From Acidimicrobiaceae bacterium (GTDB lineage: Bacteria; Actinomycetota; Acidimicrobiia; Acidimicrobiales; RAAP-2), in contig PMLV01000090.1 in assembly GCA_003160635.1 (NCBI GenBank), positions 35,698-99,697 of the forward strand: a stretch of DNA of 64,000 bases. Reading direction: 5' to 3'. Positions 1 to 64,000 of this stretch are shown here, one piece after another. How positions within the stretch are numbered: position 1 is the stretch's first letter; each line of letters starts with the position of its first letter. The notes under the pieces are model-generated. The model searched no databases, had not been told where the DNA came from, and saw nothing but the letters and a program-made list of their open reading frames with translations. The position numbers and the translations under genes were made by a program.

Positions 1-876
1 GTCGTGACTGCGACGCTCAACCTCGACACGTCGGTGGTGTTCCTCACGCCCGTGCTCGTCGCCGCCGCCCGCCACCGGGGAGCGGGTGAGCGCCCGCTTC
101 TGTACGGATCCATCCTGCTGGCCAACGCCAGTTCCCTTTTTCTTCCCGGATCGAACCTGACGAACCTGATCGTGGTCGGCCACATGCCGCTCTCGGGAGG
201 CGCCTTCTTGGCGCTCATGTGGCCCGCGGCCCTCGTGGCCTGCGTCGTGACGTCGGTGTCTATCGCCGTCTGGGCCCGACACGACCTCATGGCGAGCGCG
301 GCGCCTGTCACCGAGGTGGAGCGGCCGGTCGTCGGGGTGGGCGTCCTGGCCGTACTGCTCGCCGTGATCCTCGTGGTGAGCCTGCGGTCTCCCGCGCTGC
401 CCGTGCTCGTCGTAGGGGTGGTGGCGGTCGCGGTGCGGGTGGCACAACGCCACATGGGGGTCGATCAAGTGGCGGGCATCGTCGGTGCGCCTGTACTTGT
501 GGGCCTGTTCGGCATCACCATCGGACTTGGCGCGTTGGGACGCGTGTGGAGTGGTCCGGCGACGCTCCTGTCGCACGCCGACGGCGTCGGCGTGGCGGCC
601 ATTGCCGCACTGACCTCGGTCCTGGTGAACAACCTGCCGGCGGCAGCCCTCCTGGCCGCCCGCAACCCTCATCACTCCGCCCAACTCCTGGTTGGTCTCA
701 ACCTCGGGCCGAATCTCTTTGTGACGGGGTCGTTGGCCTGGTTCCTGTGGCTCAGGGTGGCCCGGGCGACCGGCCTCAACCCGTCACTCTGGCAGGCCAG
801 CCGGCTCGGGTTGGTGGTCGTGCCGCTCTCGATTGCGGCCGCGCTCGGTGCATTGGCCCTGGCGGGATCAGGCTGA
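1..876 (+). CDS. ArsB/SLC13-type membrane permease, C-terminal part (5' truncated by window edge)
   Basis: The open frame runs from base 1, so the start lies outside the window. The visible ~291 residues are strongly hydrophobic with about seven membrane segments. The opening stretch TLNLDTSVVFLTPVL followed by GSNLTNLIVVG matches the conserved core of ArsB/NhaD-type ion permeases (usual motif LNNDxTVxLLTP, then PxSNLTNL). A second VNNLPAAALLA motif near residue 205 is the inverted-repeat half typical of this superfamily. The family exports arsenite or exchanges ions at the cytoplasmic membrane; the substrate cannot be decided from the tail alone and no arsR or arsC is visible. The 3' end overlaps the convergent GNAT gene by 9 bp. 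Confidence 0.8.
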   Translation, partial: VVTATLNLDTSVVFLTPVLVAAARHRGAGERPLLYGSILLANASSLFLPGSNLTNLIVVGHMPLSGGAFLALMWPAALVACVVTSVSIAVWARHDLMASAAPVTEVERPVVGVGVLAVLLAVILVVSLRSPALPVLVVGVVAVAVRVAQRHMGVDQVAGIVGAPVLVGLFGITIGLGALGRVWSGPATLLSHADGVGVAAIAALTSVLVNNLPAAALLAARNPHHSAQLLVGLNLGPNLFVTGSLAWFLWLRVARATGLNPSLWQASRLGLVVVPLSIAAALGALALAGSG

Positions 877-1314
877 CGGCGTGGTACGGCCGGGCGGCCT
901 GAGCTCGAGGAGTCGCTCGGGGATGGGCGTCGTGAACCCGAACTTGCGATAGAGCTCGTGGGCGTCCTTTGTCCCCAGAAGAAGGCGGAGATCACGCACC
1001 TCGGGATGGGCAACCGCCGTCTCGACCAGGAACACCCCCAGACCGCGCCCCCTATGGCCCGGTTCGACGAAGACATCGCAGAGCCAGGCGAAGGTGGCGC
1101 CATCGGTCACCCAGCGGCAGTATCCCACCTGGCCGCCCGTGTCGTCGTAGACGCCAAGATTGAGGGATCGGGCGATCGCCTTCTCCATGATCGGGCGCGG
1201 GCGGTCCCGGGCCCAATAACTCAGGGTCGAGAGCCACTCGTGCACCAGATCGACATTGAGCAAGGTGGGGTCGTCACTGATCCAGTACCCACCTGGCCCC
1301 GCCCAGTCGGTCAC
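868..1314 (-). CDS. GNAT family N-acetyltransferase
   Basis: A protein of 148 residues with the GNAT acetyl-CoA-binding core: the strand-4 segment WLCDVFVEPGHRGRGLGVFL carries the Q/RxxGxG/A pyrophosphate loop (RGRGLG), and the C-terminal ELYRKFGF is the usual YxxxGF closing motif. The start is GTG. Its first bases overlap the TGA stop of the YceI gene (GTGA at 1311-1314), so the two are probably co-translated. The acceptor substrate is unknown. Length is normal for a single-domain GNAT. Confidence 0.85.
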   Translation of the reverse strand: MTDWAGPGGYWISDDPTLLNVDLVHEWLSTLSYWARDRPRPIMEKAIARSLNLGVYDDTGGQVGYCRWVTDGATFAWLCDVFVEPGHRGRGLGVFLVETAVAHPEVRDLRLLLGTKDAHELYRKFGFTTPIPERLLELRPPGRTTPSA

Positions 1315-1832
1315 TGCTCGGTGGTGCCGTACAGCTCGACGCGGACCGCCACTTCTGGGTACACCTTGAGCATCAGCATGCTGGGCGGTTTCATTCTGAA
1401 CTCGCGAATGTCGAACACCCGCTCACCTTTCAAGGCGATTGAGGACCCGTCGAACGTCTCGATCGTCATTTCGTGTTGGAACGAACGCGTTTCGCCGTGA
1501 AAGGAGAGATCCCCGCTCACCCGGTACCGGCGCGGCACCTCCGTCGTGAAGACCCCCGTGATCTGGCCCACGATCGAGGGGTAGCGCCGTGCGTCAATGC
1601 GCCGCTTCAGTTCTCGGTCATAGAGCTGGTTACCCGAGGAGAAGCGGTCCACGGCCACCTCAAGGCGCCCATCGACCGGGTGGTGCAGGTCGACGGTACC
1701 GTCCGGCCGCAGGGTGAGCTCGACCCATCCGTGAAGGCCACGTGTCTGCGTGGTGATCGGGTGCAGGCTTGAACGAGCATCCACCCAGATGCCCGATCGA
1801 ACCGAATCGAGAGTGAATCGAAGGGGTGTCAT
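1311..1832 (-). CDS. YceI family lipid-binding-like protein
   Basis: The ORF opens at 1916, but homology-like sequence begins at the ATG at 1832 (MTPLRFTLD), which I chose; about 173 residues. The pattern is that of YceI beta-barrel proteins: FTLDSVRSGIWVDARSS, then LEVAVDRFSSGNQLYDRELKRRIDARRYPSI (the usual SFxTGNxxRDxHL segment), then VSGDLSFHGETRSF. YceI proteins bind isoprenoid or amide lipids. No signal peptide is visible, so this one is probably cytoplasmic. It is followed directly by the GNAT gene with a GTGA overlap. No good Shine-Dalgarno is seen before 1832. Confidence 0.8.
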   Translation of the reverse strand: MTPLRFTLDSVRSGIWVDARSSLHPITTQTRGLHGWVELTLRPDGTVDLHHPVDGRLEVAVDRFSSGNQLYDRELKRRIDARRYPSIVGQITGVFTTEVPRRYRVSGDLSFHGETRSFQHEMTIETFDGSSIALKGERVFDIREFRMKPPSMLMLKVYPEVAVRVELYGTTEQ

Positions 1833-1931
1833 TGGCCCAGGTGCTCGTTGAGGAGTGAGGCAGGCCGGCGGCCCGTCGTATCTCACCCTACGCGCCAGCC
1901 GTTGATCCTCTCGCACGCACGTGCGACGACA

Positions 1932-2786
1932 TCATCGATCAGGGGGTGGCGTGGGGCGATCGGGAGGGCGAAACCCGTCATCCCTCTCCCGCACCGCATC
2001 GCGCAGGCCGATCTGTCGGATCCTCTCCGAGAACGCCAATGCCTCCGGTGCCCGGTGGCCGACCGCATCGCTCATGGCGGCGAATGTCTGCAGTTGCGAT
2101 CGGCCCATGAGCTCGACGCCCATGTTGACGACGCGTTTGTTGCCGATGAGGAGGTCCCGTCCGATCAGGGCCATCCGCGACGCCAGGTCCAAGACGACCT
2201 GATCGAGCTCTTCCGCCGGCGCGGTGGCGACCACCAGCCCGATGTCCCTGGCTTCCCGGCCGGTCACGGTGTCACCGGTGAGGAGGAGGCGTTTCGCCCA
2301 TTGTGGCCCCACGTTGTAGATCCACATGTTCGTCGGCGGGACGCCCATCGATCGCACGGGAGGGAAGCCGATGCGCGCATCTTCTGCCGCCACCACGACG
2401 TCGCAGTGCAGGGCCAGGTCGGTCCCGCCAGCCAGGCAGTTCCCATGAACCTGCGCGATGACAGGGATCAGGCAGTCCCATATCCGGCCCCATCCTGATC
2501 CGAGTCGGATCATGGCGGTCACGTCGTCCTCTATGGATCCGTTCTGGGCGAAGTCGCCCTCCTCCACGTCTTCGGCCACGTAGCCGTAGCCCGACGAAAA
2601 AGAGCGGCCGCTGCTCCTGATGACCACCACGCTGACCTGCTCGTCGGCCTCCGCCAATTCCACCGCCCGGAGGATCTCGCGCATCGAGCGCGGGGTGAGG
2701 GGGTTGTGGTGTTCGGGCCGGTTCAGCGTGATGCGCCGGACGTGGCCTATCTGCTCGACGACGAGCGTGGCGTAGTCCGGCGTCAC
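1932..2786 (-). CDS. Enoyl-CoA hydratase/isomerase (crotonase) family protein
   Basis: A protein of 284 residues with a crotonase fold: RITLNRPEHHNPLT at the N-terminus, the first oxyanion-hole region SGRSFSSGYG near residue 60, and the second NCLAGGTDLALHCDVVVAAEDARIGFP near residue 120. The segment where hydratases carry catalytic glutamates reads FPPVRSMGVPPTNMW here and shows neither Glu, so simple hydratase activity is doubtful; an isomerase, thioesterase-like or other crotonase activity is possible. The start GTG overlaps the stop of the upstream acyl-CoA ligase (GTGA, 2783-2786). Context is a CoA-thioester degradation operon. Confidence 0.85.
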   Translation of the reverse strand: MTPDYATLVVEQIGHVRRITLNRPEHHNPLTPRSMREILRAVELAEADEQVSVVVIRSSGRSFSSGYGYVAEDVEEGDFAQNGSIEDDVTAMIRLGSGWGRIWDCLIPVIAQVHGNCLAGGTDLALHCDVVVAAEDARIGFPPVRSMGVPPTNMWIYNVGPQWAKRLLLTGDTVTGREARDIGLVVATAPAEELDQVVLDLASRMALIGRDLLIGNKRVVNMGVELMGRSQLQTFAAMSDAVGHRAPEALAFSERIRQIGLRDAVRERDDGFRPPDRPTPPPDR

Positions 2787-4342
2787 GACCCGCCCCCGGG
2801 CTGGTCGTCCAGCACCAGCTGGGACTTGACCACCTTGCCGCCCTCATTGCGTGGCAGGGCTTCGACGAACGTGTACCGGCGGGGCACCTTGTAGTCGGCT
2901 AAGCGCTCGAGGAGGAAGGCACGCAGGGCCTCGGCAGACACGGCGGCGTCACTGCGCAGCACGATCCACGCCGCCACGTCCTCGCCCAAGACGGGATGGG
3001 GGATTGCGGCGACGGCCGCTTCGGCGACTGCGGGGTGAGTGAAGAGTTCTGCTTCGACCTCGCCCGGCATGATGTTGTTGCCGCCTCGAATGATCATCTC
3101 CTTGGATCTACCCACGATCCACAAGAACCCGTCGTCGTCGAGGTAGCCGAGATCGCCGCTCTTGAGCCATCCCTCTTTCCAGGTGCGCTCCGACTCCTCG
3201 GGTTGATTGAAGTATTCCCGCCGGGGTCGCTCGCCGGTGATGAGGACTTCGCCCACCTCGCCCGTCGACAGTTCGTTCCCGTCGTCATCGGCAATGCGCA
3301 AGGTGACGCCCGGCAGCGGCACTCCTACCGAGCCCAGGTGCTCCCCGGCGTCGCCCAAGGGCAGCGCCGTCGCCGCACCGAACTCGGTCATGCCGTAGCC
3401 GATCGTGATTTCGACGCCGGGGATACGGGCTCCGAACCGGCGTAACGTTTCCGGAGACGTCGGCGCACTCCCGACACTGACCACGGCCAAGCTCGAAAGA
3501 TCCGCCTGCTCGAAGTAGGGGTTCGCCACGACGAGTTGCATCATGGCCGGCACCAGCATCGCCACCGCCGGCCGCTCGGTCTCCACCAACCGGAGCCAGG
3601 CCTCGGGGTCGAACTTGGGGAAGAACCATCCACTCATCCCGCCGCGCATGGGGCCGCACACGAGAAGGGACCCCGTCGTCGTGGAAAAGGGTGACCCCAT
3701 GATGAAGCCGAGGCCGCTCCATTCCGTCGGGACGCGTTCGTTCGAGGAGAGACCGCCGTGCCGGACGACGACGCCCTTGGGCGTGCCGGTGGTGCCCGAG
3801 GTGTACATGATGTCGGCGAGGTCGTCCGCCGCCAGCCGGTGGCCGATGTCGGACGGGTCCGGGTCGAGGAGATCGCTCCAGGCCAGGCCGGGCGCTCCGC
3901 CTGCGCCCGTGGTGGCGACCAGGGCTCCCAGTTGGGCCGTGCTGGCGGGATCGTCCAGAAGTCCGGGACTGGCCAGGATGATCTTCACGGCAGCAAGCGC
4001 CAGGATGCGCAGGTGCTCGTGTCGGCTCAGGCGCGTGTTGAGGGGGACGGCCACCGCCCCGGCCTTGTGGATGGCCATATACGAGATGAGCCATTCGAGA
4101 GGTTCATTCGGTCTGATGGCCAGCGCCACGCGCTCTCCGGGCTTGAGACCCCGGGCCGCCATGCCGCGGGCCAGCTGGTTGGATCGCGCGTGCCACTCGC
4201 GTAGGCGAAGCTCGCGGCCGTCGCCCAGGTTCTTCCAGGCGACGCCCTCGGGAAACAGGTCGGCGAGGTCGGCGAGCAGATCGACTTGGATGAGGCTCAT
4301 GGTGCGATGGAGGAGTCGCGGGTGTTGTTCAGTATGGCTCAC
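2783..4342 (-). CDS. AMP-dependent acyl-CoA synthetase/ligase
   Basis: A member of the ANL superfamily, 519 residues. Visible motifs in order: phosphate-binding MYTSGTTGTPKG near residue 170, GYGMTE near residue 305, the hinge region KSGDLGYLDDDGFLWIVGRSKEMIIRGG near residues 395-420, and the C-terminal lysine region GGKVVK. It activates a carboxylic acid to its CoA thioester through an acyl-adenylate; the acid is unknown. Two starts are possible: GTG 4342, overlapping the upstream gene by 14 bp, or ATG 4300 (MSLIQVDLL), where family similarity begins. Neither has a strong ribosome site. It is co-transcribed with the crotonase downstream and the phosphotriesterase-like gene upstream. Confidence 0.92.
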   Translation of the reverse strand: MSHTEQHPRLLHRTMSLIQVDLLADLADLFPEGVAWKNLGDGRELRLREWHARSNQLARGMAARGLKPGERVALAIRPNEPLEWLISYMAIHKAGAVAVPLNTRLSRHEHLRILALAAVKIILASPGLLDDPASTAQLGALVATTGAGGAPGLAWSDLLDPDPSDIGHRLAADDLADIMYTSGTTGTPKGVVVRHGGLSSNERVPTEWSGLGFIMGSPFSTTTGSLLVCGPMRGGMSGWFFPKFDPEAWLRLVETERPAVAMLVPAMMQLVVANPYFEQADLSSLAVVSVGSAPTSPETLRRFGARIPGVEITIGYGMTEFGAATALPLGDAGEHLGSVGVPLPGVTLRIADDDGNELSTGEVGEVLITGERPRREYFNQPEESERTWKEGWLKSGDLGYLDDDGFLWIVGRSKEMIIRGGNNIMPGEVEAELFTHPAVAEAAVAAIPHPVLGEDVAAWIVLRSDAAVSAEALRAFLLERLADYKVPRRYTFVEALPRNEGGKVVKSQLVLDDQPGGGS

Positions 4343-5300
4343 CGCCTTCGAGGATGGTGCGTGGATTCTTCACCAGCATGCGCTCAATATCAGACTCGCT
4401 CACGCCGCGCTCTCGCATGACCGGCAGCACGTCGGTTGAGATATAGGTCCAGCGCCAATCCCGGAGGGCCGCCATCATGGAGCGGGGGAACCAGTCGACG
4501 AAGCACATGGCGTCGTGGGAGAGCACGATGCGCTCCGCGTAACCCCGGTCGCACAGACGGACCACGGCGTCGACGCGATCTTCGAGGGTGATGCCGGACA
4601 TGCCGAAGTGATCGAATCCGATGAAGGATCCGTTCTCGATCAGCTCGAGGTGGTAGTCGGTGTTGACGGTCCCTCCGCTGTGACCGATGACGACTCGTGA
4701 AAGATCCACCCCCTCCTCTTTGAAGATGCGCTGCTGCTCCAGTCCCCAGGGCTCGGGCGGCCGTGGCGTGTGTGTGGTGATGGGCAGGCCCGTGGCCCGG
4801 TGCGCCTGCGCGACAGCGCGCAGCACGCGCTCGACGCCCGGTGTCACGCCGGGCTGATCGGTGGCACATTTGAGGATGCCGGCCCGCACGCCGGTGTCGG
4901 CGATGCCCTCCCGGATCTCCCTGATGGACATCTCCACCATGGGCTCGGATCCACCCATGACCGTGCCCGGCCCCCGGAAGTGGAAGAACATGGGAATCTC
5001 GTTGTACGTGTAGACCCCGGTGGCAACCACAATGTTGATGTCGGGGACCAGATCGGCGATCGCCTTGATGCGAGGAATGTAACGGCCCAGCCCGATCACG
5101 GTGAGGTCGACCAGCGTGTCGATTCCCTGCCGTTTGAGCTCCTGAAGCTTGGCCACGGCCCCGGCCTGCTCGGCCTCTTCGTCCCACTCCTCCGCGGTCT
5201 TCTCGATCTCCGGGCTCAAGACGAAGATGTGCTCGTGCATCAGGGTCGCTCCGAGTGCAGATCCATCCACTGGCCCTCGCACGGTGTTGACCTGTGTCAT
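4329..5300 (-). CDS. Phosphotriesterase family (amidohydrolase) metalloenzyme, lactonase-like
   Basis: Start chosen at ATG 5300 (MTQVNTVRG), which has AGGGGAAGG just upstream; the ORF extension to 5408 has no support. The ~323-residue protein carries the binuclear metal-site residues of the PTE family: MHEHIF (HxH), the bridging Lys in ILKCATD, His in TTHTPRP and VIGHSGGT, and the final Asp in LSHDAM. Such proteins are mostly lactonases, with promiscuous phosphotriesterase activity in some members. It is the first gene of a three-gene operon with acyl-CoA ligase and crotonase, suggesting that a lactone is opened, activated with CoA and degraded; that pathway is inference. Confidence 0.88.
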   Translation of the reverse strand: MTQVNTVRGPVDGSALGATLMHEHIFVLSPEIEKTAEEWDEEAEQAGAVAKLQELKRQGIDTLVDLTVIGLGRYIPRIKAIADLVPDINIVVATGVYTYNEIPMFFHFRGPGTVMGGSEPMVEMSIREIREGIADTGVRAGILKCATDQPGVTPGVERVLRAVAQAHRATGLPITTHTPRPPEPWGLEQQRIFKEEGVDLSRVVIGHSGGTVNTDYHLELIENGSFIGFDHFGMSGITLEDRVDAVVRLCDRGYAERIVLSHDAMCFVDWFPRSMMAALRDWRWTYISTDVLPVMRERGVSESDIERMLVKNPRTILEGGEPY

Positions 5301-5452
5301 CACTGCCTTCCCCTCATCCTGTGCGCCCGACCGCAGCGGCGGAGCGATCGTACCGGCGGCGGCCTGCCTCTGCCGAGCTGACGAACCGCCTATCGGCCGG
5401 CCACTCACGACGGGAGACGGCGTCGGGACGCCGCCGGCGGCACAATGGCGTC

Positions 5453-5956
5453 ATGGAACCGTGCGCTGCATGCGGCTTCGTCTACGGCGTCCTACCCCAC
5501 CGGGAGCTCCCTCCCGCTCTGCGTGCGTGCGCCGAGGCATGTGGCACGCGGCTGAACGCACCGCCGGACCAGCTTCGTCGCCACCGTGTGCCAGGGGAGT
5601 GGTCAGTGCTGGAGTACTCCTGCCATGTACGCGATGTGGCGCTCATGCAACGAGACAGGCTCTATGTGGCCTTGGTGGAGGACGAGCCTTCGTTCAAGCC
5701 GATGTACAGGAACGAGCGTGTGGCCTTCGATCGTTACGACGCCCAGGCCCCTGACGTGGTCGCTCGCCAGATCGTGATGGCGGCAGACTTGTTGGCGCAC
5801 GCCTTCGACGGCCTCGACGATGCGCAGTGGATCCGCCCGCTCGTGTACGGCTTTCCCGATCCCGCCCGTCGCGACGTGGAGTGGATGGCGCACCACACCG
5901 TGCACGAATTGCAGCATCACCTGATGGACATCGACCGCATCCTGGGCCAGTCGTGA
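5453..5956 (+). CDS. DinB/YfiT-like superfamily protein
   Basis: A protein of 167 residues starting at ATG 5453. It shows the four-helix DinB pattern: EWSVLEYSCHVRDVALMQRDRL in the middle and MAHHTVHELQHHLMDIDRIL at the end, supplying the usual metal-binding histidine triad (one His in helix 2, HxxxH in the last helix). DinB-like proteins often act as thiol-dependent transferases, or their role is unknown. The N-terminus contains CAACG, which could hold a metal, but this is not diagnostic. Its TGA overlaps the GTG start of the next GNAT gene. Confidence 0.75.
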   Translation: MEPCAACGFVYGVLPHRELPPALRACAEACGTRLNAPPDQLRRHRVPGEWSVLEYSCHVRDVALMQRDRLYVALVEDEPSFKPMYRNERVAFDRYDAQAPDVVARQIVMAADLLAHAFDGLDDAQWIRPLVYGFPDPARRDVEWMAHHTVHELQHHLMDIDRILGQS

Positions 5957-6424
5957 GCCGGCCCGACCACTCTGCACACGTGACGGTGCGCGTCGCGGCA
6001 GCGTTGGACATCCCGCGGATCGTGGAGCTCTTCGAGCACGGGTCGCTGGTAGATGGAAAGGAGGATCCGGGCGATCTGGCGCCGTATGACGCAGCATTGA
6101 CCGAGATCACGCGGGGTCCCGGCGCCGTGCTGGTGGCCGAAGCGGACGGCGAGGTGGTGGGCGTGAGCCAGCTCATCGTGTTCCGGCATCTCCAGTCCAA
6201 GGGCGGACTCTGCGCCGAGGTCGAGTCCGTCCACGTCCACCCGGACTGGCGGGGTCAGGGGATCGGCCGTGTCCTGATGGGGCGCGGTCGTTGCCCGTGC
6301 CCGGGCGCTCGGGTGTTACCGGGTGCAGCTCACGTCCGACAACGCACGGCCCGACGCACATCGTTTCTATGCCGCGCTGGGTTTCGAGGCGTCTCACCAG
6401 GGCTTCAAGCTCGACTTGGACTGA
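5953..6424 (+). pseudogene. GNAT acetyltransferase interrupted by a -1 frameshift
   Basis: Translation from GTG 5953 gives a good GNAT N-terminal two-thirds, ending in ESVHVHPDWRGQGIGRVLMG (acetyl-CoA loop RGQGIG). It then turns into nonsense (GRGRCPCPGARVLP). The following frame continues the domain exactly: AVVARARALGCYRVQLTSDN, then RFYAALGFEASHQGFKLDLD and TGA at 6422. Inserting one G into GGGG at 6286-6290 would rejoin the halves. So it is either a true frameshift mutation or a homopolymer sequencing/assembly error. The start overlaps the DinB stop (GTGA). Confidence 0.75.
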
Positions 6425-6451
6425 CGTTGGGTACGGGTATCCACGGGCTTT

Positions 6452-6472
6452 GTAATTGTGTAATCTAGTAAT
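6452..6472 (+). promoter_or_regulatory. Three GTAAT direct repeats at 8-bp spacing (candidate operator) overlapping a -10 element
   Basis: GTAAT occurs at 6452, 6460 and 6468, exactly 8 bp apart, ending one base before the ATG at 6474. TAATCT at 6461-6466 looks like a -10 hexamer, which would put transcription start at or next to the ATG (leaderless). Regularly spaced short direct repeats suit a ribbon-helix-helix repressor. The downstream gene encodes such a domain at its C-terminus, so autoregulation is likely (inference). Confidence 0.5.
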
Positions 6473-6473
6473 C

Positions 6474-7088
6474 ATGAACTCACAGAGCGAAGCAACTTCA
6501 GGAGCGCCATGGTCGAGGCCGCGGGGCGGCCGTCGCCGTGCGGGAGGTGCGCCACCGTCCGGGCCCGAGCAGGAGCGGCTGATCGCCGCCTGGTTCGCCG
6601 GCCGCATCCCCGACGGGTGGTTCGAAGGGCCCGTGACCATCGAGGTCGATCAGGACGAGCTGCAGGTCGTCGGCCTGTTGCCTTCACCACAGCTCCCCGA
6701 GGGCGCGAGCGAGGACGAGGTGCGGGTGGCCGAGCAGGCTCGGATCAGCGGCTATCGGGAGGACTCGCGGGCGGCACGCATGCGTATCGCCGAGGAGGCC
6801 CAGCCGGCGTTCCGGCGTGCCGTCTCATGGGGTGCGCAATGCGGCGGCTCGCGGGTGCTCTTCACGACGGCCGGGGTGCCGGTGATGACCAGGCTGCGGT
6901 TGTCCGACCGTCGGGTGCTCGACACGCTGATCGACGCCGGCGTGGCCCGCAGCCGAAGCGAGGCGCTGGCCTGGTGCGTGCGCCTGGTGGCACAGCACGA
7001 ATCCGATTGGATCCAGGAGTTGCGCCAGGCCATGTCGGCCGTCGAGGAAGTGCGCGAGCGCGGGCCCCGGGGTGCCGCCACGGACTGA
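6474..7088 (+). CDS. Hypothetical protein with C-terminal ribbon-helix-helix-like segment
   Basis: Start set at ATG 6474, directly after the GTAAT repeats, rather than the ORF-track GTG at 6456. The protein has 204 residues. The N-terminal ~25 residues are Arg/Gly/Ser-rich and probably disordered. A middle acidic region holds EVDQDELQVVGLLP and EARISGYREDSRAARMRIAEEA-like helical sequence. The C-terminal ~60 residues, with RLRLSDRRVLDTLIDAGVARSRSEALAWC, resemble a CopG/ParD-type RHH fold (a beta strand, a helix, then SRSEA at the start of helix 2). I do not recognise the family by name. It could be a DNA-binding autorepressor or an antitoxin-like protein without an adjacent toxin. Confidence 0.65.
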   Translation: MNSQSEATSGAPWSRPRGGRRRAGGAPPSGPEQERLIAAWFAGRIPDGWFEGPVTIEVDQDELQVVGLLPSPQLPEGASEDEVRVAEQARISGYREDSRAARMRIAEEAQPAFRRAVSWGAQCGGSRVLFTTAGVPVMTRLRLSDRRVLDTLIDAGVARSRSEALAWCVRLVAQHESDWIQELRQAMSAVEEVRERGPRGAATD

Positions 7089-7165
7089 ACGGTCACAGGT
7101 CGCGTAGGCACCGGCCGCGTGGGCACCGGTGAGGACGTGCCCGCACCGACGTGTCAGCATGCGGC

Positions 7166-7513
7166 ATGGAACATTTTCATCAGGTCACCGAGGACCTCCG
7201 CGCGCCGTACCGCGAGCTGGTGGAGGCCATACCCGACGTCATGGCCGGCTATGGGGCGCTGCAGAAGGCCGCGATGGTGGAGGGCGCGCTGTCGACGCGC
7301 ATGAAAGAGCTCATCGCGCTGGCCATTGCGATCACGCGGGAGTGTGACGGGTGTATCTCGGCCCATGCACGTGGCGCGGCACATCGCGGGGCCACCCTGG
7401 CCGAAGTAACCGAGATGATCGGCGTCGCCGTCGTCATGAACGGGGGACCGGCCGTCGTATGGGGTCCGCGGGCTCTCGCCGCGTATCACGAGTTCGCCGA
7501 TACACCGTCCTGA
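7166..7513 (+). CDS. Carboxymuconolactone decarboxylase (AhpD-like) family protein
   Basis: A protein of 115 residues from ATG 7166 (MEHFHQ). It carries the CMD-domain core KELIALAIAITRECDGCISAHARGAAHRG: CxxC followed by H three residues later, the AhpD-type redox-active/proton-relay signature, so a peroxidase or disulfide-reductase role is more likely than decarboxylation. Length is typical of a single CMD domain. The ORF-track start at 7151 adds five residues without a ribosome site. It is convergent with the P450 gene and may be a stand-alone unit. Confidence 0.85.
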   Translation: MEHFHQVTEDLRAPYRELVEAIPDVMAGYGALQKAAMVEGALSTRMKELIALAIAITRECDGCISAHARGAAHRGATLAEVTEMIGVAVVMNGGPAVVWGPRALAAYHEFADTPS

Positions 7514-7517
7514 GCCG

Positions 7518-8807
7518 TCAGCGGCCGACGGGCGCCGGCGTGAACGTGCAGTCGAGGTGCTTGATCCCGTTGATGAACGACGAGCGGAGCCGGTCCGGCT
7601 CACCCGAGGCGGCGATGTCGGGCAGCCGCTCGAAGAGCTGGCGGAACATGACGTTGATCTCCTGGCGGGCCAAGTGCGCGCCCAGGCAGAAATGGGGCCC
7701 GGCCGCGCCGAACCCGACTTGTGGGTTGGGGCTGCGCCGCACGTCGAACCGAAAAGGTTCGTCGAACACATCCTCGTCCCGATTGGCCGAGTTGTAGAAC
7801 AGGATGAGCTTGTCTCCGGGGTGCAACTCCTCGTCGCCCAGGACGGTCTCTTCGGCCACGGTGCGCCGCATCCAGGTGACGGGGGAGCCCCAGCGGACGA
7901 TCTCGTCTGCGCCGGTGGCGCCGATCGCCACGGGATCGGCCTGCCACAGTGCTCGCTGATCAGGGTGCTCGGTAAGGGCCAGCAACCCGTGGCTGATGGC
8001 GGTGCGGGTGGTCTCGTTTCCAGCCACCACCAGGAGAATGAAGAAGGACGCCACCTCGGAGGTGGTAAGTGACTCACCGTCGATGTTGGTGGTGATGAGG
8101 GCCGGGGTCACATCATCGGTGGCGTTGACCCGTCGCGCCTCGGCCAGCTCGGACATGAGGAGGGTGAGCTGCTGCCCGGCCTCCATGAACGCCGCCAGAG
8201 GGTCGGCGCCCCCGGGGACGTACTCGGGGTCGCCTGCGCTGAGGATCACATTGGACGCGGTGAAGACGGTGTCGTAGTCGGCCGGGCCGATGCCCATCAT
8301 CTGGCAGATGATCTCGAGAGGGAGCCGGGCCGCCACGTCGACGACGAAGTCGCACCCACCCTGCCCGGCCACCCGATCGATGACCTGGTCGGCCACGAAC
8401 TCGATGTGGTCTTCGATGCGCCTGATCATGCGCGGGTTGAAGGCGGCCGACACGATACGACGCAAGCGGGCATGGCGGGGGTTGTCCATGCTGATCATGG
8501 AGCCGAAGAACTCGAGCATCTCCTCGGGCATGTCCAAGATACTGGTGGCACCCTGGCCCGACCGGTAGATCTCCGGGTGCCGGCTGACCTCGGTGACATG
8601 GGCGTGGCGCGTCACGGCCCGATAGCCCGGGCCCCTCGGCAAGAGATGCGCCAATTTCCCGGGGACGGCGGGCTCTTCGAAGAATGCCAACGGATGCTCG
8701 CGGCGCAAGAGTTGGAATGCGCCCTCGCGTTCGTCCCACGGCCGGGTCCAGAACGCGATGTCCGACAGGTCGATCTGGTCGAACGTCAGCGCGTGACGAG
8801 GGTCCAC
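7518..8807 (-). CDS. Cytochrome P450
   Basis: Start chosen at GTG 8807 (VDPRHALTFDQ), with GTAGGG eight bases upstream; the ORF extension to 9254 is read through the divergent gene. It has 429 residues, normal for a bacterial class I P450. Motifs: I-helix VVAGNETTRT near residue 255, ExxR in ADEIVRWGSP, and heme-ligand loop FGAAGPHFCLGAHLAR near residue 360, with Cys as the thiolate ligand. It is a soluble cytoplasmic monooxygenase that needs ferredoxin partners, none of which are adjacent. The sequence style resembles the steroid/fatty-acid CYP families of actinobacteria; the substrate is unknown. Confidence 0.93.
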   Translation of the reverse strand: MDPRHALTFDQIDLSDIAFWTRPWDEREGAFQLLRREHPLAFFEEPAVPGKLAHLLPRGPGYRAVTRHAHVTEVSRHPEIYRSGQGATSILDMPEEMLEFFGSMISMDNPRHARLRRIVSAAFNPRMIRRIEDHIEFVADQVIDRVAGQGGCDFVVDVAARLPLEIICQMMGIGPADYDTVFTASNVILSAGDPEYVPGGADPLAAFMEAGQQLTLLMSELAEARRVNATDDVTPALITTNIDGESLTTSEVASFFILLVVAGNETTRTAISHGLLALTEHPDQRALWQADPVAIGATGADEIVRWGSPVTWMRRTVAEETVLGDEELHPGDKLILFYNSANRDEDVFDEPFRFDVRRSPNPQVGFGAAGPHFCLGAHLARQEINVMFRQLFERLPDIAASGEPDRLRSSFINGIKHLDCTFTPAPVGR

Positions 8808-8843
8808 CAACAAGACCCTACTCAGCCTCCATATGCTCGAGGC

Positions 8844-10058
8844 ATGTGTGACACCCTGTGTGCCCCGGGCGCGGGCGGGATGGTCTTCGCCAAGAATTCG
8901 GATCGGCCCGTCGGTGAGGTCCAGCTGGCGGTGCCCTTCGGGCGCCGCCCGACGGCCGGTTGCTCCCTGCGCACGCAATACCTCTCCATCGGCGACACCG
9001 GCGCGCATGCCACGCTGCTTTCGTGCCCCACCTGGCTGTGGGGGGCCGAGCACGGCGTCAATGAATTCGGCGTGGCCATCGGGAACGAAAGGGTCGGCAC
9101 CGTGCACGACACGGCGCGGGCCCGGCCCGCGTTGATCGGCATGGATCTGGTCCGCCTCGGGCTCGAGCGGGCGCGCACCGCGACAGAGGCCCTCGAGATC
9201 CTGATCGATCTGCTCACGATCTACGGCCAGGGGGGGATCGCCGACGCGGCGCACGGGGAGGCGTACGACTCCTCCTTCCTCATCGCTGACCCCAGGAACG
9301 CCTTCGTGCTCGATACGTCAGGCACCGAGTACGCGGCCGTCCCCGTCGCACACGGGACGGCCATCAGCAACCGGCTCAGCGTGGGGACGAAATGGACACT
9401 GGCTTCACCCGAGCTGGTTCCGGGCGACGACTTCGACCGCTTCCGCGACCCCGGTGCGGCCACCGACTCCGCCGACGTCCGGCGAGCGGCGGGCCTCGCC
9501 TTCCTCCGTGCTCAGCGGGCAGGCGGCCCCGGGCTGACCGCGGCCGCCACGGCAGCCCACCTCCGTGACCACGGCCGCGGTCCATGGGGCGCGCCGGGCG
9601 GCGACGGCCCGACGGACCCCCCGCCGAGCGGGCGCACGGATCCGACCGCGGCCAGCGTCTGCATGCACGTGCCACAGCGGAGCGTCACCGCAGCGTCGTT
9701 CATCGCCGTGCTGCCGGCCGACCTGGCCGACGGGGCGCCCCTGCGGACCTACGTGGCCCTGGGCGGCCCGTGCGTCAGTATCTACGTCCCGGCCTTCCCC
9801 AAGACGGTGGCGGGGCGAACCCCTTTCGTGCCGTTCGAGATCTCGACCGAGGCCATGTGGCGCGCCGCCGACGCCGTGCGCCAACGTGTCGACGCCGACC
9901 CCGAATCCATCGGCGCCATCAGATCGGTCCTGGATCCGGTCGAGGCCCAACTGTGGGCGGAGGCCGATGAAGTGGTCGACCGCCCGCACGACTGGTCCCG
10001 TGTGGCGACGTCGTGGGGTGGCCGGGCGCTCAGCGCGCTGCAGTCGTGCGTGCCGTGA
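8844..10058 (+). CDS. Secernin-type C69 peptidase (Ntn-hydrolase fold)
   Basis: Start set at ATG 8844 giving MCDTLCAPG. In secernin/C69 proteins the cysteine straight after the initiator Met becomes the N-terminal nucleophile, which supports this start over the upstream ORF start at 8406. It has 404 residues. Further family features: FAKNSDRPVGEVQ, WLWGAEHGVNEFGVAIGNE, and SNRLSVGTKW. The family hydrolyses dipeptides or has unknown physiological substrates. It is divergent from the P450 gene, with only 36 bp between starts, so the two share a promoter region. Confidence 0.82.
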   Translation: MCDTLCAPGAGGMVFAKNSDRPVGEVQLAVPFGRRPTAGCSLRTQYLSIGDTGAHATLLSCPTWLWGAEHGVNEFGVAIGNERVGTVHDTARARPALIGMDLVRLGLERARTATEALEILIDLLTIYGQGGIADAAHGEAYDSSFLIADPRNAFVLDTSGTEYAAVPVAHGTAISNRLSVGTKWTLASPELVPGDDFDRFRDPGAATDSADVRRAAGLAFLRAQRAGGPGLTAAATAAHLRDHGRGPWGAPGGDGPTDPPPSGRTDPTAASVCMHVPQRSVTAASFIAVLPADLADGAPLRTYVALGGPCVSIYVPAFPKTVAGRTPFVPFEISTEAMWRAADAVRQRVDADPESIGAIRSVLDPVEAQLWAEADEVVDRPHDWSRVATSWGGRALSALQSCVP

Positions 10059-10099
10059 TCGCCTCGCTCGGTACCCCGCGCCTCCCCTACCGTTAGCCC

Positions 10100-10993
10100 A
10101 TGCGCCTGCTCAGCTTCTCCCCCCACGCCGCGTCACCCGGCACTCCGCGTCCCGGCCTCGTTGTCGACGACGAGATCGTCGACCTCAGCGACCCCGCCGT
10201 CGGCCTGCCGGGCGACATGGCTGATTTGCTCTCGCTCGGCCCCGACGGCCTGGACCGCGCCCGTCAGGCCCCTTTGGGACGGGCCGCCCGCTACCCCATC
10301 GACTCGGTGCGGCGGCACGCACCGGTTCCCCATCCACCCAGCATCTTGGCCATCGGCATGAACTACCGGGCCCATGTGGCCGAGATGGGTCGTGAGCCTC
10401 CCGAGTACCAGTACTGGTTCAACAAGCAACGGACGTCGATCGCCGGCCCGGGCGACCCCATCGTTCTCCCCACGGTCTCCACCATGGTCGACTACGAGGG
10501 CGAGCTGGCCATGGTCATCGGACCGCGCTGCCAGCACATCCCGGCGGCGCGTGCGATGGACGTCGTGGCCGGGTTCACCATCATCAACGACGTCAGCGCC
10601 CGGGACTGGCAGTGGCGGACACCCACCTTCACGCTGGGCAAGTCGTTCGACACCCACGCGCCGTGTGGCCCCTGGCTGGTCACCACCGATGAGCTGACCG
10701 ACCCCGGCAACCTGGCCCTCCGCACCTGGGTCAACGATGACCTGCGGCAGGACTCCACGACGGCCGATCTGATCTTCGGCTGCTCCGCCCTCATCGAGTA
10801 CCTGACCACGGCCATTCCCCTGGAGCCCGGCACGGTCATCGCCACGGGCACGCCGGCCGGCGTGGGTGCCGGGTTCGACCCGCCGCGCTTCCTGGCCGAC
10901 GGCGACGTGGTGCGCATCGAGATCGAGGGGATCGGGGAGCTCACCAACCCCGTGGTGCAGGGTGCGGCGCCCGTCCCCATCGGCCTCACCTGA
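10100..10993 (+). CDS. Fumarylacetoacetate hydrolase (FAH) family protein
   Basis: A protein of 297 residues with the FAH fold: the N-terminal small domain (~residues 1-75), then ILAIGMNYRAHVAEMG, metal-site DYEGELAMVIG near residue 133, NDVSARDWQW and TLGKSFDTHAPCGPW near residues 165-190, and TGTPAGVGAGFDPP near the end. FAH-family enzymes cleave C-C bonds of beta-diketo acids or act as hydratases, isomerases or decarboxylases in aromatic meta-cleavage pathways with Mg2+ or Mn2+. It follows the C69 gene by 41 bp in the same direction. The exact reaction is unassigned. Confidence 0.88.
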   Translation: MRLLSFSPHAASPGTPRPGLVVDDEIVDLSDPAVGLPGDMADLLSLGPDGLDRARQAPLGRAARYPIDSVRRHAPVPHPPSILAIGMNYRAHVAEMGREPPEYQYWFNKQRTSIAGPGDPIVLPTVSTMVDYEGELAMVIGPRCQHIPAARAMDVVAGFTIINDVSARDWQWRTPTFTLGKSFDTHAPCGPWLVTTDELTDPGNLALRTWVNDDLRQDSTTADLIFGCSALIEYLTTAIPLEPGTVIATGTPAGVGAGFDPPRFLADGDVVRIEIEGIGELTNPVVQGAAPVPIGLT

Positions 10994-11038
10994 GGCCGGG
11001 ACGCCCTTTCGGTCACAACGGGCTCCCGGCACGGCAGA

Positions 11039-11383
11039 ATGGGGGGCGTGCCCGATATCGAGACAGAGTTGAGTGATGCCGAGCGTGCCGATCGCCTGAG
11101 CAAGCTGCAGGGGATCATCGACCTCATGCGGCCGGCTGTGCAGGCCGATGGGGGAGACCTCGTCCTGGTCCGGGCGGATGTGGCCGCGGGCGTCGTCGAG
11201 GTGCAACTCCAGGGAGCCTGCAGCTCCTGCGCGGTGAGCTCGGCCACCCTTTCGGGGGGCGTCGAGCGGATCCTGCGGGAGCGGCTGTCGTGGGTCACCG
11301 AGGTCGTGGGCGGGTTGGACGATTCCCTGAGCCTGGACGAGAGCTCGTCCCTCGGCAGCGGGGGCTACGTCCCGAACTTCTGA
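11039..11383 (+). CDS. NifU-like C-terminal domain (Fe-S scaffold/carrier) protein
   Basis: A protein of 114 residues; a Nfu/NifU-C domain with IIDLMRPAVQADGGDLVLV and then QLQGACSSCAVSSATL, giving the CxxC pair that carries a [4Fe-4S] cluster between monomers. It acts in cytosolic Fe-S delivery. The C-terminal ~25 residues (DDSLSLDESSSLGSGGY) are extra and low-complexity. ATG 11039 is taken as the start; GTG 11048, preceded by a G-run, is an alternative. No suf genes are adjacent. Confidence 0.85.
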   Translation: MGGVPDIETELSDAERADRLSKLQGIIDLMRPAVQADGGDLVLVRADVAAGVVEVQLQGACSSCAVSSATLSGGVERILRERLSWVTEVVGGLDDSLSLDESSSLGSGGYVPNF

Positions 11384-11403
11384 GGCCGGCCGGGCCGGCT
11401 CGT

Positions 11404-11426
11404 TAGTTAGCAAAACTAACTATACT
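11404..11426 (+). promoter_or_regulatory. Palindromic MarR operator over a -10 element (leaderless promoter)
   Basis: TAGTTAG-CAAAA-CTAACTA (11404-11422) is a perfect 7-bp inverted repeat, a spacing typical of MarR dimers. It overlaps TATACT (11421-11426), a five-of-six match to TATAAT. The marR ATG is at 11432, five bases after the hexamer, so the transcript probably begins at the start codon and is leaderless. Binding by the MarR protein would block RNA polymerase; autoregulation is inferred from position. Confidence 0.7.
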
Positions 11427-11431
11427 GGGGC

Positions 11432-11893
11432 ATGCCCGCGCCGCTGGAGTCCGCCACCCGGCCGTCCCCGGCCGACCTGGAGTCGGAGGAGTTGGTCAGT
11501 CGGCTTCGCCTCTCCATCAACCGGTTGCACCGGCTGCTGCGCCAGGAGTCGTTGGCCGGCCTTTCGCCGGCGCAGGCGTCGGCGCTGGGCGCCGTCAACC
11601 GCCTCGGCAGCCCCACGCTGGGGGAGCTGGCCTCCATCGAGCAGGTGCAGCCCCCCACCATGACCAAGATCGTGGCCGGGTTGGCGGACGCCGGCATGGT
11701 GACGCGCGTCACCGATGCCTCGGACCGCCGCAGCGCGCGCGTGCGCATCACGCCGCCCGGCAAGCGATCCCTCGAGAGCATCCGCACGCTCAAGAACGCC
11801 TTCCTCACCCGGCGCCTGGCCGAGCTCAGCCCGGAGCAGCAGGCCGGAGCGGCCGACCTGGTGGACCTGCTGGAACACCTGGTGGGCCGATGA
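11432..11893 (+). CDS. MarR family transcriptional regulator
   Basis: A protein of 153 residues. Its winged helix-turn-helix is visible: LSPAQASALGAVNRLGSPTLGELASIEQVQPPTMTKIVAGLADAGMVTRVTDASDRRSARVRITPPG, where DRRS is the wing motif of MarR proteins. N- and C-terminal helices form the dimer interface. It precedes and overlaps by 4 nt (ATGA) an MFS transporter, the classic ligand-derepressed efflux pair. A palindrome overlapping its -10 element is the probable operator. Confidence 0.92.
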   Translation: MPAPLESATRPSPADLESEELVSRLRLSINRLHRLLRQESLAGLSPAQASALGAVNRLGSPTLGELASIEQVQPPTMTKIVAGLADAGMVTRVTDASDRRSARVRITPPGKRSLESIRTLKNAFLTRRLAELSPEQQAGAADLVDLLEHLVGR

Positions 11894-13224
11894 GACGCCT
11901 GGCCGACGCCGGCCACCGCACCTTTCGTGCGCTGTCGGTCCGGAATTACCGCCTCTTCTTCACCGGCCAGGTCATCTCGGTCTCCGGAACCTGGATGCAG
12001 ACCGTGGCCCAGACCTACCTCATCCTCTTTCGCCTCCACGGGACCGGTGTCGACGTGGCGATCGCCACCGGGCTGCAGTTCGTACCCCTCCTGCTCTTCG
12101 GGCCGTTCGGGGGGTTGATCGCCGACCGCCTGGACAAGCGCAAGGTCCTCTACGCCACACAGTCCTCGGCCGCCGTCCTGGCGCTCGCCCTGGGCCTGCT
12201 GGTCATCACCCACTCGGTGCACCTCGGGGACGTGTTCGCGCTGGCGTCGCTGCTCGGTGTGGTCAACCTGTTCGACAATCCGGCGCGCCAGACCTTCGTC
12301 TCCGAAATGGTGGGACGGGACCTCCTGCCCAATGCCGTCAGCCTCAACAGCGTCGTCATGAACGGGGCTCGGGTCATCGGACCGGCCATCGGCGGTGTGC
12401 TCATTCTCACCCTCGGGGTGTCGACGTGTTTCATCGTCAATGCCGCCTCGTACGTGGCGGTCATCGTGGCGCTCTCCAGAATGCGCAGCGCCGAGCTGTA
12501 CTCGAGTCCCGGCGTGGGCCGGAAGAAGGGTCAGGTGCGTGAAGGGTTGCGCTACGCGTGGTCCACCGTCGATCTGCGCTCACCGCTCATCTCCATGGCC
12601 ATCGTCGGCATCTTCGCCTTCAACTTCACGGTCACCCTTCCGCTGCTGGCCAAGGTCACGTTTCACGGTGGGGCCGGCCTCTACAGCTCCTTTCTGGCTG
12701 CCATGGGCGCAGGTGCGGTGGCGGGTGGGCTCTTCACGGCGCACCGAAGCAGTCCGTCGACGCGACTGCTGGCCATGATCGGCCTGTTCTTCGGTGGCTC
12801 GATCCTGGCCGTGTCGGTGGCGCCCACCAGACTGGTGGCCATCCTGCTCCTGGTACTGATGGGAGCCGGCAGCATCTCGTTCGTGGCCACCAACAACGCC
12901 ACCCTCCAACTGCGGTCCGATCCGGCCATGCGGGGCCGTGTCATGTCCCTCAATGCCATCGCATTCTTGGGCAGTACCCCGATCGGTGCACCGCTGGTCG
13001 GCTACATCAGCGATATCAGCAATCCTCGGATTGCCCTTCTGGTCGGTGGTGTCGCCACACTGTTGGCCAGCGTGCCACTCTTCTTCGTCGCCACCCGGCA
13101 GCGCGCTGACCGCGCGGCGGCTCTTTCCGATGCCATGGTCGTCGTGTCCGACGAGGATTCCAACGTGGTATCCCTGCCCCTGGGCGACAACGAGACAGCG
13201 CCGGCGCAACGCCGGACGAGCTAG
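11890..13224 (+). CDS. MFS transporter (MFS_3, EntS-like exporter)
   Basis: A protein of 444 residues with about 12 membrane segments. It begins RALSVRNYRLFFTGQVISVSGTWMQTVAQTYLI, the usual opening of the EntS/MFS_3 group, and contains GGLIADRLDKRKVL as the loop 2-3 signature and DNPARQTFVSEMVG typical of this subfamily. It probably exports a small molecule across the cytoplasmic membrane using the proton gradient. The ATGA overlap with marR implies coupled translation and control by that repressor. Confidence 0.9.
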   Translation: MRRLADAGHRTFRALSVRNYRLFFTGQVISVSGTWMQTVAQTYLILFRLHGTGVDVAIATGLQFVPLLLFGPFGGLIADRLDKRKVLYATQSSAAVLALALGLLVITHSVHLGDVFALASLLGVVNLFDNPARQTFVSEMVGRDLLPNAVSLNSVVMNGARVIGPAIGGVLILTLGVSTCFIVNAASYVAVIVALSRMRSAELYSSPGVGRKKGQVREGLRYAWSTVDLRSPLISMAIVGIFAFNFTVTLPLLAKVTFHGGAGLYSSFLAAMGAGAVAGGLFTAHRSSPSTRLLAMIGLFFGGSILAVSVAPTRLVAILLLVLMGAGSISFVATNNATLQLRSDPAMRGRVMSLNAIAFLGSTPIGAPLVGYISDISNPRIALLVGGVATLLASVPLFFVATRQRADRAAALSDAMVVVSDEDSNVVSLPLGDNETAPAQRRTS

Positions 13225-13233
13225 CGCACGCCC

Positions 13234-14013
13234 ATGACCGGACACTGGACATTGCACACTGATCGGCGCCGGGCGAGCTCGTTCGGTGACGATGCGGAGC
13301 AGTACGACCGGGTCCGCCCCCGGTATCCGGCCACCCTGATCGACCGGCTCATGGGGGAGCGACCCCACGACGTCCTCGATGTGGGCTGCGGCACCGGGAT
13401 CGTGGCGCGCCTGTTGACCGACCGGGGCTGTGAGGTGCTCGGACTCGAACCAGACCCTCGCATGGCCGAGGTTGCCCGCCGCCACGGCGTGCACGTCGAA
13501 GCCGGGACGTTCGAAGAGTGGGACCCGGCCGGCCGGCGCTTCGATCTGTTGACGGCGGGCCAGGCCTGGCATTGGGTCGATCCCCACCAGGGAGCGGCTA
13601 AGGCGGCGCAGGTGCTCCGCCCGGGCGGGCGCATCGGCCTGTTTTGGAACCAGGCCCATCCGGATGCGTCGGTACGCCCCGCCCTCGACGCCGCCTACGG
13701 CCGCCATGCACCAGAGCTGGCAAAGCGATCCGTGCTCCTGGGGCAGCGGGAGACGTCGCTGTACGAGTCGGTGGCCGAGACCCTCCGGCATACCGACGCC
13801 TTCGAGATGGTCTCGGTGGAGATGTTCCATCACGAGATCGTCTACTCGTGCGCGGAGTGGATAGATCTGGCCGCCACGCATAGTGACCATCACACGCTTC
13901 CCCCGGCGCAGCTGGCCGCGCTGCTGGCCGATGTCCGGGTGGAGGTCGACCGGGTAGGTGGCCAGGTTCCCGTGCAGTACGAGGCTGCGCTGGTGACGGG
14001 GAGGCGACGCTAG
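13234..14013 (+). CDS. Class I SAM-dependent methyltransferase
   Basis: A protein of 259 residues. Motif I DVLDVGCGTGIVARLL is near residue 47 and LGLEPDPRMAEVARR holds the acidic residue that binds SAM ribose. The WHWVDP segment after GQA is typical of the methyltransferase-11/UbiE-like group, as is VLRPGGRIGLFWNQ. The acceptor is not identifiable. It follows the MFS gene by 9 bp, so it may belong to the same transcript. Its last 4 bp overlap the convergent acyl-CoA dehydrogenase gene. Confidence 0.85.
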   Translation: MTGHWTLHTDRRRASSFGDDAEQYDRVRPRYPATLIDRLMGERPHDVLDVGCGTGIVARLLTDRGCEVLGLEPDPRMAEVARRHGVHVEAGTFEEWDPAGRRFDLLTAGQAWHWVDPHQGAAKAAQVLRPGGRIGLFWNQAHPDASVRPALDAAYGRHAPELAKRSVLLGQRETSLYESVAETLRHTDAFEMVSVEMFHHEIVYSCAEWIDLAATHSDHHTLPPAQLAALLADVRVEVDRVGGQVPVQYEAALVTGRRR

Positions 14014-15233
14014 GGCCGCGGCTCCTTGGGCAGGCCGAGCACGCGCTCGCCGACGATGTTGCGCTGGATCTCCGCCGTCCCACCCCAGATGGTCTCTGAG
14101 CGGGAGAAGAAGAAGAGAGACTGCAGGTTGTCGACCGGGTAGTTGGCCCAGGCCCGGCGTGCCCCGGGGAGCAGCGTGTCCTGCCCCCCTTGTCCCAACA
14201 GCGTCTGGCCCTGCATGCCCAGGATGTCCATGGCGAGCAGCAGCGTCTCTTGATGGGTCTCGGACCAGAACATCTTGTTGCACGCACTGAGTGCAGCCGT
14301 CGTGTGCGTGCCACGCACGGCGTCGGTCAACGTGCGGTAGCCATTGATCTCCATGATCTTGATCTTCGACCACGACCGCGCCAACCGCTGCCGGATGAGC
14401 GGATCGCTGCTGGCGCCGGACTCCTGGGCCAGCTGGAGAATCTCGTTGAACTCCTTGCGGAACCGCCGGTAGCTGGTGGTGGCTGACGTCCCCCGCTCGA
14501 AACCGAGCGTCGTCATCGCCACCTTCCATCCGTTGTTCAAGCCACCGATGACGTTCTCTTTGGGGCAGCGCGCGTTGGTGAGGAAGACCTCGTTGAATTC
14601 GGCCGACCCGTCGATCTGCTGGATGGGGCGCACCTCGATGCCCGGCTGCCTCATGGGTACGAGCAGATAGGAGATGCCGGCGTGCTTGGGTGCGTTGGGA
14701 TCGGTGCGCGCCAGCAAGAAGATGTAGTCGGCATACTGCGCCTGCGTGGTCCACACCTTCTGGCCGTTGATCACCCATTCGTCCCCGTCGGGCTCGGCCT
14801 TGGTCTTGAGACTGGCCAGGTCGGAGCCGGCGTCGGGTTCGCTGAATCCCTGGCACCACGAGATCCCTCCCTTGAGGATGCTCGGGATGAACTGCTGCTT
14901 CTGCTCTTCGGTGCCCCACTGCAGGATTGTCGGTCCCACCAAGGTGTCGCCGAAGAAGTCGCCCCGCAGCGGGGCCCCGGCGCGTGCGAACTCCTCGTTC
15001 AGCACCACCTGCTGGAGAAGCGTCAGACCCTTGCCGCCGTAGGCCACCGGCCAGCCGGCGCAGATCCATCCGCCCCCGTAGAGCGTGGCCGTCCACTCGT
15101 TGTTGAACGTCGCCCGTTCCTCGGGTGTCAAGGAGAACTCGGCGGTACCCCAACCGGCCGGCAGATGTTCCGCCAACCAGGCGCTGATGACGCCGCGGAA
15201 CTCTTCTGCTTCGGGAGGATAGGTGAGGTCCAT
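14010..15233 (-). CDS. Acyl-CoA dehydrogenase
   Basis: Start at ATG 15233 (MDLTYPPEAEEF), where family similarity begins; the ORF extends further upstream without support. About 407 residues, normal length. FAD/substrate motifs: QGFSEPDAGSDLASLKTKA and WVINGQKVWTTQAQYADYIFLLART in the middle beta domain, then WSKIKIMEINGYRTL and the C-terminal SETIWGGTAEIQRNIVGERVLGL. It catalyses alpha,beta-desaturation of an acyl-CoA and passes electrons to ETF. The sequence is of the type common in actinobacterial sterol or branched-acid catabolism (inference). Confidence 0.93.
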   Translation of the reverse strand: MDLTYPPEAEEFRGVISAWLAEHLPAGWGTAEFSLTPEERATFNNEWTATLYGGGWICAGWPVAYGGKGLTLLQQVVLNEEFARAGAPLRGDFFGDTLVGPTILQWGTEEQKQQFIPSILKGGISWCQGFSEPDAGSDLASLKTKAEPDGDEWVINGQKVWTTQAQYADYIFLLARTDPNAPKHAGISYLLVPMRQPGIEVRPIQQIDGSAEFNEVFLTNARCPKENVIGGLNNGWKVAMTTLGFERGTSATTSYRRFRKEFNEILQLAQESGASSDPLIRQRLARSWSKIKIMEINGYRTLTDAVRGTHTTAALSACNKMFWSETHQETLLLAMDILGMQGQTLLGQGGQDTLLPGARRAWANYPVDNLQSLFFFSRSETIWGGTAEIQRNIVGERVLGLPKEPRP

Positions 15234-15308
15234 TCCACGGCACGGTACCCGCCCGGCCATCGACGGGGAAACCGGCCGGCCCCGCCGGGATGCCCCTACC
15301 TCGGGCGG

Positions 15309-15597
15309 TACAATGGACGCGCGACCGATCCGTGGTCCGTGACGCCCCCGGTACGGGGCACGAGTGGAAGGAGGTGTGGCCATGCGTAGGGACGAACCTC
15401 CCAGTAGCACTACCGGCACACCTCGCCACATCTGCGCCGGCTGAGCTGCTGGTTTCTCCAGCCTGCCCGGTCGTCACCGCAGGTGTCGGGATAGAGAAGG
15501 TGCTGGTCTCAGCCTCTTTCGGTCGCCTCCACATCGCAGGCGCCGCTCTGTTCATTCCGACCTGACCGCCTTGTGGCGCCGCACAGGAGGTAGCACC
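15309..15597 (+). promoter_or_regulatory. Long structured 5' leader of the MgtE-domain/Nramp operon
   Basis: TACAAT at 15309-15314 is a good -10, although no -35 is evident. It gives a leader of about 275 nt before the TTG start at 15598. It contains a strong Shine-Dalgarno (AAGGAGGTG, 15368-15376) for a 20-codon ORF. GAGGTGTG (15371-15378) is complementary to CACACCTC (15417-15424) and would sequester that SD. There is a hairpin GCTGG/CCAGC (15448-15462), a long-range pair GGCTGAG (15439) with CTCAGCC (15508), and a GGCGCC/GGCGCC pair (15539, 15575) just before the AGGAGG of the first gene. I could not match it to the M-box, ydaO or yybP consensus. Confidence 0.55.
15382..15444 (+). CDS. Upstream ORF / candidate regulatory leader peptide (20 aa)
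   Basis: ATG 15382 lies seven bases after a near-perfect AGGAGG, the best ribosome site seen in the neighbourhood. The peptide is MRRDEPPSSTTGTPRHICAG followed by TGA. Codons 4-7 encode Asp-Glu-Pro-Pro. Acidic-plus-proline nascent chains at the N-terminus are known to destabilise ribosomes at low Mg2+ (as in the enterobacterial MgtL leader). The peptide's codons overlap both the anti-SD strand and the start of the GGCTGAG stem, so translating it would reshape the leader. Function as a Mg2+-responsive attenuator is inference; it is too short for the ORF track. Confidence 0.5.
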   Translation: MRRDEPPSSTTGTPRHICAG

Positions 15598-17007
15598 TTG
15601 GCCTCAACGCCGCCGGCAGGATCACCTGCTCGTTCCACGCATTCCCTACCCCGCCGACGGGAGACCCCCGATCGCCCGGCGCACCAGCGCCGCCGCCGCA
15701 CCCGCCGCATTCTGGCGTCCGAGGGCGTCTTCGACTCCATCGTCTCCCTGGCGGGCATCCTTGGTCGGCCGGTCACGAATCAGACCGGTCAGGAGATCGG
15801 CCGACTCGACGACATCGTGGCCCGTTGGTCAGATGGACAGACCTACCCGCCCGTGACCGGGCTCGTCATACGGGTGGGGCGCCGTTTGGCCTTCGTCCCC
15901 GCGTCGGCCATCGATCGCATCGCCCACGCCGAGGTGCTGCTGCGCTCGGCCCGACTCGACCTGCGCGACGTCGTACGCCGCCCCGGCGAGGTGCTCCTGG
16001 CCAAAGACGTCCTCGACCATCAGCTGGTCGACGTCGACGGCGTGCAGGTCATTCGGGCCGCCGACCTCTACCTGGCCGAGGTGCTCGGGCGCATACGCCT
16101 CGTCGGCGCCGACGTGTCGACGTCGACGCTGCTGCGCCGGCTGGGGCCACGCCGTTGGCGCCCGTCGCCCACACCCGATCGCGTCATCGACTGGGCCGCC
16201 ATCCAGCCCTTCGGCGAGTCCACCGATTCCGTGGACGGGGCCACCCAGGTCCGCCTCCGGACCACCCACGAGGGACTGCACCGCTTGCGCCCCGGCGAGT
16301 TGGCCGACCTGTTGGAGGACCTTCGCCGGGACGAGCGCAGGGAGCTGCTGGCGGCGCTGAGCCCCGACGAAGCGGCCGACGCGCTCGAAGAGATGCAGGC
16401 TGACGACCTCGAGCAGCTCCTGCGGGAAGCCGATCCCGACGAGGCGGCACGACTTCTCGTGGCCATGGAGCCCGACGAAGCGGTCGATGCCCTCCGCGAC
16501 CTTCCGGCGGCGACGCGGGGCGAGTTGTTGCGACGCATGGCGCCCAGCGCGGCAGCCGCGTTGCGCGAGCTGCTCGGATATCCCGAGGACGAGGCGGGCG
16601 GCATCATGACGTCCACGCTCGTCGTGGCCATCACCGACGACACCGTGACCGAGGTGGTCGATCAACTGGCCGATGCCCGCGGTCACGACGTCGATCTCGA
16701 CGCGGTGGCCGTGGTGAACAAGGAGGGATCGTTCGTCGGGGACGTCACGCTGCTCAAGATCCTCTTGACCATGCAGACCTCACCCGATTCGCGCATCTCC
16801 TCCCTCCTGGTCGATGAAGATGTCGTCACGGTGCGGCCGCGCGCGTCGGCCGACGAGGTGGCCCGGCAGCTGGTCGAGGCCCGCAGGCTCTCACTGGTCG
16901 TCGTCGACGACGATGGGCGACCCATGGGGCGGATCCTGGCCGACGACGTGCTCGACGCGCTCGTACCCACGAAGGGTCGGTTCCATTTTCCCAAGCTTCT
17001 GACGTGA
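15598..17007 (+). CDS. Soluble PRC-barrel / MgtE_N / CBS-domain protein (magnesium-transport regulator)
   Basis: Start TTG 15598, seven bases after AGGAGG; the ORF-track start at 15571 lies before that ribosome site. 469 residues. The N-terminal ~40 residues are basic and disordered. Residues ~45-120 look like a PRC-barrel (GRPVTNQTGQEIGRLDDIV). Residues ~215-330 are an MgtE_N superhelix of acidic repeats (LADLLEDL, LSPDEAADALEEM, MEPDEAVDALRDL), and residues ~335-460 are a CBS pair (DEAGGIMTSTLVVAI, VTVRPRASADEVARQLVEA). No membrane segments follow, unlike true MgtE channels. Its stop overlaps the GTG start of the Nramp gene (GTGA), so it is probably the Mg2+-sensing partner of that transporter. 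Confidence 0.85.
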   Translation: MASTPPAGSPARSTHSLPRRRETPDRPAHQRRRRTRRILASEGVFDSIVSLAGILGRPVTNQTGQEIGRLDDIVARWSDGQTYPPVTGLVIRVGRRLAFVPASAIDRIAHAEVLLRSARLDLRDVVRRPGEVLLAKDVLDHQLVDVDGVQVIRAADLYLAEVLGRIRLVGADVSTSTLLRRLGPRRWRPSPTPDRVIDWAAIQPFGESTDSVDGATQVRLRTTHEGLHRLRPGELADLLEDLRRDERRELLAALSPDEAADALEEMQADDLEQLLREADPDEAARLLVAMEPDEAVDALRDLPAATRGELLRRMAPSAAAALRELLGYPEDEAGGIMTSTLVVAITDDTVTEVVDQLADARGHDVDLDAVAVVNKEGSFVGDVTLLKILLTMQTSPDSRISSLLVDEDVVTVRPRASADEVARQLVEARRLSLVVVDDDGRPMGRILADDVLDALVPTKGRFHFPKLLT

Positions 17008-18245
17008 AGGCCCCGATTCACCGGAGAGGCCTCGTCTACCTCGCCGCCGCCGGGCCCGGACTGATCGCCGCCGCCGCCGGCAACGATGCGGGTGGCGTCG
17101 TCACCTACTCCTCGGCCGGCTCGGACTTCATCTACCGCACGCTCTTTCTGATGGTGCTGATCACCATCGCCTATGTCGTCGTGCAGGAGATGGTGGCGCG
17201 GCTGGCCGTGTACACCGGTAAGGGCTTGGCCGCACTCATCCGCGAGGAGTTCCCGCTGCGCATGACGGCCTTCGCCGTGACGGCCTTCGCCATCGCCAAC
17301 ATCGGGCTCATGGTCACCGAATTCGGCGGCATCGCGACGGCGTTCGACCTCTTCGGCGTCTCGCGCTATCTCTCGGTGCCCATCGCCGCGCTGGCCATCT
17401 GGAGCCTGGTCCTGTTCGGGTCGTACCGCTACGCCGAGCGGGTCTTCCTGTTGTTGACACTCGTCTTCGTGGCCTACCCGATCGCCGCTGTGCTCGGCCA
17501 TCCCAATTGGCACCATGTCGCCAGCAACACCTTGTGGCCCCACTTCATTGCCAACAAGTCCTTCCTCCTGCTCGCAGTGGCACTCATCGGGACCACCATC
17601 ACCCCCTACATCCAGTTGTACGAGGCCGGTGCCGTGGTGGACAAGGGTGTCAAGCCCGAGGACTACCGGTTCCAACGGGTCGACGCCATCGTCGGGGCGG
17701 TCCTGGCTGCGTTCGTCGCCATGTCGATCATCGTGGCCACCGGCGCCACCATTGGAGGGTCGGGTCCGCTGACCTCGGCCGCACACGCCGCCCATGCACT
17801 ACGCCCGGTGGCGGGTCCAGCCGCGGAGGTGTTGTTCGGACTCGGGCTCCTGGGCGCCTCAGCCCTGGCGGCGGCCGTGGTGCCACTTTCCACGTCCTAT
17901 GCGGTGGCCGAGGCGGTCGGAGTGGAACGGTCCGTCTCCTCCAGCTTTCGCCAGGCTCCGCTCTTCCTGGGGCTCTTCACGGCCCAGATCCTCCTCGGCG
18001 CGGCCGTGGTGCTGGTGCCGGGCAACCTGATCACCTTGATTTTGAACACGCAGGTCCTCGAAGGCGTAATCACGCCGATGACCCTGGTGCTGATCCTGGT
18101 GCTCGCCAACCGGCGTTCCCTGCTGGGCCCGGCCGCGAACGGGCCATGGGCCCGCTGGCTGGGTGGGGTGTCGATTCTCTCGGTCGCCGCCGTGGCCTCG
18201 GTCTTCGTGGTCCTTACGGTCCTGGGGTGGTTCGGCCTCAATTGA
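17004..18245 (+). CDS. Nramp-related divalent metal transporter (Mg-type metal site)
   Basis: A protein of 413 residues with about eleven membrane segments and a LeuT-like Nramp fold. The helix-1 motif, normally DPGN, reads NDAGG around residues 27-31: the Asp is kept (D28), but Pro and Asn are replaced. The helix-6 motif, normally MPHN, reads TPYI at residues 200-203, so the soft-metal ligand Met is Thr. These changes suit a hard cation such as Mg2+, as described for Nramp-related magnesium transporters. GTG start overlaps the stop of the MgtE_N/CBS gene. Mn2+ transport cannot be excluded from sequence alone. Confidence 0.85.
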   Translation: MKAPIHRRGLVYLAAAGPGLIAAAAGNDAGGVVTYSSAGSDFIYRTLFLMVLITIAYVVVQEMVARLAVYTGKGLAALIREEFPLRMTAFAVTAFAIANIGLMVTEFGGIATAFDLFGVSRYLSVPIAALAIWSLVLFGSYRYAERVFLLLTLVFVAYPIAAVLGHPNWHHVASNTLWPHFIANKSFLLLAVALIGTTITPYIQLYEAGAVVDKGVKPEDYRFQRVDAIVGAVLAAFVAMSIIVATGATIGGSGPLTSAAHAAHALRPVAGPAAEVLFGLGLLGASALAAAVVPLSTSYAVAEAVGVERSVSSSFRQAPLFLGLFTAQILLGAAVVLVPGNLITLILNTQVLEGVITPMTLVLILVLANRRSLLGPAANGPWARWLGGVSILSVAAVASVFVVLTVLGWFGLN

Positions 18246-19751
18246 GTGACCTCGGAGGCACGGAAATGGCCGAGGTTTGCGTCGGGCAAGGGGTTCGGGG
18301 AGGCTATGCGGCCATGGTTGGATGTGGCGGAATACCTTGTGCCTAAAACGCCCCGTCAGAAGTGGATCGAGATCAGAGAGTCCTGGGAGCGCTCCCGGCA
18401 CATTGCCATTCCGGCATGCGTGCCCGCCGCACCGCCCGGACCTGGGGGTTTGCGGATCGCCTTCCTGATCTACCGTGGGAATCCCCGCTGCGGCGGCCAG
18501 GGGGTCTACACCCGGCATCTGACACGCGAACTCCTTGCCCTGGGGCACTCCGTCGAAGTGTTCGCCGGGCCGCCGTGGCCCGAGCTCGACCCCGGGGTCG
18601 GCTTCACGCCCGTGCCGGGACTTGATCTCTACCGGGACCCCGATCCTTTCCGCGTGCCGCATCCGCGCGAGTTCACCAGTCGCGAGGACTGGGTGGAGTT
18701 CGCCATCATGTGCAGCGCCGGGTTCGGGGAGCCGCTGGCCTTCTCCAAGCGGGCGCGCAAGCTCCTGGCCGGACGACACGGCGATTTCGACGTGGTCCAC
18801 GACAACCAGTGCCTTGGCACGGGCATGTTGGGAATGGTCGAGGACGGCTGGCCGCTCCTGACCACGCTGCACCACCCGATCACCGTCGACCGCGAGTTGG
18901 CGTTGTCCCACACGACGAACCCGTGGCAGCGTTTCACCACCCGCCGCTGGTTCGGCTTTCTGCGGATGCAGGTCAAGGTGGCGCGTGCGCTACCGGCGGT
19001 CGTCACCGTGTCCAAGTCCTCGAGCAGGGACATCACAGCGCAGATGCAGGTGCGCCCCGAGCGGATGACCGTGGTGCCCGTCGGCGTCGATCACACCGTG
19101 TTCCGCCCGCGCGACGAGGTGACGCCGAGGCCGGGCCGGATCATGGTGACGTCGTCGAGCGACGTCCCCATGAAGGGTCTGGTGCCTCTCCTCGAGGCGG
19201 TCGCTAAAATGCGCACCGAACGCGAGATCGAGCTGACCGTCATCGGACGTCCGCGCGAGGGCGGCAGGGTGGACAGGGCCATCGCCCGGCTCGGGCTCTC
19301 CGATGTGGTGCGCTGCGTGAGCGGCATCAGTGACGACGAGCTCTCGGCCCTCTACGGGGAAGCCGAGGTCGCCGTGGTGCCCTCGTTGTACGAGGGGTTC
19401 TCCTTGCCGGCGGTCGAGGCGATGGCCTGTGGCGTGGCCGTGGTGGCGACGACCGGAGGTGCGTTGCCCGAAGTCGTGGGAGCCGATGGGGAGACGGGCC
19501 TCCTCGTGGCTCCCGACGACCCGGGGGCGTTGGCCGCCGCCATCTCCCGCCTCCTCGACGACCCTGCGCTTCGGGCGCGCTTGGGGGCGGCCGGACGCGA
19601 GCGCGTGATCAACCGCTTCACCTGGGAGGTGACGGCGGAGGGCACCGCGGCCTGTTACGACGCACTGCTTGCCGGAAAGCCGTTGCCGGGGGCGCCCGGC
19701 GTCGAACCGATCGCGGTGGTGGCGTCGTCAGGGGGGGATGTCGGATGTTGA
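18246..19751 (+). CDS. GT4-type glycosyltransferase
   Basis: A 501-residue GT-B enzyme. The N-terminal domain begins LRIAFLIYRGNPRCGGQGVYTRHLTRELLALGHSVEVF, and the C-terminal domain carries the EX7E nucleotide-sugar motif in SLYEGFSLPAVEAMACG near residue 385. GTG 18246 directly abuts the Nramp stop; ATG 18306 after GGGGAGG is an alternative, as the first 20 residues look non-conserved. It heads a cluster with a methyltransferase (7-bp overlap), a toroid protein and, convergently, a second methyltransferase. The donor and acceptor are unknown. Confidence 0.88.
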   Translation: MTSEARKWPRFASGKGFGEAMRPWLDVAEYLVPKTPRQKWIEIRESWERSRHIAIPACVPAAPPGPGGLRIAFLIYRGNPRCGGQGVYTRHLTRELLALGHSVEVFAGPPWPELDPGVGFTPVPGLDLYRDPDPFRVPHPREFTSREDWVEFAIMCSAGFGEPLAFSKRARKLLAGRHGDFDVVHDNQCLGTGMLGMVEDGWPLLTTLHHPITVDRELALSHTTNPWQRFTTRRWFGFLRMQVKVARALPAVVTVSKSSSRDITAQMQVRPERMTVVPVGVDHTVFRPRDEVTPRPGRIMVTSSSDVPMKGLVPLLEAVAKMRTEREIELTVIGRPREGGRVDRAIARLGLSDVVRCVSGISDDELSALYGEAEVAVVPSLYEGFSLPAVEAMACGVAVVATTGGALPEVVGADGETGLLVAPDDPGALAAAISRLLDDPALRARLGAAGRERVINRFTWEVTAEGTAACYDALLAGKPLPGAPGVEPIAVVASSGGDVGC

Positions 19752-20554
19752 CGGTGAATTACGACAAGCTCGGCGTCCGCCCCGGTGATCGCCTCTTGGA
19801 CCTCGGTTGCGGATTCGGACGGCATGCGTTCGAGGCGGCGCGCCGCGGTGCGGCCGTCGTCGCGCTCGACGCCGGGCCCGAAGAGGTGGCCCAGGTGCGA
19901 GGCACGTTGGGGGCCATGGTGGAAGCGGGCGAGTTGGCGGCCGACTACCCGGCCACCGCAGTGCAGGGGAATGCGCTGTCCCTGCCCTTTCCCGACGCGA
20001 CCTTCGACCGCGTGATCGCTTCGGAGGTCCTCGAGCACATACCCGACGACGTGGCGGCCATGAAGGAACTGGCACGCGTGCTCCGCCCGGGGGGAACCAT
20101 GGCCGTGACGGTGCCCCGCTGTGGCCCCGAGGCCATCAACTGGGTCCTCTCCGACGAGTATCACGACAACCCCGGAGGCCACGTGCGCATCTACCGGCGC
20201 TCGACCCTCGCGCGTCGGCTCACGTCCGCCGGCTTGCGGCCGACGGGGTTCCACCACGCCCATGGGCTGCACTCGCCGTACTGGTGGCTGCGCTGCGTCG
20301 TCGGTCCCAGCAACGACACCAATCCCGCGGTCGAGGCCTACCACAAGGTGCTGGTGTGGGACATCGTCAAGGCTCCGTTCGTGACGCGCGCGGCCGACCG
20401 CGTCCTGAGCCCACTCATCGGCAAGAGCCTGGTGCTCTACCTGACCAAGCCGTTGCGGGGTGTGGCCGGCGTGCCCGAGACGAAGCCCAACGTGCCACGG
20501 GGAGTCCCCGGGCGTCGAGGGGCGGCTCCCCGCAAGCAAGGGGCCGCCGCATGA
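19745..20554 (+). CDS. Class I SAM-dependent methyltransferase
   Basis: A protein of 269 residues. SAM motif DRLLDLGCGFGRHAFEAARRG is near residue 18, VVALDAGPEEV follows, then FDRVIASEVLEHIPDDVAAMKELARVLRPGG. The second half holds VRIYRRSTLARRL and an aromatic-rich HSPYWWLRCVVG, which suggests a lipid or hydrophobic acceptor. The C-terminal ~30 residues are basic and Pro/Arg-rich. It overlaps the glycosyltransferase by 7 bp and the next gene by ATGA, so the three are translationally linked. The acceptor is not identifiable. Confidence 0.85.
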   Translation: MLTVNYDKLGVRPGDRLLDLGCGFGRHAFEAARRGAAVVALDAGPEEVAQVRGTLGAMVEAGELAADYPATAVQGNALSLPFPDATFDRVIASEVLEHIPDDVAAMKELARVLRPGGTMAVTVPRCGPEAINWVLSDEYHDNPGGHVRIYRRSTLARRLTSAGLRPTGFHHAHGLHSPYWWLRCVVGPSNDTNPAVEAYHKVLVWDIVKAPFVTRAADRVLSPLIGKSLVLYLTKPLRGVAGVPETKPNVPRGVPGRRGAAPRKQGAAA

Positions 20555-21663
20555 CGACGGAGCACCTGCGGTCCGACGAGGGCACCGTTCCCGAGGTGCC
20601 CGGCGTCCTCACGTGCTCCGACGTGTTGTCCACGGCACACGCCATCGCGAACGTGCAGCGGTCGGACGGGATGATCCCCTGGTTCGAGGGCGGTCACTGT
20701 GATCCGTGGAACCATGTCGAGGCCGCGATGGCCCTGACCGTGTGCGGTCTGAGCGCCGAGGCCAAGGCGGCGTACCGTTGGCTCGCCGACCGCCAGCTCC
20801 CCGACGGCAGCTGGTTCAACTACTACCAGGGTGCCGGGGTGAAGGATCAGCGACTCGATACCAACGTCTGTGCCTACCTGGCTGCCGGCGCCTGGCACCA
20901 CCATCTGATCACCGGCGATGTCGAGTTCCTCGGCGAGTTGTGGCCCACCATCCAACGCAGCATCGATTTCATCTTGCGCTGGCAGCAGCCCGATGGCTCG
21001 GTGTTGTGGTCGCTCGATCCTTCCGGGCGTCCCGAGGGCTACGCCCTCTTGACGGGATCCTCCTCCATCTACCATTCGATGCGGTGCGCCGTCGCCGTGG
21101 CCGAATGCCTGGCCAAGGACCGACCGGACTGGGAGTTGGCGGCCGGCCGGCTGGGTCACGCCGTGGCGCACCACCCCACCGCATTCGCGCCCAAGGTCGA
21201 GTTCGCCATGGACTGGTACTACCCCGTGCTCTCGGGTGCACTCGAAGGTGAGGCCGGGCGTCGTCGTCTCGCCGAGGGCTGGACGACGTTCGTCATGGAG
21301 GGCTTGGGCGTGCGGTGCGTCTCGTCGGGTGACTGGGTCACGGCGGCCGAGACGGCCGAATGCGTCCTGGCTCTCGACGCGCTCGGTATGAGCGGGCACG
21401 CCCGCGACCTCTTCGTCGCCGGTCAGAACCTGCGACTGCCTGATGGCTCCTACTGGACGGGGATGGTCTATCCGGAAGAGGTGACCTTCCCCGACAACGA
21501 GCGCACGACGTACACGTTCGGCGCCATGGTGCTGGCGGCCGACGCACTGTCGAACACGTCGCCCGCCGCCGGCCTGTTCCGCGGTGAGTGCCTCCCCGAG
21601 GCACTCGATCTGGCCGAGCCGCACTGCACGGGGCCCGCCGTCAAGGACTGCACGGCCAGCTGA
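20551..21663 (+). CDS. Alpha/alpha-toroid protein of the 'prenyltransferase' annotation group
   Basis: Start ATG 20551 overlaps the previous stop (ATGA); the ORF-track extension to 19807 is read through the methyltransferase. 370 residues. Repeated helical-hairpin elements are visible: QRSDGMIPWFEGGHCDPWNHVEAAMAL, ADRQLPDGSWFNYY, WQQPDGSVLWSL and RLPDGSYWTGMVYP. The QxxDGS(W) repeats are those of squalene-cyclase/prenyltransferase-type or GH-like alpha/alpha toroids. I recall similar proteins annotated 'prenyltransferase' in actinobacteria beside glycosyltransferases, but no prenyl-transfer catalytic signature is obvious. A glycan-processing role is equally possible. Confidence 0.7.
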   Translation: MTTEHLRSDEGTVPEVPGVLTCSDVLSTAHAIANVQRSDGMIPWFEGGHCDPWNHVEAAMALTVCGLSAEAKAAYRWLADRQLPDGSWFNYYQGAGVKDQRLDTNVCAYLAAGAWHHHLITGDVEFLGELWPTIQRSIDFILRWQQPDGSVLWSLDPSGRPEGYALLTGSSSIYHSMRCAVAVAECLAKDRPDWELAAGRLGHAVAHHPTAFAPKVEFAMDWYYPVLSGALEGEAGRRRLAEGWTTFVMEGLGVRCVSSGDWVTAAETAECVLALDALGMSGHARDLFVAGQNLRLPDGSYWTGMVYPEEVTFPDNERTTYTFGAMVLAADALSNTSPAAGLFRGECLPEALDLAEPHCTGPAVKDCTAS

Positions 21664-21670
21664 TCCGCCG

Positions 21671-22354
21671 TTATGCGGCGGGCAACACCACGCGCCTCAG
21701 GACGCGCAGGCTGCCGCACGCGCCGTCCTCGACGAACTCGCCCGACGCCAATGCGGCACAGAACAACTCGTAGGGGGGCCGGCCACCGTCCGCGGGGTCG
21801 GGGAACACGTCATGGATGGCCAGCCAGCCGCCGAGAACCACCTGGGGCGCCCAACCTCGATAGTCGGCCCACGCGGGTTCCGCCCCGTGACCACCGTCAA
21901 TGAAGCAGAAGGCCAGCGGGTGCCTCCAGCGGGCGGCCACGGTGGATGAGTCGCCCACCACGCCCACCACCGATCCTTCGAGCTCGGCGCCGCTGATCGC
22001 CCGGCGCCAGTGCAGCAGCGTATCGATCTGCCCCCGCGCCCGGTCGACCAGATCCGGTTCGTGATAATCCCATCCCGGTTGATTCTCCTCGGAGCCCCGG
22101 TGGTGGTCGATGGAGAACAGGACGGCGCCCGTTGCCTCAGCCGCCGCCCCGACGTAGAGCGAAGACTTGCCACACCAGGCTCCGATCTCGACGAACGTCG
22201 TCGGGGAGCCCCCGGGCAGGGCGGCACGGCCTGCCCGCAGCGCGGCCCGCAGCAGCGCCTCGCCTTCGTCGTCTGGCATGAAGCCGCGCGTCTGGCGGGC
22301 CGCGCCGACCACCGCCTGCAGGCGGTGGCCCTCCGGAGCGGGTGCGTCGTTCAT
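21671..22354 (-). CDS. Class I SAM-dependent methyltransferase (Methyltransf_24-like)
   Basis: A protein of 227 residues from ATG 22354 (MNDAPAPEGHRL), with a G-rich stretch about 12 bases upstream; the longer ORF start is unsupported. The fold signature is TTFVEIGAWCGKSSLYVGAAAE near residue 52, FSIDHHRGSEENQPGW, and then FCFIDGGHGAEPAWADYRGWAP, characteristic of the methyltransferase-24/CmcI-like group often seen in sugar or glycan modification. It ends 7 bp from the convergent toroid gene, and with the GT4, methyltransferase and toroid genes it seems to form one functional locus. Confidence 0.8.
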   Translation of the reverse strand: MNDAPAPEGHRLQAVVGAARQTRGFMPDDEGEALLRAALRAGRAALPGGSPTTFVEIGAWCGKSSLYVGAAAEATGAVLFSIDHHRGSEENQPGWDYHEPDLVDRARGQIDTLLHWRRAISGAELEGSVVGVVGDSSTVAARWRHPLAFCFIDGGHGAEPAWADYRGWAPQVVLGGWLAIHDVFPDPADGGRPPYELFCAALASGEFVEDGACGSLRVLRRVVLPAA

Positions 22355-22379
22355 CGGGTGTGGATTCCCCCCGTCGCCC

Positions 22380-24995
22380 TCACGGCGTTGTGGCTGCTGC
22401 TGTCGCGGCACGGAAGCTGTCGCCCAACTGCGTGCGCTCGCGCGCTGCGAAGGCCACGTTGACGTTGAGGCGTTCCACCGACTGGGCGACACGGCGGGGA
22501 CCCGACGCCAAGGGATGATCGGCGAGGAATTGCACCACCGATCGGGCGAAGTCCGCATCGCCGCAGAGCGAGGGTATGGCCTCGGCTATGCGCGCGTGCG
22601 CGTTCTTCGGGAACCGTTCGAGGATCGCGTCCCACGCCTCGGTGATGCGGAGCCAGATCGCCTGCCCGGCCACCGGATTGGCCAGCAGGGCAGAAATGAC
22701 GATCCACCCGTTCTGGCTCCGTACCTCGCTCATGGCCAGATCGAACGTGCGTTCGGCCAGGTCGACGCTCGGGAAGGCCGAAAGGGCATTGAGCGACCGC
22801 ATTTCCTCCTGCGGCGTCGTCGCCGTCCGATAGCGCTCGAGCAGGGCGTCGTAGTCGCCGGGCCGGAGGAGCTGGGCTACGACGGCGAGGGTGGCGGCCT
22901 CGACGTCCGCTGGGATCGGCTCTCCGGTGCCGCCGCCAAGGGGTGATGCGTCGAAGCGGCCTTCCGCTTGTGCCCGCACCTCGGAATCAGCACCGACCGT
23001 CCCCATGAGGTTGATGGCGAGTGACCGGAGCGTCGGCGTGCGATCGCCTTCGCCCGGATGCGACTCGAAGCCGAGGTGCCGGTATTGCGGGCCCACGAGC
23101 GCCGCCACCGCGTCGTGGAGCGATGGGAGGTCGGTCTCGCTCACGAGCCGCCGCGCCAGGTGCAGCGCGGCGGAGACCGGAGCCCAGGGAGTCGGATCCG
23201 GCTCCAGCCCGAGCTTCGCCGCCACGATGAGGAACTCCTCGAGGCTCGAATGTCCGGCCAACGTGGTGGCCCAGGTGTCAGCCAGCAGGTTTGCCCGCTC
23301 GAGGGGTGTCAGTTCGGAGAGGCGGGCGGCCAGAGCCAGCCGGTGCTCTGCTTCGTACCCCACCCGGAACACGCCCCATCCGCCGGCGTTGACGATCGCC
23401 AACCCGCGCGAGGCTTCGTCGAGTCGGCGAGGGGCCGTGCCGAGGACGAACTTGATCGTGGGTGCCCCCGGTTTCCCGTCGACGGGCAGGGCGCGCACGG
23501 CCACAGGCACGTTCCACGTGTCCCCGATCGCCGAATCGATGCTGTCGGGTGCCTCGCCATAGGAGAACGGCTGTTGTTCCAGGGTGTCGCCATGCAACGA
23601 GACGAGGGGATGGCCACCCTGGAGGATGAACGTGTTCATGACGTCGCGCACCGGTTCGCCGCTTGCTTCCTCGAGCGCGTTCCAAAGGTCGGTGGTCACC
23701 GTGTTGGCATAGGCGTGTGTCGTCAGGTATTTGCGCACACCGTCGCGGAAGACGTCGGGCCCGATGTACTGCTCCAACATGCGCAGCACGGCCGCACCCT
23801 TTTCGTAGGTCAGGAGGTCGAACATGCCCTCCGCCTCCTTTGGCGGCCCGACCGGGTATTCAATCGGTCGGGTGGCATGGACGCCGTCGATCGTCAGGGC
23901 GGCCTCGCGCGAAGGGGCGAATCCCACCCAGCGATCCCACGACGGTCGGAACGCGTCGACGCACAGCATCTCCATGAACGTGGCGAACGCCTCGTTCAGC
24001 CATATGCCTTCCCACCATCCCATGGTCACCAGGTCGCCGAACCACATGTGCGCCATTTCGTGCGCGACCACGTCGGCCACCCGTTCGAGTTCGGCGCGGG
24101 CGGCACTCGAGGGATCGATCAGGAGGGCGGTGTCACGGAAGGTGATGCACCCGAGGTTCTCCATGGCCCCGGCGGCGAAGTCGGGAATGGCGACCAGGTC
24201 CACCTTGTCCCCGGGATAGGGGATGTCGAAGTACTCGCTGAAGAAGCGGAGCGAAAATGCGCCGATGGCCAGTGCGAAGTCGGCCAGGTGGCGTTTGCCG
24301 GGGGGGAAGACGACACGCAAGGGCACCCCGTCGACATCGATCGTCTCTGTCGTCTCGAGCTGACCGACGATGAAGGCGACCAGGTAGGTCGACATCTTCA
24401 TCGTCGGTGCGAAGCGCACGACGTTCTTGTCGCCCACGCGTCGCACGTCGACGATGGGCGAATTGGAGAAGGCGTCGACATCGCGATCGATGGTCAGCGT
24501 CACGTCGAAGATGGCCTTGCGGTCGGGCTCGTCCCAGCACGGAAAGGCCCGGCGGGCATCGACCGATTCGAGCTGCGTCGTGGCAATGGTGTGTGTCTCA
24601 CCGGCGTCATCGGTATAGGTGGACCGGTAGAAACCCCGCAACTTGTCATTGAGAGTGCCGGTGAAGCGACAGGTCACGGTGCATGCGCCGGCGGTGAGCG
24701 GGGTAGACGGGTGGAAGATGGCCTGCTCCAGCTCGTCTTCGAACGAGACGGTGCACGCGATGAGGTCTCCGGCCTCAGTGCGGACCTCCGCGTCGCTGAC
24801 GGCGAGCTCGGCTGCATTGAGGACGATCCGATCGACCGTCTCGTGCACGGTGACGTCGATCGCCACCGTCCCCGAAAACGTGGCCGCCCCGATGTCGGGT
24901 TCGATCTCAATGCGGTAGAGGAGAGGCTCCACGCTCCGGGGTAGGCGAAACGCGTCCTCGAGGGAGGCAGTCGGGGTGGACGGGGGAGATGACAT
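22380..24995 (-). CDS. pepN: Aminopeptidase N (M1 family zinc metallopeptidase)
   Basis: A protein of 871 residues, the usual PepN length. Exopeptidase motif GAMENLG is near residue 270 and the zinc site VVAHEMAHMWFGDL-18-NEAFA (HExxH...E) near residue 306. The transition-state Tyr lies in LLTYEKGAAVL near residue 395. The C-terminal ~350 residues are the helical ERAP-like domain. It removes N-terminal residues from peptides in the cytoplasm. It is divergent from the PfkB-kinase gene with the start regions nearly touching. The stop lies 25 bp downstream of the methyltransferase start on the same strand. Confidence 0.95.
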   Translation of the reverse strand: MSSPPSTPTASLEDAFRLPRSVEPLLYRIEIEPDIGAATFSGTVAIDVTVHETVDRIVLNAAELAVSDAEVRTEAGDLIACTVSFEDELEQAIFHPSTPLTAGACTVTCRFTGTLNDKLRGFYRSTYTDDAGETHTIATTQLESVDARRAFPCWDEPDRKAIFDVTLTIDRDVDAFSNSPIVDVRRVGDKNVVRFAPTMKMSTYLVAFIVGQLETTETIDVDGVPLRVVFPPGKRHLADFALAIGAFSLRFFSEYFDIPYPGDKVDLVAIPDFAAGAMENLGCITFRDTALLIDPSSAARAELERVADVVAHEMAHMWFGDLVTMGWWEGIWLNEAFATFMEMLCVDAFRPSWDRWVGFAPSREAALTIDGVHATRPIEYPVGPPKEAEGMFDLLTYEKGAAVLRMLEQYIGPDVFRDGVRKYLTTHAYANTVTTDLWNALEEASGEPVRDVMNTFILQGGHPLVSLHGDTLEQQPFSYGEAPDSIDSAIGDTWNVPVAVRALPVDGKPGAPTIKFVLGTAPRRLDEASRGLAIVNAGGWGVFRVGYEAEHRLALAARLSELTPLERANLLADTWATTLAGHSSLEEFLIVAAKLGLEPDPTPWAPVSAALHLARRLVSETDLPSLHDAVAALVGPQYRHLGFESHPGEGDRTPTLRSLAINLMGTVGADSEVRAQAEGRFDASPLGGGTGEPIPADVEAATLAVVAQLLRPGDYDALLERYRTATTPQEEMRSLNALSAFPSVDLAERTFDLAMSEVRSQNGWIVISALLANPVAGQAIWLRITEAWDAILERFPKNAHARIAEAIPSLCGDADFARSVVQFLADHPLASGPRRVAQSVERLNVNVAFAARERTQLGDSFRAATAAATTP

Positions 24996-25039
24996 TGCCG
25001 GGAAGGCTACCCGTCTCGGTCCGACTAGGTTCTCGCTGC

Positions 25040-26095
25040 GTGCATGCCAACGAATCGGACCAAACCCCGGTGATCGACGAGGAGACCGGTTCTGACCTGG
25101 ACCTGGTGGCGATCGGATCCCCCCTGCTCGATGTCTTCGAGACGACGGACGACGAACTGCTCGAACGGGTTGGCTTGGTCAAGGGGTCCATGACGCTGAT
25201 CGACCTGGACCAGGCCCGGGCCCTTCAGGACCTCATGCGGGCCCCGCGGTTCGTCTCGGGTGGCTCGGTGGCCAACACGGCGGTCGGACTGGCTGAGCTC
25301 GGGGGGCGGGCCGGCTATGTCGGGGCCGTGGCCGATGACGAGGTCGGGCACACCTATGTGGAGAACCTCCGTCATGCCGGGGTGACGTTCGAGCCCGTCT
25401 TCGGCCTCTCGTCCCAGGCGGATGCTCTGGGAACCGGCCGTTGCATGGTGCTCATCTCCCACGACGCCGAGCGCACAATGGGAACGTACCTGGGCGCGGC
25501 ATCCACCCTGAGCGTGGCCGGGGTGTCGACGGCCTTCGTCGAGCGGGCCTCGGTCGTGTTGCTCGAGGGGTATCTGTGGGACGTTCCGGTGGCCAAGGAG
25601 GCCATGCGTCATGCGGCCGCCATCGCCCACGAGGCCGACGGCTCCGTCGCCCTGTCGTTGTCGGATCCCTTCTGTGTCGCTCGACATCGGCGCGAATTCC
25701 TCGACCTCATTGTGGATGACATCGACATCCTGCTGGGGAACGAAGAGGAGATCACCATGCTGTTCGGCGTGGCCTCGCGCACGGCTGCGCTGGAGGCGGC
25801 GGAGGAGACCGGGCTGCTCGTCGTCATGACGCGCGGCGCCGCGGGTTGCATCGTCCTGACCGCGCACGGCCCACAGGAGGTGGCGGCGGCCCCGGTCGAT
25901 CAGGTGATCGATACGACCGGCGCGGGCGATCTCTTCGCGGCCGGGATGCTCTACGGGCTGACGCACGGAATGGACCCGGTGCAGAGCGCTCACCTGGGCG
26001 GCATCTGCGCCGCCGAGATCATCTCCCACACCGGTGCCCGACCCGAGTCCGACCTGCGAGCCCTCGCTGCGGCGGCCGGCTTGCTGGTCCCGTAG
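25040..26095 (+). CDS. PfkB family carbohydrate/nucleoside kinase (adenosine-kinase-like)
   Basis: Start set at GTG 25040 (VHANESDQTP), because the ORF-track start at 24989 overlaps the divergent pepN start; 351 residues. TAGGTT eight bases upstream could be a -10 for a leaderless mRNA. Signatures: GGSVANTAVGLAELGGRAGYVGAV (PfkB motif 1) near residue 75 and DTTGAGDLFAAGMLYG (motif 2, catalytic Asp and anion hole) near residue 290. NEEEITMLFG is the conserved NxxE region that binds Mg/phosphate. The sequence resembles the sugar/adenosine kinase branch; the substrate is unassigned. Confidence 0.88.
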   Translation: MHANESDQTPVIDEETGSDLDLVAIGSPLLDVFETTDDELLERVGLVKGSMTLIDLDQARALQDLMRAPRFVSGGSVANTAVGLAELGGRAGYVGAVADDEVGHTYVENLRHAGVTFEPVFGLSSQADALGTGRCMVLISHDAERTMGTYLGAASTLSVAGVSTAFVERASVVLLEGYLWDVPVAKEAMRHAAAIAHEADGSVALSLSDPFCVARHRREFLDLIVDDIDILLGNEEEITMLFGVASRTAALEAAEETGLLVVMTRGAAGCIVLTAHGPQEVAAAPVDQVIDTTGAGDLFAAGMLYGLTHGMDPVQSAHLGGICAAEIISHTGARPESDLRALAAAAGLLVP

Positions 26096-26104
26096 GCCGG
26101 CGAG

Positions 26105-27190
26105 ATGTCCCTCTCCATCGGCATCGTCGGACTCCCCAACGTCGGCAAGTCCACGCTCTTCAACGCACTGACGAACAACGAGGTTCTGGCGGCCAATTAT
26201 CCCTTTGCCACCATCGATCCGAACGTGGGTGTCGTCGCCGTGCCGGACAGCCGGTTGGAGAAGCTGTCCGCGCTCTATGGCGACGCGCCGATCGTGCCTG
26301 CTTCGGTGACGTTCGTCGACATCGCCGGCATCGTGCGCGGAGCCTCACAAGGCGAGGGTTTGGGCAACAAGTTCCTGGCCGCGATCCGGGAAAGTGACGC
26401 CATCTGCCAGGTCGTCCGCGTCTTCCACGACGACGACGTGATCCACGTCGACGGTCGGGTCGATCCGGAGTCCGACATTGCCACCGTGAACACGGAGCTG
26501 ATCCTGGCCGATTTGCAGACGGTGGAGAACCGACTCCCGAGGCTGGCCAAGGAAGCGAGGGCTCATCCCGAGCTGAGAGCTGCGGCCGACGCGGTCGGCG
26601 TGGCGCAGGGCATTCTCAACGAAGGACGGACCATCTCGAGCGCGGCGGCCCTGGGCGAGGTGGACGTCGATCTGTTGTACGACCTCCATCTGCTCACCGC
26701 GAAGCCGTTCATTTACGTCTTCAACGTCGACGAGGCCGCACTGAGCGACACCGCACTGGCGGAGCGGTTGGCGCGAAGTGTCGCGCCGGCGAGCTCGATC
26801 GTGCTGTGCGCCCAGATCGAGGCGGAATTGGCCCGGATGTCACCCGCCGATTCCAAGGAGCTCCTCCAGAGCTATGGGCTCCATGAGTCCGGCTTGGAGC
26901 GGCTGGTGCATGTGGGCTTTGCCACCCTCGGTCTGCAGACGTTCCTGACAGCCGGCCCAAAGGAGGCGCGGGCCTGGACCATCCATATCGGCGACACCGC
27001 GCCCAAGGCCGCCGGTGTGATCCATACCGACTTCGAGAAGGGGTTCATCAAGGCCGAGGTGGTGAGTTTCGAGGATCTCGTCGAGATGAAGTCGGTGGTC
27101 GCGGCGCGGGCGGCCGGAAGGGCGCGCATGGAAGGCAAGGACTACGTCATGCGCGACGGCGACGTGGTGGAATTCCGCTTCAACAACTAG
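26105..27190 (+). CDS. ychF: Redox-regulated ATPase/GTPase YchF
   Basis: A protein of 361 residues, full length. G1 GLPNVGKST, switch [21 protein letters not shown]4-equivalent FNVDEA near residue 203, and a C-terminal TGS domain ([30 protein letters not shown]). YchF binds the ribosome and hydrolyses ATP. The last codons GAATTCCGCTTCAACAAC-TAG encode EFRFNN. The same 18 bp recur at 28513 with AAT-TGA, so the present 3' end appears to have been supplied by an inserted element that kept the reading frame. Confidence 0.96.
27169..27186 (+). repeat. Direct repeat att-left within the 3' end of ychF
   Basis: GGAATTCCGCTTCAACAA, 18 bp, identical to 28513-28530. In this copy it is followed by CTAG, completing ychF as FNN-stop. 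The position inside a conserved gene end, with an integrase remnant starting 31 bp further on, fits an attachment-site core. Confidence 0.75.
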
Positions 27191-27217
27191 AAACCCGCGT
27201 TTAGGCAGTTAGATGGC

Positions 27218-27433
27218 CTACTTGGTGCCCGTAGTCCGCACAGAGTCCGCGAGATTCTGACTTTCCTCACCGGCCAGCGCCTCGAGGAGCATGTCTTCGG
27301 CCGCCTGGCGTGTCCGGTCCTCGGCCGTGGGCCACAGATGCGTCGGCGCCATGGGCAATGGGCGACCGGCATAGAAATGGCGGCAGTCGTGCATCCTCAG
27401 GCCCTCCAGGCCGGCCGCCGTGCGGGTCTTCAT
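27218..27433 (-). pseudogene. Tyrosine recombinase (integrase), C-terminal remnant with internal deletion
   Basis: About 71 residues. LRMHDCRHFYAG is the HxxR box of tyrosine recombinases (usual LRFHDLRHFYAS). It runs straight into THLWPTAEDRTRQAAEDMLLEAL, which in intact proteins lies just after the YGHL box. Roughly 35 residues containing the second His and the catalytic Tyr are missing. The end NLADSVRTTG matches common actinobacterial integrase tails. The upstream part is not recoverable in one frame. It is adjacent to the left att repeat, as expected for an integrase gene next to its att site. Confidence 0.65.
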
Positions 27434-27670
27434 CGACCGGTGTGCTGCGCCGTACGAACGGGGTCACGGGTGGGTTCCTGCGGCGATTGCTGAAGTAGCG
27501 AGGGAAGCCGGGACCGGCTGGATCCGTATGAGGAAAAGGGGATTTGCGATCCACCCAACGGATCCAGCTTGCCCGACTCAGGTTTTTTGCCATGGTCCCT
27601 GAACCCAGAAGAACAATGTATCTGCGCTATATGTACGAGACGTCGGCGAACTAGTTACAAGTCGATTTCA
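27434..27670. other. Decayed interval between integrase remnant and DUF433 gene
   Basis: I see no convincing gene here. Short frames exist on both strands but none has domain-like sequence. It probably holds scrambled integrase 5' sequence and the promoter of the DUF433 gene. Base composition drops from about 27590 onward. Confidence 0.4.
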
Positions 27671-27949
27671 ATGGCGACTTTCGTCAACATGCAGGGCGCG
27701 GAGGTGGTCAATTTGCTGCGACCTCGCGAGCTGGTATCCGTTGATCCAGAAACGCAGGGGGGCTACCCCGTGATCGCGGGTACGAGGATCCAGTTTGATC
27801 TGGTCGCCGCCTTGGTGAACGACGGCGTCGACCCAGAGGAAGTGAGCGACTTCTACCCGTCGGTGACCGCTGCCGCAGCCCGGGATGCCGTTTCCTTTGC
27901 GGGCATTGCGGCGGACTATCGCGACGGAAGGATGCCCTCTGCCGCGTGA
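27671..27949 (+). CDS. DUF433 domain antitoxin-like protein
   Basis: A protein of 92 residues from ATG 27671 (MATFVNMQG). The core ELVSVDPETQGGYPVIAGTRIQFDLVAALVNDGVDPEEVSDFYPSVTAAAARDAVSFA is the DUF433 pattern (usual 'GxPVixGTRIpV...L..G.s.eei...yP.lt...v..Al.ya'), a small winged-helix-like domain. It overlaps the next gene by GTGA. DUF433 plus a DUF5615 PIN-like protein is a recurrent putative toxin-antitoxin pair; here it would be cargo or a stabiliser of the element. Confidence 0.85.
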   Translation: MATFVNMQGAEVVNLLRPRELVSVDPETQGGYPVIAGTRIQFDLVAALVNDGVDPEEVSDFYPSVTAAAARDAVSFAGIAADYRDGRMPSAA

Positions 27950-28332
27950 GAATCCTTCTCGACGAGAATGTTCCGATACAGGCTCTCGAGGTCCTTCGTA
28001 AGACGCTTCGAGGGCATGAGGTCGACCACGTTGAGGGTATCGGATGGAAGGGCAAGAAGGATCCTCAATTATTGCCAGACACCAAAGCAGCGGGGTACGA
28101 GGCATTTGTCACGAAGGACGCGAATCAGCTCAACGATCCTGTAGAGACCAAACTGATCAAGAAATCAAGACTTCGCCACATTCGGTTTGGCCAGGACGAA
28201 GGAGTCGCAGGATTCGCTCGAGCGGTCGGAGCAGTTGTCGCAGCGATGCCCGATATCGTCGAAGACCTTGATCCAGCGAACGGGCAACGCCCAGTGGGAG
28301 ATCACGAAGCTGGACCGTCGCAAGCGTCATAA
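27946..28332 (+). CDS. DUF5615 PIN-like putative toxin
   Basis: A protein of 128 residues from GTG 27946. The start MRILLDENVPIQALEVLR and the later AFVTKDANQLND are the two acidic clusters of the Mut7-C/DUF5615 PIN-like nuclease fold (Asp in LLDEN, Asp in TKD). It would act as an RNase restrained by the DUF433 partner. The C-terminal ~25 residues (DPANGQRPVGDHEAGPSQ) look like read-through into non-conserved sequence. Toxicity is inferred from the family pairing and not visible in the sequence. Confidence 0.82.
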   Translation: MRILLDENVPIQALEVLRKTLRGHEVDHVEGIGWKGKKDPQLLPDTKAAGYEAFVTKDANQLNDPVETKLIKKSRLRHIRFGQDEGVAGFARAVGAVVAAMPDIVEDLDPANGQRPVGDHEAGPSQAS

Positions 28333-28390
28333 GTTGGTAGATCCGAAGAAGAACCCACCTGCGTATTGGCGAAGTTCGAGATAGGCCGCT

Positions 28391-28409
28391 TAGTCCGCAG
28401 AAAGTCCGC
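28391..28409 (-). pseudogene. Possible second integrase C-terminal scrap
   Basis: TAGTCCGCAGAAAGTCCGC matches TAGTCCGCACAGAGTCCGC (27232-27250) at 17 of 19 positions. On the minus strand both lie in the same codon phase and read ADFLRTK and ADSVRTT, the typical end of actinobacterial integrases. This suggests a second, almost erased integrase tail, but the match is short. Confidence 0.35.
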
Positions 28410-28512
28410 AGGACGTTACACAACTACCGCAAACAGTCAGCATCAACCGCAGCTGTTATCCCAGGTCAATCCGTACAACCAAAAACTGTACAAAACTGTT
28501 GCCTACGCCTGA

Positions 28513-28530
28513 GGAATTCCGCTTCAACAA
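28513..28530 (+). repeat. Direct repeat att-right (ancestral ychF 3' end)
   Basis: Second copy of GGAATTCCGCTTCAACAA. Continuing in the ychF frame it reads GAA TTC CGC TTC AAC AAT TGA, again EFRFNN-stop, so it most likely is the displaced original ychF terminus. Confidence 0.75.
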
Positions 28531-28556
28531 TTGAGACGGGTACTGAGGCATCGACG

Positions 28557-30170
28557 GTGAAGAGGGAAGGGGCAGACCATTCCATGTCAGGTTCGTGGTG
28601 GCGGGGCACCACCGTCGTGCGTCTCTGCGCCGTCCTCGCCGTGGCGGCTTGCGCCACGGTGGTGGTGGTGCGCCATCCCGTCGCGGCGACGGCGACCCGG
28701 AGCACGGCGACAGCGTTGTCGAGCAACCCGGGAGCTCTGATCGGGCCGACGCACGTCAGGTCGGTGTCCTTCATTGTGCTGCTGCGCTCCAGCTCACCCC
28801 CGAGCTGCCTCGTCCGGTGGGCTGAGTCGGCCCGGCTGTCCGTGAGGTGGTCGGCCGGTCAGAGGTGGGCCAGTATCTCCGGGCCGCCCCGCGCCGTCGA
28901 TCGTGGCTTCCGTGTCGTCATCGACGACTACCGCTCCGGGAACGGGAAGGTGTTCTATGCAGCCAACCATCCGGCGATCGTTCCTTTGGGCACGTGCGGC
29001 GAGGTGGTGGGTACCGGGATCATCCACTCGTTTTCTGCGCCCACATTTCTCGATGTCCAAAAGGGTGGCATCAGCGGTGTCGGCCTGATGCGGGCGTACG
29101 ACGCCCTCCCCCTGGCGGACAACGGCTTCAAGGGCCAAGGGGAAACGGTGGTCTTCATGGAATTGGGCGGCTTCTCGGCGAGTGACTTCTCGAAGTTCGC
29201 GTCCGACGAGAATCTGCCTGGGTTCGACGTCTCATCGATAGGGAAGAACCCGGGGTTCGACGATGAGACGACGATGGACATGGAGACGGTGCACGAGCTT
29301 GCGCCCCAGGCCCACCTCGTCCTGTTCAACCTGCATTCCCTCTCCCAGGCGACGTCCGACGCCGATCTCTTCGCGCTGGCGATCACGCAGGCGGCCAAGC
29401 AGTATCCGGCTTCGATCATGAGCTTCAGCCTCGGCATCTGCGAAGACGATGCGCAGGCCTTCAACCACTCCGACCTGGTGGCCTTGAACGCGGCGGTCGC
29501 ATCGGTCGAGGAAAAGGGCTCGACCGTCTTCGCATCGAGCGGTGATTCCGGTGGTCTCGATTGCACCCCTTCAGCGGACGACGGCCTGCCACCGGAGAGT
29601 TCCTTCGCCGGCGTCTCGGCGCCCGCTTCCCTGCCGGCGGTGACGGGAACCGGAGGCACGGCGTTGACGACCGATGCGGCCGGGAACTACGTCGGCGAGA
29701 CGACGTGGTCCGAACCACTCCTGTCGCAAGGTTCGGGCGGGGGTGTCTCGACGCAGGCCACGAGGCCTTCGTGGCAGACCGGGATAGGTACGGGGGGTCA
29801 GATCGACGCCGGCAACGGACGGGAGGTGCCCGACGTGAGCGCCGACGCGGACCCCAGCACGGGTAACTTCATCGTTGAGAATGGCAGCGACGCACAAGGT
29901 GGTGGGACATCCTTGGCCGCCCCGATCTGGGCGGGCATGACCGCGGTGATCGATCAGTATCTAGCGGCCGGTCATGATCCTCCCGTTGGATTTTTCAACC
30001 CGAAGCTTTACCACCTGGCCAATTCCCCGGTCCCGTATCCGCCGTTCCACGACATCACAGTGGGCGGCAACGACTTCTTCACCGCCACTCCGGGGTACGA
30101 CATGGTGACCGGTTTGGGTTCGCCCGACGTCTACAACCTGGCCCGGGATCTCAAGGCCGGAAAGTTCTGA
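28557..30170 (+). CDS. Secreted sedolisin-like serine-carboxyl peptidase (S53)
   Basis: A protein of 537 residues. A signal anchor follows WWRG (VVRLCAVLAVAACATVVVV). The propeptide (~residues 60-150) is recognisable at both ends (SVSFIVLLRSSSPP; GKVFYAANHPAIVPLGTCGEVVG), but the middle is short and poorly conserved. The catalytic domain has the Glu/Asp region DDETTMDMETVHELAP, the oxyanion Asp in ASSGDSGG, the nucleophile in GGGTSLAAPIWAG and the calcium-site end TGLGSPDVYNLA. Start GTG 28557; ATG 28584 (MSGSWW) is an alternative. It should be exported and active at low pH. It is separated by one base from the next gene. Confidence 0.88.
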   Translation: MKREGADHSMSGSWWRGTTVVRLCAVLAVAACATVVVVRHPVAATATRSTATALSSNPGALIGPTHVRSVSFIVLLRSSSPPSCLVRWAESARLSVRWSAGQRWASISGPPRAVDRGFRVVIDDYRSGNGKVFYAANHPAIVPLGTCGEVVGTGIIHSFSAPTFLDVQKGGISGVGLMRAYDALPLADNGFKGQGETVVFMELGGFSASDFSKFASDENLPGFDVSSIGKNPGFDDETTMDMETVHELAPQAHLVLFNLHSLSQATSDADLFALAITQAAKQYPASIMSFSLGICEDDAQAFNHSDLVALNAAVASVEEKGSTVFASSGDSGGLDCTPSADDGLPPESSFAGVSAPASLPAVTGTGGTALTTDAAGNYVGETTWSEPLLSQGSGGGVSTQATRPSWQTGIGTGGQIDAGNGREVPDVSADADPSTGNFIVENGSDAQGGGTSLAAPIWAGMTAVIDQYLAAGHDPPVGFFNPKLYHLANSPVPYPPFHDITVGGNDFFTATPGYDMVTGLGSPDVYNLARDLKAGKF

Positions 30171-30171
30171 C

Positions 30172-32175
30172 ATGAGCGACATGACCTCCTCTCCGGCGGA
30201 TCTCCCCGTTCTGGCCACGGTCGAATGTCCCTCTTGCGGCGTCGTGGTCCCCGACGCGCGTTTTTGTGGCGCCTGCGGCGCCGATCTGGTCCACCGTGGA
30301 GTGATGGCGTCGCAGCGGCTGCACTGCTATGCGCCTTTCCCCGATGAGCCGGTCGTCCGGGTCTCGGTGGTGACGTCGCTCTTCCCACACCTCTCGCATC
30401 GCGCCAAGGCGCCCTTCCGGATCGGCTTCGGGTTCTTCCTTGTTCTCCTGCTGGTCTTTTCGGCGGCCGGCACGAGCGCGCCCCTGATCGCCGTCAGTGC
30501 CCTCAGCGTGCCCCTCCTCTTCTTGATCTACATCTGGGAAGTAGATCCCTACGAGGGCAGCTTCCTGCCGCCGACCTTCCTCTGCCTGCTTCTGGGTGCC
30601 GGTCTGGGCGCCGGGTGGGCCATCGTCGGCGGTAGCTACGTCGACAAGGCGCTCGCACCATCCCTGACCAGCAGCCTTACGAGCAATGCGTCCATCGTGG
30701 CCGCCATAGCCGTTCCGGCGATCGGGCAGTTGCTCATGAGCGTGCCCATGGTCATCGTCCGCCGATTGCAACGCGGGCCGATCGAGGCGCTCGACGGCTT
30801 CGTCGCCGGTGCGACCGGGGCACTCGGCTTCACCCTGGCCGCCACCATCGACCTGATGTCGCCCTGGCTCAGCAACGGCCAGCTGACCCATGCGTCGTTT
30901 CTCGCCAACGTCACCCAAGTGATCTTGAGGGGAGTGACCCTCCCCCTGATCAGCGCCCTGGCGACGGGTTTCATCGGCATGTCCTATTGGAACAAGCTTG
31001 GTTCACGTCCCACCGCGGCCAAGGGTCGTTGGCTCACCTCGCCGCTGTGCGCACTCGGGCTGGCCCTCCTCGTGCAGGTGGGCCTGGGATTCACGGACAT
31101 CGCCGCATTGTCCGACGCCGTGCTGATCGGCATTCACGTCGCCGCCCTGGTCGTGCTGATCGTGGCGATGAGGGTGGGCCTGCACTACGCGCTTCTTCAC
31201 GAGGCTGTCGACGTGAGGATCGGCCCGCCGAGGGTGTGCGCGAACTGCTCCCATCTCGTGCCGGCGATGGCTTTTTGCCCCCAGTGCGGGGTGGCCGAGC
31301 GGGCGACGTCCCGCCCCCACCGTCGGCGGGCGACGTGGCCACGGAGCCAAGGGGTCACCAGCGACCCTCGGACTCAGGGTGCGATAACCGTCGATGCAGT
31401 GGCCGACGCACCATGGCCGACCGCACCACCGGGAACCCCCGGCGTCATGGTCGGCTTTCCCGGGGCGCACGCCGTGGCGGGCCCTTCACACGGGCTCAGT
31501 CACCCGGTGAAAGTCCTGCTCGTCCTGGCGGGCCTCGGCCTCCTCACGCTCACGCTTGTCGTCGTTGCGCTCGTCGCCACTCCCGGACCGCCCCCGCCCT
31601 GCAAACCCCTCCAGTGTCAAGGACCTCCGATCGGACATCCGGGCGAGTCATTCACCGACGTCGCCCATGGAGCCCCCGAGGTCGACGGGAGTCTCTACCG
31701 GAATGCCAAGGGATTCACCGTCCGTTATCCCCCGGGGGCCACCATCGGGACGGATCCCGATGGGATCGAGTTGACCTACGACTACACCAATGGCGGCCCC
31801 TCCCACATCGAAATTCTCGGAACGAAAGCAAGTGGAGCCACGCCCCAGACCGCCGTTGAACAGTTCGCGGGCAACGAGTTCCCCGGTGCGCAAGCGGTCT
31901 ACCAACTGACCGACCCGTTTATCGGCTACCAACCGGGCTACGGCGAAGCATTTGACGTGCAGCCGGCCAGCGCCGCTGGAAGCACCGGCACGGATCAGGT
32001 TGTCGTGGCGGCCGCGGTCCACAACGGGTTCGTCATCATTGTGCAGGTGGAAGGGTCGCTCCTCCCCACGGTGACTGCCAACTCGATGTATTTCGATGGC
32101 CATCCCTCGCCCGCCGGCACCAATTTGGCGTATTTCGACGGTGACTTCATCATCAACAGGATCGGCTTCCCCTAA
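30172..32175 (+). CDS. Zinc-ribbon PrsW-like multi-pass membrane protein with extracellular C-terminal domain
   Basis: A protein of 667 residues. It starts with a zinc ribbon (CPSCGVVVP...FCGACG), then about eight membrane helices in a PrsW-like arrangement: IYIWEVDPYEGSFL, then PAIGQLLMSVPMVIV where PrsW has PxxEExxK, then GPIEALDGFVAGATGALGF. The catalytic double Glu is therefore missing. A second zinc ribbon (CANCSHLV...FCPQCG) lies near residue 365. A single helix (VLLVLAGLGLLTLTLVVVALVA) precedes a ~190-residue C-terminal domain (FTVRYPPGATIGTDPDGIEL). It is encoded one base after the sedolisin, so the two probably work together at the envelope. Confidence 0.6.
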   Translation: MSDMTSSPADLPVLATVECPSCGVVVPDARFCGACGADLVHRGVMASQRLHCYAPFPDEPVVRVSVVTSLFPHLSHRAKAPFRIGFGFFLVLLLVFSAAGTSAPLIAVSALSVPLLFLIYIWEVDPYEGSFLPPTFLCLLLGAGLGAGWAIVGGSYVDKALAPSLTSSLTSNASIVAAIAVPAIGQLLMSVPMVIVRRLQRGPIEALDGFVAGATGALGFTLAATIDLMSPWLSNGQLTHASFLANVTQVILRGVTLPLISALATGFIGMSYWNKLGSRPTAAKGRWLTSPLCALGLALLVQVGLGFTDIAALSDAVLIGIHVAALVVLIVAMRVGLHYALLHEAVDVRIGPPRVCANCSHLVPAMAFCPQCGVAERATSRPHRRRATWPRSQGVTSDPRTQGAITVDAVADAPWPTAPPGTPGVMVGFPGAHAVAGPSHGLSHPVKVLLVLAGLGLLTLTLVVVALVATPGPPPPCKPLQCQGPPIGHPGESFTDVAHGAPEVDGSLYRNAKGFTVRYPPGATIGTDPDGIELTYDYTNGGPSHIEILGTKASGATPQTAVEQFAGNEFPGAQAVYQLTDPFIGYQPGYGEAFDVQPASAAGSTGTDQVVVAAAVHNGFVIIVQVEGSLLPTVTANSMYFDGHPSPAGTNLAYFDGDFIINRIGFP

Positions 32176-32199
32176 GGCTAAGGGGAGCGCGCACCCCGC

Positions 32200-32796
32200 T
32201 CAGTCATGGTCCTCGTCGGGGGGCAGGAATGAAAAGGGCAGGTCGGCCAATTGGATCAAGGTCGATGAGATCCATCGCGTGAGCCCGGCGATCACGGGCC
32301 CGATCTCGCCCGGGTCCTCGAGTTGCGCTTCACTGAAGCGGACCGACCCCTCGTACGTCGCCTCGACGGCCCAGCGCACGCCGCCGTCCGCATGAACTTG
32401 CTCGATGGTCGTCGCTGTACGGACCAACGGGTCCACGCCGAGCAGCGGGTTGGTGTCGGGCAGGGCGCGCAGCACCATTTGGGTGTCGGGAGCCTCGGCC
32501 AGGCGCTGCACCCGCAAGGCCACCTCGACCACGATCTCGGGCAGCTCGTCCGGGGGTTCACCGATGGACCAGCTCCGGTAGGAGGTCTGGCTCCACGTGG
32601 GCCAGTCCACCGAGACGTCGGCCCGGACCCGGGGAGGCTGCTCCTCGCCGGGCAGGCTGTAGGACGTCTCCCATGAGACGTCACCCAGGAACACGTCGAC
32701 TTGGAAGCGCTCTTCGACGGCCTGGCGTTGCAAGAGGGCCTGGTCGAATGACCGGCGGATGGTGCTGATGATGTCGACGAGGATGTGATCGAGCAC
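32200..32796 (-). CDS. Hypothetical protein
   Basis: A protein of 198 residues, GTG start at 32796. It is soluble, acidic, without signal peptide or recognisable motif. The sequence alternates strands: RVRADVSVDWPTWSQTSYRSW, EIVVEVALRVQRLAEAPD, VRWAVEATYEGSVRFSE. That pattern suggests an all-beta or alpha/beta domain. The codon usage and coherent residue pattern make it a likely real gene. It is divergent from the GDPD gene by 37 bp and converges with the PrsW-like gene. I cannot name a function. Confidence 0.55.
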   Translation of the reverse strand: MLDHILVDIISTIRRSFDQALLQRQAVEERFQVDVFLGDVSWETSYSLPGEEQPPRVRADVSVDWPTWSQTSYRSWSIGEPPDELPEIVVEVALRVQRLAEAPDTQMVLRALPDTNPLLGVDPLVRTATTIEQVHADGGVRWAVEATYEGSVRFSEAQLEDPGEIGPVIAGLTRWISSTLIQLADLPFSFLPPDEDHD

Positions 32797-32833
32797 GCCG
32801 GGCAGAGGCTAGTAGCGATCCACCGTTACCATC

Positions 32834-33706
32834 ATGTCGGTGAACGATGCATCGGTCTGGTTGGAGCGTCGACTGATTGCCTATGCCCACCAGGGAGGTG
32901 CGTGGGAGTCACCGTCCTCGACGATGTTCGCCATCGCACGGGCTCTGTCGGCCGGCGCCACCGGGATCGAGCTCGATGTGCATGCGACCCTGGACGGCGA
33001 GCTGGTCGTCTGTCACGACGCCACCGTCGATCGCACGACGCCGGCGAAGGGGAACATCGCCAGTTTCACCTTGGACCAACTACGGCAACTCGACTTCTCG
33101 TACTGGTTCATCCCCGGAGCCGATGTCACGCCCGATCGTCCCGACGACGAGTATCCCTACCGGGGCCGGGCGCCCGACGACCCGCGTTTCGGGATCGCCA
33201 CGCTGCGCCAGGTGCTCGAGCAATTCCCTGGAGTCGTCCTCAACCTCGACATCAAGCAGACCGGACCGGTGGTGGCGCCGTACGAGGAGTCATTGGCCCG
33301 GTTGCTGGCCGAATTCGAGCGCCACGATGACGTGATGGTGGCCTCATTCCTCGACCCGGCCACGGACGCCTTCCGGAAATTTGCGCCGGGGGTTCCGACC
33401 TCGGCCGGGACGGTCGAGGTGGCCGAATTCTGGCGGGCGGTGCGAGACGGTGCAGCAATCCCCGACAGCCCGGTGGCGGCCTACCAGGTGCCGGAACGGA
33501 TGGGTGACCTCGTCGTGGTCGACGAGGCCTTCGTCGAGGCGGCCCATCGCGGTGGAAAGGCGGTCCATGTGTGGACCATCAATGATGCGGCGGCCATGGA
33601 GCGACTGGTGGGAATGGGGGTCGACGGCATCATCTCCGACGTGCCCACCGTGCTCGCCGGTGTCCTGCGTGACCTCGGTGTGGCCTGGGACGGGAGACCG
33701 CGCTGA
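32834..33706 (+). CDS. Glycerophosphodiester phosphodiesterase family protein
   Basis: A protein of 290 residues with a GDPD TIM barrel: IAYAHQGG at strand 1, GIELDVHATLDGELVVCHDATVDRTT (ExD and the catalytic His), VVLNLDIKQ, and the closing HVWTINDAAAMERLVGMGVDGIISDVPTVL. Position-specific changes: AHRGG is AHQGG, and the usual PENT reads PSST. The metal residues Glu/Asp/Glu are kept. No signal peptide is seen, so it is cytoplasmic. It would release glycerol-3-phosphate from phosphodiesters, or act on another phosphodiester if the substitutions matter. Confidence 0.82.
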   Translation: MSVNDASVWLERRLIAYAHQGGAWESPSSTMFAIARALSAGATGIELDVHATLDGELVVCHDATVDRTTPAKGNIASFTLDQLRQLDFSYWFIPGADVTPDRPDDEYPYRGRAPDDPRFGIATLRQVLEQFPGVVLNLDIKQTGPVVAPYEESLARLLAEFERHDDVMVASFLDPATDAFRKFAPGVPTSAGTVEVAEFWRAVRDGAAIPDSPVAAYQVPERMGDLVVVDEAFVEAAHRGGKAVHVWTINDAAAMERLVGMGVDGIISDVPTVLAGVLRDLGVAWDGRPR

Positions 33707-33732
33707 GCGCCGCCCTTTGACAGATGTGGACC

Positions 33733-33816
33733 CTAACCCCGCCCGCAGTTGGGCTTCTTGCCGTGGTTTGCCTTCTTCTTGGCTCTGAGCTTGCGCTTCA
33801 CCGTCCGCTTCGACAT
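33733..33816 (-). CDS. 27-residue highly basic small protein (MSKRTVKRKL...)
   Basis: Below the ORF-track size cut-off. From ATG 33816 it reads MSKRTVKRKLRAKKKANHGK and ends KPNCGRG-TAG. Eleven of 27 residues are Lys or Arg. Small MSKR...KKxANHGKxPN proteins recur in actinobacteria, in my recollection as unnamed ribosome-sized basic proteins. TAGG lies five bases before the start. It is divergent from the DUF192 gene. An RNA- or ribosome-binding role is suggested by composition only. Confidence 0.6.
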   Translation of the reverse strand: MSKRTVKRKLRAKKKANHGKKPNCGRG

Positions 33817-33944
33817 ATGCCTACATGCTAGTTCGCTCGGGAAGAGGACTTTTCCAGGGCGACGTGAGGGCGATCTGCCTGGGGATGCGATCCACCGAGG
33901 TCCTTGCCAGGATCCCCCGGCCGACCCATTAGCCTCAGACGCCT

Positions 33945-34286
33945 ATGCGGTCCGGATGGCTGCTGCGCGACGGCGACGTGGTATGCGCGCTTGAGATGAC
34001 CGACTCGTTCGCGGAACGGGCCAAAGGCCTGCTGGGTCGTGAGGGCTGTGAGGGTGCGCTCCACCTCACCGGAGCGCGCGCGGTGCACACGGCGGGCATG
34101 AAGTTCGAACTCGATGTGGCCTTTCTCTCGGCCGACCTGATCGTCGTGCGCATGATCCGCGTGCCGCCATGGCGGGTTGCCCTGCCGCGAAAAGGGACGC
34201 GAAGCGTGCTGCAGGCCGAGGCGGGAGCATTGGAGAGATGGGGCGTGCGGGTGGCGGACCAACTGGAAATCCGCGAGGTGCCGTGA
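33945..34286 (+). CDS. DUF192 family protein
   Basis: A protein of 113 residues, ATG 33945. DUF192 pattern: DSFAERAKGLLGREGCEGALHL near residue 18, HTAGMKFELDVAFLSADLIVVRMIRVPPWRVALPRKGTRSVLQAEAGALERWGVRVADQL. The MKFELDVAFL segment matches the family's 'M.fpiDviFld'. It lacks the signal peptide found in many members, so it is cytosolic. Function of the family is unknown. Its stop overlaps the rsmI start (GTGA). Confidence 0.85.
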   Translation: MRSGWLLRDGDVVCALEMTDSFAERAKGLLGREGCEGALHLTGARAVHTAGMKFELDVAFLSADLIVVRMIRVPPWRVALPRKGTRSVLQAEAGALERWGVRVADQLEIREVP

Positions 34287-35179
34287 CCGGAGGGGAGGGA
34301 GCCGGGCCCGGCCAGTTGGTCCTCGTGGCCACACCCATCGGCAACTTGGGCGATCTCTCTCCTCGAGCCCGTGATGTACTGGCCGCCGCTGACGTGGTCT
34401 GCTGTGAAGACACGCGTCGAACCAGGGCGCTTCTTTCGGCGATGGGGATCGCTGCCGGCGGAGCCCACGGAGATCGATTGCTGTCGTTGCACGGGCACAA
34501 CGAGGAATCTCGTGTCGAGCGGGTCCTTTCCTGTCTCGCCGGCGGTGGCACGGTGGCCGTGGTCAGCGACGCCGGCACCCCGGGCATCAGCGACCCCGGA
34601 GCGCTGCTGGTGTCCCGGGCCATTGCAGCCGGTGAGGCGGTCAGTGTGGTGCCCGGACCCACCTCGGTCGTCGCGGCATTGGTCGTCAGCGGGCTTCCCG
34701 TCGATCGCTTCTGCATGGAGGGATTCCTCCCCCGCAAAGGTGGGGAACGGCGGGACCGCGTCGCCGCTCTGATGGCCGACCAACGGACGTCGGTGGTCCT
34801 CGAGGCCCCGGGACGGGTCGCCGCCACACTGGCGGAAATGGCCGCCGTCGACGTGGGGCGCCGGGTCGCTGTCGTGCGGGAGCTGACCAAGGTGCACGAG
34901 GAGGTGTGGCGGGGAACGATGGCCGAGGCTGCCGCCGCGTTCGCCGAGCGCCCGGTTCGGGGCGAGGTCGTCCTCGTGATCGCGGGGGCGCCTGCTGCCG
35001 GGCCGGTGAGCGACGAGGCCATCGACGACGCCGTGCGCCAACACCTGGGCCGTGGTGTGGGTGACGGGCCCCGGCAGATCGCAGACATCGTGGCGGGCGA
35101 GTTGGGCGTCCCCCGCCGTAAGGTCTACGAGGCGGTGCTACGCCTGAGGGGGGAGCGGGGGCGCCGTTCGGACCCGTGA
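34283..35179 (+). CDS. rsmI: 16S rRNA (cytidine(1402)-2'-O)-methyltransferase RsmI
   Basis: Start GTG 34283 overlapping the DUF192 stop; 298 residues. Tetrapyrrole-methylase-fold signature VLVATPIGNLGDLSPRARDVLAAADVVCCEDTRRTRALL, then HGHNEESR, VVSDAGTPGISDPGALLV and VPGPTSVVAALVVSGLPVDRFCMEGFLPRKG, all diagnostic of RsmI. It methylates the ribose of C1402 in 16S rRNA. The C-terminal HTH-like tail (DGPRQIADIVAGELGVPRRKVYEAVLRLRG) is also typical. GTGA overlap with metG follows. Confidence 0.96.
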   Translation: MTGGEGAGPGQLVLVATPIGNLGDLSPRARDVLAAADVVCCEDTRRTRALLSAMGIAAGGAHGDRLLSLHGHNEESRVERVLSCLAGGGTVAVVSDAGTPGISDPGALLVSRAIAAGEAVSVVPGPTSVVAALVVSGLPVDRFCMEGFLPRKGGERRDRVAALMADQRTSVVLEAPGRVAATLAEMAAVDVGRRVAVVRELTKVHEEVWRGTMAEAAAAFAERPVRGEVVLVIAGAPAAGPVSDEAIDDAVRQHLGRGVGDGPRQIADIVAGELGVPRRKVYEAVLRLRGERGRRSDP

Positions 35180-36768
35180 GTTTGGTGGACCGGTGCCGCC
35201 GGTACGCTACCTCGGTGGCGCCCTACTACCTCACGACACCCATCTACTACGTCAACGACGCCCCCCATGTGGGAACCGCGTACACGACGGTGAACGCCGA
35301 TGCCTTGGCCCGCTGGCACCGTCTCCTGGGAGACGACGTCTATTTCATGACGGGTACGGACGAACACGGGGCCAAGATCGTTGAAGCAGCGGAGGCCCAC
35401 GACACCTCTCCGCTGGAGTGGACCAACCGCACCTCGGCCCGCTTCGTGGAGGCGTGGAAGCGTCTCGACATCAGCAACGACGACTTCATTCGCACGACCG
35501 AGCCGCGGCACCATGCGGTGGTGCAGGAGTTCCTCCAGCGGATCTACGACAACGGCTTCATCGAGCTCGGCACCTACACCGGCCTGTACTGCGTGTCGTG
35601 TGAGGACTACTACACGGCCGACCAACTTGTTGACGGGAGATGCCCGGTGCATGACCGCCCCGTGGTCGAGATGCAAGAGGACAATTACTTCTTCCGCTTG
35701 AGCGCATTCGAGCAACGACTCCTTGACTACTACGAGAGCCACCTGAACTTCGTTCGCCCCACCTCCAAGCGAAACGAGGCGCTGGGATTCATCCGCGGCG
35801 GCCTCAACGACGTCTCGATCACCCGCACGTCGTTTCGGTGGGGGGTGCCCGTTCCGTGGGACGACGCTCATGTCTTCTACGTCTGGTATGACGCGCTGAT
35901 CAACTACCTCACGGTTGCGTCCTACGGTAGCGATCCACAACGGTTCGCGACGCTCTGGGGATCAGCGCACCATCTGATCGGCAAGGACATCTTGAAGTTC
36001 CACTGCGTGTGGTGGCCCGCCATGTGCATGGCGGCCGGCATCGACCCACCACAGGAGATCTTCGTCCACGGGTACCTCCTCATGGGCGGGCAGAAGCTCG
36101 GGAAGACGATGATCCAGTCCGGTGTCACCGGGCAGGGTGATGAGGCGCAGACGCTCAAGATCACCGAAGTCTCCCCCTTGGCCCTCGCCGACGAGTTCGG
36201 GGTCGACCCTTTGCGCTACCACCTGCTGCGCGAGGTGCCGTTGGGAGGCGACGGCGACTTCTCCTACGAGGGCATCGTGGCGCGTTACAACGCCGACCTG
36301 GCCAACAATCTGGGCAACCTCGTGTCGCGGGTGGCCACCGTGGTCCATTCCAAGTGCAACGGCGTCGGGCCGGCCCCGAGTCCCGACAGCTCCCTGTCGG
36401 CGAGCTCCGCCGAGGTGCTGCGCGCCACCAGTGATGCCTGGGCCCGCTGGGCTCCCCACGAGGCACTCGAGGCCACCTGGCGGCTCATTGGGGCGACGAA
36501 TGCAGAGTTGGAGGCCAGCGAGCCCTGGAAGATGGATCCGGGACCCGTGGTCGACACCGTGCTCGGCAACGCCCTCGAGGTGCTGCGGATCGTCGCCATT
36601 CTGATCTCTCCCGCTATGCCGAGCACCGCAGCGGAGATCTGGCGCCGGATCGGCGTCGAGGGTGATCCGTCGGCGGTCCGGCTGCCCGAAGCCGCCGGTT
36701 GGGGGGCGTACCCCGGCGGGGTGCCCGTCGTGAAGGGAGATCCACTCTTCCCACGGCGCAAGGGATGA
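35176..36768 (+). CDS. metG: Methionine-tRNA ligase (MetRS) with divergent KMSKS loop
   Basis: A class I synthetase of 530 residues. HIGH-type motif APHVGTAYT lies near residue 28, preceded by YLTTPIYYVND; FMTGTDEHGAKI; zinc-knuckle CVSCEDYY...CPVHD near residue 140; WGSAHHLIGKDILKFHCVWWP. The KMSKS loop reads GGQKLGKTMIQSG: both lysines are kept but Met and both serines are changed. The C-terminus lacks the EMAP/tRNA-binding extension. GTG 35176 overlaps rsmI; GTG 35215 (VAPYYLTTP) is an alternative start that fits MetRS N-termini better. Confidence 0.94.
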   Translation: MSLVDRCRRYATSVAPYYLTTPIYYVNDAPHVGTAYTTVNADALARWHRLLGDDVYFMTGTDEHGAKIVEAAEAHDTSPLEWTNRTSARFVEAWKRLDISNDDFIRTTEPRHHAVVQEFLQRIYDNGFIELGTYTGLYCVSCEDYYTADQLVDGRCPVHDRPVVEMQEDNYFFRLSAFEQRLLDYYESHLNFVRPTSKRNEALGFIRGGLNDVSITRTSFRWGVPVPWDDAHVFYVWYDALINYLTVASYGSDPQRFATLWGSAHHLIGKDILKFHCVWWPAMCMAAGIDPPQEIFVHGYLLMGGQKLGKTMIQSGVTGQGDEAQTLKITEVSPLALADEFGVDPLRYHLLREVPLGGDGDFSYEGIVARYNADLANNLGNLVSRVATVVHSKCNGVGPAPSPDSSLSASSAEVLRATSDAWARWAPHEALEATWRLIGATNAELEASEPWKMDPGPVVDTVLGNALEVLRIVAILISPAMPSTAAEIWRRIGVEGDPSAVRLPEAAGWGAYPGGVPVVKGDPLFPRRKG

Positions 36769-37586
36769 GCGGCTGGTTCGACTCCCATTGCCATGTGCAA
36801 GAGGAGTACCTCGGTGGTGGGGACAAGGGGAACGGCGACAGGGACCTCACGCTCGTCCTCGAGAGGGCCAGGGCGGCCGGCGTCGATCGCCTCGTCTGCA
36901 TCGGCACCGATGTCTCGACGTCGTCGCAGGCCGTGGCCCTGGCCCGGGACGCGTCCCGTGAAGGCGCCGAACGTTGTGCGTGGGCGTCGGTGGGACTGCA
37001 CCCGCACGAGGCGATCGCCGGAGTCGACGACGTGGCCGCGCTGTTGGCGCGAGAGATCGCAGTCGGCGACGGCATCGTCGTGGCGGTCGGCGAGTGCGGA
37101 TTGGATTACTACTACGAGCACTCACCGCGAGATGTGCAGCGCACCGCATTCGCCGAACAGATTGCACTGGCACATGCGCGCGACCTGACGTTGGTGATTC
37201 ACGCGCGCGACGCGTGGGACGATCTCTTCGATGTCTTGGCCGTCGAGGGAGTTCCCGAGCGAACGATTCTTCACTGCTTCACCGGTGGGCCCGATGAACT
37301 GGAGCGTTGCGTGCGCGCCGGCATGTTCGTGTCGTTCAGCGGCATCATCACGTTCAAGAGTGCGTCCGCCATCCGGGAGGCCGCGGCGCGCTGCCCGCTT
37401 GACCGATTGTTGGTGGAGACCGACAGTCCGTTTCTTGCGCCGGTGCCGCACCGGGGACGTGCCAACGAACCAGCCCTGTTGCCGTTGGTCGGGGCGACAG
37501 TGGCCGCGGTGAAGGGATCCGCCGTGGAGGCAATCGCCGCCAGTACGGCGGCGGCAGCCGTCGACGCCTTTGCCATCCCGGCCTGA
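36765..37586 (+). CDS. tatD: TatD family metal-dependent deoxyribonuclease
   Basis: Start ATG 36765 overlaps the metG stop (ATGA); 273 residues. Amidohydrolase-like TIM barrel: FDSHCHVQ (HxH), ASVGLHPHE, VAVGECGLDYYY (bridging Glu), VIHARDAWDD, ILHCFTGGP and LLVETDSPFLAPVPHRGRANEP (final Asp). TatD proteins are Mg2+-dependent 3'-5' nucleases. The metG-tatD-rlpA-like-rsmA-ispE order is a common actinobacterial arrangement. Confidence 0.94.
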   Translation: MSGWFDSHCHVQEEYLGGGDKGNGDRDLTLVLERARAAGVDRLVCIGTDVSTSSQAVALARDASREGAERCAWASVGLHPHEAIAGVDDVAALLAREIAVGDGIVVAVGECGLDYYYEHSPRDVQRTAFAEQIALAHARDLTLVIHARDAWDDLFDVLAVEGVPERTILHCFTGGPDELERCVRAGMFVSFSGIITFKSASAIREAAARCPLDRLLVETDSPFLAPVPHRGRANEPALLPLVGATVAAVKGSAVEAIAASTAAAAVDAFAIPA

Positions 37587-37620
37587 GGCGCGCCGTGTTG
37601 GGGGGAATTCGAGACCCCGC

Positions 37621-37716
37621 TGACCTGGGAATATAGGGATAAATCCCCACAGATATCGCCTGTGACCAGGGAATTCATGGAAATGACACACGAGAGGTGT
37701 GCTCTGACCTGGGGAA
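37621..37716 (+). repeat. Three TGACC(T/A)GGG direct repeats with exact 42-bp period
   Basis: TGACCTGGGAA at 37621, TGACCAGGGAA at 37663 and TGACCTGGGGAA at 37705. The two intervals are each 42 bp, four helical turns. A candidate promoter (TTGCAC 37751, 18-bp spacer, TATGTT 37775) lies just downstream, so the repeats would sit at about -165 to -80 on one DNA face. They look like binding sites for an activator of the secreted DPBB gene; the regulator is unknown. Confidence 0.55.
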
Positions 37717-38481
37717 ATGAAATCTCGATTGCGCTGTCCGCAATTTTCATTTGCACAGGCCCCGGTCGAGTACGTATGTTCTCCCCGTCCCCCCCGCCGG
37801 CCTGGTGTCGGCGCGGGTGCACTGTCCCCGGAGAAGGGTGGAGCCCTGCGGAAACAGAGCACTCAGGGGAGGCGCCTCGGCGTCGCCGCAGTCCTCTGCG
37901 GTGTCGTGTTCGCAGCGCCTCTTCTCTTGCTGCAACATGGATCGGCACACGCACCACGCGTGGCGACCGGGGGCAGTCGCGTGGCATCACGCGCCGCGCG
38001 CAGTGACGTGTCGTTCTACAGCGTCGTCTTGCCGTCGCAAATGGTGACGTACGAAGCGGCCGCGGGCGATGCCACCGCGCCGACAACGGTGGCACCCACG
38101 ACGACCACCACTGCACCTGCCGTCACTGCCGCGCCGGAACAGACCTCGAGGGTGGAGGAGACTTCGGCTCCGGTGGCGCCACCGACCGTCGCGCCAAGGG
38201 TGGTGCCGGTAACGGCGTCGCGGCCTACAACGTCTGGAACCTCCGAGCGAGGTCAGGCAACGTGGTACGCCGCGGCTCCTCCCGGAAGATGTGCCAGCCC
38301 GACACTTCCGTTCGGAACGGTCTTGACGGTGACCAACGTCGCCACGGGAGCGACCACGACATGCACGGTCGATGATCGAGAGCAAGCCGGGTACCCGCGG
38401 GTCGTCGACATGTCCCCGTCGGGTTTCGCGCAGTTGGCCGATCCCAGCCAGGGAGTGGTGGACGTCACAATCTCTTGGTGA
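37717..38481 (+). CDS. Secreted RlpA-like/DPBB-domain protein (resuscitation-factor-like context)
   Basis: The ORF gives 254 residues. There is a basic N-terminal region, a membrane/signal segment LGVAAVLCGVVFAAPLLLL (~residues 53-71), a Thr/Pro/Ala-rich linker (~110-165), and a C-terminal double-psi beta-barrel: GQATWYAAAPPGRCASPTLPFGTVLTVTN...DDREQ...VVDMSPSGFAQL, with the catalytic-type Asp of the RlpA/3D fold. It should be secreted and act on peptidoglycan. The ATG at 37717 lies inside the third 42-bp repeat and before the likely promoter, so the real start is probably downstream; in-frame candidates there are only CTG codons (37822, 37846). Confidence 0.75.
   Translation: MKSRLRCPQFSFAQAPVEYVCSPRPPRRPGVGAGALSPEKGGALRKQSTQGRRLGVAAVLCGVVFAAPLLLLQHGSAHAPRVATGGSRVASRAARSDVSFYSVVLPSQMVTYEAAAGDATAPTTVAPTTTTTAPAVTAAPEQTSRVEETSAPVAPPTVAPRVVPVTASRPTTSGTSERGQATWYAAAPPGRCASPTLPFGTVLTVTNVATGATTTCTVDDREQAGYPRVVDMSPSGFAQLADPSQGVVDVTISW
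37751..37780 (+). promoter_or_regulatory. Candidate promoter of the DPBB gene
   Basis: TTGCAC (37751-37756), an 18-bp spacer and TATGTT (37775-37780) form a plausible sigma-70-type promoter between the 42-bp repeats and the signal-peptide coding region. If used, the mRNA starts near 37787. Confidence 0.4.
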
Positions 38482-39296
38482 CCCACTCCGGAGCTGGCAT
38501 CGCGTCGTTGCTGGCGGAGCACGGACTGCGTCCGAGCCGGGCACTCGGTCAGAACTTCGTCGCTGATCCGAATACGGTGCGGCGCATCGCCCGCCTGGCC
38601 GGCATCGGGCCCGGGTCTTCGGTGGTTGAATTCGGGGCCGGTTTGGGCTCTCTGACCTTGGCGCTGGCCGAAACCGGAGCCAGGGTGGTGGCGGTCGAGT
38701 TGGATCGCCACCTACTGCCCGTCCTGCGCAGTGTCGTCGAACCGGTTGGCGTCGAGGTGGTCGAGGCGGATGCCATGGTGCTGGACGTGGCCGGGCTCCT
38801 CGGCGATCGCGGGGGAGGTTCGTGGTCCCTCGTGGCCAATCTGCCCTACAACCTGGCTACCCCCCTTGTGCTCCGGACCCTGGTCGAGGTGCCGGCGATC
38901 GACCGCCTGCTCTTCATGGTGCAGCGCGAAGTAGGCGAGCGGATGGCGGCCAAAGTGGGGGACGCCGCCTACGGTTCGGTGTCCGTGCGCGTGGCCTACT
39001 TCGCCCGATCATCGGTCGTGGGCAAGGTCCCGGCTTCGGTCTTCATCCCTCGCCCGAGGGTGGAGTCTGTGCTCGTACGCATGGAGCGGCGGGACGAGCC
39101 GGCAGTTCCGCTCGATCTGGTCTCGTACGAGCGCCTGGCCGCGGTGGTGAAGGCGGGCTTCGGGCAACGCCGCAAGATGCTGCGAAGCTCGTTGGCCGGG
39201 GTTGTCGGCCCCGAGGCCTTTGCCCGCGCCGGCATACGGCCCGAGGCGCGCGCGGAGGAGCTTACCGTCGAAGAATGGGGAAGATTGGCGCAATGA
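38478..39296 (+). CDS. rsmA: 16S rRNA (adenine(1518)-N6/adenine(1519)-N6)-dimethyltransferase
   Basis: GTG 38478 overlaps the DPBB stop (GTGA); 272 residues. KsgA/RsmA signatures: RPSRALGQNFVADPNTVRRIA, VVEFGAGLGSLTLALAETGARVVAVELD (SAM site), VANLPYNLATPLVLRTL (NLPY active site), MVQREVGERMAAKVGD, YFARSSVVGKVPASVFIPRPRVES and KAGFGQRRKML. It dimethylates two adenines near the 3' end of 16S rRNA. It overlaps ispE by ATGA. Confidence 0.97.
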   Translation: MTHSGAGIASLLAEHGLRPSRALGQNFVADPNTVRRIARLAGIGPGSSVVEFGAGLGSLTLALAETGARVVAVELDRHLLPVLRSVVEPVGVEVVEADAMVLDVAGLLGDRGGGSWSLVANLPYNLATPLVLRTLVEVPAIDRLLFMVQREVGERMAAKVGDAAYGSVSVRVAYFARSSVVGKVPASVFIPRPRVESVLVRMERRDEPAVPLDLVSYERLAAVVKAGFGQRRKMLRSSLAGVVGPEAFARAGIRPEARAEELTVEEWGRLAQ

Positions 39297-40072
39297 TCCG
39301 TGTCATGGCTCCGGCCAAACTCACGCGTTCCCTGGCCGTGACCGGAGTTCGGGCTGATGGCTATCACGAGCTTCGATCCGAGATGCTCAGCTTGAGCCTG
39401 AGCGACGAGCTCACGTTCACCGAGGGGGGGCAGGGGCTGACGCTGGAGGCCGAGCCGGGGACGCGGGCCGAGACACTGGCAGGGGACGAGGATCGCAACC
39501 TCATCACGCGGGCGCTGGCCGCCGTGGGACGACAGGCCGCCGTGCGTGTGGTCAAGCGGATACCCCTGGGCGGCGGGTTGGGTGGGGGCTCGACGGACGC
39601 CGCGGCGGTGCTGCGCTGGGCCGGATGCAGTGATCCCGACATCGCCCGTTCACTTGGATCCGACGTGCCCTTCAGCGTGGTCGGCGGGCGGGCCCTGGTG
39701 GAGGGAACCGGCGAGAAGGTCACGCCGTTGCCGTTCGAAGCGCGAGAGTTCCTGCTCTTGATCCCCCCTTTCGGGGTCGACACGGCACTGGTCTACGCCG
39801 CCTGGGACGAGTTGGGCCAGGCGGAAGCGGTCGACGGGGTCAATGCGCTGACCGAAGCGGCGCTCGTGGTCGAGCCGCGACTGGTCCGGTGGGGTGACGC
39901 TCTGCGCGACCTGACGGGCCGGCGACCGACGTTGGCCGGGAGCGGGTCGACCTGGTTCGTCGAAGTCAGCCCCCCTACCGGCACCGATGCGCCCCCCTGG
40001 TTGGACCAGGGCGACGAGCGGGCACGCCTCATCCGGGCACGAGCCGTGCCTAGCGGATGGGACGGCGATTGA
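39293..40072 (+). CDS. ispE: 4-diphosphocytidyl-2-C-methyl-D-erythritol kinase
   Basis: ATG 39293, 259 residues, shorter than the usual 280-310. GHMP-kinase signatures: MAPAKLTRSLAVTGVRADGYHEL, PLGGGLGGGSTDAAAVLRW (ATP loop), LGSDVPFSVVGGRALVEGTGE, and LAGSGSTWFV. It performs the ATP-dependent step of the MEP isoprenoid pathway in the cytoplasm. The shortness comes from compact loops in the C-terminal half. ATGA overlap with rsmA indicates coupled translation. Confidence 0.94.
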   Translation: MIRVMAPAKLTRSLAVTGVRADGYHELRSEMLSLSLSDELTFTEGGQGLTLEAEPGTRAETLAGDEDRNLITRALAAVGRQAAVRVVKRIPLGGGLGGGSTDAAAVLRWAGCSDPDIARSLGSDVPFSVVGGRALVEGTGEKVTPLPFEAREFLLLIPPFGVDTALVYAAWDELGQAEAVDGVNALTEAALVVEPRLVRWGDALRDLTGRRPTLAGSGSTWFVEVSPPTGTDAPPWLDQGDERARLIRARAVPSGWDGD

Positions 40073-40081
40073 GTCCGGAGG

Positions 40082-40180
40082 CTACTTGCCCGCCCGGCGT
40101 TGCCAACGGGTGGCCTTGAGCATTTTCTTGTGCTTCTTCTTGCGCATGCGCTTGCGGCGCTTCTTGATCAGTGATCCCAT
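40082..40180 (-). CDS. AURKAIP1/COX24-type ribosomal protein bL37-like (32 aa)
   Basis: Too short for the ORF track. From ATG 40180: MGSLIKKRRKRMRKKKHKKM..., ending TRWQRRAGK-TAG at 40082. The pattern MGS(V/L)IKKRRKRM.KKKHRK.L..TR.QRR is the small actinobacterial protein that binds the large ribosomal subunit (bL37; AURKAIP1/COX24 domain). It is convergent with ispE, only 9 bp away. Confidence 0.88.
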   Translation of the reverse strand: MGSLIKKRRKRMRKKKHKKMLKATRWQRRAGK

Positions 40181-40251
40181 GTCGTGCGGCAGGCTAGCGG
40201 TCCGGTGAGCACACTGCCAGGTCGGCCTCTTGAGAAGGGAGGAGCGTGATC

Positions 40252-40650
40252 ATGGGGTTTGCGGTAATAGGCCTCGACCACGTGCAGCTGGCCATGCCTC
40301 CAGGGGGCGAGGCCGCGGCGGAGACCTTCTACTCGGGGGTCCTCGGATTGGCGCGCCTTCCCAAGCCTGAGCCCATGGCCAGCCGGGGCGGATGCTGGTT
40401 CGGGTCGGGCTCCGTCGCGCTCCATCTGGGCGTGGAGGATGAGTTTCGCGCGGCCAGGAAGGCGCACCCGGCCCTGCTCGTCCGGAATCTGGGCGCGCTC
40501 ACGACCCTGATGGCGGAGGCGGCGATCGAGGTGCGCCCGAACCCGGACCAGCCCCCGGGGACGGGGTGCTACGTCGATGACCCATTCGGGAACCGCATCG
40601 AGCTGATCGACGCCGACTGGGCCGGAGCGGGATCGGCTACGAGAGGGTGA
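40252..40650 (+). CDS. VOC/glyoxalase family protein
   Basis: A protein of 132 residues from ATG 40252, with GGGAGGAG seven bases upstream; the GTG at 40246 is too close to that site. VOC fold: VIGLDHVQLAMPPGGEAAAETFYSGVLGLARLPKP, GGCWFGSGSVALHLGVEDEF and YVDDPFGNRIELID (metal Glu). The first His in LDHVQLA and Glu in NRIEL are the usual metal ligands. The substrate is unknown. The last 14 bp overlap the convergent histidine-kinase gene. Confidence 0.85.
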   Translation: MGFAVIGLDHVQLAMPPGGEAAAETFYSGVLGLARLPKPEPMASRGGCWFGSGSVALHLGVEDEFRAARKAHPALLVRNLGALTTLMAEAAIEVRPNPDQPPGTGCYVDDPFGNRIELIDADWAGAGSATRG

Positions 40651-41995
40651 ACGGCGCCTCGTCAGGCGCGTCGGCAGGGGGAGGAATCGTCGGCAGCTGC
40701 ATGGACATGCGGGTGCCACCTCCGGGCTCGACCTCGGCCCGGATGGTGCCTCCCTCCGCCTTGACGACCTGGGCCACAATGGCGAGTCCCAAACCCGAAC
40801 CCGGCAGGCCGCGGGCCGAAGGAGCCCGGTAGAAGCGATCGAAGACGTGCGGGAGATCCTCCGGGGCGATGCCCGGACCGACGTCCCGCACGACCACGCC
40901 GCCATCGTGGCAGAGCACCGAGACCACTCCCGCCGGGGGGCTCCACTTGCGGGCGTTGTCGAGCAAGTTGCCGACGGCACGGGACAGGCGGTCCCCGTCG
41001 GCCGAGACCCAGCACTCCTCTGCGGTCAGGTCGAACGTCACGCCCTGGGTCCGCCCGTGGGTGGCAGCCACGGCGACCGCATCCCGCACCAGCAGGTCCA
41101 GCCGGAGGGGCTCCTTGCGGACGGGCATCTGGTCGCCGCGCGCCAGTTCGGCCAGGTCACCGACGAGATCGGTGAGCTCCTGGAGCTGGACCAGCACATC
41201 ATCGACCAGGATCGAGCGATCGGCCTCCGAGAGCTCATCGACCCGGCGTATGACCTCGAGATTCGTGCGCAGGCTCGTGAGGGGGGTGCGGAGTTCGTGC
41301 GATGCGTCCACGACGAGTTGACTCTGGGCCCTCCGGGAGAATTCGAGTGCCTCGAGGAGACGGTTGAAGGTGCGCCGCAGGCGCCCCAGTTCGTCCGGCC
41401 CGCCAGGCGAGAGGCGCCGGGTGACGTCGGTGGTCTCCGCCAGGTCCTCCACCGTCGCGGTGAGCGCATTGAGGGGCACCAGTGCGGTCTGGGCCACCAG
41501 CCAGCCCAGCACGACGGCCAGCAAGACGCCGGTCAATGCCACCGCGCCCAGGACGATCCCCAGTCGGGCCAGCACGGACCCGACGTTGAGCAAGGTGGCG
41601 ATTTGCAGCGCGCCGCCCTCGGCCAGGATCCCCGTTTCGACGGCGGTCCCCGCCGGGAGAGGTTCGACGAATTCGCGCAGTTGATCGCCTCCCACGGTGA
41701 CCGTGGTGAAGAAGGACGGAGCCAACCCGGCGGCCACCAGGCGCACCTGGGGAGTCACCGGCAGCGCACCTCCTGACACGACGGCGCCCGCCGAATCGAT
41801 GACCTGGCCCAGCGTGGCGGTGGTCGCGCTGATCTGCTGGCCGGCCGTGATCTTCTTGGCCGCTGCCGTCAATGAGTTGTCGGCCGCGCCGAACAATGAA
41901 TTGCGGGCCGCGAGGAATGATGCGGTCGAGGCCACGAGCACGGCGGCCACCACGGCCACCGTGGTGGCCAAGACCAATCGTGTGCGAAAGGTCAC
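40637..41995 (-). CDS. Sensor histidine kinase (MprB/HAMP-HisKA type)
   Basis: GTG 41995 overlaps the regulator stop (GTGA); 452 residues. Two membrane helices ([22 protein letters not shown] near residue 7 and [22 protein letters not shown] near 150) flank an extracellular sensor of ~110 residues. A HAMP linker follows, then His[22 protein letters not shown] (phospho-His), N box [11 protein letters not shown]1 [23 protein letters not shown] and G2 [13 protein letters not shown]. It phosphorylates the OmpR-type regulator. The signal is unknown; MprAB in mycobacteria responds to envelope stress. The long ORF-track version to 42478 is read through the regulator. Confidence 0.93.
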
Positions 41996-42663
41996 GTGTC
42001 CCGGAGCACGTATCCCACGCCGCGCACGGTGTGGATGCAGCGCGGCTCTCCACCAGCCTCGGTCTTGCGCCGCAGGTAGCCCACGTACACCGCCAGCGAA
42101 TTGGTTCCCGAATCGAAGTCGAAGCCCCACACGCGGTTGAGCAGCACCTCCCGGGTGAGCACCTGGCGGGGGTGGCGGAGGAACAGCTCCAGCAGATCGA
42201 ACTCGATCCGGGTCAGGACGAAGGAGCGTTGGCCCCGGTGCGCCTCCCGGGTGGCGAGGTCCAAGGTCAGCTCCCCGAAGCGGAGAAGCCCGCCCTCGCC
42301 TTCGAAGCGTCGCCGCATCAGGGCGCGGAGCCGCGCCAACAGTTCTTCCAGGGCAAAGGGCTTGACCAGGTAGTCGTCCGCCCCGGCGTCGAGCCCCTGG
42401 ACCCGGTCGTCGATGCCGTGGCGCGCCGTCAACATGAGAATCGGCGTGTCGTTCCCGGCCTCGCGGATGCGCCGGCACACCTGGAGCCCGTCCAGGTCGG
42501 GAAGCTGCAGGTCGAGCACGAGGGCGTCGGGGGAGCCCTGTGCCACCGCTTCCAACGCGTCGTGTCCGGTCGCGACCGTGACCACCTCATAGCCTTCCAG
42601 GCGCAAAGCTCTATCGATGGATCGGCAGACCGCGAGATCGTCGTCCACCACCAAGATGCGCAC
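41992..42663 (-). CDS. OmpR/PhoB family response regulator (MprA-like)
   Basis: A protein of 223 residues. Receiver: [29 protein letters not shown], phospho-acceptor Asp in [50 protein letters not shown]. The DNA-binding winged helix follows: [51 protein letters not shown]. Sequence style matches MprA/TcrA regulators of actinobacteria. It is followed by its kinase with a GTGA overlap. Confidence 0.95.
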
Positions 42664-42762
42664 GGGGAATTGAGCCTACCGCGGCGACTTCGCCCGACGA
42701 GGGGACGTCGGGCCTCTAACCTCTACCTGGCACCGGTCCTCGAAGGAGCGACGCGGCAGCGA

Positions 42763-42835
42763 TCCGGGGTAGTTCAATCGGCAGAACGTCGGCCTTTGGA
42801 GCCGGATGTTGGAGGTTCGAGCCCTCCCCCCGGAG
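42763..42835 (+). tRNA. tRNA-Gln (anticodon TTG)
   Basis: A 73-nt cloverleaf. Acceptor TCCGGGG/CCCCGGA; D arm GTTC...GAAC; anticodon stem TCGGC/GCCGG with loop CTTTGGA (anticodon TTG, reading CAA); variable loop ATGTT; T arm GGAGG-TTCGAGC-CCTCC; discriminator G. CCA is not encoded. Confidence 0.95.
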
Positions 42836-42842
42836 CTCTCAC

Positions 42843-43241
42843 TCATCGCCATTGCTTCCGCCTGCCCCGTGTGGCCAGCGCGGAGAGGTACTCGTTGTAC
42901 GCCGCGCGCTCCGTCGCCTCGGCGTCGGGTGCCCCCCCGTCGGGTGCCCCCCCATCGGGTGCCCCCCCATCGGGTGCCCCCCCATCGGGCCCGCGGGACA
43001 TGGTGGCATCGCTCGGTTGGTCTTGTCGGGCCGCCCCCGGCGCCTCGTGCAGGAACCGCCACCACATGTAGATGGCGTAGCCGGCGAAGAACGGCCACTC
43101 GAAGACATAGGCCCAACTCAATTGATTGCCGTCCAGGGCACGACGTACCTGCCACGCGCACAGCCCGGCGAACGTGGGGACCACGATGATGATCACCACG
43201 TGGAGACCGATGGCTCGACGCGACCACCACGTCTGCCTCAC
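42843..43241 (-). CDS. Small two-helix membrane protein with GGAPD repeats
   Basis: A protein of 132 residues, GTG start at 43241. Two membrane helices: IGLHVVIIIVVPTFAGLCAWQVRRAL and SWAYVFEWPFFAGYAIYMWW. The NxLSWAYxFEWP core is conserved, as far as I recall, in unnamed actinobacterial membrane proteins often near SURF1-type genes. A low-complexity insert of four GGAPD units follows (DNA 42925-42984). The C-terminal YNEYLSALATRGRRKQWR is a conserved-looking tail. It starts 9 bp after the alpha/beta hydrolase stop, so probably shares its mRNA. Function unknown. Confidence 0.65.
   Translation of the reverse strand: MRQTWWSRRAIGLHVVIIIVVPTFAGLCAWQVRRALDGNQLSWAYVFEWPFFAGYAIYMWWRFLHEAPGAARQDQPSDATMSRGPDGGAPDGGAPDGGAPDGGAPDAEATERAAYNEYLSALATRGRRKQWR
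42925..42984. repeat. Tandem 15-bp repeat, four units (coding GGAPD)
   Basis: Unit TCGGGTGCCCCCCC(A/G), four complete copies plus a six-base partial. It is in frame in the minus-strand membrane-protein gene, adding five residues per unit. The C7 run and the perfect copies make it slippage-prone, so copy number probably varies between strains. Confidence 0.9.
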
Positions 43242-43250
43242 GACGTCACG

Positions 43251-44144
43251 CTACCCAGCTTTCGGGAAGAGGAAGTCCGACAGAATGGAGGCCAACTCCA
43301 CCGGTCGGTCTCCCTGGATGCTGTGGCCGGCCCCCTCGACGCCGACCACCTTGCAGGTCGGTTGCCGCCGCAGCAGTTCGGCGACATCGGCGTCGTCGAC
43401 GACCGACCACGCCAGTCCTCGAACGAGCATCATGGGCATGGTCAGATCCGAGACGGCACTCCACAGATCGCCGAACTGGGCGGCGCGGTCCTTCTCGTCT
43501 GAACGGAAGCGCGCGTAACGCCAGACCCAACTTCCGTCTTCGCGCTGCTCCGCATTGTGCAGGATGCCGCGCCGCAGGGACGACTCCGAACGCGTCGGAT
43601 TGTGCTCCATGGTGCGTGCCAGTAGCTCGTCAAAATTGGCGAAGCTGGCCGGCCCGTCGACGAACGCGGTGATAGGAGCAGACTTCTCCGGATTCACTCC
43701 GGGTGTCACATCGACCAGGACCAGGGCGCGGACCAGTTCGGGGGCATGCGCGGCCAGCGCAATGGAGGAGAGGCCGCCAAGCGACATCCCGACGACGCCG
43801 ACGGCTTCGGGAGCCAGCACGGCTATCGCGGCCGCGAGGTCCTTCCCGTTGCTCGCGATGGAAAGCGACCCGTCGGGGCCGCCGTCGGAGTGCCCGTGCC
43901 CGGGGAGATCGATGGCCACGAGGGGCCGATCGAGCGCCATGGCGACGGTGTCCCACGTGTGGGCGTTCTGGGCCCCGCCATGGATCAGGACGAGCTCGGG
44001 GGCCGTTGTCCCCCAGACAAGGCTGCTCACCTTGCGTCCCGGGGAGACTTCGACCTCGACCCGCCGCACGGCCGGAGGTCCTGCGTAGGGGAGGCCGTAC
44101 TCGGCTGCGTTCTCCGAGAAGAGGCCGAACTCGTCGTAGGGCAT
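43251..44144 (-). CDS. Alpha/beta hydrolase fold protein
   Basis: Start ATG 44144 (MPYDEFGLF) preceded by AGGGGTG; 297 residues. ELVLIHGGAQNAHTWDTVAMAL is the oxyanion strand, LVAIDLPGHGHSD, nucleophile elbow GVVGMSLGGLSSIALAAHAPELV (Ser in GMSLGG), and the catalytic His in GVEGAGHSIQGDRP. The likely acid is in the MPMMLVRG-VVDDADV region. It is an esterase or hydrolase with unknown substrate. The ORF-track version (679 aa to 45290) is read through glmU and should be ignored. Confidence 0.9.
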   Translation of the reverse strand: MPYDEFGLFSENAAEYGLPYAGPPAVRRVEVEVSPGRKVSSLVWGTTAPELVLIHGGAQNAHTWDTVAMALDRPLVAIDLPGHGHSDGGPDGSLSIASNGKDLAAAIAVLAPEAVGVVGMSLGGLSSIALAAHAPELVRALVLVDVTPGVNPEKSAPITAFVDGPASFANFDELLARTMEHNPTRSESSLRRGILHNAEQREDGSWVWRYARFRSDEKDRAAQFGDLWSAVSDLTMPMMLVRGLAWSVVDDADVAELLRRQPTCKVVGVEGAGHSIQGDRPVELASILSDFLFPKAG

Positions 44145-44213
44145 CACACCCCTGCACAGTAATCGGACCTCGTGTCCCCCCGGCGACCCCCCGGAGGCGT
44201 TAAGAATGGCCGC

Positions 44214-45317
44214 ATGGAACAACGCCGGCTTTCTGCCGTGGTGCTCGCCGCCGGAGAGGGCACCCGCATGCGCTCGGAGCGGCCGAAACCATTGCATCTC
44301 CTGTGTGGCCGCCCCATGATCCTGCACGTTCTCGACGCCATGGCCGAGGTGGCCGTGACGCGGGTGGTCGTCGTGGTGGGGCACCGGGCGGAGTGGGTCA
44401 CCAAGACGCTGGTGCAGCACGCCCCGTCCACGATGCAGATCGAATTCGTCGAGCAGGAGACGCAGTCGGGCACGGGCGACGCCCTGGCGGTCGGACTGAC
44501 CGGCTTGCCCGACGACGACGACGACGAAGAAGAAGACGTCGTCGTGCTGCCGGGCGATACCCCACTCCTGCGCCCGCAGACGCTCGCCGCGCTGGTGCGG
44601 TTCCACCGGGCCGGGGATGCCGGGGCGACGCTCCTTACGGCCGAGGTCCGGGACCCTCGTGGCTACGGACGCGTGGTGCACGGCAAGGACGAGGTGGTGT
44701 GCCGGGTGGTCGAGGAAGCCGATGCCACCGATGAAGAACGAGCCATCACCGAGGTCAATACGTCCATCTACTGCTTTCGCCGGAGCATTCTGGCACCCGC
44801 CCTCCGCCGACTGACACCGGCCAACGCACAAGGCGAGTACTACCTCACCGACGCCGTGAGCGTGCTCTTCAGTGCGGGGTACCGCGTCCAGTCGCTGGTC
44901 CTGGCCGACCCGATGGAGGCGGCCGGTGTGAACGATCGGGCACAGCTGGCGGTGGCCGAAGCCGAGCTGAGGGATCGGATCAACGAGCGATGGATGCGTC
45001 GCGGCGTGACGATGTGGGACCCCGAGCGCACGTACGTGGACGCCGAAGTCAGGCTGGCTCCTGATGTCTCCCTCCTTCCGGGCGTGATCCTGCGCGGTCG
45101 TTGTGTCATCGGAGAGGGAAGCGAGATCGGCCCGAACTGCATCTTGACGGACACCTCCGTGGGCCGCCGGGCGACTGTGTCGGAGAGCACCTGTGACCGG
45201 GCGATCATCGGCCACGGTGCCCACGTCGGCCCCTTTTGCGTGGTGCGACCAGGCGCCGAGGTGCCCGACGGGGCCGTGCTGCCGCCGCATGCGGTGATCG
45301 ACGCGCCCGAGTCGTAA
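44214..45317 (+). CDS. glmU: GlmU-like UDP-N-acetylglucosamine pyrophosphorylase, C-terminal domain shortened
   Basis: ATG 44214, 367 residues, against 450-490 for bifunctional GlmU. The N-terminal uridylyltransferase is complete: VVLAAGEGTRMRSERPKPLHLL, TQSGTGDALAVGL, VVLPGDTPLL, EVNTSIYCF, GEYYLTDAV and GVTMWDPERTYVD. The left-handed beta-helix continues for only about six turns (VRLAPDVSLLPGVILRG...VVRPGAEVPDGAVLPPHAVID). It stops before the region that holds the acetyltransferase active site, so acetylation of glucosamine-1-phosphate is probably done elsewhere. A Asp/Glu run (DDDDDEEED) lies at ~residue 102. prs follows by 45 bp. Confidence 0.88.
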   Translation: MEQRRLSAVVLAAGEGTRMRSERPKPLHLLCGRPMILHVLDAMAEVAVTRVVVVVGHRAEWVTKTLVQHAPSTMQIEFVEQETQSGTGDALAVGLTGLPDDDDDEEEDVVVLPGDTPLLRPQTLAALVRFHRAGDAGATLLTAEVRDPRGYGRVVHGKDEVVCRVVEEADATDEERAITEVNTSIYCFRRSILAPALRRLTPANAQGEYYLTDAVSVLFSAGYRVQSLVLADPMEAAGVNDRAQLAVAEAELRDRINERWMRRGVTMWDPERTYVDAEVRLAPDVSLLPGVILRGRCVIGEGSEIGPNCILTDTSVGRRATVSESTCDRAIIGHGAHVGPFCVVRPGAEVPDGAVLPPHAVIDAPES

Positions 45318-45362
45318 CCGGCCTCGAGACGGCGCCGCTCAGGACGCAGTAGCGTTGGATCC

Positions 45363-46334
45363 GTGGAGCTCATCCCGCATCGCCGGCTCGAGCTGATTTC
45401 CGGCCGTTCCCACCCGAAATTGGCGCAAGACATCGCCCGGCATCTCGGCGTCGAGCTGGGGGAGGCGAACCTGCGCGAGTTCGCCAACGGCGAGATCCAC
45501 TGCAAGTACGACATCTCCATCAGGGGATGTGACGTCTTCATCATCCAGACCCACAGCGGCCCCGTGAACGACTCCCTCATGGAGCACCTGATCATGATCG
45601 ACGCCGCCAAGCGCGCCTCGGCCAAGCGCATCACCGCCGTCTGCCCGTACTACGGATATTCCCGGCAGGACCGCAAGACGACGGGGCGGGAACCGATCAC
45701 CGCCAAGTTGGTGGCGGACATGCTCTCCGCCGCCGGCGCCGACCGCGTGGTCAGCGTCGATCTCCACTCCGGGCAGATCCAGGGATTCTTCAACACGCCG
45801 TTCGATCATCTCGTGGCGTTTCCCGTGCTCGAGGCGTATATGAAGGAGCACCTCGGGGGGGACGTCGTCGTGGTCGCTCCCGATGCCGGACGGGTGAAGG
45901 TGGCGGAGCGCTACAGCCAGCATCTGGGCGTGGACCTGGCACTGGTGCACAAGACGCGTCCTCGTGGGTCGCACAACGAGGTCAAAGCGCTTCACGTCGT
46001 CGGTGACGTCCAGGGCCGGCATTGCGTGTTGATCGACGACATGATCGACACGGCCGGCACCATCTGCGCCGCGGCCGAGCTCCTGGCCGACGCCGGGGCG
46101 GCCGAAATCTCGGTCATGGCCACCCACGCCCTTCTCTCGGACCCGGCCGTGGATCGGCTCAAGGCGGCCCCGATCTCCCGGGTCGTGGTGACCGACACTC
46201 TTCCGGTGGCCGAAGATCGCTACTTCGACAAGCTCGAAGTCCTCTCGGTGGCCAAGATCATCGCCGACGCCATCGATGCCGTCTTCGAGGACACCTCGGT
46301 ATCCGAGCTCTTCGGGGGAGACAACCTGGTCTGA
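45363..46334 (+). CDS. prs: Ribose-phosphate pyrophosphokinase
   Basis: A protein of 323 residues, GTG start. PRPP synthetase signatures: FANGEIHCKYDISIRGCDVFIIQTH, PYYGYSRQDRKTTGREPITAKLVADML, VDLHSGQIQGFF, APDAGRVKVAERY and PRPP-loop CVLIDDMIDTAGTICAAAELL. It makes PRPP for nucleotide, His and Trp synthesis. TAGCGT seven bases before the GTG could be a -10 for a leaderless transcript. The glmU-prs order is widely conserved. Confidence 0.97.
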   Translation: MELIPHRRLELISGRSHPKLAQDIARHLGVELGEANLREFANGEIHCKYDISIRGCDVFIIQTHSGPVNDSLMEHLIMIDAAKRASAKRITAVCPYYGYSRQDRKTTGREPITAKLVADMLSAAGADRVVSVDLHSGQIQGFFNTPFDHLVAFPVLEAYMKEHLGGDVVVVAPDAGRVKVAERYSQHLGVDLALVHKTRPRGSHNEVKALHVVGDVQGRHCVLIDDMIDTAGTICAAAELLADAGAAEISVMATHALLSDPAVDRLKAAPISRVVVTDTLPVAEDRYFDKLEVLSVAKIIADAIDAVFEDTSVSELFGGDNLV

Positions 46335-46452
46335 GGCCTACCGGGCCCCGCTGGTGGCGGACCCGAATGGGCGGCTACGCTGGTGGGCCGTTCGCCGGAG
46401 GCCTTCGGGTGTCCGCGCGCCATCGTTCTGCACCATCTTGAGGAGATCCGTT

Positions 46453-47106
46453 ATGGCCGATGTCACCCTTGCCGCCGAAGTGGGGCGAAACCTTGGTTCG
46501 CGCGCCACTCGCCGCCTACGCCGTGAGGGGAAGATCCCGGGCGTGATCTACGGGCACGGGACCGAGCCGGTCGCGGTGGCGGTCCCGGCGCGGGAGCTCC
46601 GCGTTGCCCTCAACGGCGAGGCGGGAGCCAACCAGCTGCTCTCGCTCGAGACCGGGACGACGACGTATCTCGCCCTGGCCCGGGAGATGCAGCGCCACCC
46701 GATAGCGCAGACGGTCACGCATGTCGATTTTCAGATCGTCCGGAGGGACGAGGTCATCGCGGCGGACGTGCCCATCGTCCTGGTGGGTGAAGCGCTCGAG
46801 GTGCACCACGGTGATGGTCTCGTCGACCAGCAGATGTTCACCCTGGCCATCAAGGCTCGGCCGGCCGACATCCCGACGTCGTTGGAGGTCGACATCAGTG
46901 AGCTGACCATCGGTGCGCAGCTGCGCATCTCCGACCTCACGATGCCGCCCGGCGTCACGACCGAAATCGATCCCGAGACCGCGATCGCCATCGGGCAACC
47001 GCCGCGCGTCGTCACGCTCGAGGCGGAAGGGGAAGAGGGCGACGAGGGTGCCGGGGCGGCCGTGGCGTCGGCTCCGGCTGCCGAAGCGCCAGCCGACGAG
47101 GGCTAA
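46453..47106 (+). CDS. rplY: 50S ribosomal protein L25/general stress protein Ctc
   Basis: ATG 46453 with GAGGAG eight bases upstream; the ORF-track start at 46276 overlaps prs and is unsupported. 217 residues. N-terminal L25 5S-rRNA-binding domain: GSRATRRLRREGKIPGVIYGHG...HVDFQIV. The C-terminal TL5/Ctc beta domain has VDISELTIGAQLRISDLTMPPGV. An acidic Ala/Glu-rich tail follows (EGEEGDEGAGAAVASAP), typical of actinobacterial Ctc proteins. It binds 5S rRNA on the large subunit. Confidence 0.95.
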   Translation: MADVTLAAEVGRNLGSRATRRLRREGKIPGVIYGHGTEPVAVAVPARELRVALNGEAGANQLLSLETGTTTYLALAREMQRHPIAQTVTHVDFQIVRRDEVIAADVPIVLVGEALEVHHGDGLVDQQMFTLAIKARPADIPTSLEVDISELTIGAQLRISDLTMPPGVTTEIDPETAIAIGQPPRVVTLEAEGEEGDEGAGAAVASAPAAEAPADEG

Positions 47107-47164
47107 AGCCCTGCGCGGCATCTTTCCCCGGTCCGAGCGCCGGGGCACCGCGGCCGACCTGCTC

Positions 47165-47728
47165 GTGGTCGGGCTTGGAAATCCGGGACGCGAATTCGTC
47201 GGGACGCTCCACAACGTCGGCGCCGAAGCGGTCGATCTACTCGCCACCAGGGCCGGTACCACGTTGCGCGCCGAAAAGGGCGTCCAGGCCCGTGTGGCGC
47301 TGACCTCCCTGGGCGACAAGTTGGTGGCGCTCGCGATACCCACCACCTACATGAACGAGTCCGGTCAGGCTGTGCGCGGTCTGGCCAAGCGGTTCGGGAT
47401 CGACGATCCGACCTCGATCGTCATCGTGCACGACGAGCTCGACCTGCCGCCCGGCACGGTCAGGGTGAAAGCAGGCGGGGGATTGGCCGGCCACAACGGA
47501 CTGCGGTCTCTGCACGCGCACCTGCACACCACGGACTTCGTGCGGGTACGGATCGGCGTGGGCAAGCCGCCCAGTGCCGAGCTTGGGGCGGCTCACGTGC
47601 TGAATCGACCCCCCAAGGACGTCAGAGCCATCCTGGAGTCCTCGGTGACCATGGCAGCGGACACCGTGGAACGCATCGCTCGCGACGGGGTCGACGCCGC
47701 CATGCAATGGTGTCACTCCTCGCCCTGA
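47165..47728 (+). CDS. pth: Peptidyl-tRNA hydrolase
   Basis: Start uncertain: the frame is open through the end of rplY. GTG 47165 (VVGLGNPG) gives 187 residues, the normal Pth length. Signatures: GLGNPGREFVGTLHNVGAEAVDLLA (catalytic His in HNVG), TYMNESGQAV, HDELDLPPGTVRVKAGGGLAGHNGLRSL and VRIGVGKP. It recycles peptidyl-tRNAs released from stalled ribosomes. rplY-pth-mfd is a common order. No clear ribosome site; translation may be coupled to rplY. Confidence 0.92.
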   Translation: MVGLGNPGREFVGTLHNVGAEAVDLLATRAGTTLRAEKGVQARVALTSLGDKLVALAIPTTYMNESGQAVRGLAKRFGIDDPTSIVIVHDELDLPPGTVRVKAGGGLAGHNGLRSLHAHLHTTDFVRVRIGVGKPPSAELGAAHVLNRPPKDVRAILESSVTMAADTVERIARDGVDAAMQWCHSSP

Positions 47729-47762
47729 AGGGCCCGATGGGCGCGCCGGTAGTGTGGAACGC

Positions 47763-47819
47763 GTGAGCGGCGACTTCGACTCCTCCGCTACCTTGCGCCC
47801 GGAATTCGTCCTGCCTTGA
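47763..47819 (+). CDS. Putative 18-residue leader ORF overlapping the mfd start
   Basis: GTG 47763 opens [18 protein letters not shown] and its TGA (47817-47819) overlaps the TTG start of mfd as TTGA. TAGTGT at 47750-47755, seven bases before the GTG, could be the -10 of a leaderless transcript. A leaderless mini-ORF would deliver ribosomes to the weak TTG start of mfd, which has no SD of its own. This is inference from position; it could be chance. Confidence 0.35.
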   Translation: MSGDFDSSATLRPEFVLP

Positions 47820-50800
47820 CCGGACCACGCCCCGGTGCGCTCAGCGCCGTCTCCGCGCTGCTGCGCGCCGACCCGGTACTACCCTCCCTCTTGGGCTCTG
47901 CCGACGCCACGTTGGCCGTTGCCCTCCCGGCCCAGGCCGTGCTCATGGCCGCGCTGGCGCATTTCACCGAGAGGGCGCCGATCGTCGTCGTGACCGCCAC
48001 CGGTGTCGACGCCGATCGGGTGGCGGACGACCTGGCGTGCCTTCTCCCGCCGGGCGGAGATGACGGTGCTGACGCCACCGTCGTGGGTGCAGTGGGGGGA
48101 CCTGTGTCGGTGTTGCCGGCCTGGGAGACGCTCCCCTTCGAGCGGGTCAGCCCCGAGGTCGAGACAATGGGCCGGCGTCTCGCGCTGCTCTGGGGCCTCA
48201 GGCACCCCGTCGACGACCCATTGTTCCTCCCACCGCGCGTGATCGTGGCCCCGATCCGCGCTCTGCTCCAAAGGCTGGGGCCAACTCCTCCCGATGCGCC
48301 CACGACCGTGCGACCCGGCCAGCAGCTCTCGGCGGACGAACTCCTCTTCCGCCTGGTCGCCGCCGGATATCGGCGCGAACACCAGGTCGAGCACAGAGGA
48401 GAGATCGCGGTGCGTGGCGGCATCATCGACGTGTTCCCGTCCACGGCGGACGTGCCGGTGCGCATCGACCTGTGGGGCGACGAAGTGGATCGTCTGACGG
48501 CCTTTGCCGTCAACGATCAGCGTTCGCAGACCGATCTGGATGCCGCGGTGTTCTTCGGCTGCCGGGAGCTCGTCCCCACCGCCGACGTCCGGGCCGTCGC
48601 AGCTTCGTTGGTCCTCACTCAGCCCTGGGGGTCACGCCAGTGGGAGCGACTGGCCGAGGGCGAGAGCTTTGACGGCATGGAGCCGTGGTTGCCCTACGTG
48701 CACCCACACGAGGACCTGCTCCCAGACCTCCTTCCCGCCGGCTCGCAGGTGGTGCTCGTCGAACCTCGGCGCATCCGTGACCGTGCCGTCCAGCTCCTCG
48801 ACGAGGAGGCGGCACTGGCCGAGACGCTGGCACTGACCTGGGGCGTCGCCGACGAGGCGCACGGTGCGTTCCCCCGCCTGCATCTGCCCTTTGACCGCCT
48901 GCTGCAAGACAGCAAGGCCGGGGTGCTCGCCCTCCCGTCCGTTCCCGAGGGCCCGGGCACGCGTGCGTTGACGGTGCGCGGTTTCGCCCCCGTCGCCGGA
49001 GACCCGGCCCGGCTGGCGGCCCAGGTGACGCAGCTCGTCGGGGACGGCTACGCCCTCACGCTGTGCGCGGCCACGACCGGCGGGGCAACGCGCCTGGCCG
49101 CGGTGCTGGCCGAAGAGGGCGTCCACGCCCCTGTGGCCGACGTCCGCGGCACGGCGCCCGGTGCGGTCATCGTGACAGCGCCCCTGTCGAGCGGTTTCAT
49201 CCTTCCTGATTGCAAGGTCGCCGTGTTGTCCGAATCCGACATCACGGGCCGGCGTCTGCCGCATCGCCGGGCGCGACCGCGCGCCCGCGCCACCGACGGC
49301 TTCTTCGACGACCTCGCCGTCGGCAGCTTCGTGGTCCATCGCCAGCACGGGGTGGCCCGGTTCGACGGGGTGACCTCCCGAACGATGGGTGGGACCACCC
49401 GTGACTATTTGATCCTGCAGTACCGCGGCAGCGATCGGCTGTACCTTCCCGTGGACCAGATCGAGGCCATTACCGCGTACAGCGGGGGCGAGACGCCCAC
49501 CCTCTCGAAAATGGGGGGAGCGGATTGGCAACGCACCCGGGCCAAGGCACGCGCCGCAGCCGGTGAGGTGGCCGAGGAGCTGGTCGAGCTCTACCGCCGC
49601 CGCCTGGCGGTGGAGGGTCATGCCTTCGGCCCGGACACGCCGTGGCAGACCGAGATGGAGGCTTCGTTCGAATTCGTCGAGACCGAAGACCAGTTGAAGG
49701 CCATCGCCGACGTCAAGGCGGACATGGAGGAGCCCCGGCCGATGGACCGTCTCATCTGCGGGGATGTGGGCTTCGGGAAGACCGAGGTGTCGTTGCGGGC
49801 GGTCTTCAAGGCGGTGCAGGACGGGACGCAGGCGGCGGTGCTGGCCCCGACGACACTGCTCGCCAGCCAACACGCACAGACGTTCGCCGACCGATTCGCC
49901 CCCTATCCGGTGCGCGTCGAGCTCCTGAGCCGATTCCTGTCCACGGCGCAGCAGAAGAAGGTCGTCGAGGGACTGGCCGACGGCAGCATCGATGTCGTCA
50001 TCGGCACGCACCGACTGTTGGGTCAGGACGTGGTCTTCAAGCGCCTCGGGCTTCTCGTCGTCGACGAGGAGCAGCGCTTCGGTGTCACCCATAAGGAGGC
50101 GGTGAAGCGGTTGGCCGAGGGTGTCGATGTGCTCACCCTGACGGCCAGCCCCATCCCGCGCACCCTCGAGATGGCGCTGACCGGGATACGCGATCTCTCC
50201 ATGGTCAATACCCCTCCCGCCGACCGACGGCCGATCCTGACCTATGTGGGCGAACATGATCCGGCCGCAATCAGCGAAGCCCTGCGGCGAGAGCTCCTTC
50301 GTGAGGGTCAGGCCTTCTACGTGCACAACCGGGTCTCCGACATCGACGCCGTGGCGCGCCGGGTGCACAGCCTGGTGCCCGAGGCCCGCGTGGCGATTGC
50401 GCATGGACAGATGGACGAAGGCAGCCTCGAGACCGTGGTCCTCGACTTCTCGGAACGTCGCTACGACGTGTTGGTCTGTACGACCATCATCGAGTCGGGC
50501 ATCGACATGCCGTCGGTCAACACGCTGATCGTCGACCGCGCCGATCTGTTGGGGCTCGGTCAGCTGCATCAGATCAGGGGGCGGGTCGGCCGGGGGGGAC
50601 AACGCGCCTACGCCTACCTCTTCCATCCGGCCGATCGGGTCCTCAGCGAACAGGCCTACGAGAGGCTGCGTACGATCGGCGAGCACACCGAGCTCGGATC
50701 GGGATTCAAGATCGCCATGCGTGACCTGGAGATTCGTGGGTCAGGCAACCTCCTAGGAGCCGATCAGTCCGGGCACATCGCCGCCGTCGGCTACGACCTC

Positions 50801-51340
50801 TACGTCCAGCTCGTGGCCGAAGCGGTGGCCGAAGCGCGGGGCGAACCCCGCCCGACGCCTCCCACCGTGGCCCTCGACGTCCCTGGCGATGCGCACCTGC
50901 CCAAGGACTACGTCGCGGCGGAAGATGCCAGGCTCGAGGCCTACCGGCGCCTGGCCTCGGTGTCGTCCGACGCCGACGTCGAGGACATCGGAGCCGAGTG
51001 GGCAGACCGTTACGGGCCCTTGCCCGCGCCGGCCCTCGGGCTCCTGGCCCTCGCCCGCTTGCGGGTGGCTGCCATGGCGCGAGGCATTCGCGAGGTCACC
51101 ATGAGCAGCGTTCGTCCGGGTGGTTCGACGCAACCCGTGGCTCGAGTGTTGCCGGTGCACCTCGCCGCCAGCGCGGAAGTGCGATTGCGGCGCCTCGTGC
51201 CCGGAGCGGTCTATCGAGAAGACCTGGCCCAGCTTCTCATCCCGATCCGCTCCGGTGAGCTTCCCGCCGACGTGCTGCGTCAGCTTCTCGAAGAATTAAT
51301 ACCTCCTCTTGATACCGGGTCTCGACCGGACACCTTGTAA
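47816..51340 (+). CDS. mfd: Transcription-repair coupling factor Mfd
   Basis: A protein of 1174 residues, full length. N-terminal UvrB-homology region ([56 protein letters not shown]), then the RNAP-interacting domain ([44 protein letters not shown]). Helicase motor: Walker [17 protein letters not shown], Walker [44 protein letters not shown]-type motif and [21 protein letters not shown]-terminal D7 follows. It displaces stalled RNA polymerase and recruits UvrA. The TTG start has no SD but overlaps a mini-ORF stop. Confidence 0.97.
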
Positions 51341-51352
51341 CATGCGCGGCGC

Positions 51353-52471
51353 GTGAAGCGACTCATCGTTCTCCTCATTGTTCTGGCCGGTGGCCTGGCG
51401 GCAGCTGCATTCGCCGTGGCGTCGAATGCAGCGACGGTCAACGGCGTTGCCATCAGCCAAGACCAGGTGAGCTCCGACCTCACGGCGATTGCACGCAGTT
51501 CCGATTACCAGTGCTTCCTCAATGCCGAGGAATTGGTCGGAACCGGCGGGAAGACGGGCCTGCCGCCCATCGACGGCGTGGGCCAGCCCATCGGGAGCGG
51601 AGCGCATCCCACGGTGACCGCGTCATTCGCGTCCAACTATCTCGACACGCTGATCGGGCACCAGCTCGTGCTCGAGCTGGCAGCGAAGCAGCACTTACAC
51701 GTCAACCCGTCCGACCTGACGGCGGCGCACACCGAGCTCCTCGGACAGATGACGGCCATCCTGCAGGATGTGGCGGGGACCAAGTACGCCTGTGGCACGG
51801 GATCCCTCGCCCTCACGGCCGCCAACGTCCTCGCCACCATGCCCACCTCGTTCGTCGACCGGACCCTGCAGTTCGATGCCACGGTGAGTATGTTCGAGGA
51901 ACAAGAGGCCGGTGTCGGCTCCAGCGCAGCTGACCTGGAGAACTACTTCACGGCGCATAGCTCCAGCTTCGATACCACGTGTTTCACGGTGGCCGAGTAC
52001 ACCAGCGAGAGCGCAGCCCAAGCCGCCGCCGCCGCGGTGTCGTCGGGCACACCCTTCGCGCAGGTGGCGGCACAAGTCGCGGGCGGTGGGCCACAGGGTT
52101 GCGACATCCTCTATGGCATCTCCTCGTCGCTGCCGGCCGGTTCGAACATTCAGAACCTGCCGTTGGGAACCGTCTCGAGCCCCATCGCGGTGAACAGCAA
52201 CTACCTCCTGATCCAGATCACGAAGCGGACGCCCACCCCGTTCGCCCAGGCCAAGTCCGAAGTCCAAGCCGCCGTGCAGAATGCGGGAGCGAACAAGGCG
52301 CGGTCGGTGATCAACGCAGCGGAGAAGACGGCTGCGATCTCGGTGGACCAGCGCTACGGCCAGTGGACGCCTGCCAAGGCCCAGGTCATCCCGCCTTCCT
52401 CACCGCTGCCGGGTGACGTGCTGAATGCGGTGGTCGACAGCCCCGGTACGGGGACCGGACAGACCCCGTAA
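51353..52471 (+). CDS. Secreted SurA/PrsA-like peptidyl-prolyl isomerase (parvulin) domain protein
   Basis: A protein of 372 residues, GTG start. Signal peptide RLIVLLIVLAGGLAAAAFAVASNAA without a lipobox Cys. The SurA_N-like module begins ATVNGVAISQDQVSSDL and includes the TLIGHQLVLELAAKQHLHVNPSDL helices. A PpiC-type domain follows near residues 205-290 (FTVAEYTSESAAQAAAAAVSSGTPFAQVAAQ...LPLGTVSSPIAVNSNYLLIQITKR). The central region holds few conserved catalytic residues, so it may be a chaperone rather than an isomerase. It lies between mfd and mazG, the usual actinobacterial position. Confidence 0.82.
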   Translation: MKRLIVLLIVLAGGLAAAAFAVASNAATVNGVAISQDQVSSDLTAIARSSDYQCFLNAEELVGTGGKTGLPPIDGVGQPIGSGAHPTVTASFASNYLDTLIGHQLVLELAAKQHLHVNPSDLTAAHTELLGQMTAILQDVAGTKYACGTGSLALTAANVLATMPTSFVDRTLQFDATVSMFEEQEAGVGSSAADLENYFTAHSSSFDTTCFTVAEYTSESAAQAAAAAVSSGTPFAQVAAQVAGGGPQGCDILYGISSSLPAGSNIQNLPLGTVSSPIAVNSNYLLIQITKRTPTPFAQAKSEVQAAVQNAGANKARSVINAAEKTAAISVDQRYGQWTPAKAQVIPPSSPLPGDVLNAVVDSPGTGTGQTP

Positions 52472-52474
52472 GCG

Positions 52475-53938
52475 GTGGGACGTTCCCGTCCCCGCGTCAC
52501 GGTGGTGGGTCTCGGGCCCGCCGGGTCGGCGTATCTGACCAGCGACGTGCGGGCCCTGATGGCTGATGCAGGGCACACATTCCTGCGAACGGCGCGCCAT
52601 CCCGCGGTGGAAAGCCTGTCGGGCTTCGTCGCGCTCGATTATCTCTACGAGTCCGCCGCTACCTTCGCCGAGGTGTACAGCGCCATCGTGGAAGTGCTCG
52701 TTGCCGCGGCCACCGCCCACGCCCCCGACATGATCGTCTACGCGGTTCCGGGCTCACCCCTGGTGGCCGAACGTACCGTCGAGCTGTTGCGCCACGACCC
52801 GCGGGTGGATCTGACCATCATCCCCAGCCTGTCGTTTCTCGACTTGGCGTGGGAGCGACTCGGCATCGATCCTCTTGCCCGGGGCGTTCGATTGCTCGAT
52901 GCCGAACAGTTCGCACTGCAGGTGTCGAGCGACCATGGCCCTTTCCTGGTGGCCCAATGCTGGTCCCAGTCGTTGCTCTCCGACATCAAGCTGTCGCATC
53001 TCTACGACGGAGACGGCCCCGAGCCCGACGTGGTGCTCTTGCATCATCTCGGGCTCGAGGACGAACAGGTGAGGCAGGTCGGATGGTGGGACCTGGATCG
53101 CACGCTCGAGCCCGACCACTTGACCTCCCTCTACATTTCCGAAATCTCTGGCCGAGCCGAACCCGAGCACGAGATGGCGCGCCTGGCGCGCCTGGTGGAG
53201 ACCCTGCGCGAGCAGTGTCCGTGGGACAACGCACAAACGCACGGGTCCCTCATGCCCCACCTGCTGGAGGAGTCCTACGAGGTCCTCGACGCGTTGCGAG
53301 AGGTCGATATGGCCCCTGCCGGGGCCACCGCGACGGTACCCGGCGAACATCTGCAAGAGGAGTTGGGAGACCTTCTCTTCCAGATCGTCTTTCATGCCAG
53401 GCTGGCCCAGGAAGAGGGTCTCTTCACCCTGGCCGACGTGGCCCGGGGTGTGCACGACAAACTCGTCCACCGCCATCCTCACGTCTTTGCAGGTGTCATC
53501 GCGGGGAGCGCACAGCAGGTGGTCGCCAATTGGGAAGAGATCAAGAAGGAGGAGAAGGGTCGCTCCAGCGTGACCGAGGGCATACCCACTGACCTACCCG
53601 CCCTCTTGTTGTCCACCAAGCTGCAACGCAAAGCCCTTTCCGTCGGTCTGACCGGGCTCGGCGCCACCCCGACGGACCTCACGGCGCGTCTCGACGCTCT
53701 GGCGCGTCTCGAGACGGACCCCGTTGTGGGTGCCGCCGAGGCGACGCTGCCCGGGGGCCGCGACGCAATTGCGCAACGTGTCGGCGACGTGCTCTTTGAC
53801 GTGGCCAATCTGGCCCGCCGCCTCGGGGTGGACCCTGAGCTGGCATTGCGGTGGCGCGCCTTGACGCTTCAAGACGAGGTGGTCGCGCGCGAAGGAGCGT
53901 CAGCCGCCCTCCCCATCCCCGACAGGCGCACCCACTAG
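52475..53938 (+). CDS. mazG: MazG nucleoside triphosphate pyrophosphohydrolase fused to tetrapyrrole-methylase-like domain
   Basis: A protein of 487 residues, GTG start three bases after the previous stop. Residues 1-~215 are a SAM/tetrapyrrole-methylase-like domain (RVTVVGLGPAGSAYLTSDVRAL; VYAVPGSPLVAERTVELL). Residues ~230-480 are two MazG modules: LVETLREQCPWDNAQTHGSLMPHLLEESYEVLDAL with metal-binding EExxE...ExxD pattern, ELGDLLFQIVFHARLAQE, then IAQRVGDVLFDVANLARRLGVDPE. It is a YabN-type fusion that hydrolyses non-canonical NTPs. eno follows. Confidence 0.93.
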   Translation: MGRSRPRVTVVGLGPAGSAYLTSDVRALMADAGHTFLRTARHPAVESLSGFVALDYLYESAATFAEVYSAIVEVLVAAATAHAPDMIVYAVPGSPLVAERTVELLRHDPRVDLTIIPSLSFLDLAWERLGIDPLARGVRLLDAEQFALQVSSDHGPFLVAQCWSQSLLSDIKLSHLYDGDGPEPDVVLLHHLGLEDEQVRQVGWWDLDRTLEPDHLTSLYISEISGRAEPEHEMARLARLVETLREQCPWDNAQTHGSLMPHLLEESYEVLDALREVDMAPAGATATVPGEHLQEELGDLLFQIVFHARLAQEEGLFTLADVARGVHDKLVHRHPHVFAGVIAGSAQQVVANWEEIKKEEKGRSSVTEGIPTDLPALLLSTKLQRKALSVGLTGLGATPTDLTARLDALARLETDPVVGAAEATLPGGRDAIAQRVGDVLFDVANLARRLGVDPELALRWRALTLQDEVVAREGASAALPIPDRRTH

Positions 53939-55828
<1,890 letters not shown>

Positions 55829-55832
<4 letters not shown>

Positions 55833-56329
55833 CGACCGACCGCCGAGCCCACGACGCCCCGGTCCCGCCACCATCCGATCTCGAGAGCGTCGCAGGGTTT
55901 CTCGGTCGGGTGCCCAACGGGTCGTTCGCCGTGGTGGTGCGCCGGAGGGGTGGCCAGCCTGCAGTGATCGCCAACGATCCGCACTTGCGCGACGGCGAGC
56001 CGATGCCGACCCGGTACTGGCTGGTGGACCCCGAGATACGCTCCGCGGTGGGACGACTGGAGTCGCACGGCGGCGTGCGCAGGGCCGAGAGCGAAGTGGA
56101 CGCCGAGTTGTTGCGGTTGGCCCACGCTCGCTATGCCGCAGAGCGCGACGCACTGATCCCCGCCGATTGGCACGGGCCGCGGCCCCAAGGTGGAGTGGGA
56201 GGAACGCGCAACGGCGTCAAGTGCCTGCATGCCCACGTGGCGTGGTGGCTCGCCGGGGGCGACGACCCGGTAGGCCGGTGGGTCAGCGAGCAGGTGGAGA
56301 TCCCTGTGGCGGATCTCGTCGTCTCGTGA
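55829..56329 (+). CDS. DUF501 domain-containing protein
   Basis: A protein of 166 residues, TTG start overlapping the FtsB stop (TTGA). DUF501 pattern: FLGRVPNGSFAVVVRRRGGQPAVIANDP, DGEPMPTRYWLVDPEIRSAVGRLESHGGVRRAESE, and GGVGGTRNGVKCLHAHVAWWLAGGDDPVGRW with conserved Cys-His. The family is almost confined to actinobacteria, always in this eno-ftsB-DUF501-ppx context; function unknown. The stop overlaps the ppx start. Confidence 0.92.
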
Positions 56330-57246
56330 CGACATCGGCCGTCGCGGCGATTGACTGTGGGACCAATTCGACCCGCCTTCTGGTGGCCGACGACACGGGA
56401 CGCGAACTGGTGCGCCTCATGCGCATCACCAGGTTGGGCCAGGGTGTGGACCGGACGAACGTGCTCGCACCCGAAGCCATCGCCCGGACGGTCAGCGTGC
56501 TCGAGGAGTACCGCCGTTCCATCGACAGCTTCGGTGCCGGACGCATTCGCATGGTGGCCACGTCTGCGGTCAGGGACGCGGAGAACGGGGCGGCCTTCAC
56601 CGAAGCCGCGAAGGCTGCCGTAGGGGCCGACCCGGAAGTCCTGAGCGGCACCGAGGAAGGAGCCCTGGCGTATCGAGGGGCCAGCGCCGACCTGGATTCC
56701 TTCGACGGGGACACCCTTGTCGTCGACATCGGCGGCGGTTCCACCGAGATCACCCTGGGGAGAGCGGGCTCGGTGTCCTCCGTGTCGCTCCAGCTCGGAT
56801 GCGTGCGGCTGACGGAGCGCTTCTTCAAAGGCGATCCCCCGACGGTCGCGGAAGTGTCGGCGGCACGCTTGGCGATCACCGATGCGCTCATCGGGGGGGA
56901 AGCAGCGTTGCCAGCGCTGGTGAACCTCGACCGCGCGCGGCGCTTGGTCGGTCTGGCCGGAACGGTCTCCACGCTGGCCTCGCTCAAACTCGGCGTCGCG
57001 GAGTACGACCTGGAGAAGTTGCATCATGCCACGTTGACCCTGGAGGAAATCCGGGGTATGTGCGACATGCTGGCTTCGCTGTCGGTCCGCGATCGCCGCG
57101 GGCTCGTGGGCATGGTGCCGGGCCGAGAGGACGTGCTCCTCGCCGGCGCGCTGGTCCTTGAGGCAGTGGCCGACCGTTATCGGTGCGACGAGGTGATCGC
57201 CTCGGAAAAGGACATCCTCGACGGCATCGTCCTCAGCATTCTTTGA
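56326..57246 (+). CDS. ppx: Exopolyphosphatase/pppGpp phosphohydrolase (Ppx/GppA)
   Basis: GTG 56326 overlaps the DUF501 stop (GTGA); 306 residues, the short actinobacterial form. Actin-like ATPase motifs: AAIDCGTNSTRLLVAD, VATSAVRDAENGAAF, GTEEGALAYRGA, VVDIGGGSTEITLG and LVGLAGTVSTLASLKLG. Catalytic Glu lies in LSGTEEG. It removes terminal phosphate from polyphosphate or pppGpp. Last gene of the eno operon. Confidence 0.93.
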   Translation: MTTSAVAAIDCGTNSTRLLVADDTGRELVRLMRITRLGQGVDRTNVLAPEAIARTVSVLEEYRRSIDSFGAGRIRMVATSAVRDAENGAAFTEAAKAAVGADPEVLSGTEEGALAYRGASADLDSFDGDTLVVDIGGGSTEITLGRAGSVSSVSLQLGCVRLTERFFKGDPPTVAEVSAARLAITDALIGGEAALPALVNLDRARRLVGLAGTVSTLASLKLGVAEYDLEKLHHATLTLEEIRGMCDMLASLSVRDRRGLVGMVPGREDVLLAGALVLEAVADRYRCDEVIASEKDILDGIVLSIL

Positions 57247-57331
57247 ACGCCTGAAGCACCCCGGAGCAGGGAGAACGCCTTGGAGGTGTTGAGCTGGACG
57301 ACACATCGCTCTTCCGTGAGGTCGATGTGGA

Positions 57332-57337
57332 CATAAT
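57332..57337 (+). promoter_or_regulatory. -10 element of the glycan cluster (leaderless start)
   Basis: CATAAT, five of six to TATAAT, ends nine bases before the ATG at 57347 of the first glycosyltransferase. The rest of 57247-57346 shows no gene. No clear -35 is seen. Confidence 0.45.
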
Positions 57338-57346
57338 GCACGTGCG

Positions 57347-59419
57347 ATGCCAATGAGTGATCCGACCGGCGCGGGAGCCATCTCCGACCCTCCGCCCGAC
57401 GCGCAGGAGACCTTCGAGCGCCTACGGCGGACCGAGGCCACCGTCGAATCACTGCTGGACGCACTGCGCCACCAGGAGAAGTTGGTCGACGACCTGACTG
57501 CGGCGACGGGCGCCTGGGCCGAGACACGCGAGGAATTGGCGAGGGTCCAGGAGGAGTTGACCGCCGCACGTCGCGCCGCCGGGTGGCGTGGCATCGCACG
57601 TGCGGGAAAGCATCGAGTTCGTCGACTGTTCCTTCGGAATCGGCCCGTCGCGGCGCAGGTCGTCGATGTGGCGTCGCCCGAACTCGACGAAGAGTTCGTG
57701 TGGGAGGACACGCGCTACGCACGGTGGATCGAGCTCTACGACACGATCGACCCTGCCCGCCGGGGCGCGTTGCTCGCTCGGCTGGCGCAGGTCGACGAAC
57801 AGCCCCTGGTCTCCATCATCCTCCCGGTCTATAACCCACCGGAGGAGTTCCTGCGGCAAGCCATCGACTCGGTGCGTGCACAGATCTATACGAAATGGGA
57901 GCTCTGCGTCGCCGACGACTGCTCGACGCTGCCCTATGTGGCCAAGGTGCTCGATGAATACGCCGCGCTCGATGAGCGCATTCTGGTGCACCGAAGAGAG
58001 GTCAACGGGCACATCTCGGAGTGCTCGAACTCAGCGATCGACCTGGCGCGCGGCACGTGGCTCTGCCTCATGGATCATGACGACCTGCTGGCTGAGCACG
58101 CTCTCGCCATCGCCGTCCTGGCCATCGACCAGTCTCCCGCAGCAGCCATTGTGTACAGCGACGAGGATCACATCGATACGCACGGGAACAGGCGCGAGCC
58201 TTACTTCAAACCTGATTTCGATCCACTTCTCATACTGGGGCAGAACTATTTCTCGCATCTCTGCATGCTGCGCACGGATCTGGTGGAACAGGTCGGCCGC
58301 TTTCGGGTCGGCTACGAGGGCAGCCAGGACTGGGACCTTGTTCTCAGGGTCCTCGAACACGTCGGGCCGGATCAGGTCGTTCATCTCCCGCACGTCCTGT
58401 ACCACTGGAGGGTGCACGCCGAATCGACCGCTTCTTCGGTGTCGGCCAAACCGTACGTGGTCGAAGCCTCGCGCCTCGTGGTCCAAGAGCACCTGGAGCG
58501 GGTCGGGGTTGACGCCGAGATCACCACGATGTGGGGCACGAGCTACAACCGGATCCGCTGGGCGCTTCCGAAGGTCCCGCCCAAGGTCAGCGTGATCGTC
58601 CTTCCCCGTACCGGTGAACGGCTTCGTCGCTGCGTCGAGAGCATCCGGATTTTGACCCCGTATCCCGACATGGAGATCATCGTCGTCGACGATGGTGCCT
58701 TTCGTCCCCCCATGCGACAGATGTTCGTCGAGCGCACGGGGTGGCTGACCGTCATGGAGAATTCCCAAGACCTCAGCGATTCGGCCCAACGCAACGCGGC
58801 CGCCAAGGCGGCGACCGGGGACGTGCTGTGTTTCGTGGCCGACGACATCGAAGTGCTCAGTGATTCGTGGCTGCACGAGATCGTCGGTGCCCTCACGTAT
58901 CCCGGGATCGGCTGTGTCGGAGTCAAGCTCTTGTATCCGGACCTCTTGGTGCACCACGCGGGATTTGTCATCGGACTCGGGGGCACCGTCGGCAATCCCT
59001 ACCGCCGGGGCGACCACCGCCTGGGGCACGGGTATGCGGGGCTGTTGCGCCTGGCGCGCTGCCCGTCCGCCGTCAGCTGGGCCTGCCTCGCCGTCACGCG
59101 GGAGGCGTTCGACCAGGTCGGTGGGTTCTCCGAGGAGCATTTCACCGGGGTTTTCGGTGACGTCGATCTCTGCCTGCGTCTGCGCGAGGCCGGTTGGCGT
59201 ACAGCGTGGATACCGCACGCCGAATTGATCCGCCATGTCAATCCCGATGATTGTGGGCCGCTCATGGGCGCAGACGCCGTACGTTTTGACCGCGACATTC
59301 GCTACCTCCATCAACGCTGGGGAGCATGGGTCGTGAACGACCCCGCGTACAACCCCAACCTCTCGTTGGCACACGAGTCGCTCTCTTTGGCCTGGCCTCC
59401 CCGGACATCGCTTGACTGA
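57347..59419 (+). CDS. Two-domain GT2 glycosyltransferase
   Basis: A protein of 690 residues. An N-terminal coiled coil (~residues 20-85; TEATVESLLDALRHQEKLVDDL) precedes GT2 domain 1 (VSIILPVYNPPEEFLRQAIDSVRAQIYTKWELCVADDCS; DxD in LMDHDDLLAEHAL and YSDEDHID) and GT2 domain 2 (VSVIVLPRTGERLRRCVESI; MEIIVVDDGA; FGDVDLCLRLREAGWRTAW). No membrane segments. Such tandem enzymes build O-antigen, rhamnan or arabinogalactan-like chains. ATG 57353 is a second start option. Three glycosyltransferase-type genes follow with overlaps. Confidence 0.92.
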   Translation: MPMSDPTGAGAISDPPPDAQETFERLRRTEATVESLLDALRHQEKLVDDLTAATGAWAETREELARVQEELTAARRAAGWRGIARAGKHRVRRLFLRNRPVAAQVVDVASPELDEEFVWEDTRYARWIELYDTIDPARRGALLARLAQVDEQPLVSIILPVYNPPEEFLRQAIDSVRAQIYTKWELCVADDCSTLPYVAKVLDEYAALDERILVHRREVNGHISECSNSAIDLARGTWLCLMDHDDLLAEHALAIAVLAIDQSPAAAIVYSDEDHIDTHGNRREPYFKPDFDPLLILGQNYFSHLCMLRTDLVEQVGRFRVGYEGSQDWDLVLRVLEHVGPDQVVHLPHVLYHWRVHAESTASSVSAKPYVVEASRLVVQEHLERVGVDAEITTMWGTSYNRIRWALPKVPPKVSVIVLPRTGERLRRCVESIRILTPYPDMEIIVVDDGAFRPPMRQMFVERTGWLTVMENSQDLSDSAQRNAAAKAATGDVLCFVADDIEVLSDSWLHEIVGALTYPGIGCVGVKLLYPDLLVHHAGFVIGLGGTVGNPYRRGDHRLGHGYAGLLRLARCPSAVSWACLAVTREAFDQVGGFSEEHFTGVFGDVDLCLRLREAGWRTAWIPHAELIRHVNPDDCGPLMGADAVRFDRDIRYLHQRWGAWVVNDPAYNPNLSLAHESLSLAWPPRTSLD

Positions 59420-60338
59420 GGTGGAATCGCCCGCTCCGGCACTTGCCGTGCACGTGGTCCTGTATCGACACACGGCGGACGGCGTTGCGACCTTGCTGCG
59501 CAGCGTCGACCGTGCTGTGGCCGAGGCGCAGGATCAGGGCTCTCTCGGGTCTGCGACGCTCCTGATTGGGGATAGTTCGCCCGTTCCCGTGTTGAGCCCT
59601 GCCCAGGTGGCGGGACTTGCGAGCACCGTGTCTCGCTGCGGCGGGGAGAGGTTGGCGTACCACTACTTCGATCGGAATCGGGGATCAGCGGGCGGCAACA
59701 ACGATCTGTTCCGCTGCTCGGGCAGTGAGCTTGTCCTTATCATCAATCCCGATTGCTACGCCAGCCCCGGCCTCGTGCGCATGCTCTGCGCCGCAATGGA
59801 TGTCCCCGATGCCGGCATCGTCGAGGCCAGGCAGGTTCCACTCGAGCATCCGAAGGAGTTTTGCCGTCGCACGGGTGACACAAGTTGGGCTTCAGGCTCG
59901 TGCATGCTCATCCGCCGCCAGGTGGTCGAGGTCCTTGGTGGCTTTGATGAGGAGAGCTTCTTCATGTATTGCGATGACGTCGACTTCAGTTGGCGGGCCC
60001 GCCTCGAGGGGTATCGCGTGATCTATGAGCCCGCGGCGAGCGTGTTCCATGACAAAAGGCTGGATGCGCAGGGGCAGATCGTGGCCGGGGAGGCGGAGGT
60101 GTACTACTCGGCCGAAGCGTCGCTCATGATGGCGTGGAAGTGGTCGCACCCCGAATTGCTCGAGATGGGGCGGCACGCGCTGTTGGCGTCCGGGTCCGAA
60201 CCTCAGCGTCGGGCCGTGGAGGCATTTGACGAACGTCGAGCCGGCAATCGGCTCCCGACTCCACTCGACCCTGACGGACGCGTGTCGCAGTTCATCGGCC
60301 ACGACTACGCGCGCCACAGGTTCGGTTACGATGACTGA
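59412..60338 (+). CDS. GT2 glycosyltransferase (rhamnosyltransferase-like)
   Basis: TTG start overlaps the previous stop by 8 bp; 308 residues. YFDRNRGSAGGNNDLFR is the NxGxxGGxN motif of rhamnosyl/galactofuranosyl GT2 enzymes, LVLIINPDCYASPG is the DxD-equivalent, WASGSCMLIRRQVVEVLGGFDEESFFMYCDDVDFSWRARLEGYRVIYEP is the acceptor/catalytic region with DDVD. No membrane helix. It probably adds a single sugar in the surface glycan made by this cluster. Confidence 0.9.
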   Translation: MTEVESPAPALAVHVVLYRHTADGVATLLRSVDRAVAEAQDQGSLGSATLLIGDSSPVPVLSPAQVAGLASTVSRCGGERLAYHYFDRNRGSAGGNNDLFRCSGSELVLIINPDCYASPGLVRMLCAAMDVPDAGIVEARQVPLEHPKEFCRRTGDTSWASGSCMLIRRQVVEVLGGFDEESFFMYCDDVDFSWRARLEGYRVIYEPAASVFHDKRLDAQGQIVAGEAEVYYSAEASLMMAWKWSHPELLEMGRHALLASGSEPQRRAVEAFDERRAGNRLPTPLDPDGRVSQFIGHDYARHRFGYDD

Positions 60339-61338
60339 CGAGGCCTTCAGCCTGGCTGCGCTCGTGCTCTGCCGGGTGTCCGACGCACCGCGGATCGCCG
60401 ACACCCTCCTGTCACTGGCGGCACAAACCCATCGGGACTTTGAGATCCACGTCATCGTGGCCGACGGTGAACCGTCAGGGATGCAGGAAGTGAGAGAGCT
60501 GGTCGGAACATTCGATACGGAATTCTCGACCAGGGTCAACGTGGTCGATCGCACGCAGATCGGTTCGGGTACGCCCTTCGGATCGGGTGTGGCCCGGGCT
60601 CGCTCCTCGTATGTGGCGGCCCTCTATCCCGACGACGTGGTGTTCGCACACTGGGCCGAGACATTTGCCGGCCACGGCCGGCGTTCCGGGGGGCGAGCCC
60701 TGTCCTCTCTGGTGGCTGCCCAGGTGGTCGAGGCGGCCTTCACGGGCGACGGTCGGTTCGTGACCAGCGTCGAGCGACCGAAGGTCTCCGCGCCCATGCC
60801 GTTCGACCTGATCGAGCACCTGGCCTCGCCTCCTCTTCAGTTGCGGGGCCTGGCACTGCCCCGTCTCGCCGTGCAGCGAGTGATCGTGCAGCAGATACCT
60901 CCGGCCGCGGAGGGGTGGACCGTTCGGCTTGCGGTCGGTCTCAGTTGCGGCATTGTGGACACGGGAGAGGTCACGTACCTCCATCGCCTGAGGCCATCGC
61001 CCGCGGACGGCGCATCGTTCGACGAGGTGCAATGGGTCAGCGATCGCCGCACCGCGCTGGAAGTATTGGGCCGGTGCGGCCTGACCATCGGGCCAGACTT
61101 CCTCTCGTCCTTGGATCCTTCCACCCCGTCACGGCGTGAGCCCCACGCGGAGGTGGATCTTCTGCGCGCGCAGCTACGCCAGGCCCAAGACGCTGGCCGC
61201 GCCCACGCCGAGGCGGAACGGCGCGCGCTCGACCGGGTCGCAGAACTCCTGTCCTCCACCAGCTGGCGCGTGTCGGCACCGTTGCGTGCCCTGGGCGACG
61301 CAGCCCGGCGACGCGGGGGGAAGCCGCACACGCCCTGA
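60331..61338 (+). CDS. Divergent GT2-like glycosyltransferase with C-terminal coiled coil
   Basis: ATG 60331 overlaps the previous stop by 8 bp; 335 residues. GT-A start ALVLCRVSDAPRIADTLLSLAAQTHRDFEIHVIVADGEP and SGVARARSSYVAALYPDDVVFAHWAETF (DD in place of DxD). The catalytic half is weakly conserved. The C-terminus has EVDLLRAQLRQAQDAGRAHAEAERRALDRVAELLSSTSWRVSAPLR; a coiled coil ending in S.SWR.(T/S)APLR is a recurrent tail of actinobacterial glycosyltransferases. Confidence 0.75.
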   Translation: MTDEAFSLAALVLCRVSDAPRIADTLLSLAAQTHRDFEIHVIVADGEPSGMQEVRELVGTFDTEFSTRVNVVDRTQIGSGTPFGSGVARARSSYVAALYPDDVVFAHWAETFAGHGRRSGGRALSSLVAAQVVEAAFTGDGRFVTSVERPKVSAPMPFDLIEHLASPPLQLRGLALPRLAVQRVIVQQIPPAAEGWTVRLAVGLSCGIVDTGEVTYLHRLRPSPADGASFDEVQWVSDRRTALEVLGRCGLTIGPDFLSSLDPSTPSRREPHAEVDLLRAQLRQAQDAGRAHAEAERRALDRVAELLSSTSWRVSAPLRALGDAARRRGGKPHTP

Positions 61339-61382
61339 CCATACGGCCGAGGCTCTCCGGGCCGCGGCTACGATCGTCCCCG

Positions 61383-62156
61383 GTGACCTGGGAGAAGGCG
61401 AGTCGACACATCTCCCTCTCCCTCCCGGCCGAGGAGTGGGCCAAGTTCCTCGGGGAGATCGATCAACGCGAGCCCGAAGATCGATTCCGGTGCTCGTTCT
61501 CGGACCAGGCGGAGAACCCACTCGCCACGGCACGGCTGGGGGAGCTGATCGCCAGAGGCTACTCATGGGGGGAACGCGGTACAGGGTTGGTGCCGCGCCC
61601 AGCCGGCGTGCTGTACATCGTCTCCTCGCTCGCCGCCGATGAGGACCTCGCGACCTGGATTTCGCACATTCCAGCCCAGAGTTTTCGTCAACATGTCGTC
61701 GCGGTCGACATCGGTGGTGAGGCATTCGCCCGGTTTTCTCCCGCGTCTGGCGGTGAGAGCTGGCACCTCAGCACGCTCATGCACCGCGGCGGGTGGGCCG
61801 AGTTCATCATCGAATTCATCGCCAGCCGGGAGATCGATGTGGTCCAGATCGTCGGGGCGTGCTTCGGGGCCGATCTGGTGCCGGCTCTCCGGGCCGCCTA
61901 TCCATCCATCCAGGTCGTGGTCGACACGGGCGGCGAGGGTGTGCCGGATCAGGCATGGCTGACCTATGTCACCTCGCGCTACGGCAACGTGATCGATGCC
62001 TTCTGCACGCCGCAGCCCGCTGTCGCGGCGACGCTCCGGTCGTCAGGCGTGTCCGCGTCGAGGGTCCATGTGTGGCGCGCCGACCACGGGGACGAGGCGG
62101 CGGCGGCGTGCCACACGGAAGCGTACAAGCAACTTCTGGCTGGCTTGGTCGGGTAA
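61383..62156 (+). CDS. Hypothetical protein, resembles a lone GT-B N-terminal half
   Basis: A protein of 257 residues, GTG start. A Rossmann-like pattern is seen: AGVLYIVSSLAADEDLATWISHIPA, then HRGGWAEFIIEFIASREIDVVQIVGACFGADLVPALRAAYPSIQVVVDTGGEG, as in the acceptor-side domain of GT4 enzymes (D-x-H/Q-x-h segment followed by a strand with D). There is no EX7E nucleotide-sugar domain, so it cannot be a complete GT-B enzyme alone. The first 40 residues have a short SLSLPAEEW motif. It is located within the glycan cluster; a partner subunit or regulator is possible. Confidence 0.6.
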   Translation: MTWEKASRHISLSLPAEEWAKFLGEIDQREPEDRFRCSFSDQAENPLATARLGELIARGYSWGERGTGLVPRPAGVLYIVSSLAADEDLATWISHIPAQSFRQHVVAVDIGGEAFARFSPASGGESWHLSTLMHRGGWAEFIIEFIASREIDVVQIVGACFGADLVPALRAAYPSIQVVVDTGGEGVPDQAWLTYVTSRYGNVIDAFCTPQPAVAATLRSSGVSASRVHVWRADHGDEAAAACHTEAYKQLLAGLVG

Positions 62157-62165
62157 CGGACTGTC

Positions 62166-64000
62166 GTGATCCGTCGAGTGAAGGCCGGGGCCGACGTGAA
62201 GGTGAGCGCGGTCATCCCGTTCTTCAATGACGGCGCAATCATCGAAGAGGCCGTGCGGTCCATCCGGCGACAGTCCCGACCGGTTGAAGAGATCGTCGTC
62301 ATCGACGACGGATCCACCGATCCTTTCAGTCTGTCCGTGCTGGATCGTCTGAAGGAAGACGTGACGGACGTCGTCCGTCAGCAGAACCGGGGCCCGGGGT
62401 CGGCAAGGAATCTCGGGGTGGCCCACACCGATGGTGAGGCTCTTCTCTTTCTCGACAGTGATGACACCGTGGGGGACAACCATGTCGAGCTCGCGTTGGC
62501 CGCCCTGGCCGACGCCCCAGAAGATGTCGGGTTCGTCTATCCGGATCTGCAGTTCACGGGCAATGAGAGCCGCCTCTTGGTCATGCCCCCGTACAACTTG
62601 TATCTCTTGTTGCACCGAAACTACTGCGGCATGGGGGGGCTGGTCGACCGCGCCGTCTTCGACGCCGGGTTCTCGTTCCGATCGGAGCAATCGGTGGGCC
62701 ACGAGGACTGGGATTTCTTCGTCCGGCTCGGGGTGAACGGGATATTCGGCCGACCCCTGCACAGCTCGCCGCTCCACTATCGCCGCTGGGGCTACTCCCG
62801 GTCCGACGGTGTCCACCAGAGCGGACTGTCCGCGGCCAGGCATCTCCATCCCGAGCTGGATGTGGGTGGCCGCCTGGTCCAGATCAAGAGAGTGTGGGCG
62901 CCGGCACTGAGTGTCGTCGTGCCCATGTCCGCAATGCTCTCGGTGGCCGACCAGAGTTGCGACGACTTCGAAATCGTCGTCCGCGGGGAGACGGGCGTTC
63001 CCCGCACGAGGGGGCGATGGGTGCTCATGCTCGAGGGGGACGGTCTCCACGCGTTGCGCGACGGCACGTTCGTCGAACGCGTGGTGCGGCTGGCGAGCGA
63101 CCGATCGCCGTCTGTGCCCATTGCGCTTCATGCGGGGAGCGCGGGCTGGCACCCCTTGGTGGAGCCGGGAGCGGAGCCATTCGGGGTCGTCGCCGAGGGA
63201 CACTATTACCTTGACTGGAGGAGAGGGCTCGACGCCGTGGCGACCGACGTCGCCGCCTTCTGTGCCTACCTCACCGTGACTGCCGGATCCCCAGACCGGT
63301 GGGCGTACGCCAATGGGACGCCCCCGGCAGCCCTCGTTCCCCTGGCTCAGTTCCGGCCGCCGCTCCCTCCTCCCGAGCCCCCGAACGGGCCATTGGAGAC
63401 CACGGCGAGCGAGGTGGAGCGAGGCTTCCGGCATCACGAGGCGTTGCCCCTCTTCATGCCCGCCACCGGTATCGGGCGCCTTCCCAATCCCCCCGGTCCG
63501 TCGCAGGACGGCCTGGGCGCGATCGTGGAGCGGGCCTGGTCAGATTGGATGCCTCCACGGTCGCTCGAACTCCACCTGCTGGTCGACGTCTTCGGTCGGG
63601 CCACATTGGAGACAGCGGGGAGCCCACGAGCAGCGTCGGTGCGCGCCACGGCCGGAGGCCCGGCACGCCTCTGTGTCGGGCAGATATGGGAGCTGCCGTT
63701 TCCCGGGACCGCGTGCCTCTCGTCAGCCGTGGATCCCTCGACGGACGACATCACCTACAAGGTCACTCGGGAGTTGCCGTCAGATGCGGGCGACACGGTG
63801 CTCGGCTATGTCCCGGTCGATTTTCTTCCGGGCCGCGTCGAGCTGGCCCGGTCGGTCGAGGAGTGGGCCGCGGTGGTGCGAGGGCCCCAGCACGTGACGC
63901 TGCCCCGACTGCTGGACCTCTCGCCTGGGGCCTATGTGGAACCTTCCCGTGCCCCGTCGTACGTCGAGACCTCGGACTCGCCGGCGGCACCGTCGCCGGG
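62166..64000 (+). CDS. GT2 glycosyltransferase with large C-terminal extension (3' end beyond window)
   Basis: Not in the ORF track because no stop occurs before the window edge. GTG 62166 opens a continuous frame of 611 codons. The GT2 domain starts VSAVIPFFNDGAIIEEAVRSIRRQSRPVEEIVVIDDGSTDP, QNRGPGSARNLGVAHTDGEALLFLDSDD (DxD-type), YCGMGGLVDRAVFDAGF and GHEDWDFFVRLG (catalytic ED). From ~residue 240 a second, degenerate GT-A-like part follows (LSVVVPMSAMLSVADQSCDDFEIVVRGETG), then a Pro-rich stretch (FRPPLPPPEPPNGP) and an unknown region. GTG 62196 is an alternative start. Confidence 0.85.
   Translation, partial: MIRRVKAGADVKVSAVIPFFNDGAIIEEAVRSIRRQSRPVEEIVVIDDGSTDPFSLSVLDRLKEDVTDVVRQQNRGPGSARNLGVAHTDGEALLFLDSDDTVGDNHVELALAALADAPEDVGFVYPDLQFTGNESRLLVMPPYNLYLLLHRNYCGMGGLVDRAVFDAGFSFRSEQSVGHEDWDFFVRLGVNGIFGRPLHSSPLHYRRWGYSRSDGVHQSGLSAARHLHPELDVGGRLVQIKRVWAPALSVVVPMSAMLSVADQSCDDFEIVVRGETGVPRTRGRWVLMLEGDGLHALRDGTFVERVVRLASDRSPSVPIALHAGSAGWHPLVEPGAEPFGVVAEGHYYLDWRRGLDAVATDVAAFCAYLTVTAGSPDRWAYANGTPPAALVPLAQFRPPLPPPEPPNGPLETTASEVERGFRHHEALPLFMPATGIGRLPNPPGPSQDGLGAIVERAWSDWMPPRSLELHLLVDVFGRATLETAGSPRAASVRATAGGPARLCVGQIWELPFPGTACLSSAVDPSTDDITYKVTRELPSDAGDTVLGYVPVDFLPGRVELARSVEEWAAVVRGPQHVTLPRLLDLSPGAYVEPSRAPSYVETSDSPAAPSP

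Follow-up and report, generated by a model that had tools for sequence, protein, structure and literature searches.

A candidate leader peptide upstream of magnesium-transporter genes in Actinomycetota

A short upstream ORF precedes a MgtE_N/Nramp gene pair

The window (the whole 64,000-nt stretch of Acidimicrobiaceae DNA that was analysed) carries on its forward strand two genes for predicted transport proteins. The first (15598-17007; TTG start) encodes a protein with MgtE_N and CBS domains (Pfam PF03448 and PF00571) and no membrane part. The second (17004-18245; GTG start), joined to the first by a GTGA overlap, encodes a predicted Nramp-related magnesium transporter (NRMT; PF01566) that matches the solved EleNRMT. 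Ahead of both lies a 20-codon upstream ORF (uORF) at 15382-15444, identified by reading the frames and kept in relatives, with the peptide MRRDEPPSSTTGTPRHICAG and a stop codon. DEPP occupies its codons 4-7, and its conserved core, codons 5-8 (15394-15405), reads GAA CCT CCC AGT (E-P-P-S). The uORF is preceded by GGAAGGAGGTGTGGCC, its Shine-Dalgarno (SD) lies at 15367-15378 (the GGAAGGAGGTGTGG region), and nearly all relatives have a near-perfect SD (AGGAGGTG) in this place. A candidate -10 hexamer, TACAAT (15309-15314), was picked by eye and is tentative, and a TAnnnT hexamer was likewise seen by eye at a comparable position in most relatives. A consensus scan of the window leader found no full sigma-70 promoter and no intrinsic terminator. 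The remainder of the leader (15406-15597) is not conserved, contains more C (36%) than G (29%), lacks a terminator-like site, and is presumed to be the site of attenuation. A preliminary description of this DNA had read correctly the ORF, its DEPP codons, the SD ahead of it, and the MgtE_N/CBS gene overlapping a carrier gene; the structured leader with alternative stems that it also reported is not confirmed by the folding analysis below.

The carrier is nearer to NRMT than to MntH-type Nramp proteins in sequence. Among solved structures it is closest to EleNRMT (7qia; E 5e-95, vs 5e-17 for MntH chains), whose GNDAGG and IGTTIAP align with its own GNDAGG and IGTTITP. It has the NRMT signature: Asp and Gly in helix 1, Thr in helix 6, and no soft-ligand Met, the position being Thr here and Ala in EleNRMT. 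Solved cytosolic domains of MgtE match the partner protein. The preliminary description had regarded this split two-protein system as novel, yet Shin et al. (2014) had already reported that nrmT genes adjoin a gene encoding the cytoplasmic N-domain of MgtE (PMC4072509). Both structural genes in the window are of that described kind, and the pair is not new. What differs is the leader: the described clostridial NrmT operons have M-box riboswitches, whereas the window operon has the leader peptide in that place.

The uORF is conserved as a coding sequence

Ortholog searches and inspection of upstream DNA found the same short ORF ahead of the operon in Acidimicrobiia, Pseudonocardia, Mycolicibacterium and other actinobacteria. 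The layout is a near-perfect SD, a start codon, usually three codons, and then E/Q/D-P-P-S. The element was present at 94 of the 110 MgtE_N/Nramp loci fetched (a few of them fetched twice), giving 89 distinct leaders, and was not found at the other 16. In the family to which the window belongs, the core pattern matched 24 times; 12 of these matches have an SD and a start codon, and all 12 lie ahead of a MgtE_N gene; the other 12 look like chance. Streptomyces, Kitasatospora and Streptacidiphilus have MDSSPGHS in place of the PPS form, ahead of the same operon. Intermediate cores (EPHS, IPHS, DPCS and DAPS, at L087, L083, L089 and L165), all with AGT, appear to link the PPS, GHS and PCS subtypes.

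The key serine is codon 8 in 77 of the 89 distinct leaders. With no filter on the codon, it reads AGT in 87 leaders, GGT in one and TCT in one, whereas AGT makes up 3.2% of the 1961 serine codons in the downstream genes, a baseline pooled over all MgtE_N genes rather than set per genome. The two PPS-type leaders in which a GGT glycine replaces the AGT serine (L203 and L086) keep the -GT. The first proline is CCY in all 55 PPS leaders, although 48.6% of the prolines in the downstream genes are encoded by CCG; in the GHS and PCS subtypes the proline codon is mostly CCG. Elsewhere in the core the codons vary synonymously (CCC/CCT, CCN, GGC/GGT, CAT/CAC) while the residues are fixed, and the uORF peptide is therefore under selection. 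The spacing from start to core is in whole codons. Past the motif the peptide is free to vary, so that only about five residues are conserved. The alignment of the leaders leaves out the rows L075 and L085. Taken at the level of aligned sequences, this comparison establishes the uORF, its conservation as coding sequence and a constraint on the codon near position 8.

The preliminary description had proposed an acidic and proline-rich leader peptide ahead of a magnesium-transporter operon, to be checked by conservation of its core in relatives. The core is indeed kept in many genera, which supports the leader peptide. The acidic residue does not hold as an essential feature: some leaders have Q for E, and those of Streptomycetaceae read P-G-H-S or P-C-S. 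The constant feature of the leaders compared is instead the serine codon AGT near codon 8. Of that earlier interpretation as a whole, the conserved leader peptide is supported, and the novelty of the split system, the stems and the essential acidic residue are not.

One close relative (L058) has lost the Nramp gene by deletion, with MgtE_N (77%) and the next gene (80%) still in place. The uORF is gone together with the Nramp gene, a single case.

The same leader occurs ahead of CorA and MgtE genes

We also searched genomes with a gene-independent pattern (SD, start, gap and core). This pattern requires AGT, and the resulting sets were hence kept outside the AGT statistic. Across 397 genomes of the phylum it gave 10 matches (none in the control), nine of them ahead of MgtE_N/Nramp, MgtE, CorA or Nramp genes. 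Besides MgtE_N/Nramp, these were full-length MgtE in two genomes, CorA in two genomes and the second Nramp of the window's genome; one match was chance. Across 326 Actinomycetes genomes there were 23 matches and one for the control, and 20 of the 23 lay ahead of CorA (16) or MgtE (4). The matches L174, L183, L198 and L201 were dropped as chance, being without a valid uORF or inside another coding sequence. A short core pattern without SD and start came out near chance level.

For CorA, an unfiltered, protein-led search showed that 9 of 21 close orthologs have the leader, with peptides including MSQPPSTN, MRSEPPGHTARL and MSPGHSPRLSW. CorA paralogs of Streptomyces have a third form, MD[PR]S[RH]PCST. 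The PCS-form pattern matched 54 times in 91 Streptomycetaceae genomes; 30 of these loci were fetched, 27 of which contain the uORF in frame, and CorA is downstream in all 27. For the P-G-H-S form, 17 in-frame places have downstream MgtE_N (14), Nramp without MgtE_N (2) or an unrelated gene (1). Two of 10 sampled MgtE orthologs carry the leader, so the rate at which it occurs differs by transporter family. The association of the uORF with MgtE_N/Nramp, MgtE and CorA genes, together with its co-loss in L058, is thus established in the genomes compared, and the leader appears to mark a regulon that spans transporter families rather than a single operon.

The window's genome contains a further MgtE_N/PRC/CBS gene and, behind it, a second Nramp gene (579 aa) at G000:C167:85900-91300 (L176). 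There an EPPS uORF (VKSEPPSTWRPP...) lies between the two, ahead of the Nramp gene and not of the pair. Elsewhere a valid MDCGSSPGHS leader stands ahead of a glyoxalase/VOC-like gene (L263; G1100:C51:112438-112483), and is possibly an orphan left by rearrangement.

Proposed mechanism and signal

None of the 89 leaders has a T run of at least five, and C exceeds G past the motif in 97% of leaders, vs 26% just upstream of the uORF, with a much smaller C excess against same-length regions before genes without a uORF (p = 0.02). The lack of T runs and the excess of C over G past the motif are expected for Rho and not for intrinsic termination. Intrinsic attenuation was rejected on the lack of T runs and on the terminator scan. 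Frameshifting at CCC CCN was considered and dropped, as a look by hand found no consistent downstream stop or frame.

We consider it highly probable that the uORF is a cis-acting leader peptide of the magnesium-transporter genes. The whole chain, from ribosome slowing or drop-off at low Mg2+ through Rho attenuation to transporter control, is in our judgement the probable one, held with moderate confidence. The strong SD would load ribosomes onto the uORF, where after about seven residues they would meet a difficult step made up of P-P (or G-H, P-C) and the serine codon AGU after it. With enough Mg2+, the ribosome would complete the uORF and expose the C-rich, terminator-free RNA downstream, and transcription would end early, probably through Rho. 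At low Mg2+, the ribosome would slow or drop off at codons 5-8, the leader would be protected or refolded, and the transporter would be made. In this scheme the stall or drop-off at the motif, the role of Rho as effector and the direction of the response are all predictions.

Two models described for mgtL bear on the difficult step. In one, early acidic and proline codons destabilise ribosomes at low Mg2+; in the other, CC[C/U] codons slow when m1G37 is short. Early proline and acidic codons are found as E/Q/D-P-P in the main subtype, and the P-G-H-S and P-C-S cores have proline but no acidic-proline core, so that the first model fits the PPS subtype only. P-G-H-S and P-C-S are not known as destabilising motifs. 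The second, TrmD/m1G37 model was rejected as a general explanation: it fits the main subtype (CCY in 55 of 55) and not the mostly CCG GHS and PCS subtypes. As these two subtypes fit neither model, the common step may, speculatively, be the decoding of AGU behind a short chain.

Mg2+ is the ion common to the MgtE, CorA and NRMT families, and because of these families we infer that it is the signal. A different signal, such as Mn2+ or another ion, general translation stress, or the supply or modification of tRNA (Ser-AGU, Pro), could act on the same regulatory leader peptide, and we regard this as unlikely though worth weighing. Transport by NRMT and CorA proteins can extend to other divalent ions. 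A related Acidobacterium NrmT chiefly restored Mn2+ uptake (PMC4072509). The whiB7/wblC uORFs of actinomycetes read translation stress from antibiotics, and a single near-invariant codon suggests an event at the level of tRNA. The shared ion of the three families argues instead for Mg2+, and genes for amino-acid biosynthesis or resistance were not found downstream of the leaders.

Folding of the leader RNA

The 293-nt window leader folds at -124.1 kcal/mol, vs -122.3 +/- 5.1 for shuffles (z -0.36), and the 90 nt past the motif in the 89 leaders have the same mean z (-0.36 vs shuffles). This does not support the alternative stems of the preliminary description, and no conserved fold emerged. 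Rfam covariance models gave no family for the window leader even to E 10, apart from spurious miRNA matches, and an M-box (ykoK) or other known riboswitch was rejected on this ground.

It is improbable that the element acts as RNA, as a riboswitch or an RNA-protein site whose letters only resemble a peptide, with pairing between SD and core setting translation of the uORF or gene. Such pairing can be drawn in the window, as had been proposed earlier: GGAGGT is complementary to ACCTCC in the P-P codons (z -1.3), although SD-to-leader pairing is only mildly favoured across leaders (mean z -0.75), and the CCC codon in 44 of 55 PPS leaders mismatches GGAGGT, which rejects pairing as the general cause of the two prolines. 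Streptomyces corA leaders may form a hairpin that sequesters the SD of the uORF, for which covariation is uninformative because its paired positions hardly vary. Predicted folds place the conserved AGT in a loop for one subtype and a stem for another, which speaks against an RNA element, as do folds no better than shuffles, the Rfam result, third-position changes that leave the residues fixed, and start-to-core spacing in whole codons. The strong SD, and re-initiation proposed at actinobacterial leader ORFs (PMC4833913), would suit a trans-acting micropeptide or a uORF that merely boosts translation of the operon by re-initiation, but either is very improbable given the few conserved residues, the free C-terminal half, and a median of 83 nt from the uORF stop to the predicted gene start, longer than the 10-11 nt peak reported in that paper (PMC4833913).

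Relation to known leader peptides

By analogy, the best reading is that the cis-acting actinobacterial leader peptide works like mgtL and corL, although unrelated to them in sequence. Like mgtL of mgtA in Salmonella and E. coli, it is a short uORF ahead of a Mg2+ transporter, in its main subtype proline/acidic with a CC[C/U] first proline, and it would share with mgtL a critical step in its first codons and Rho attenuation. The cores differ (EPDP in mgtL vs [E/Q/D]-PPS, PGHS and PCS), the near-fixed AGT after the core distinguishes the actinobacterial leaders from mgtL, and mgtA is absent among the linked genes, which span three transporter families. The corL uORF likewise lies in the corA leader in Salmonella and E. 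coli and is tied to Mg2+ control and Rho; no motif shared with it was seen in the actinobacterial corA leaders, which are PPS, PGHS or PCS with AGT. Mycobacterial M-box leaders (pe20/Rv1805A; M. abscessus mgtE) also combine a tie to Mg2+, translated uORFs and Rho termination (PMC12810186, PMC4974804), but they contain the M-box aptamer that is absent from the window leader, and their uORF2 peptide has been described as mycobacterium-specific.

It is quite possible, although we put it forward tentatively, that Actinomycetota have a widespread ribosome-based Mg2+ sensor of their own, with E/Q/D-PPS, SPGHS and RPCST subtypes, whose codon-specific sensing step would be the decoding of AGU around codon 8, when the tunnel holds a chain of seven residues. 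Operons for MgtE, CorA and NRMT would share such a sensor, which would have arisen independently of mgtL and corL.

Leader peptides of Mg2+ transporters are known as a kind (mgtL, corL); what appears to be new is this family of leaders, the constraint on its codon and its occurrence before several transporter families. No description of the family was found in the open-access papers searched. If the reading holds, Actinomycetota, the phylum to which antibiotic producers and mycobacteria belong, would have a magnesium regulon read by the ribosome and not by a riboswitch or two-component system. The serine codon (AGT, not AGC) hardly varies across many genera and several transporter families, which makes a Mg2+ limit on a particular elongation step directly testable. 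The signature could also serve to predict the regulated copies of CorA, MgtE and NRMT in actinobacteria.

Close MgtE_N orthologs also occur in two metagenome-assembled genomes labelled as Acidobacteria (L134 and L104), with an EPPS leader in L134, and either mis-binning or transfer between phyla may account for this placement.
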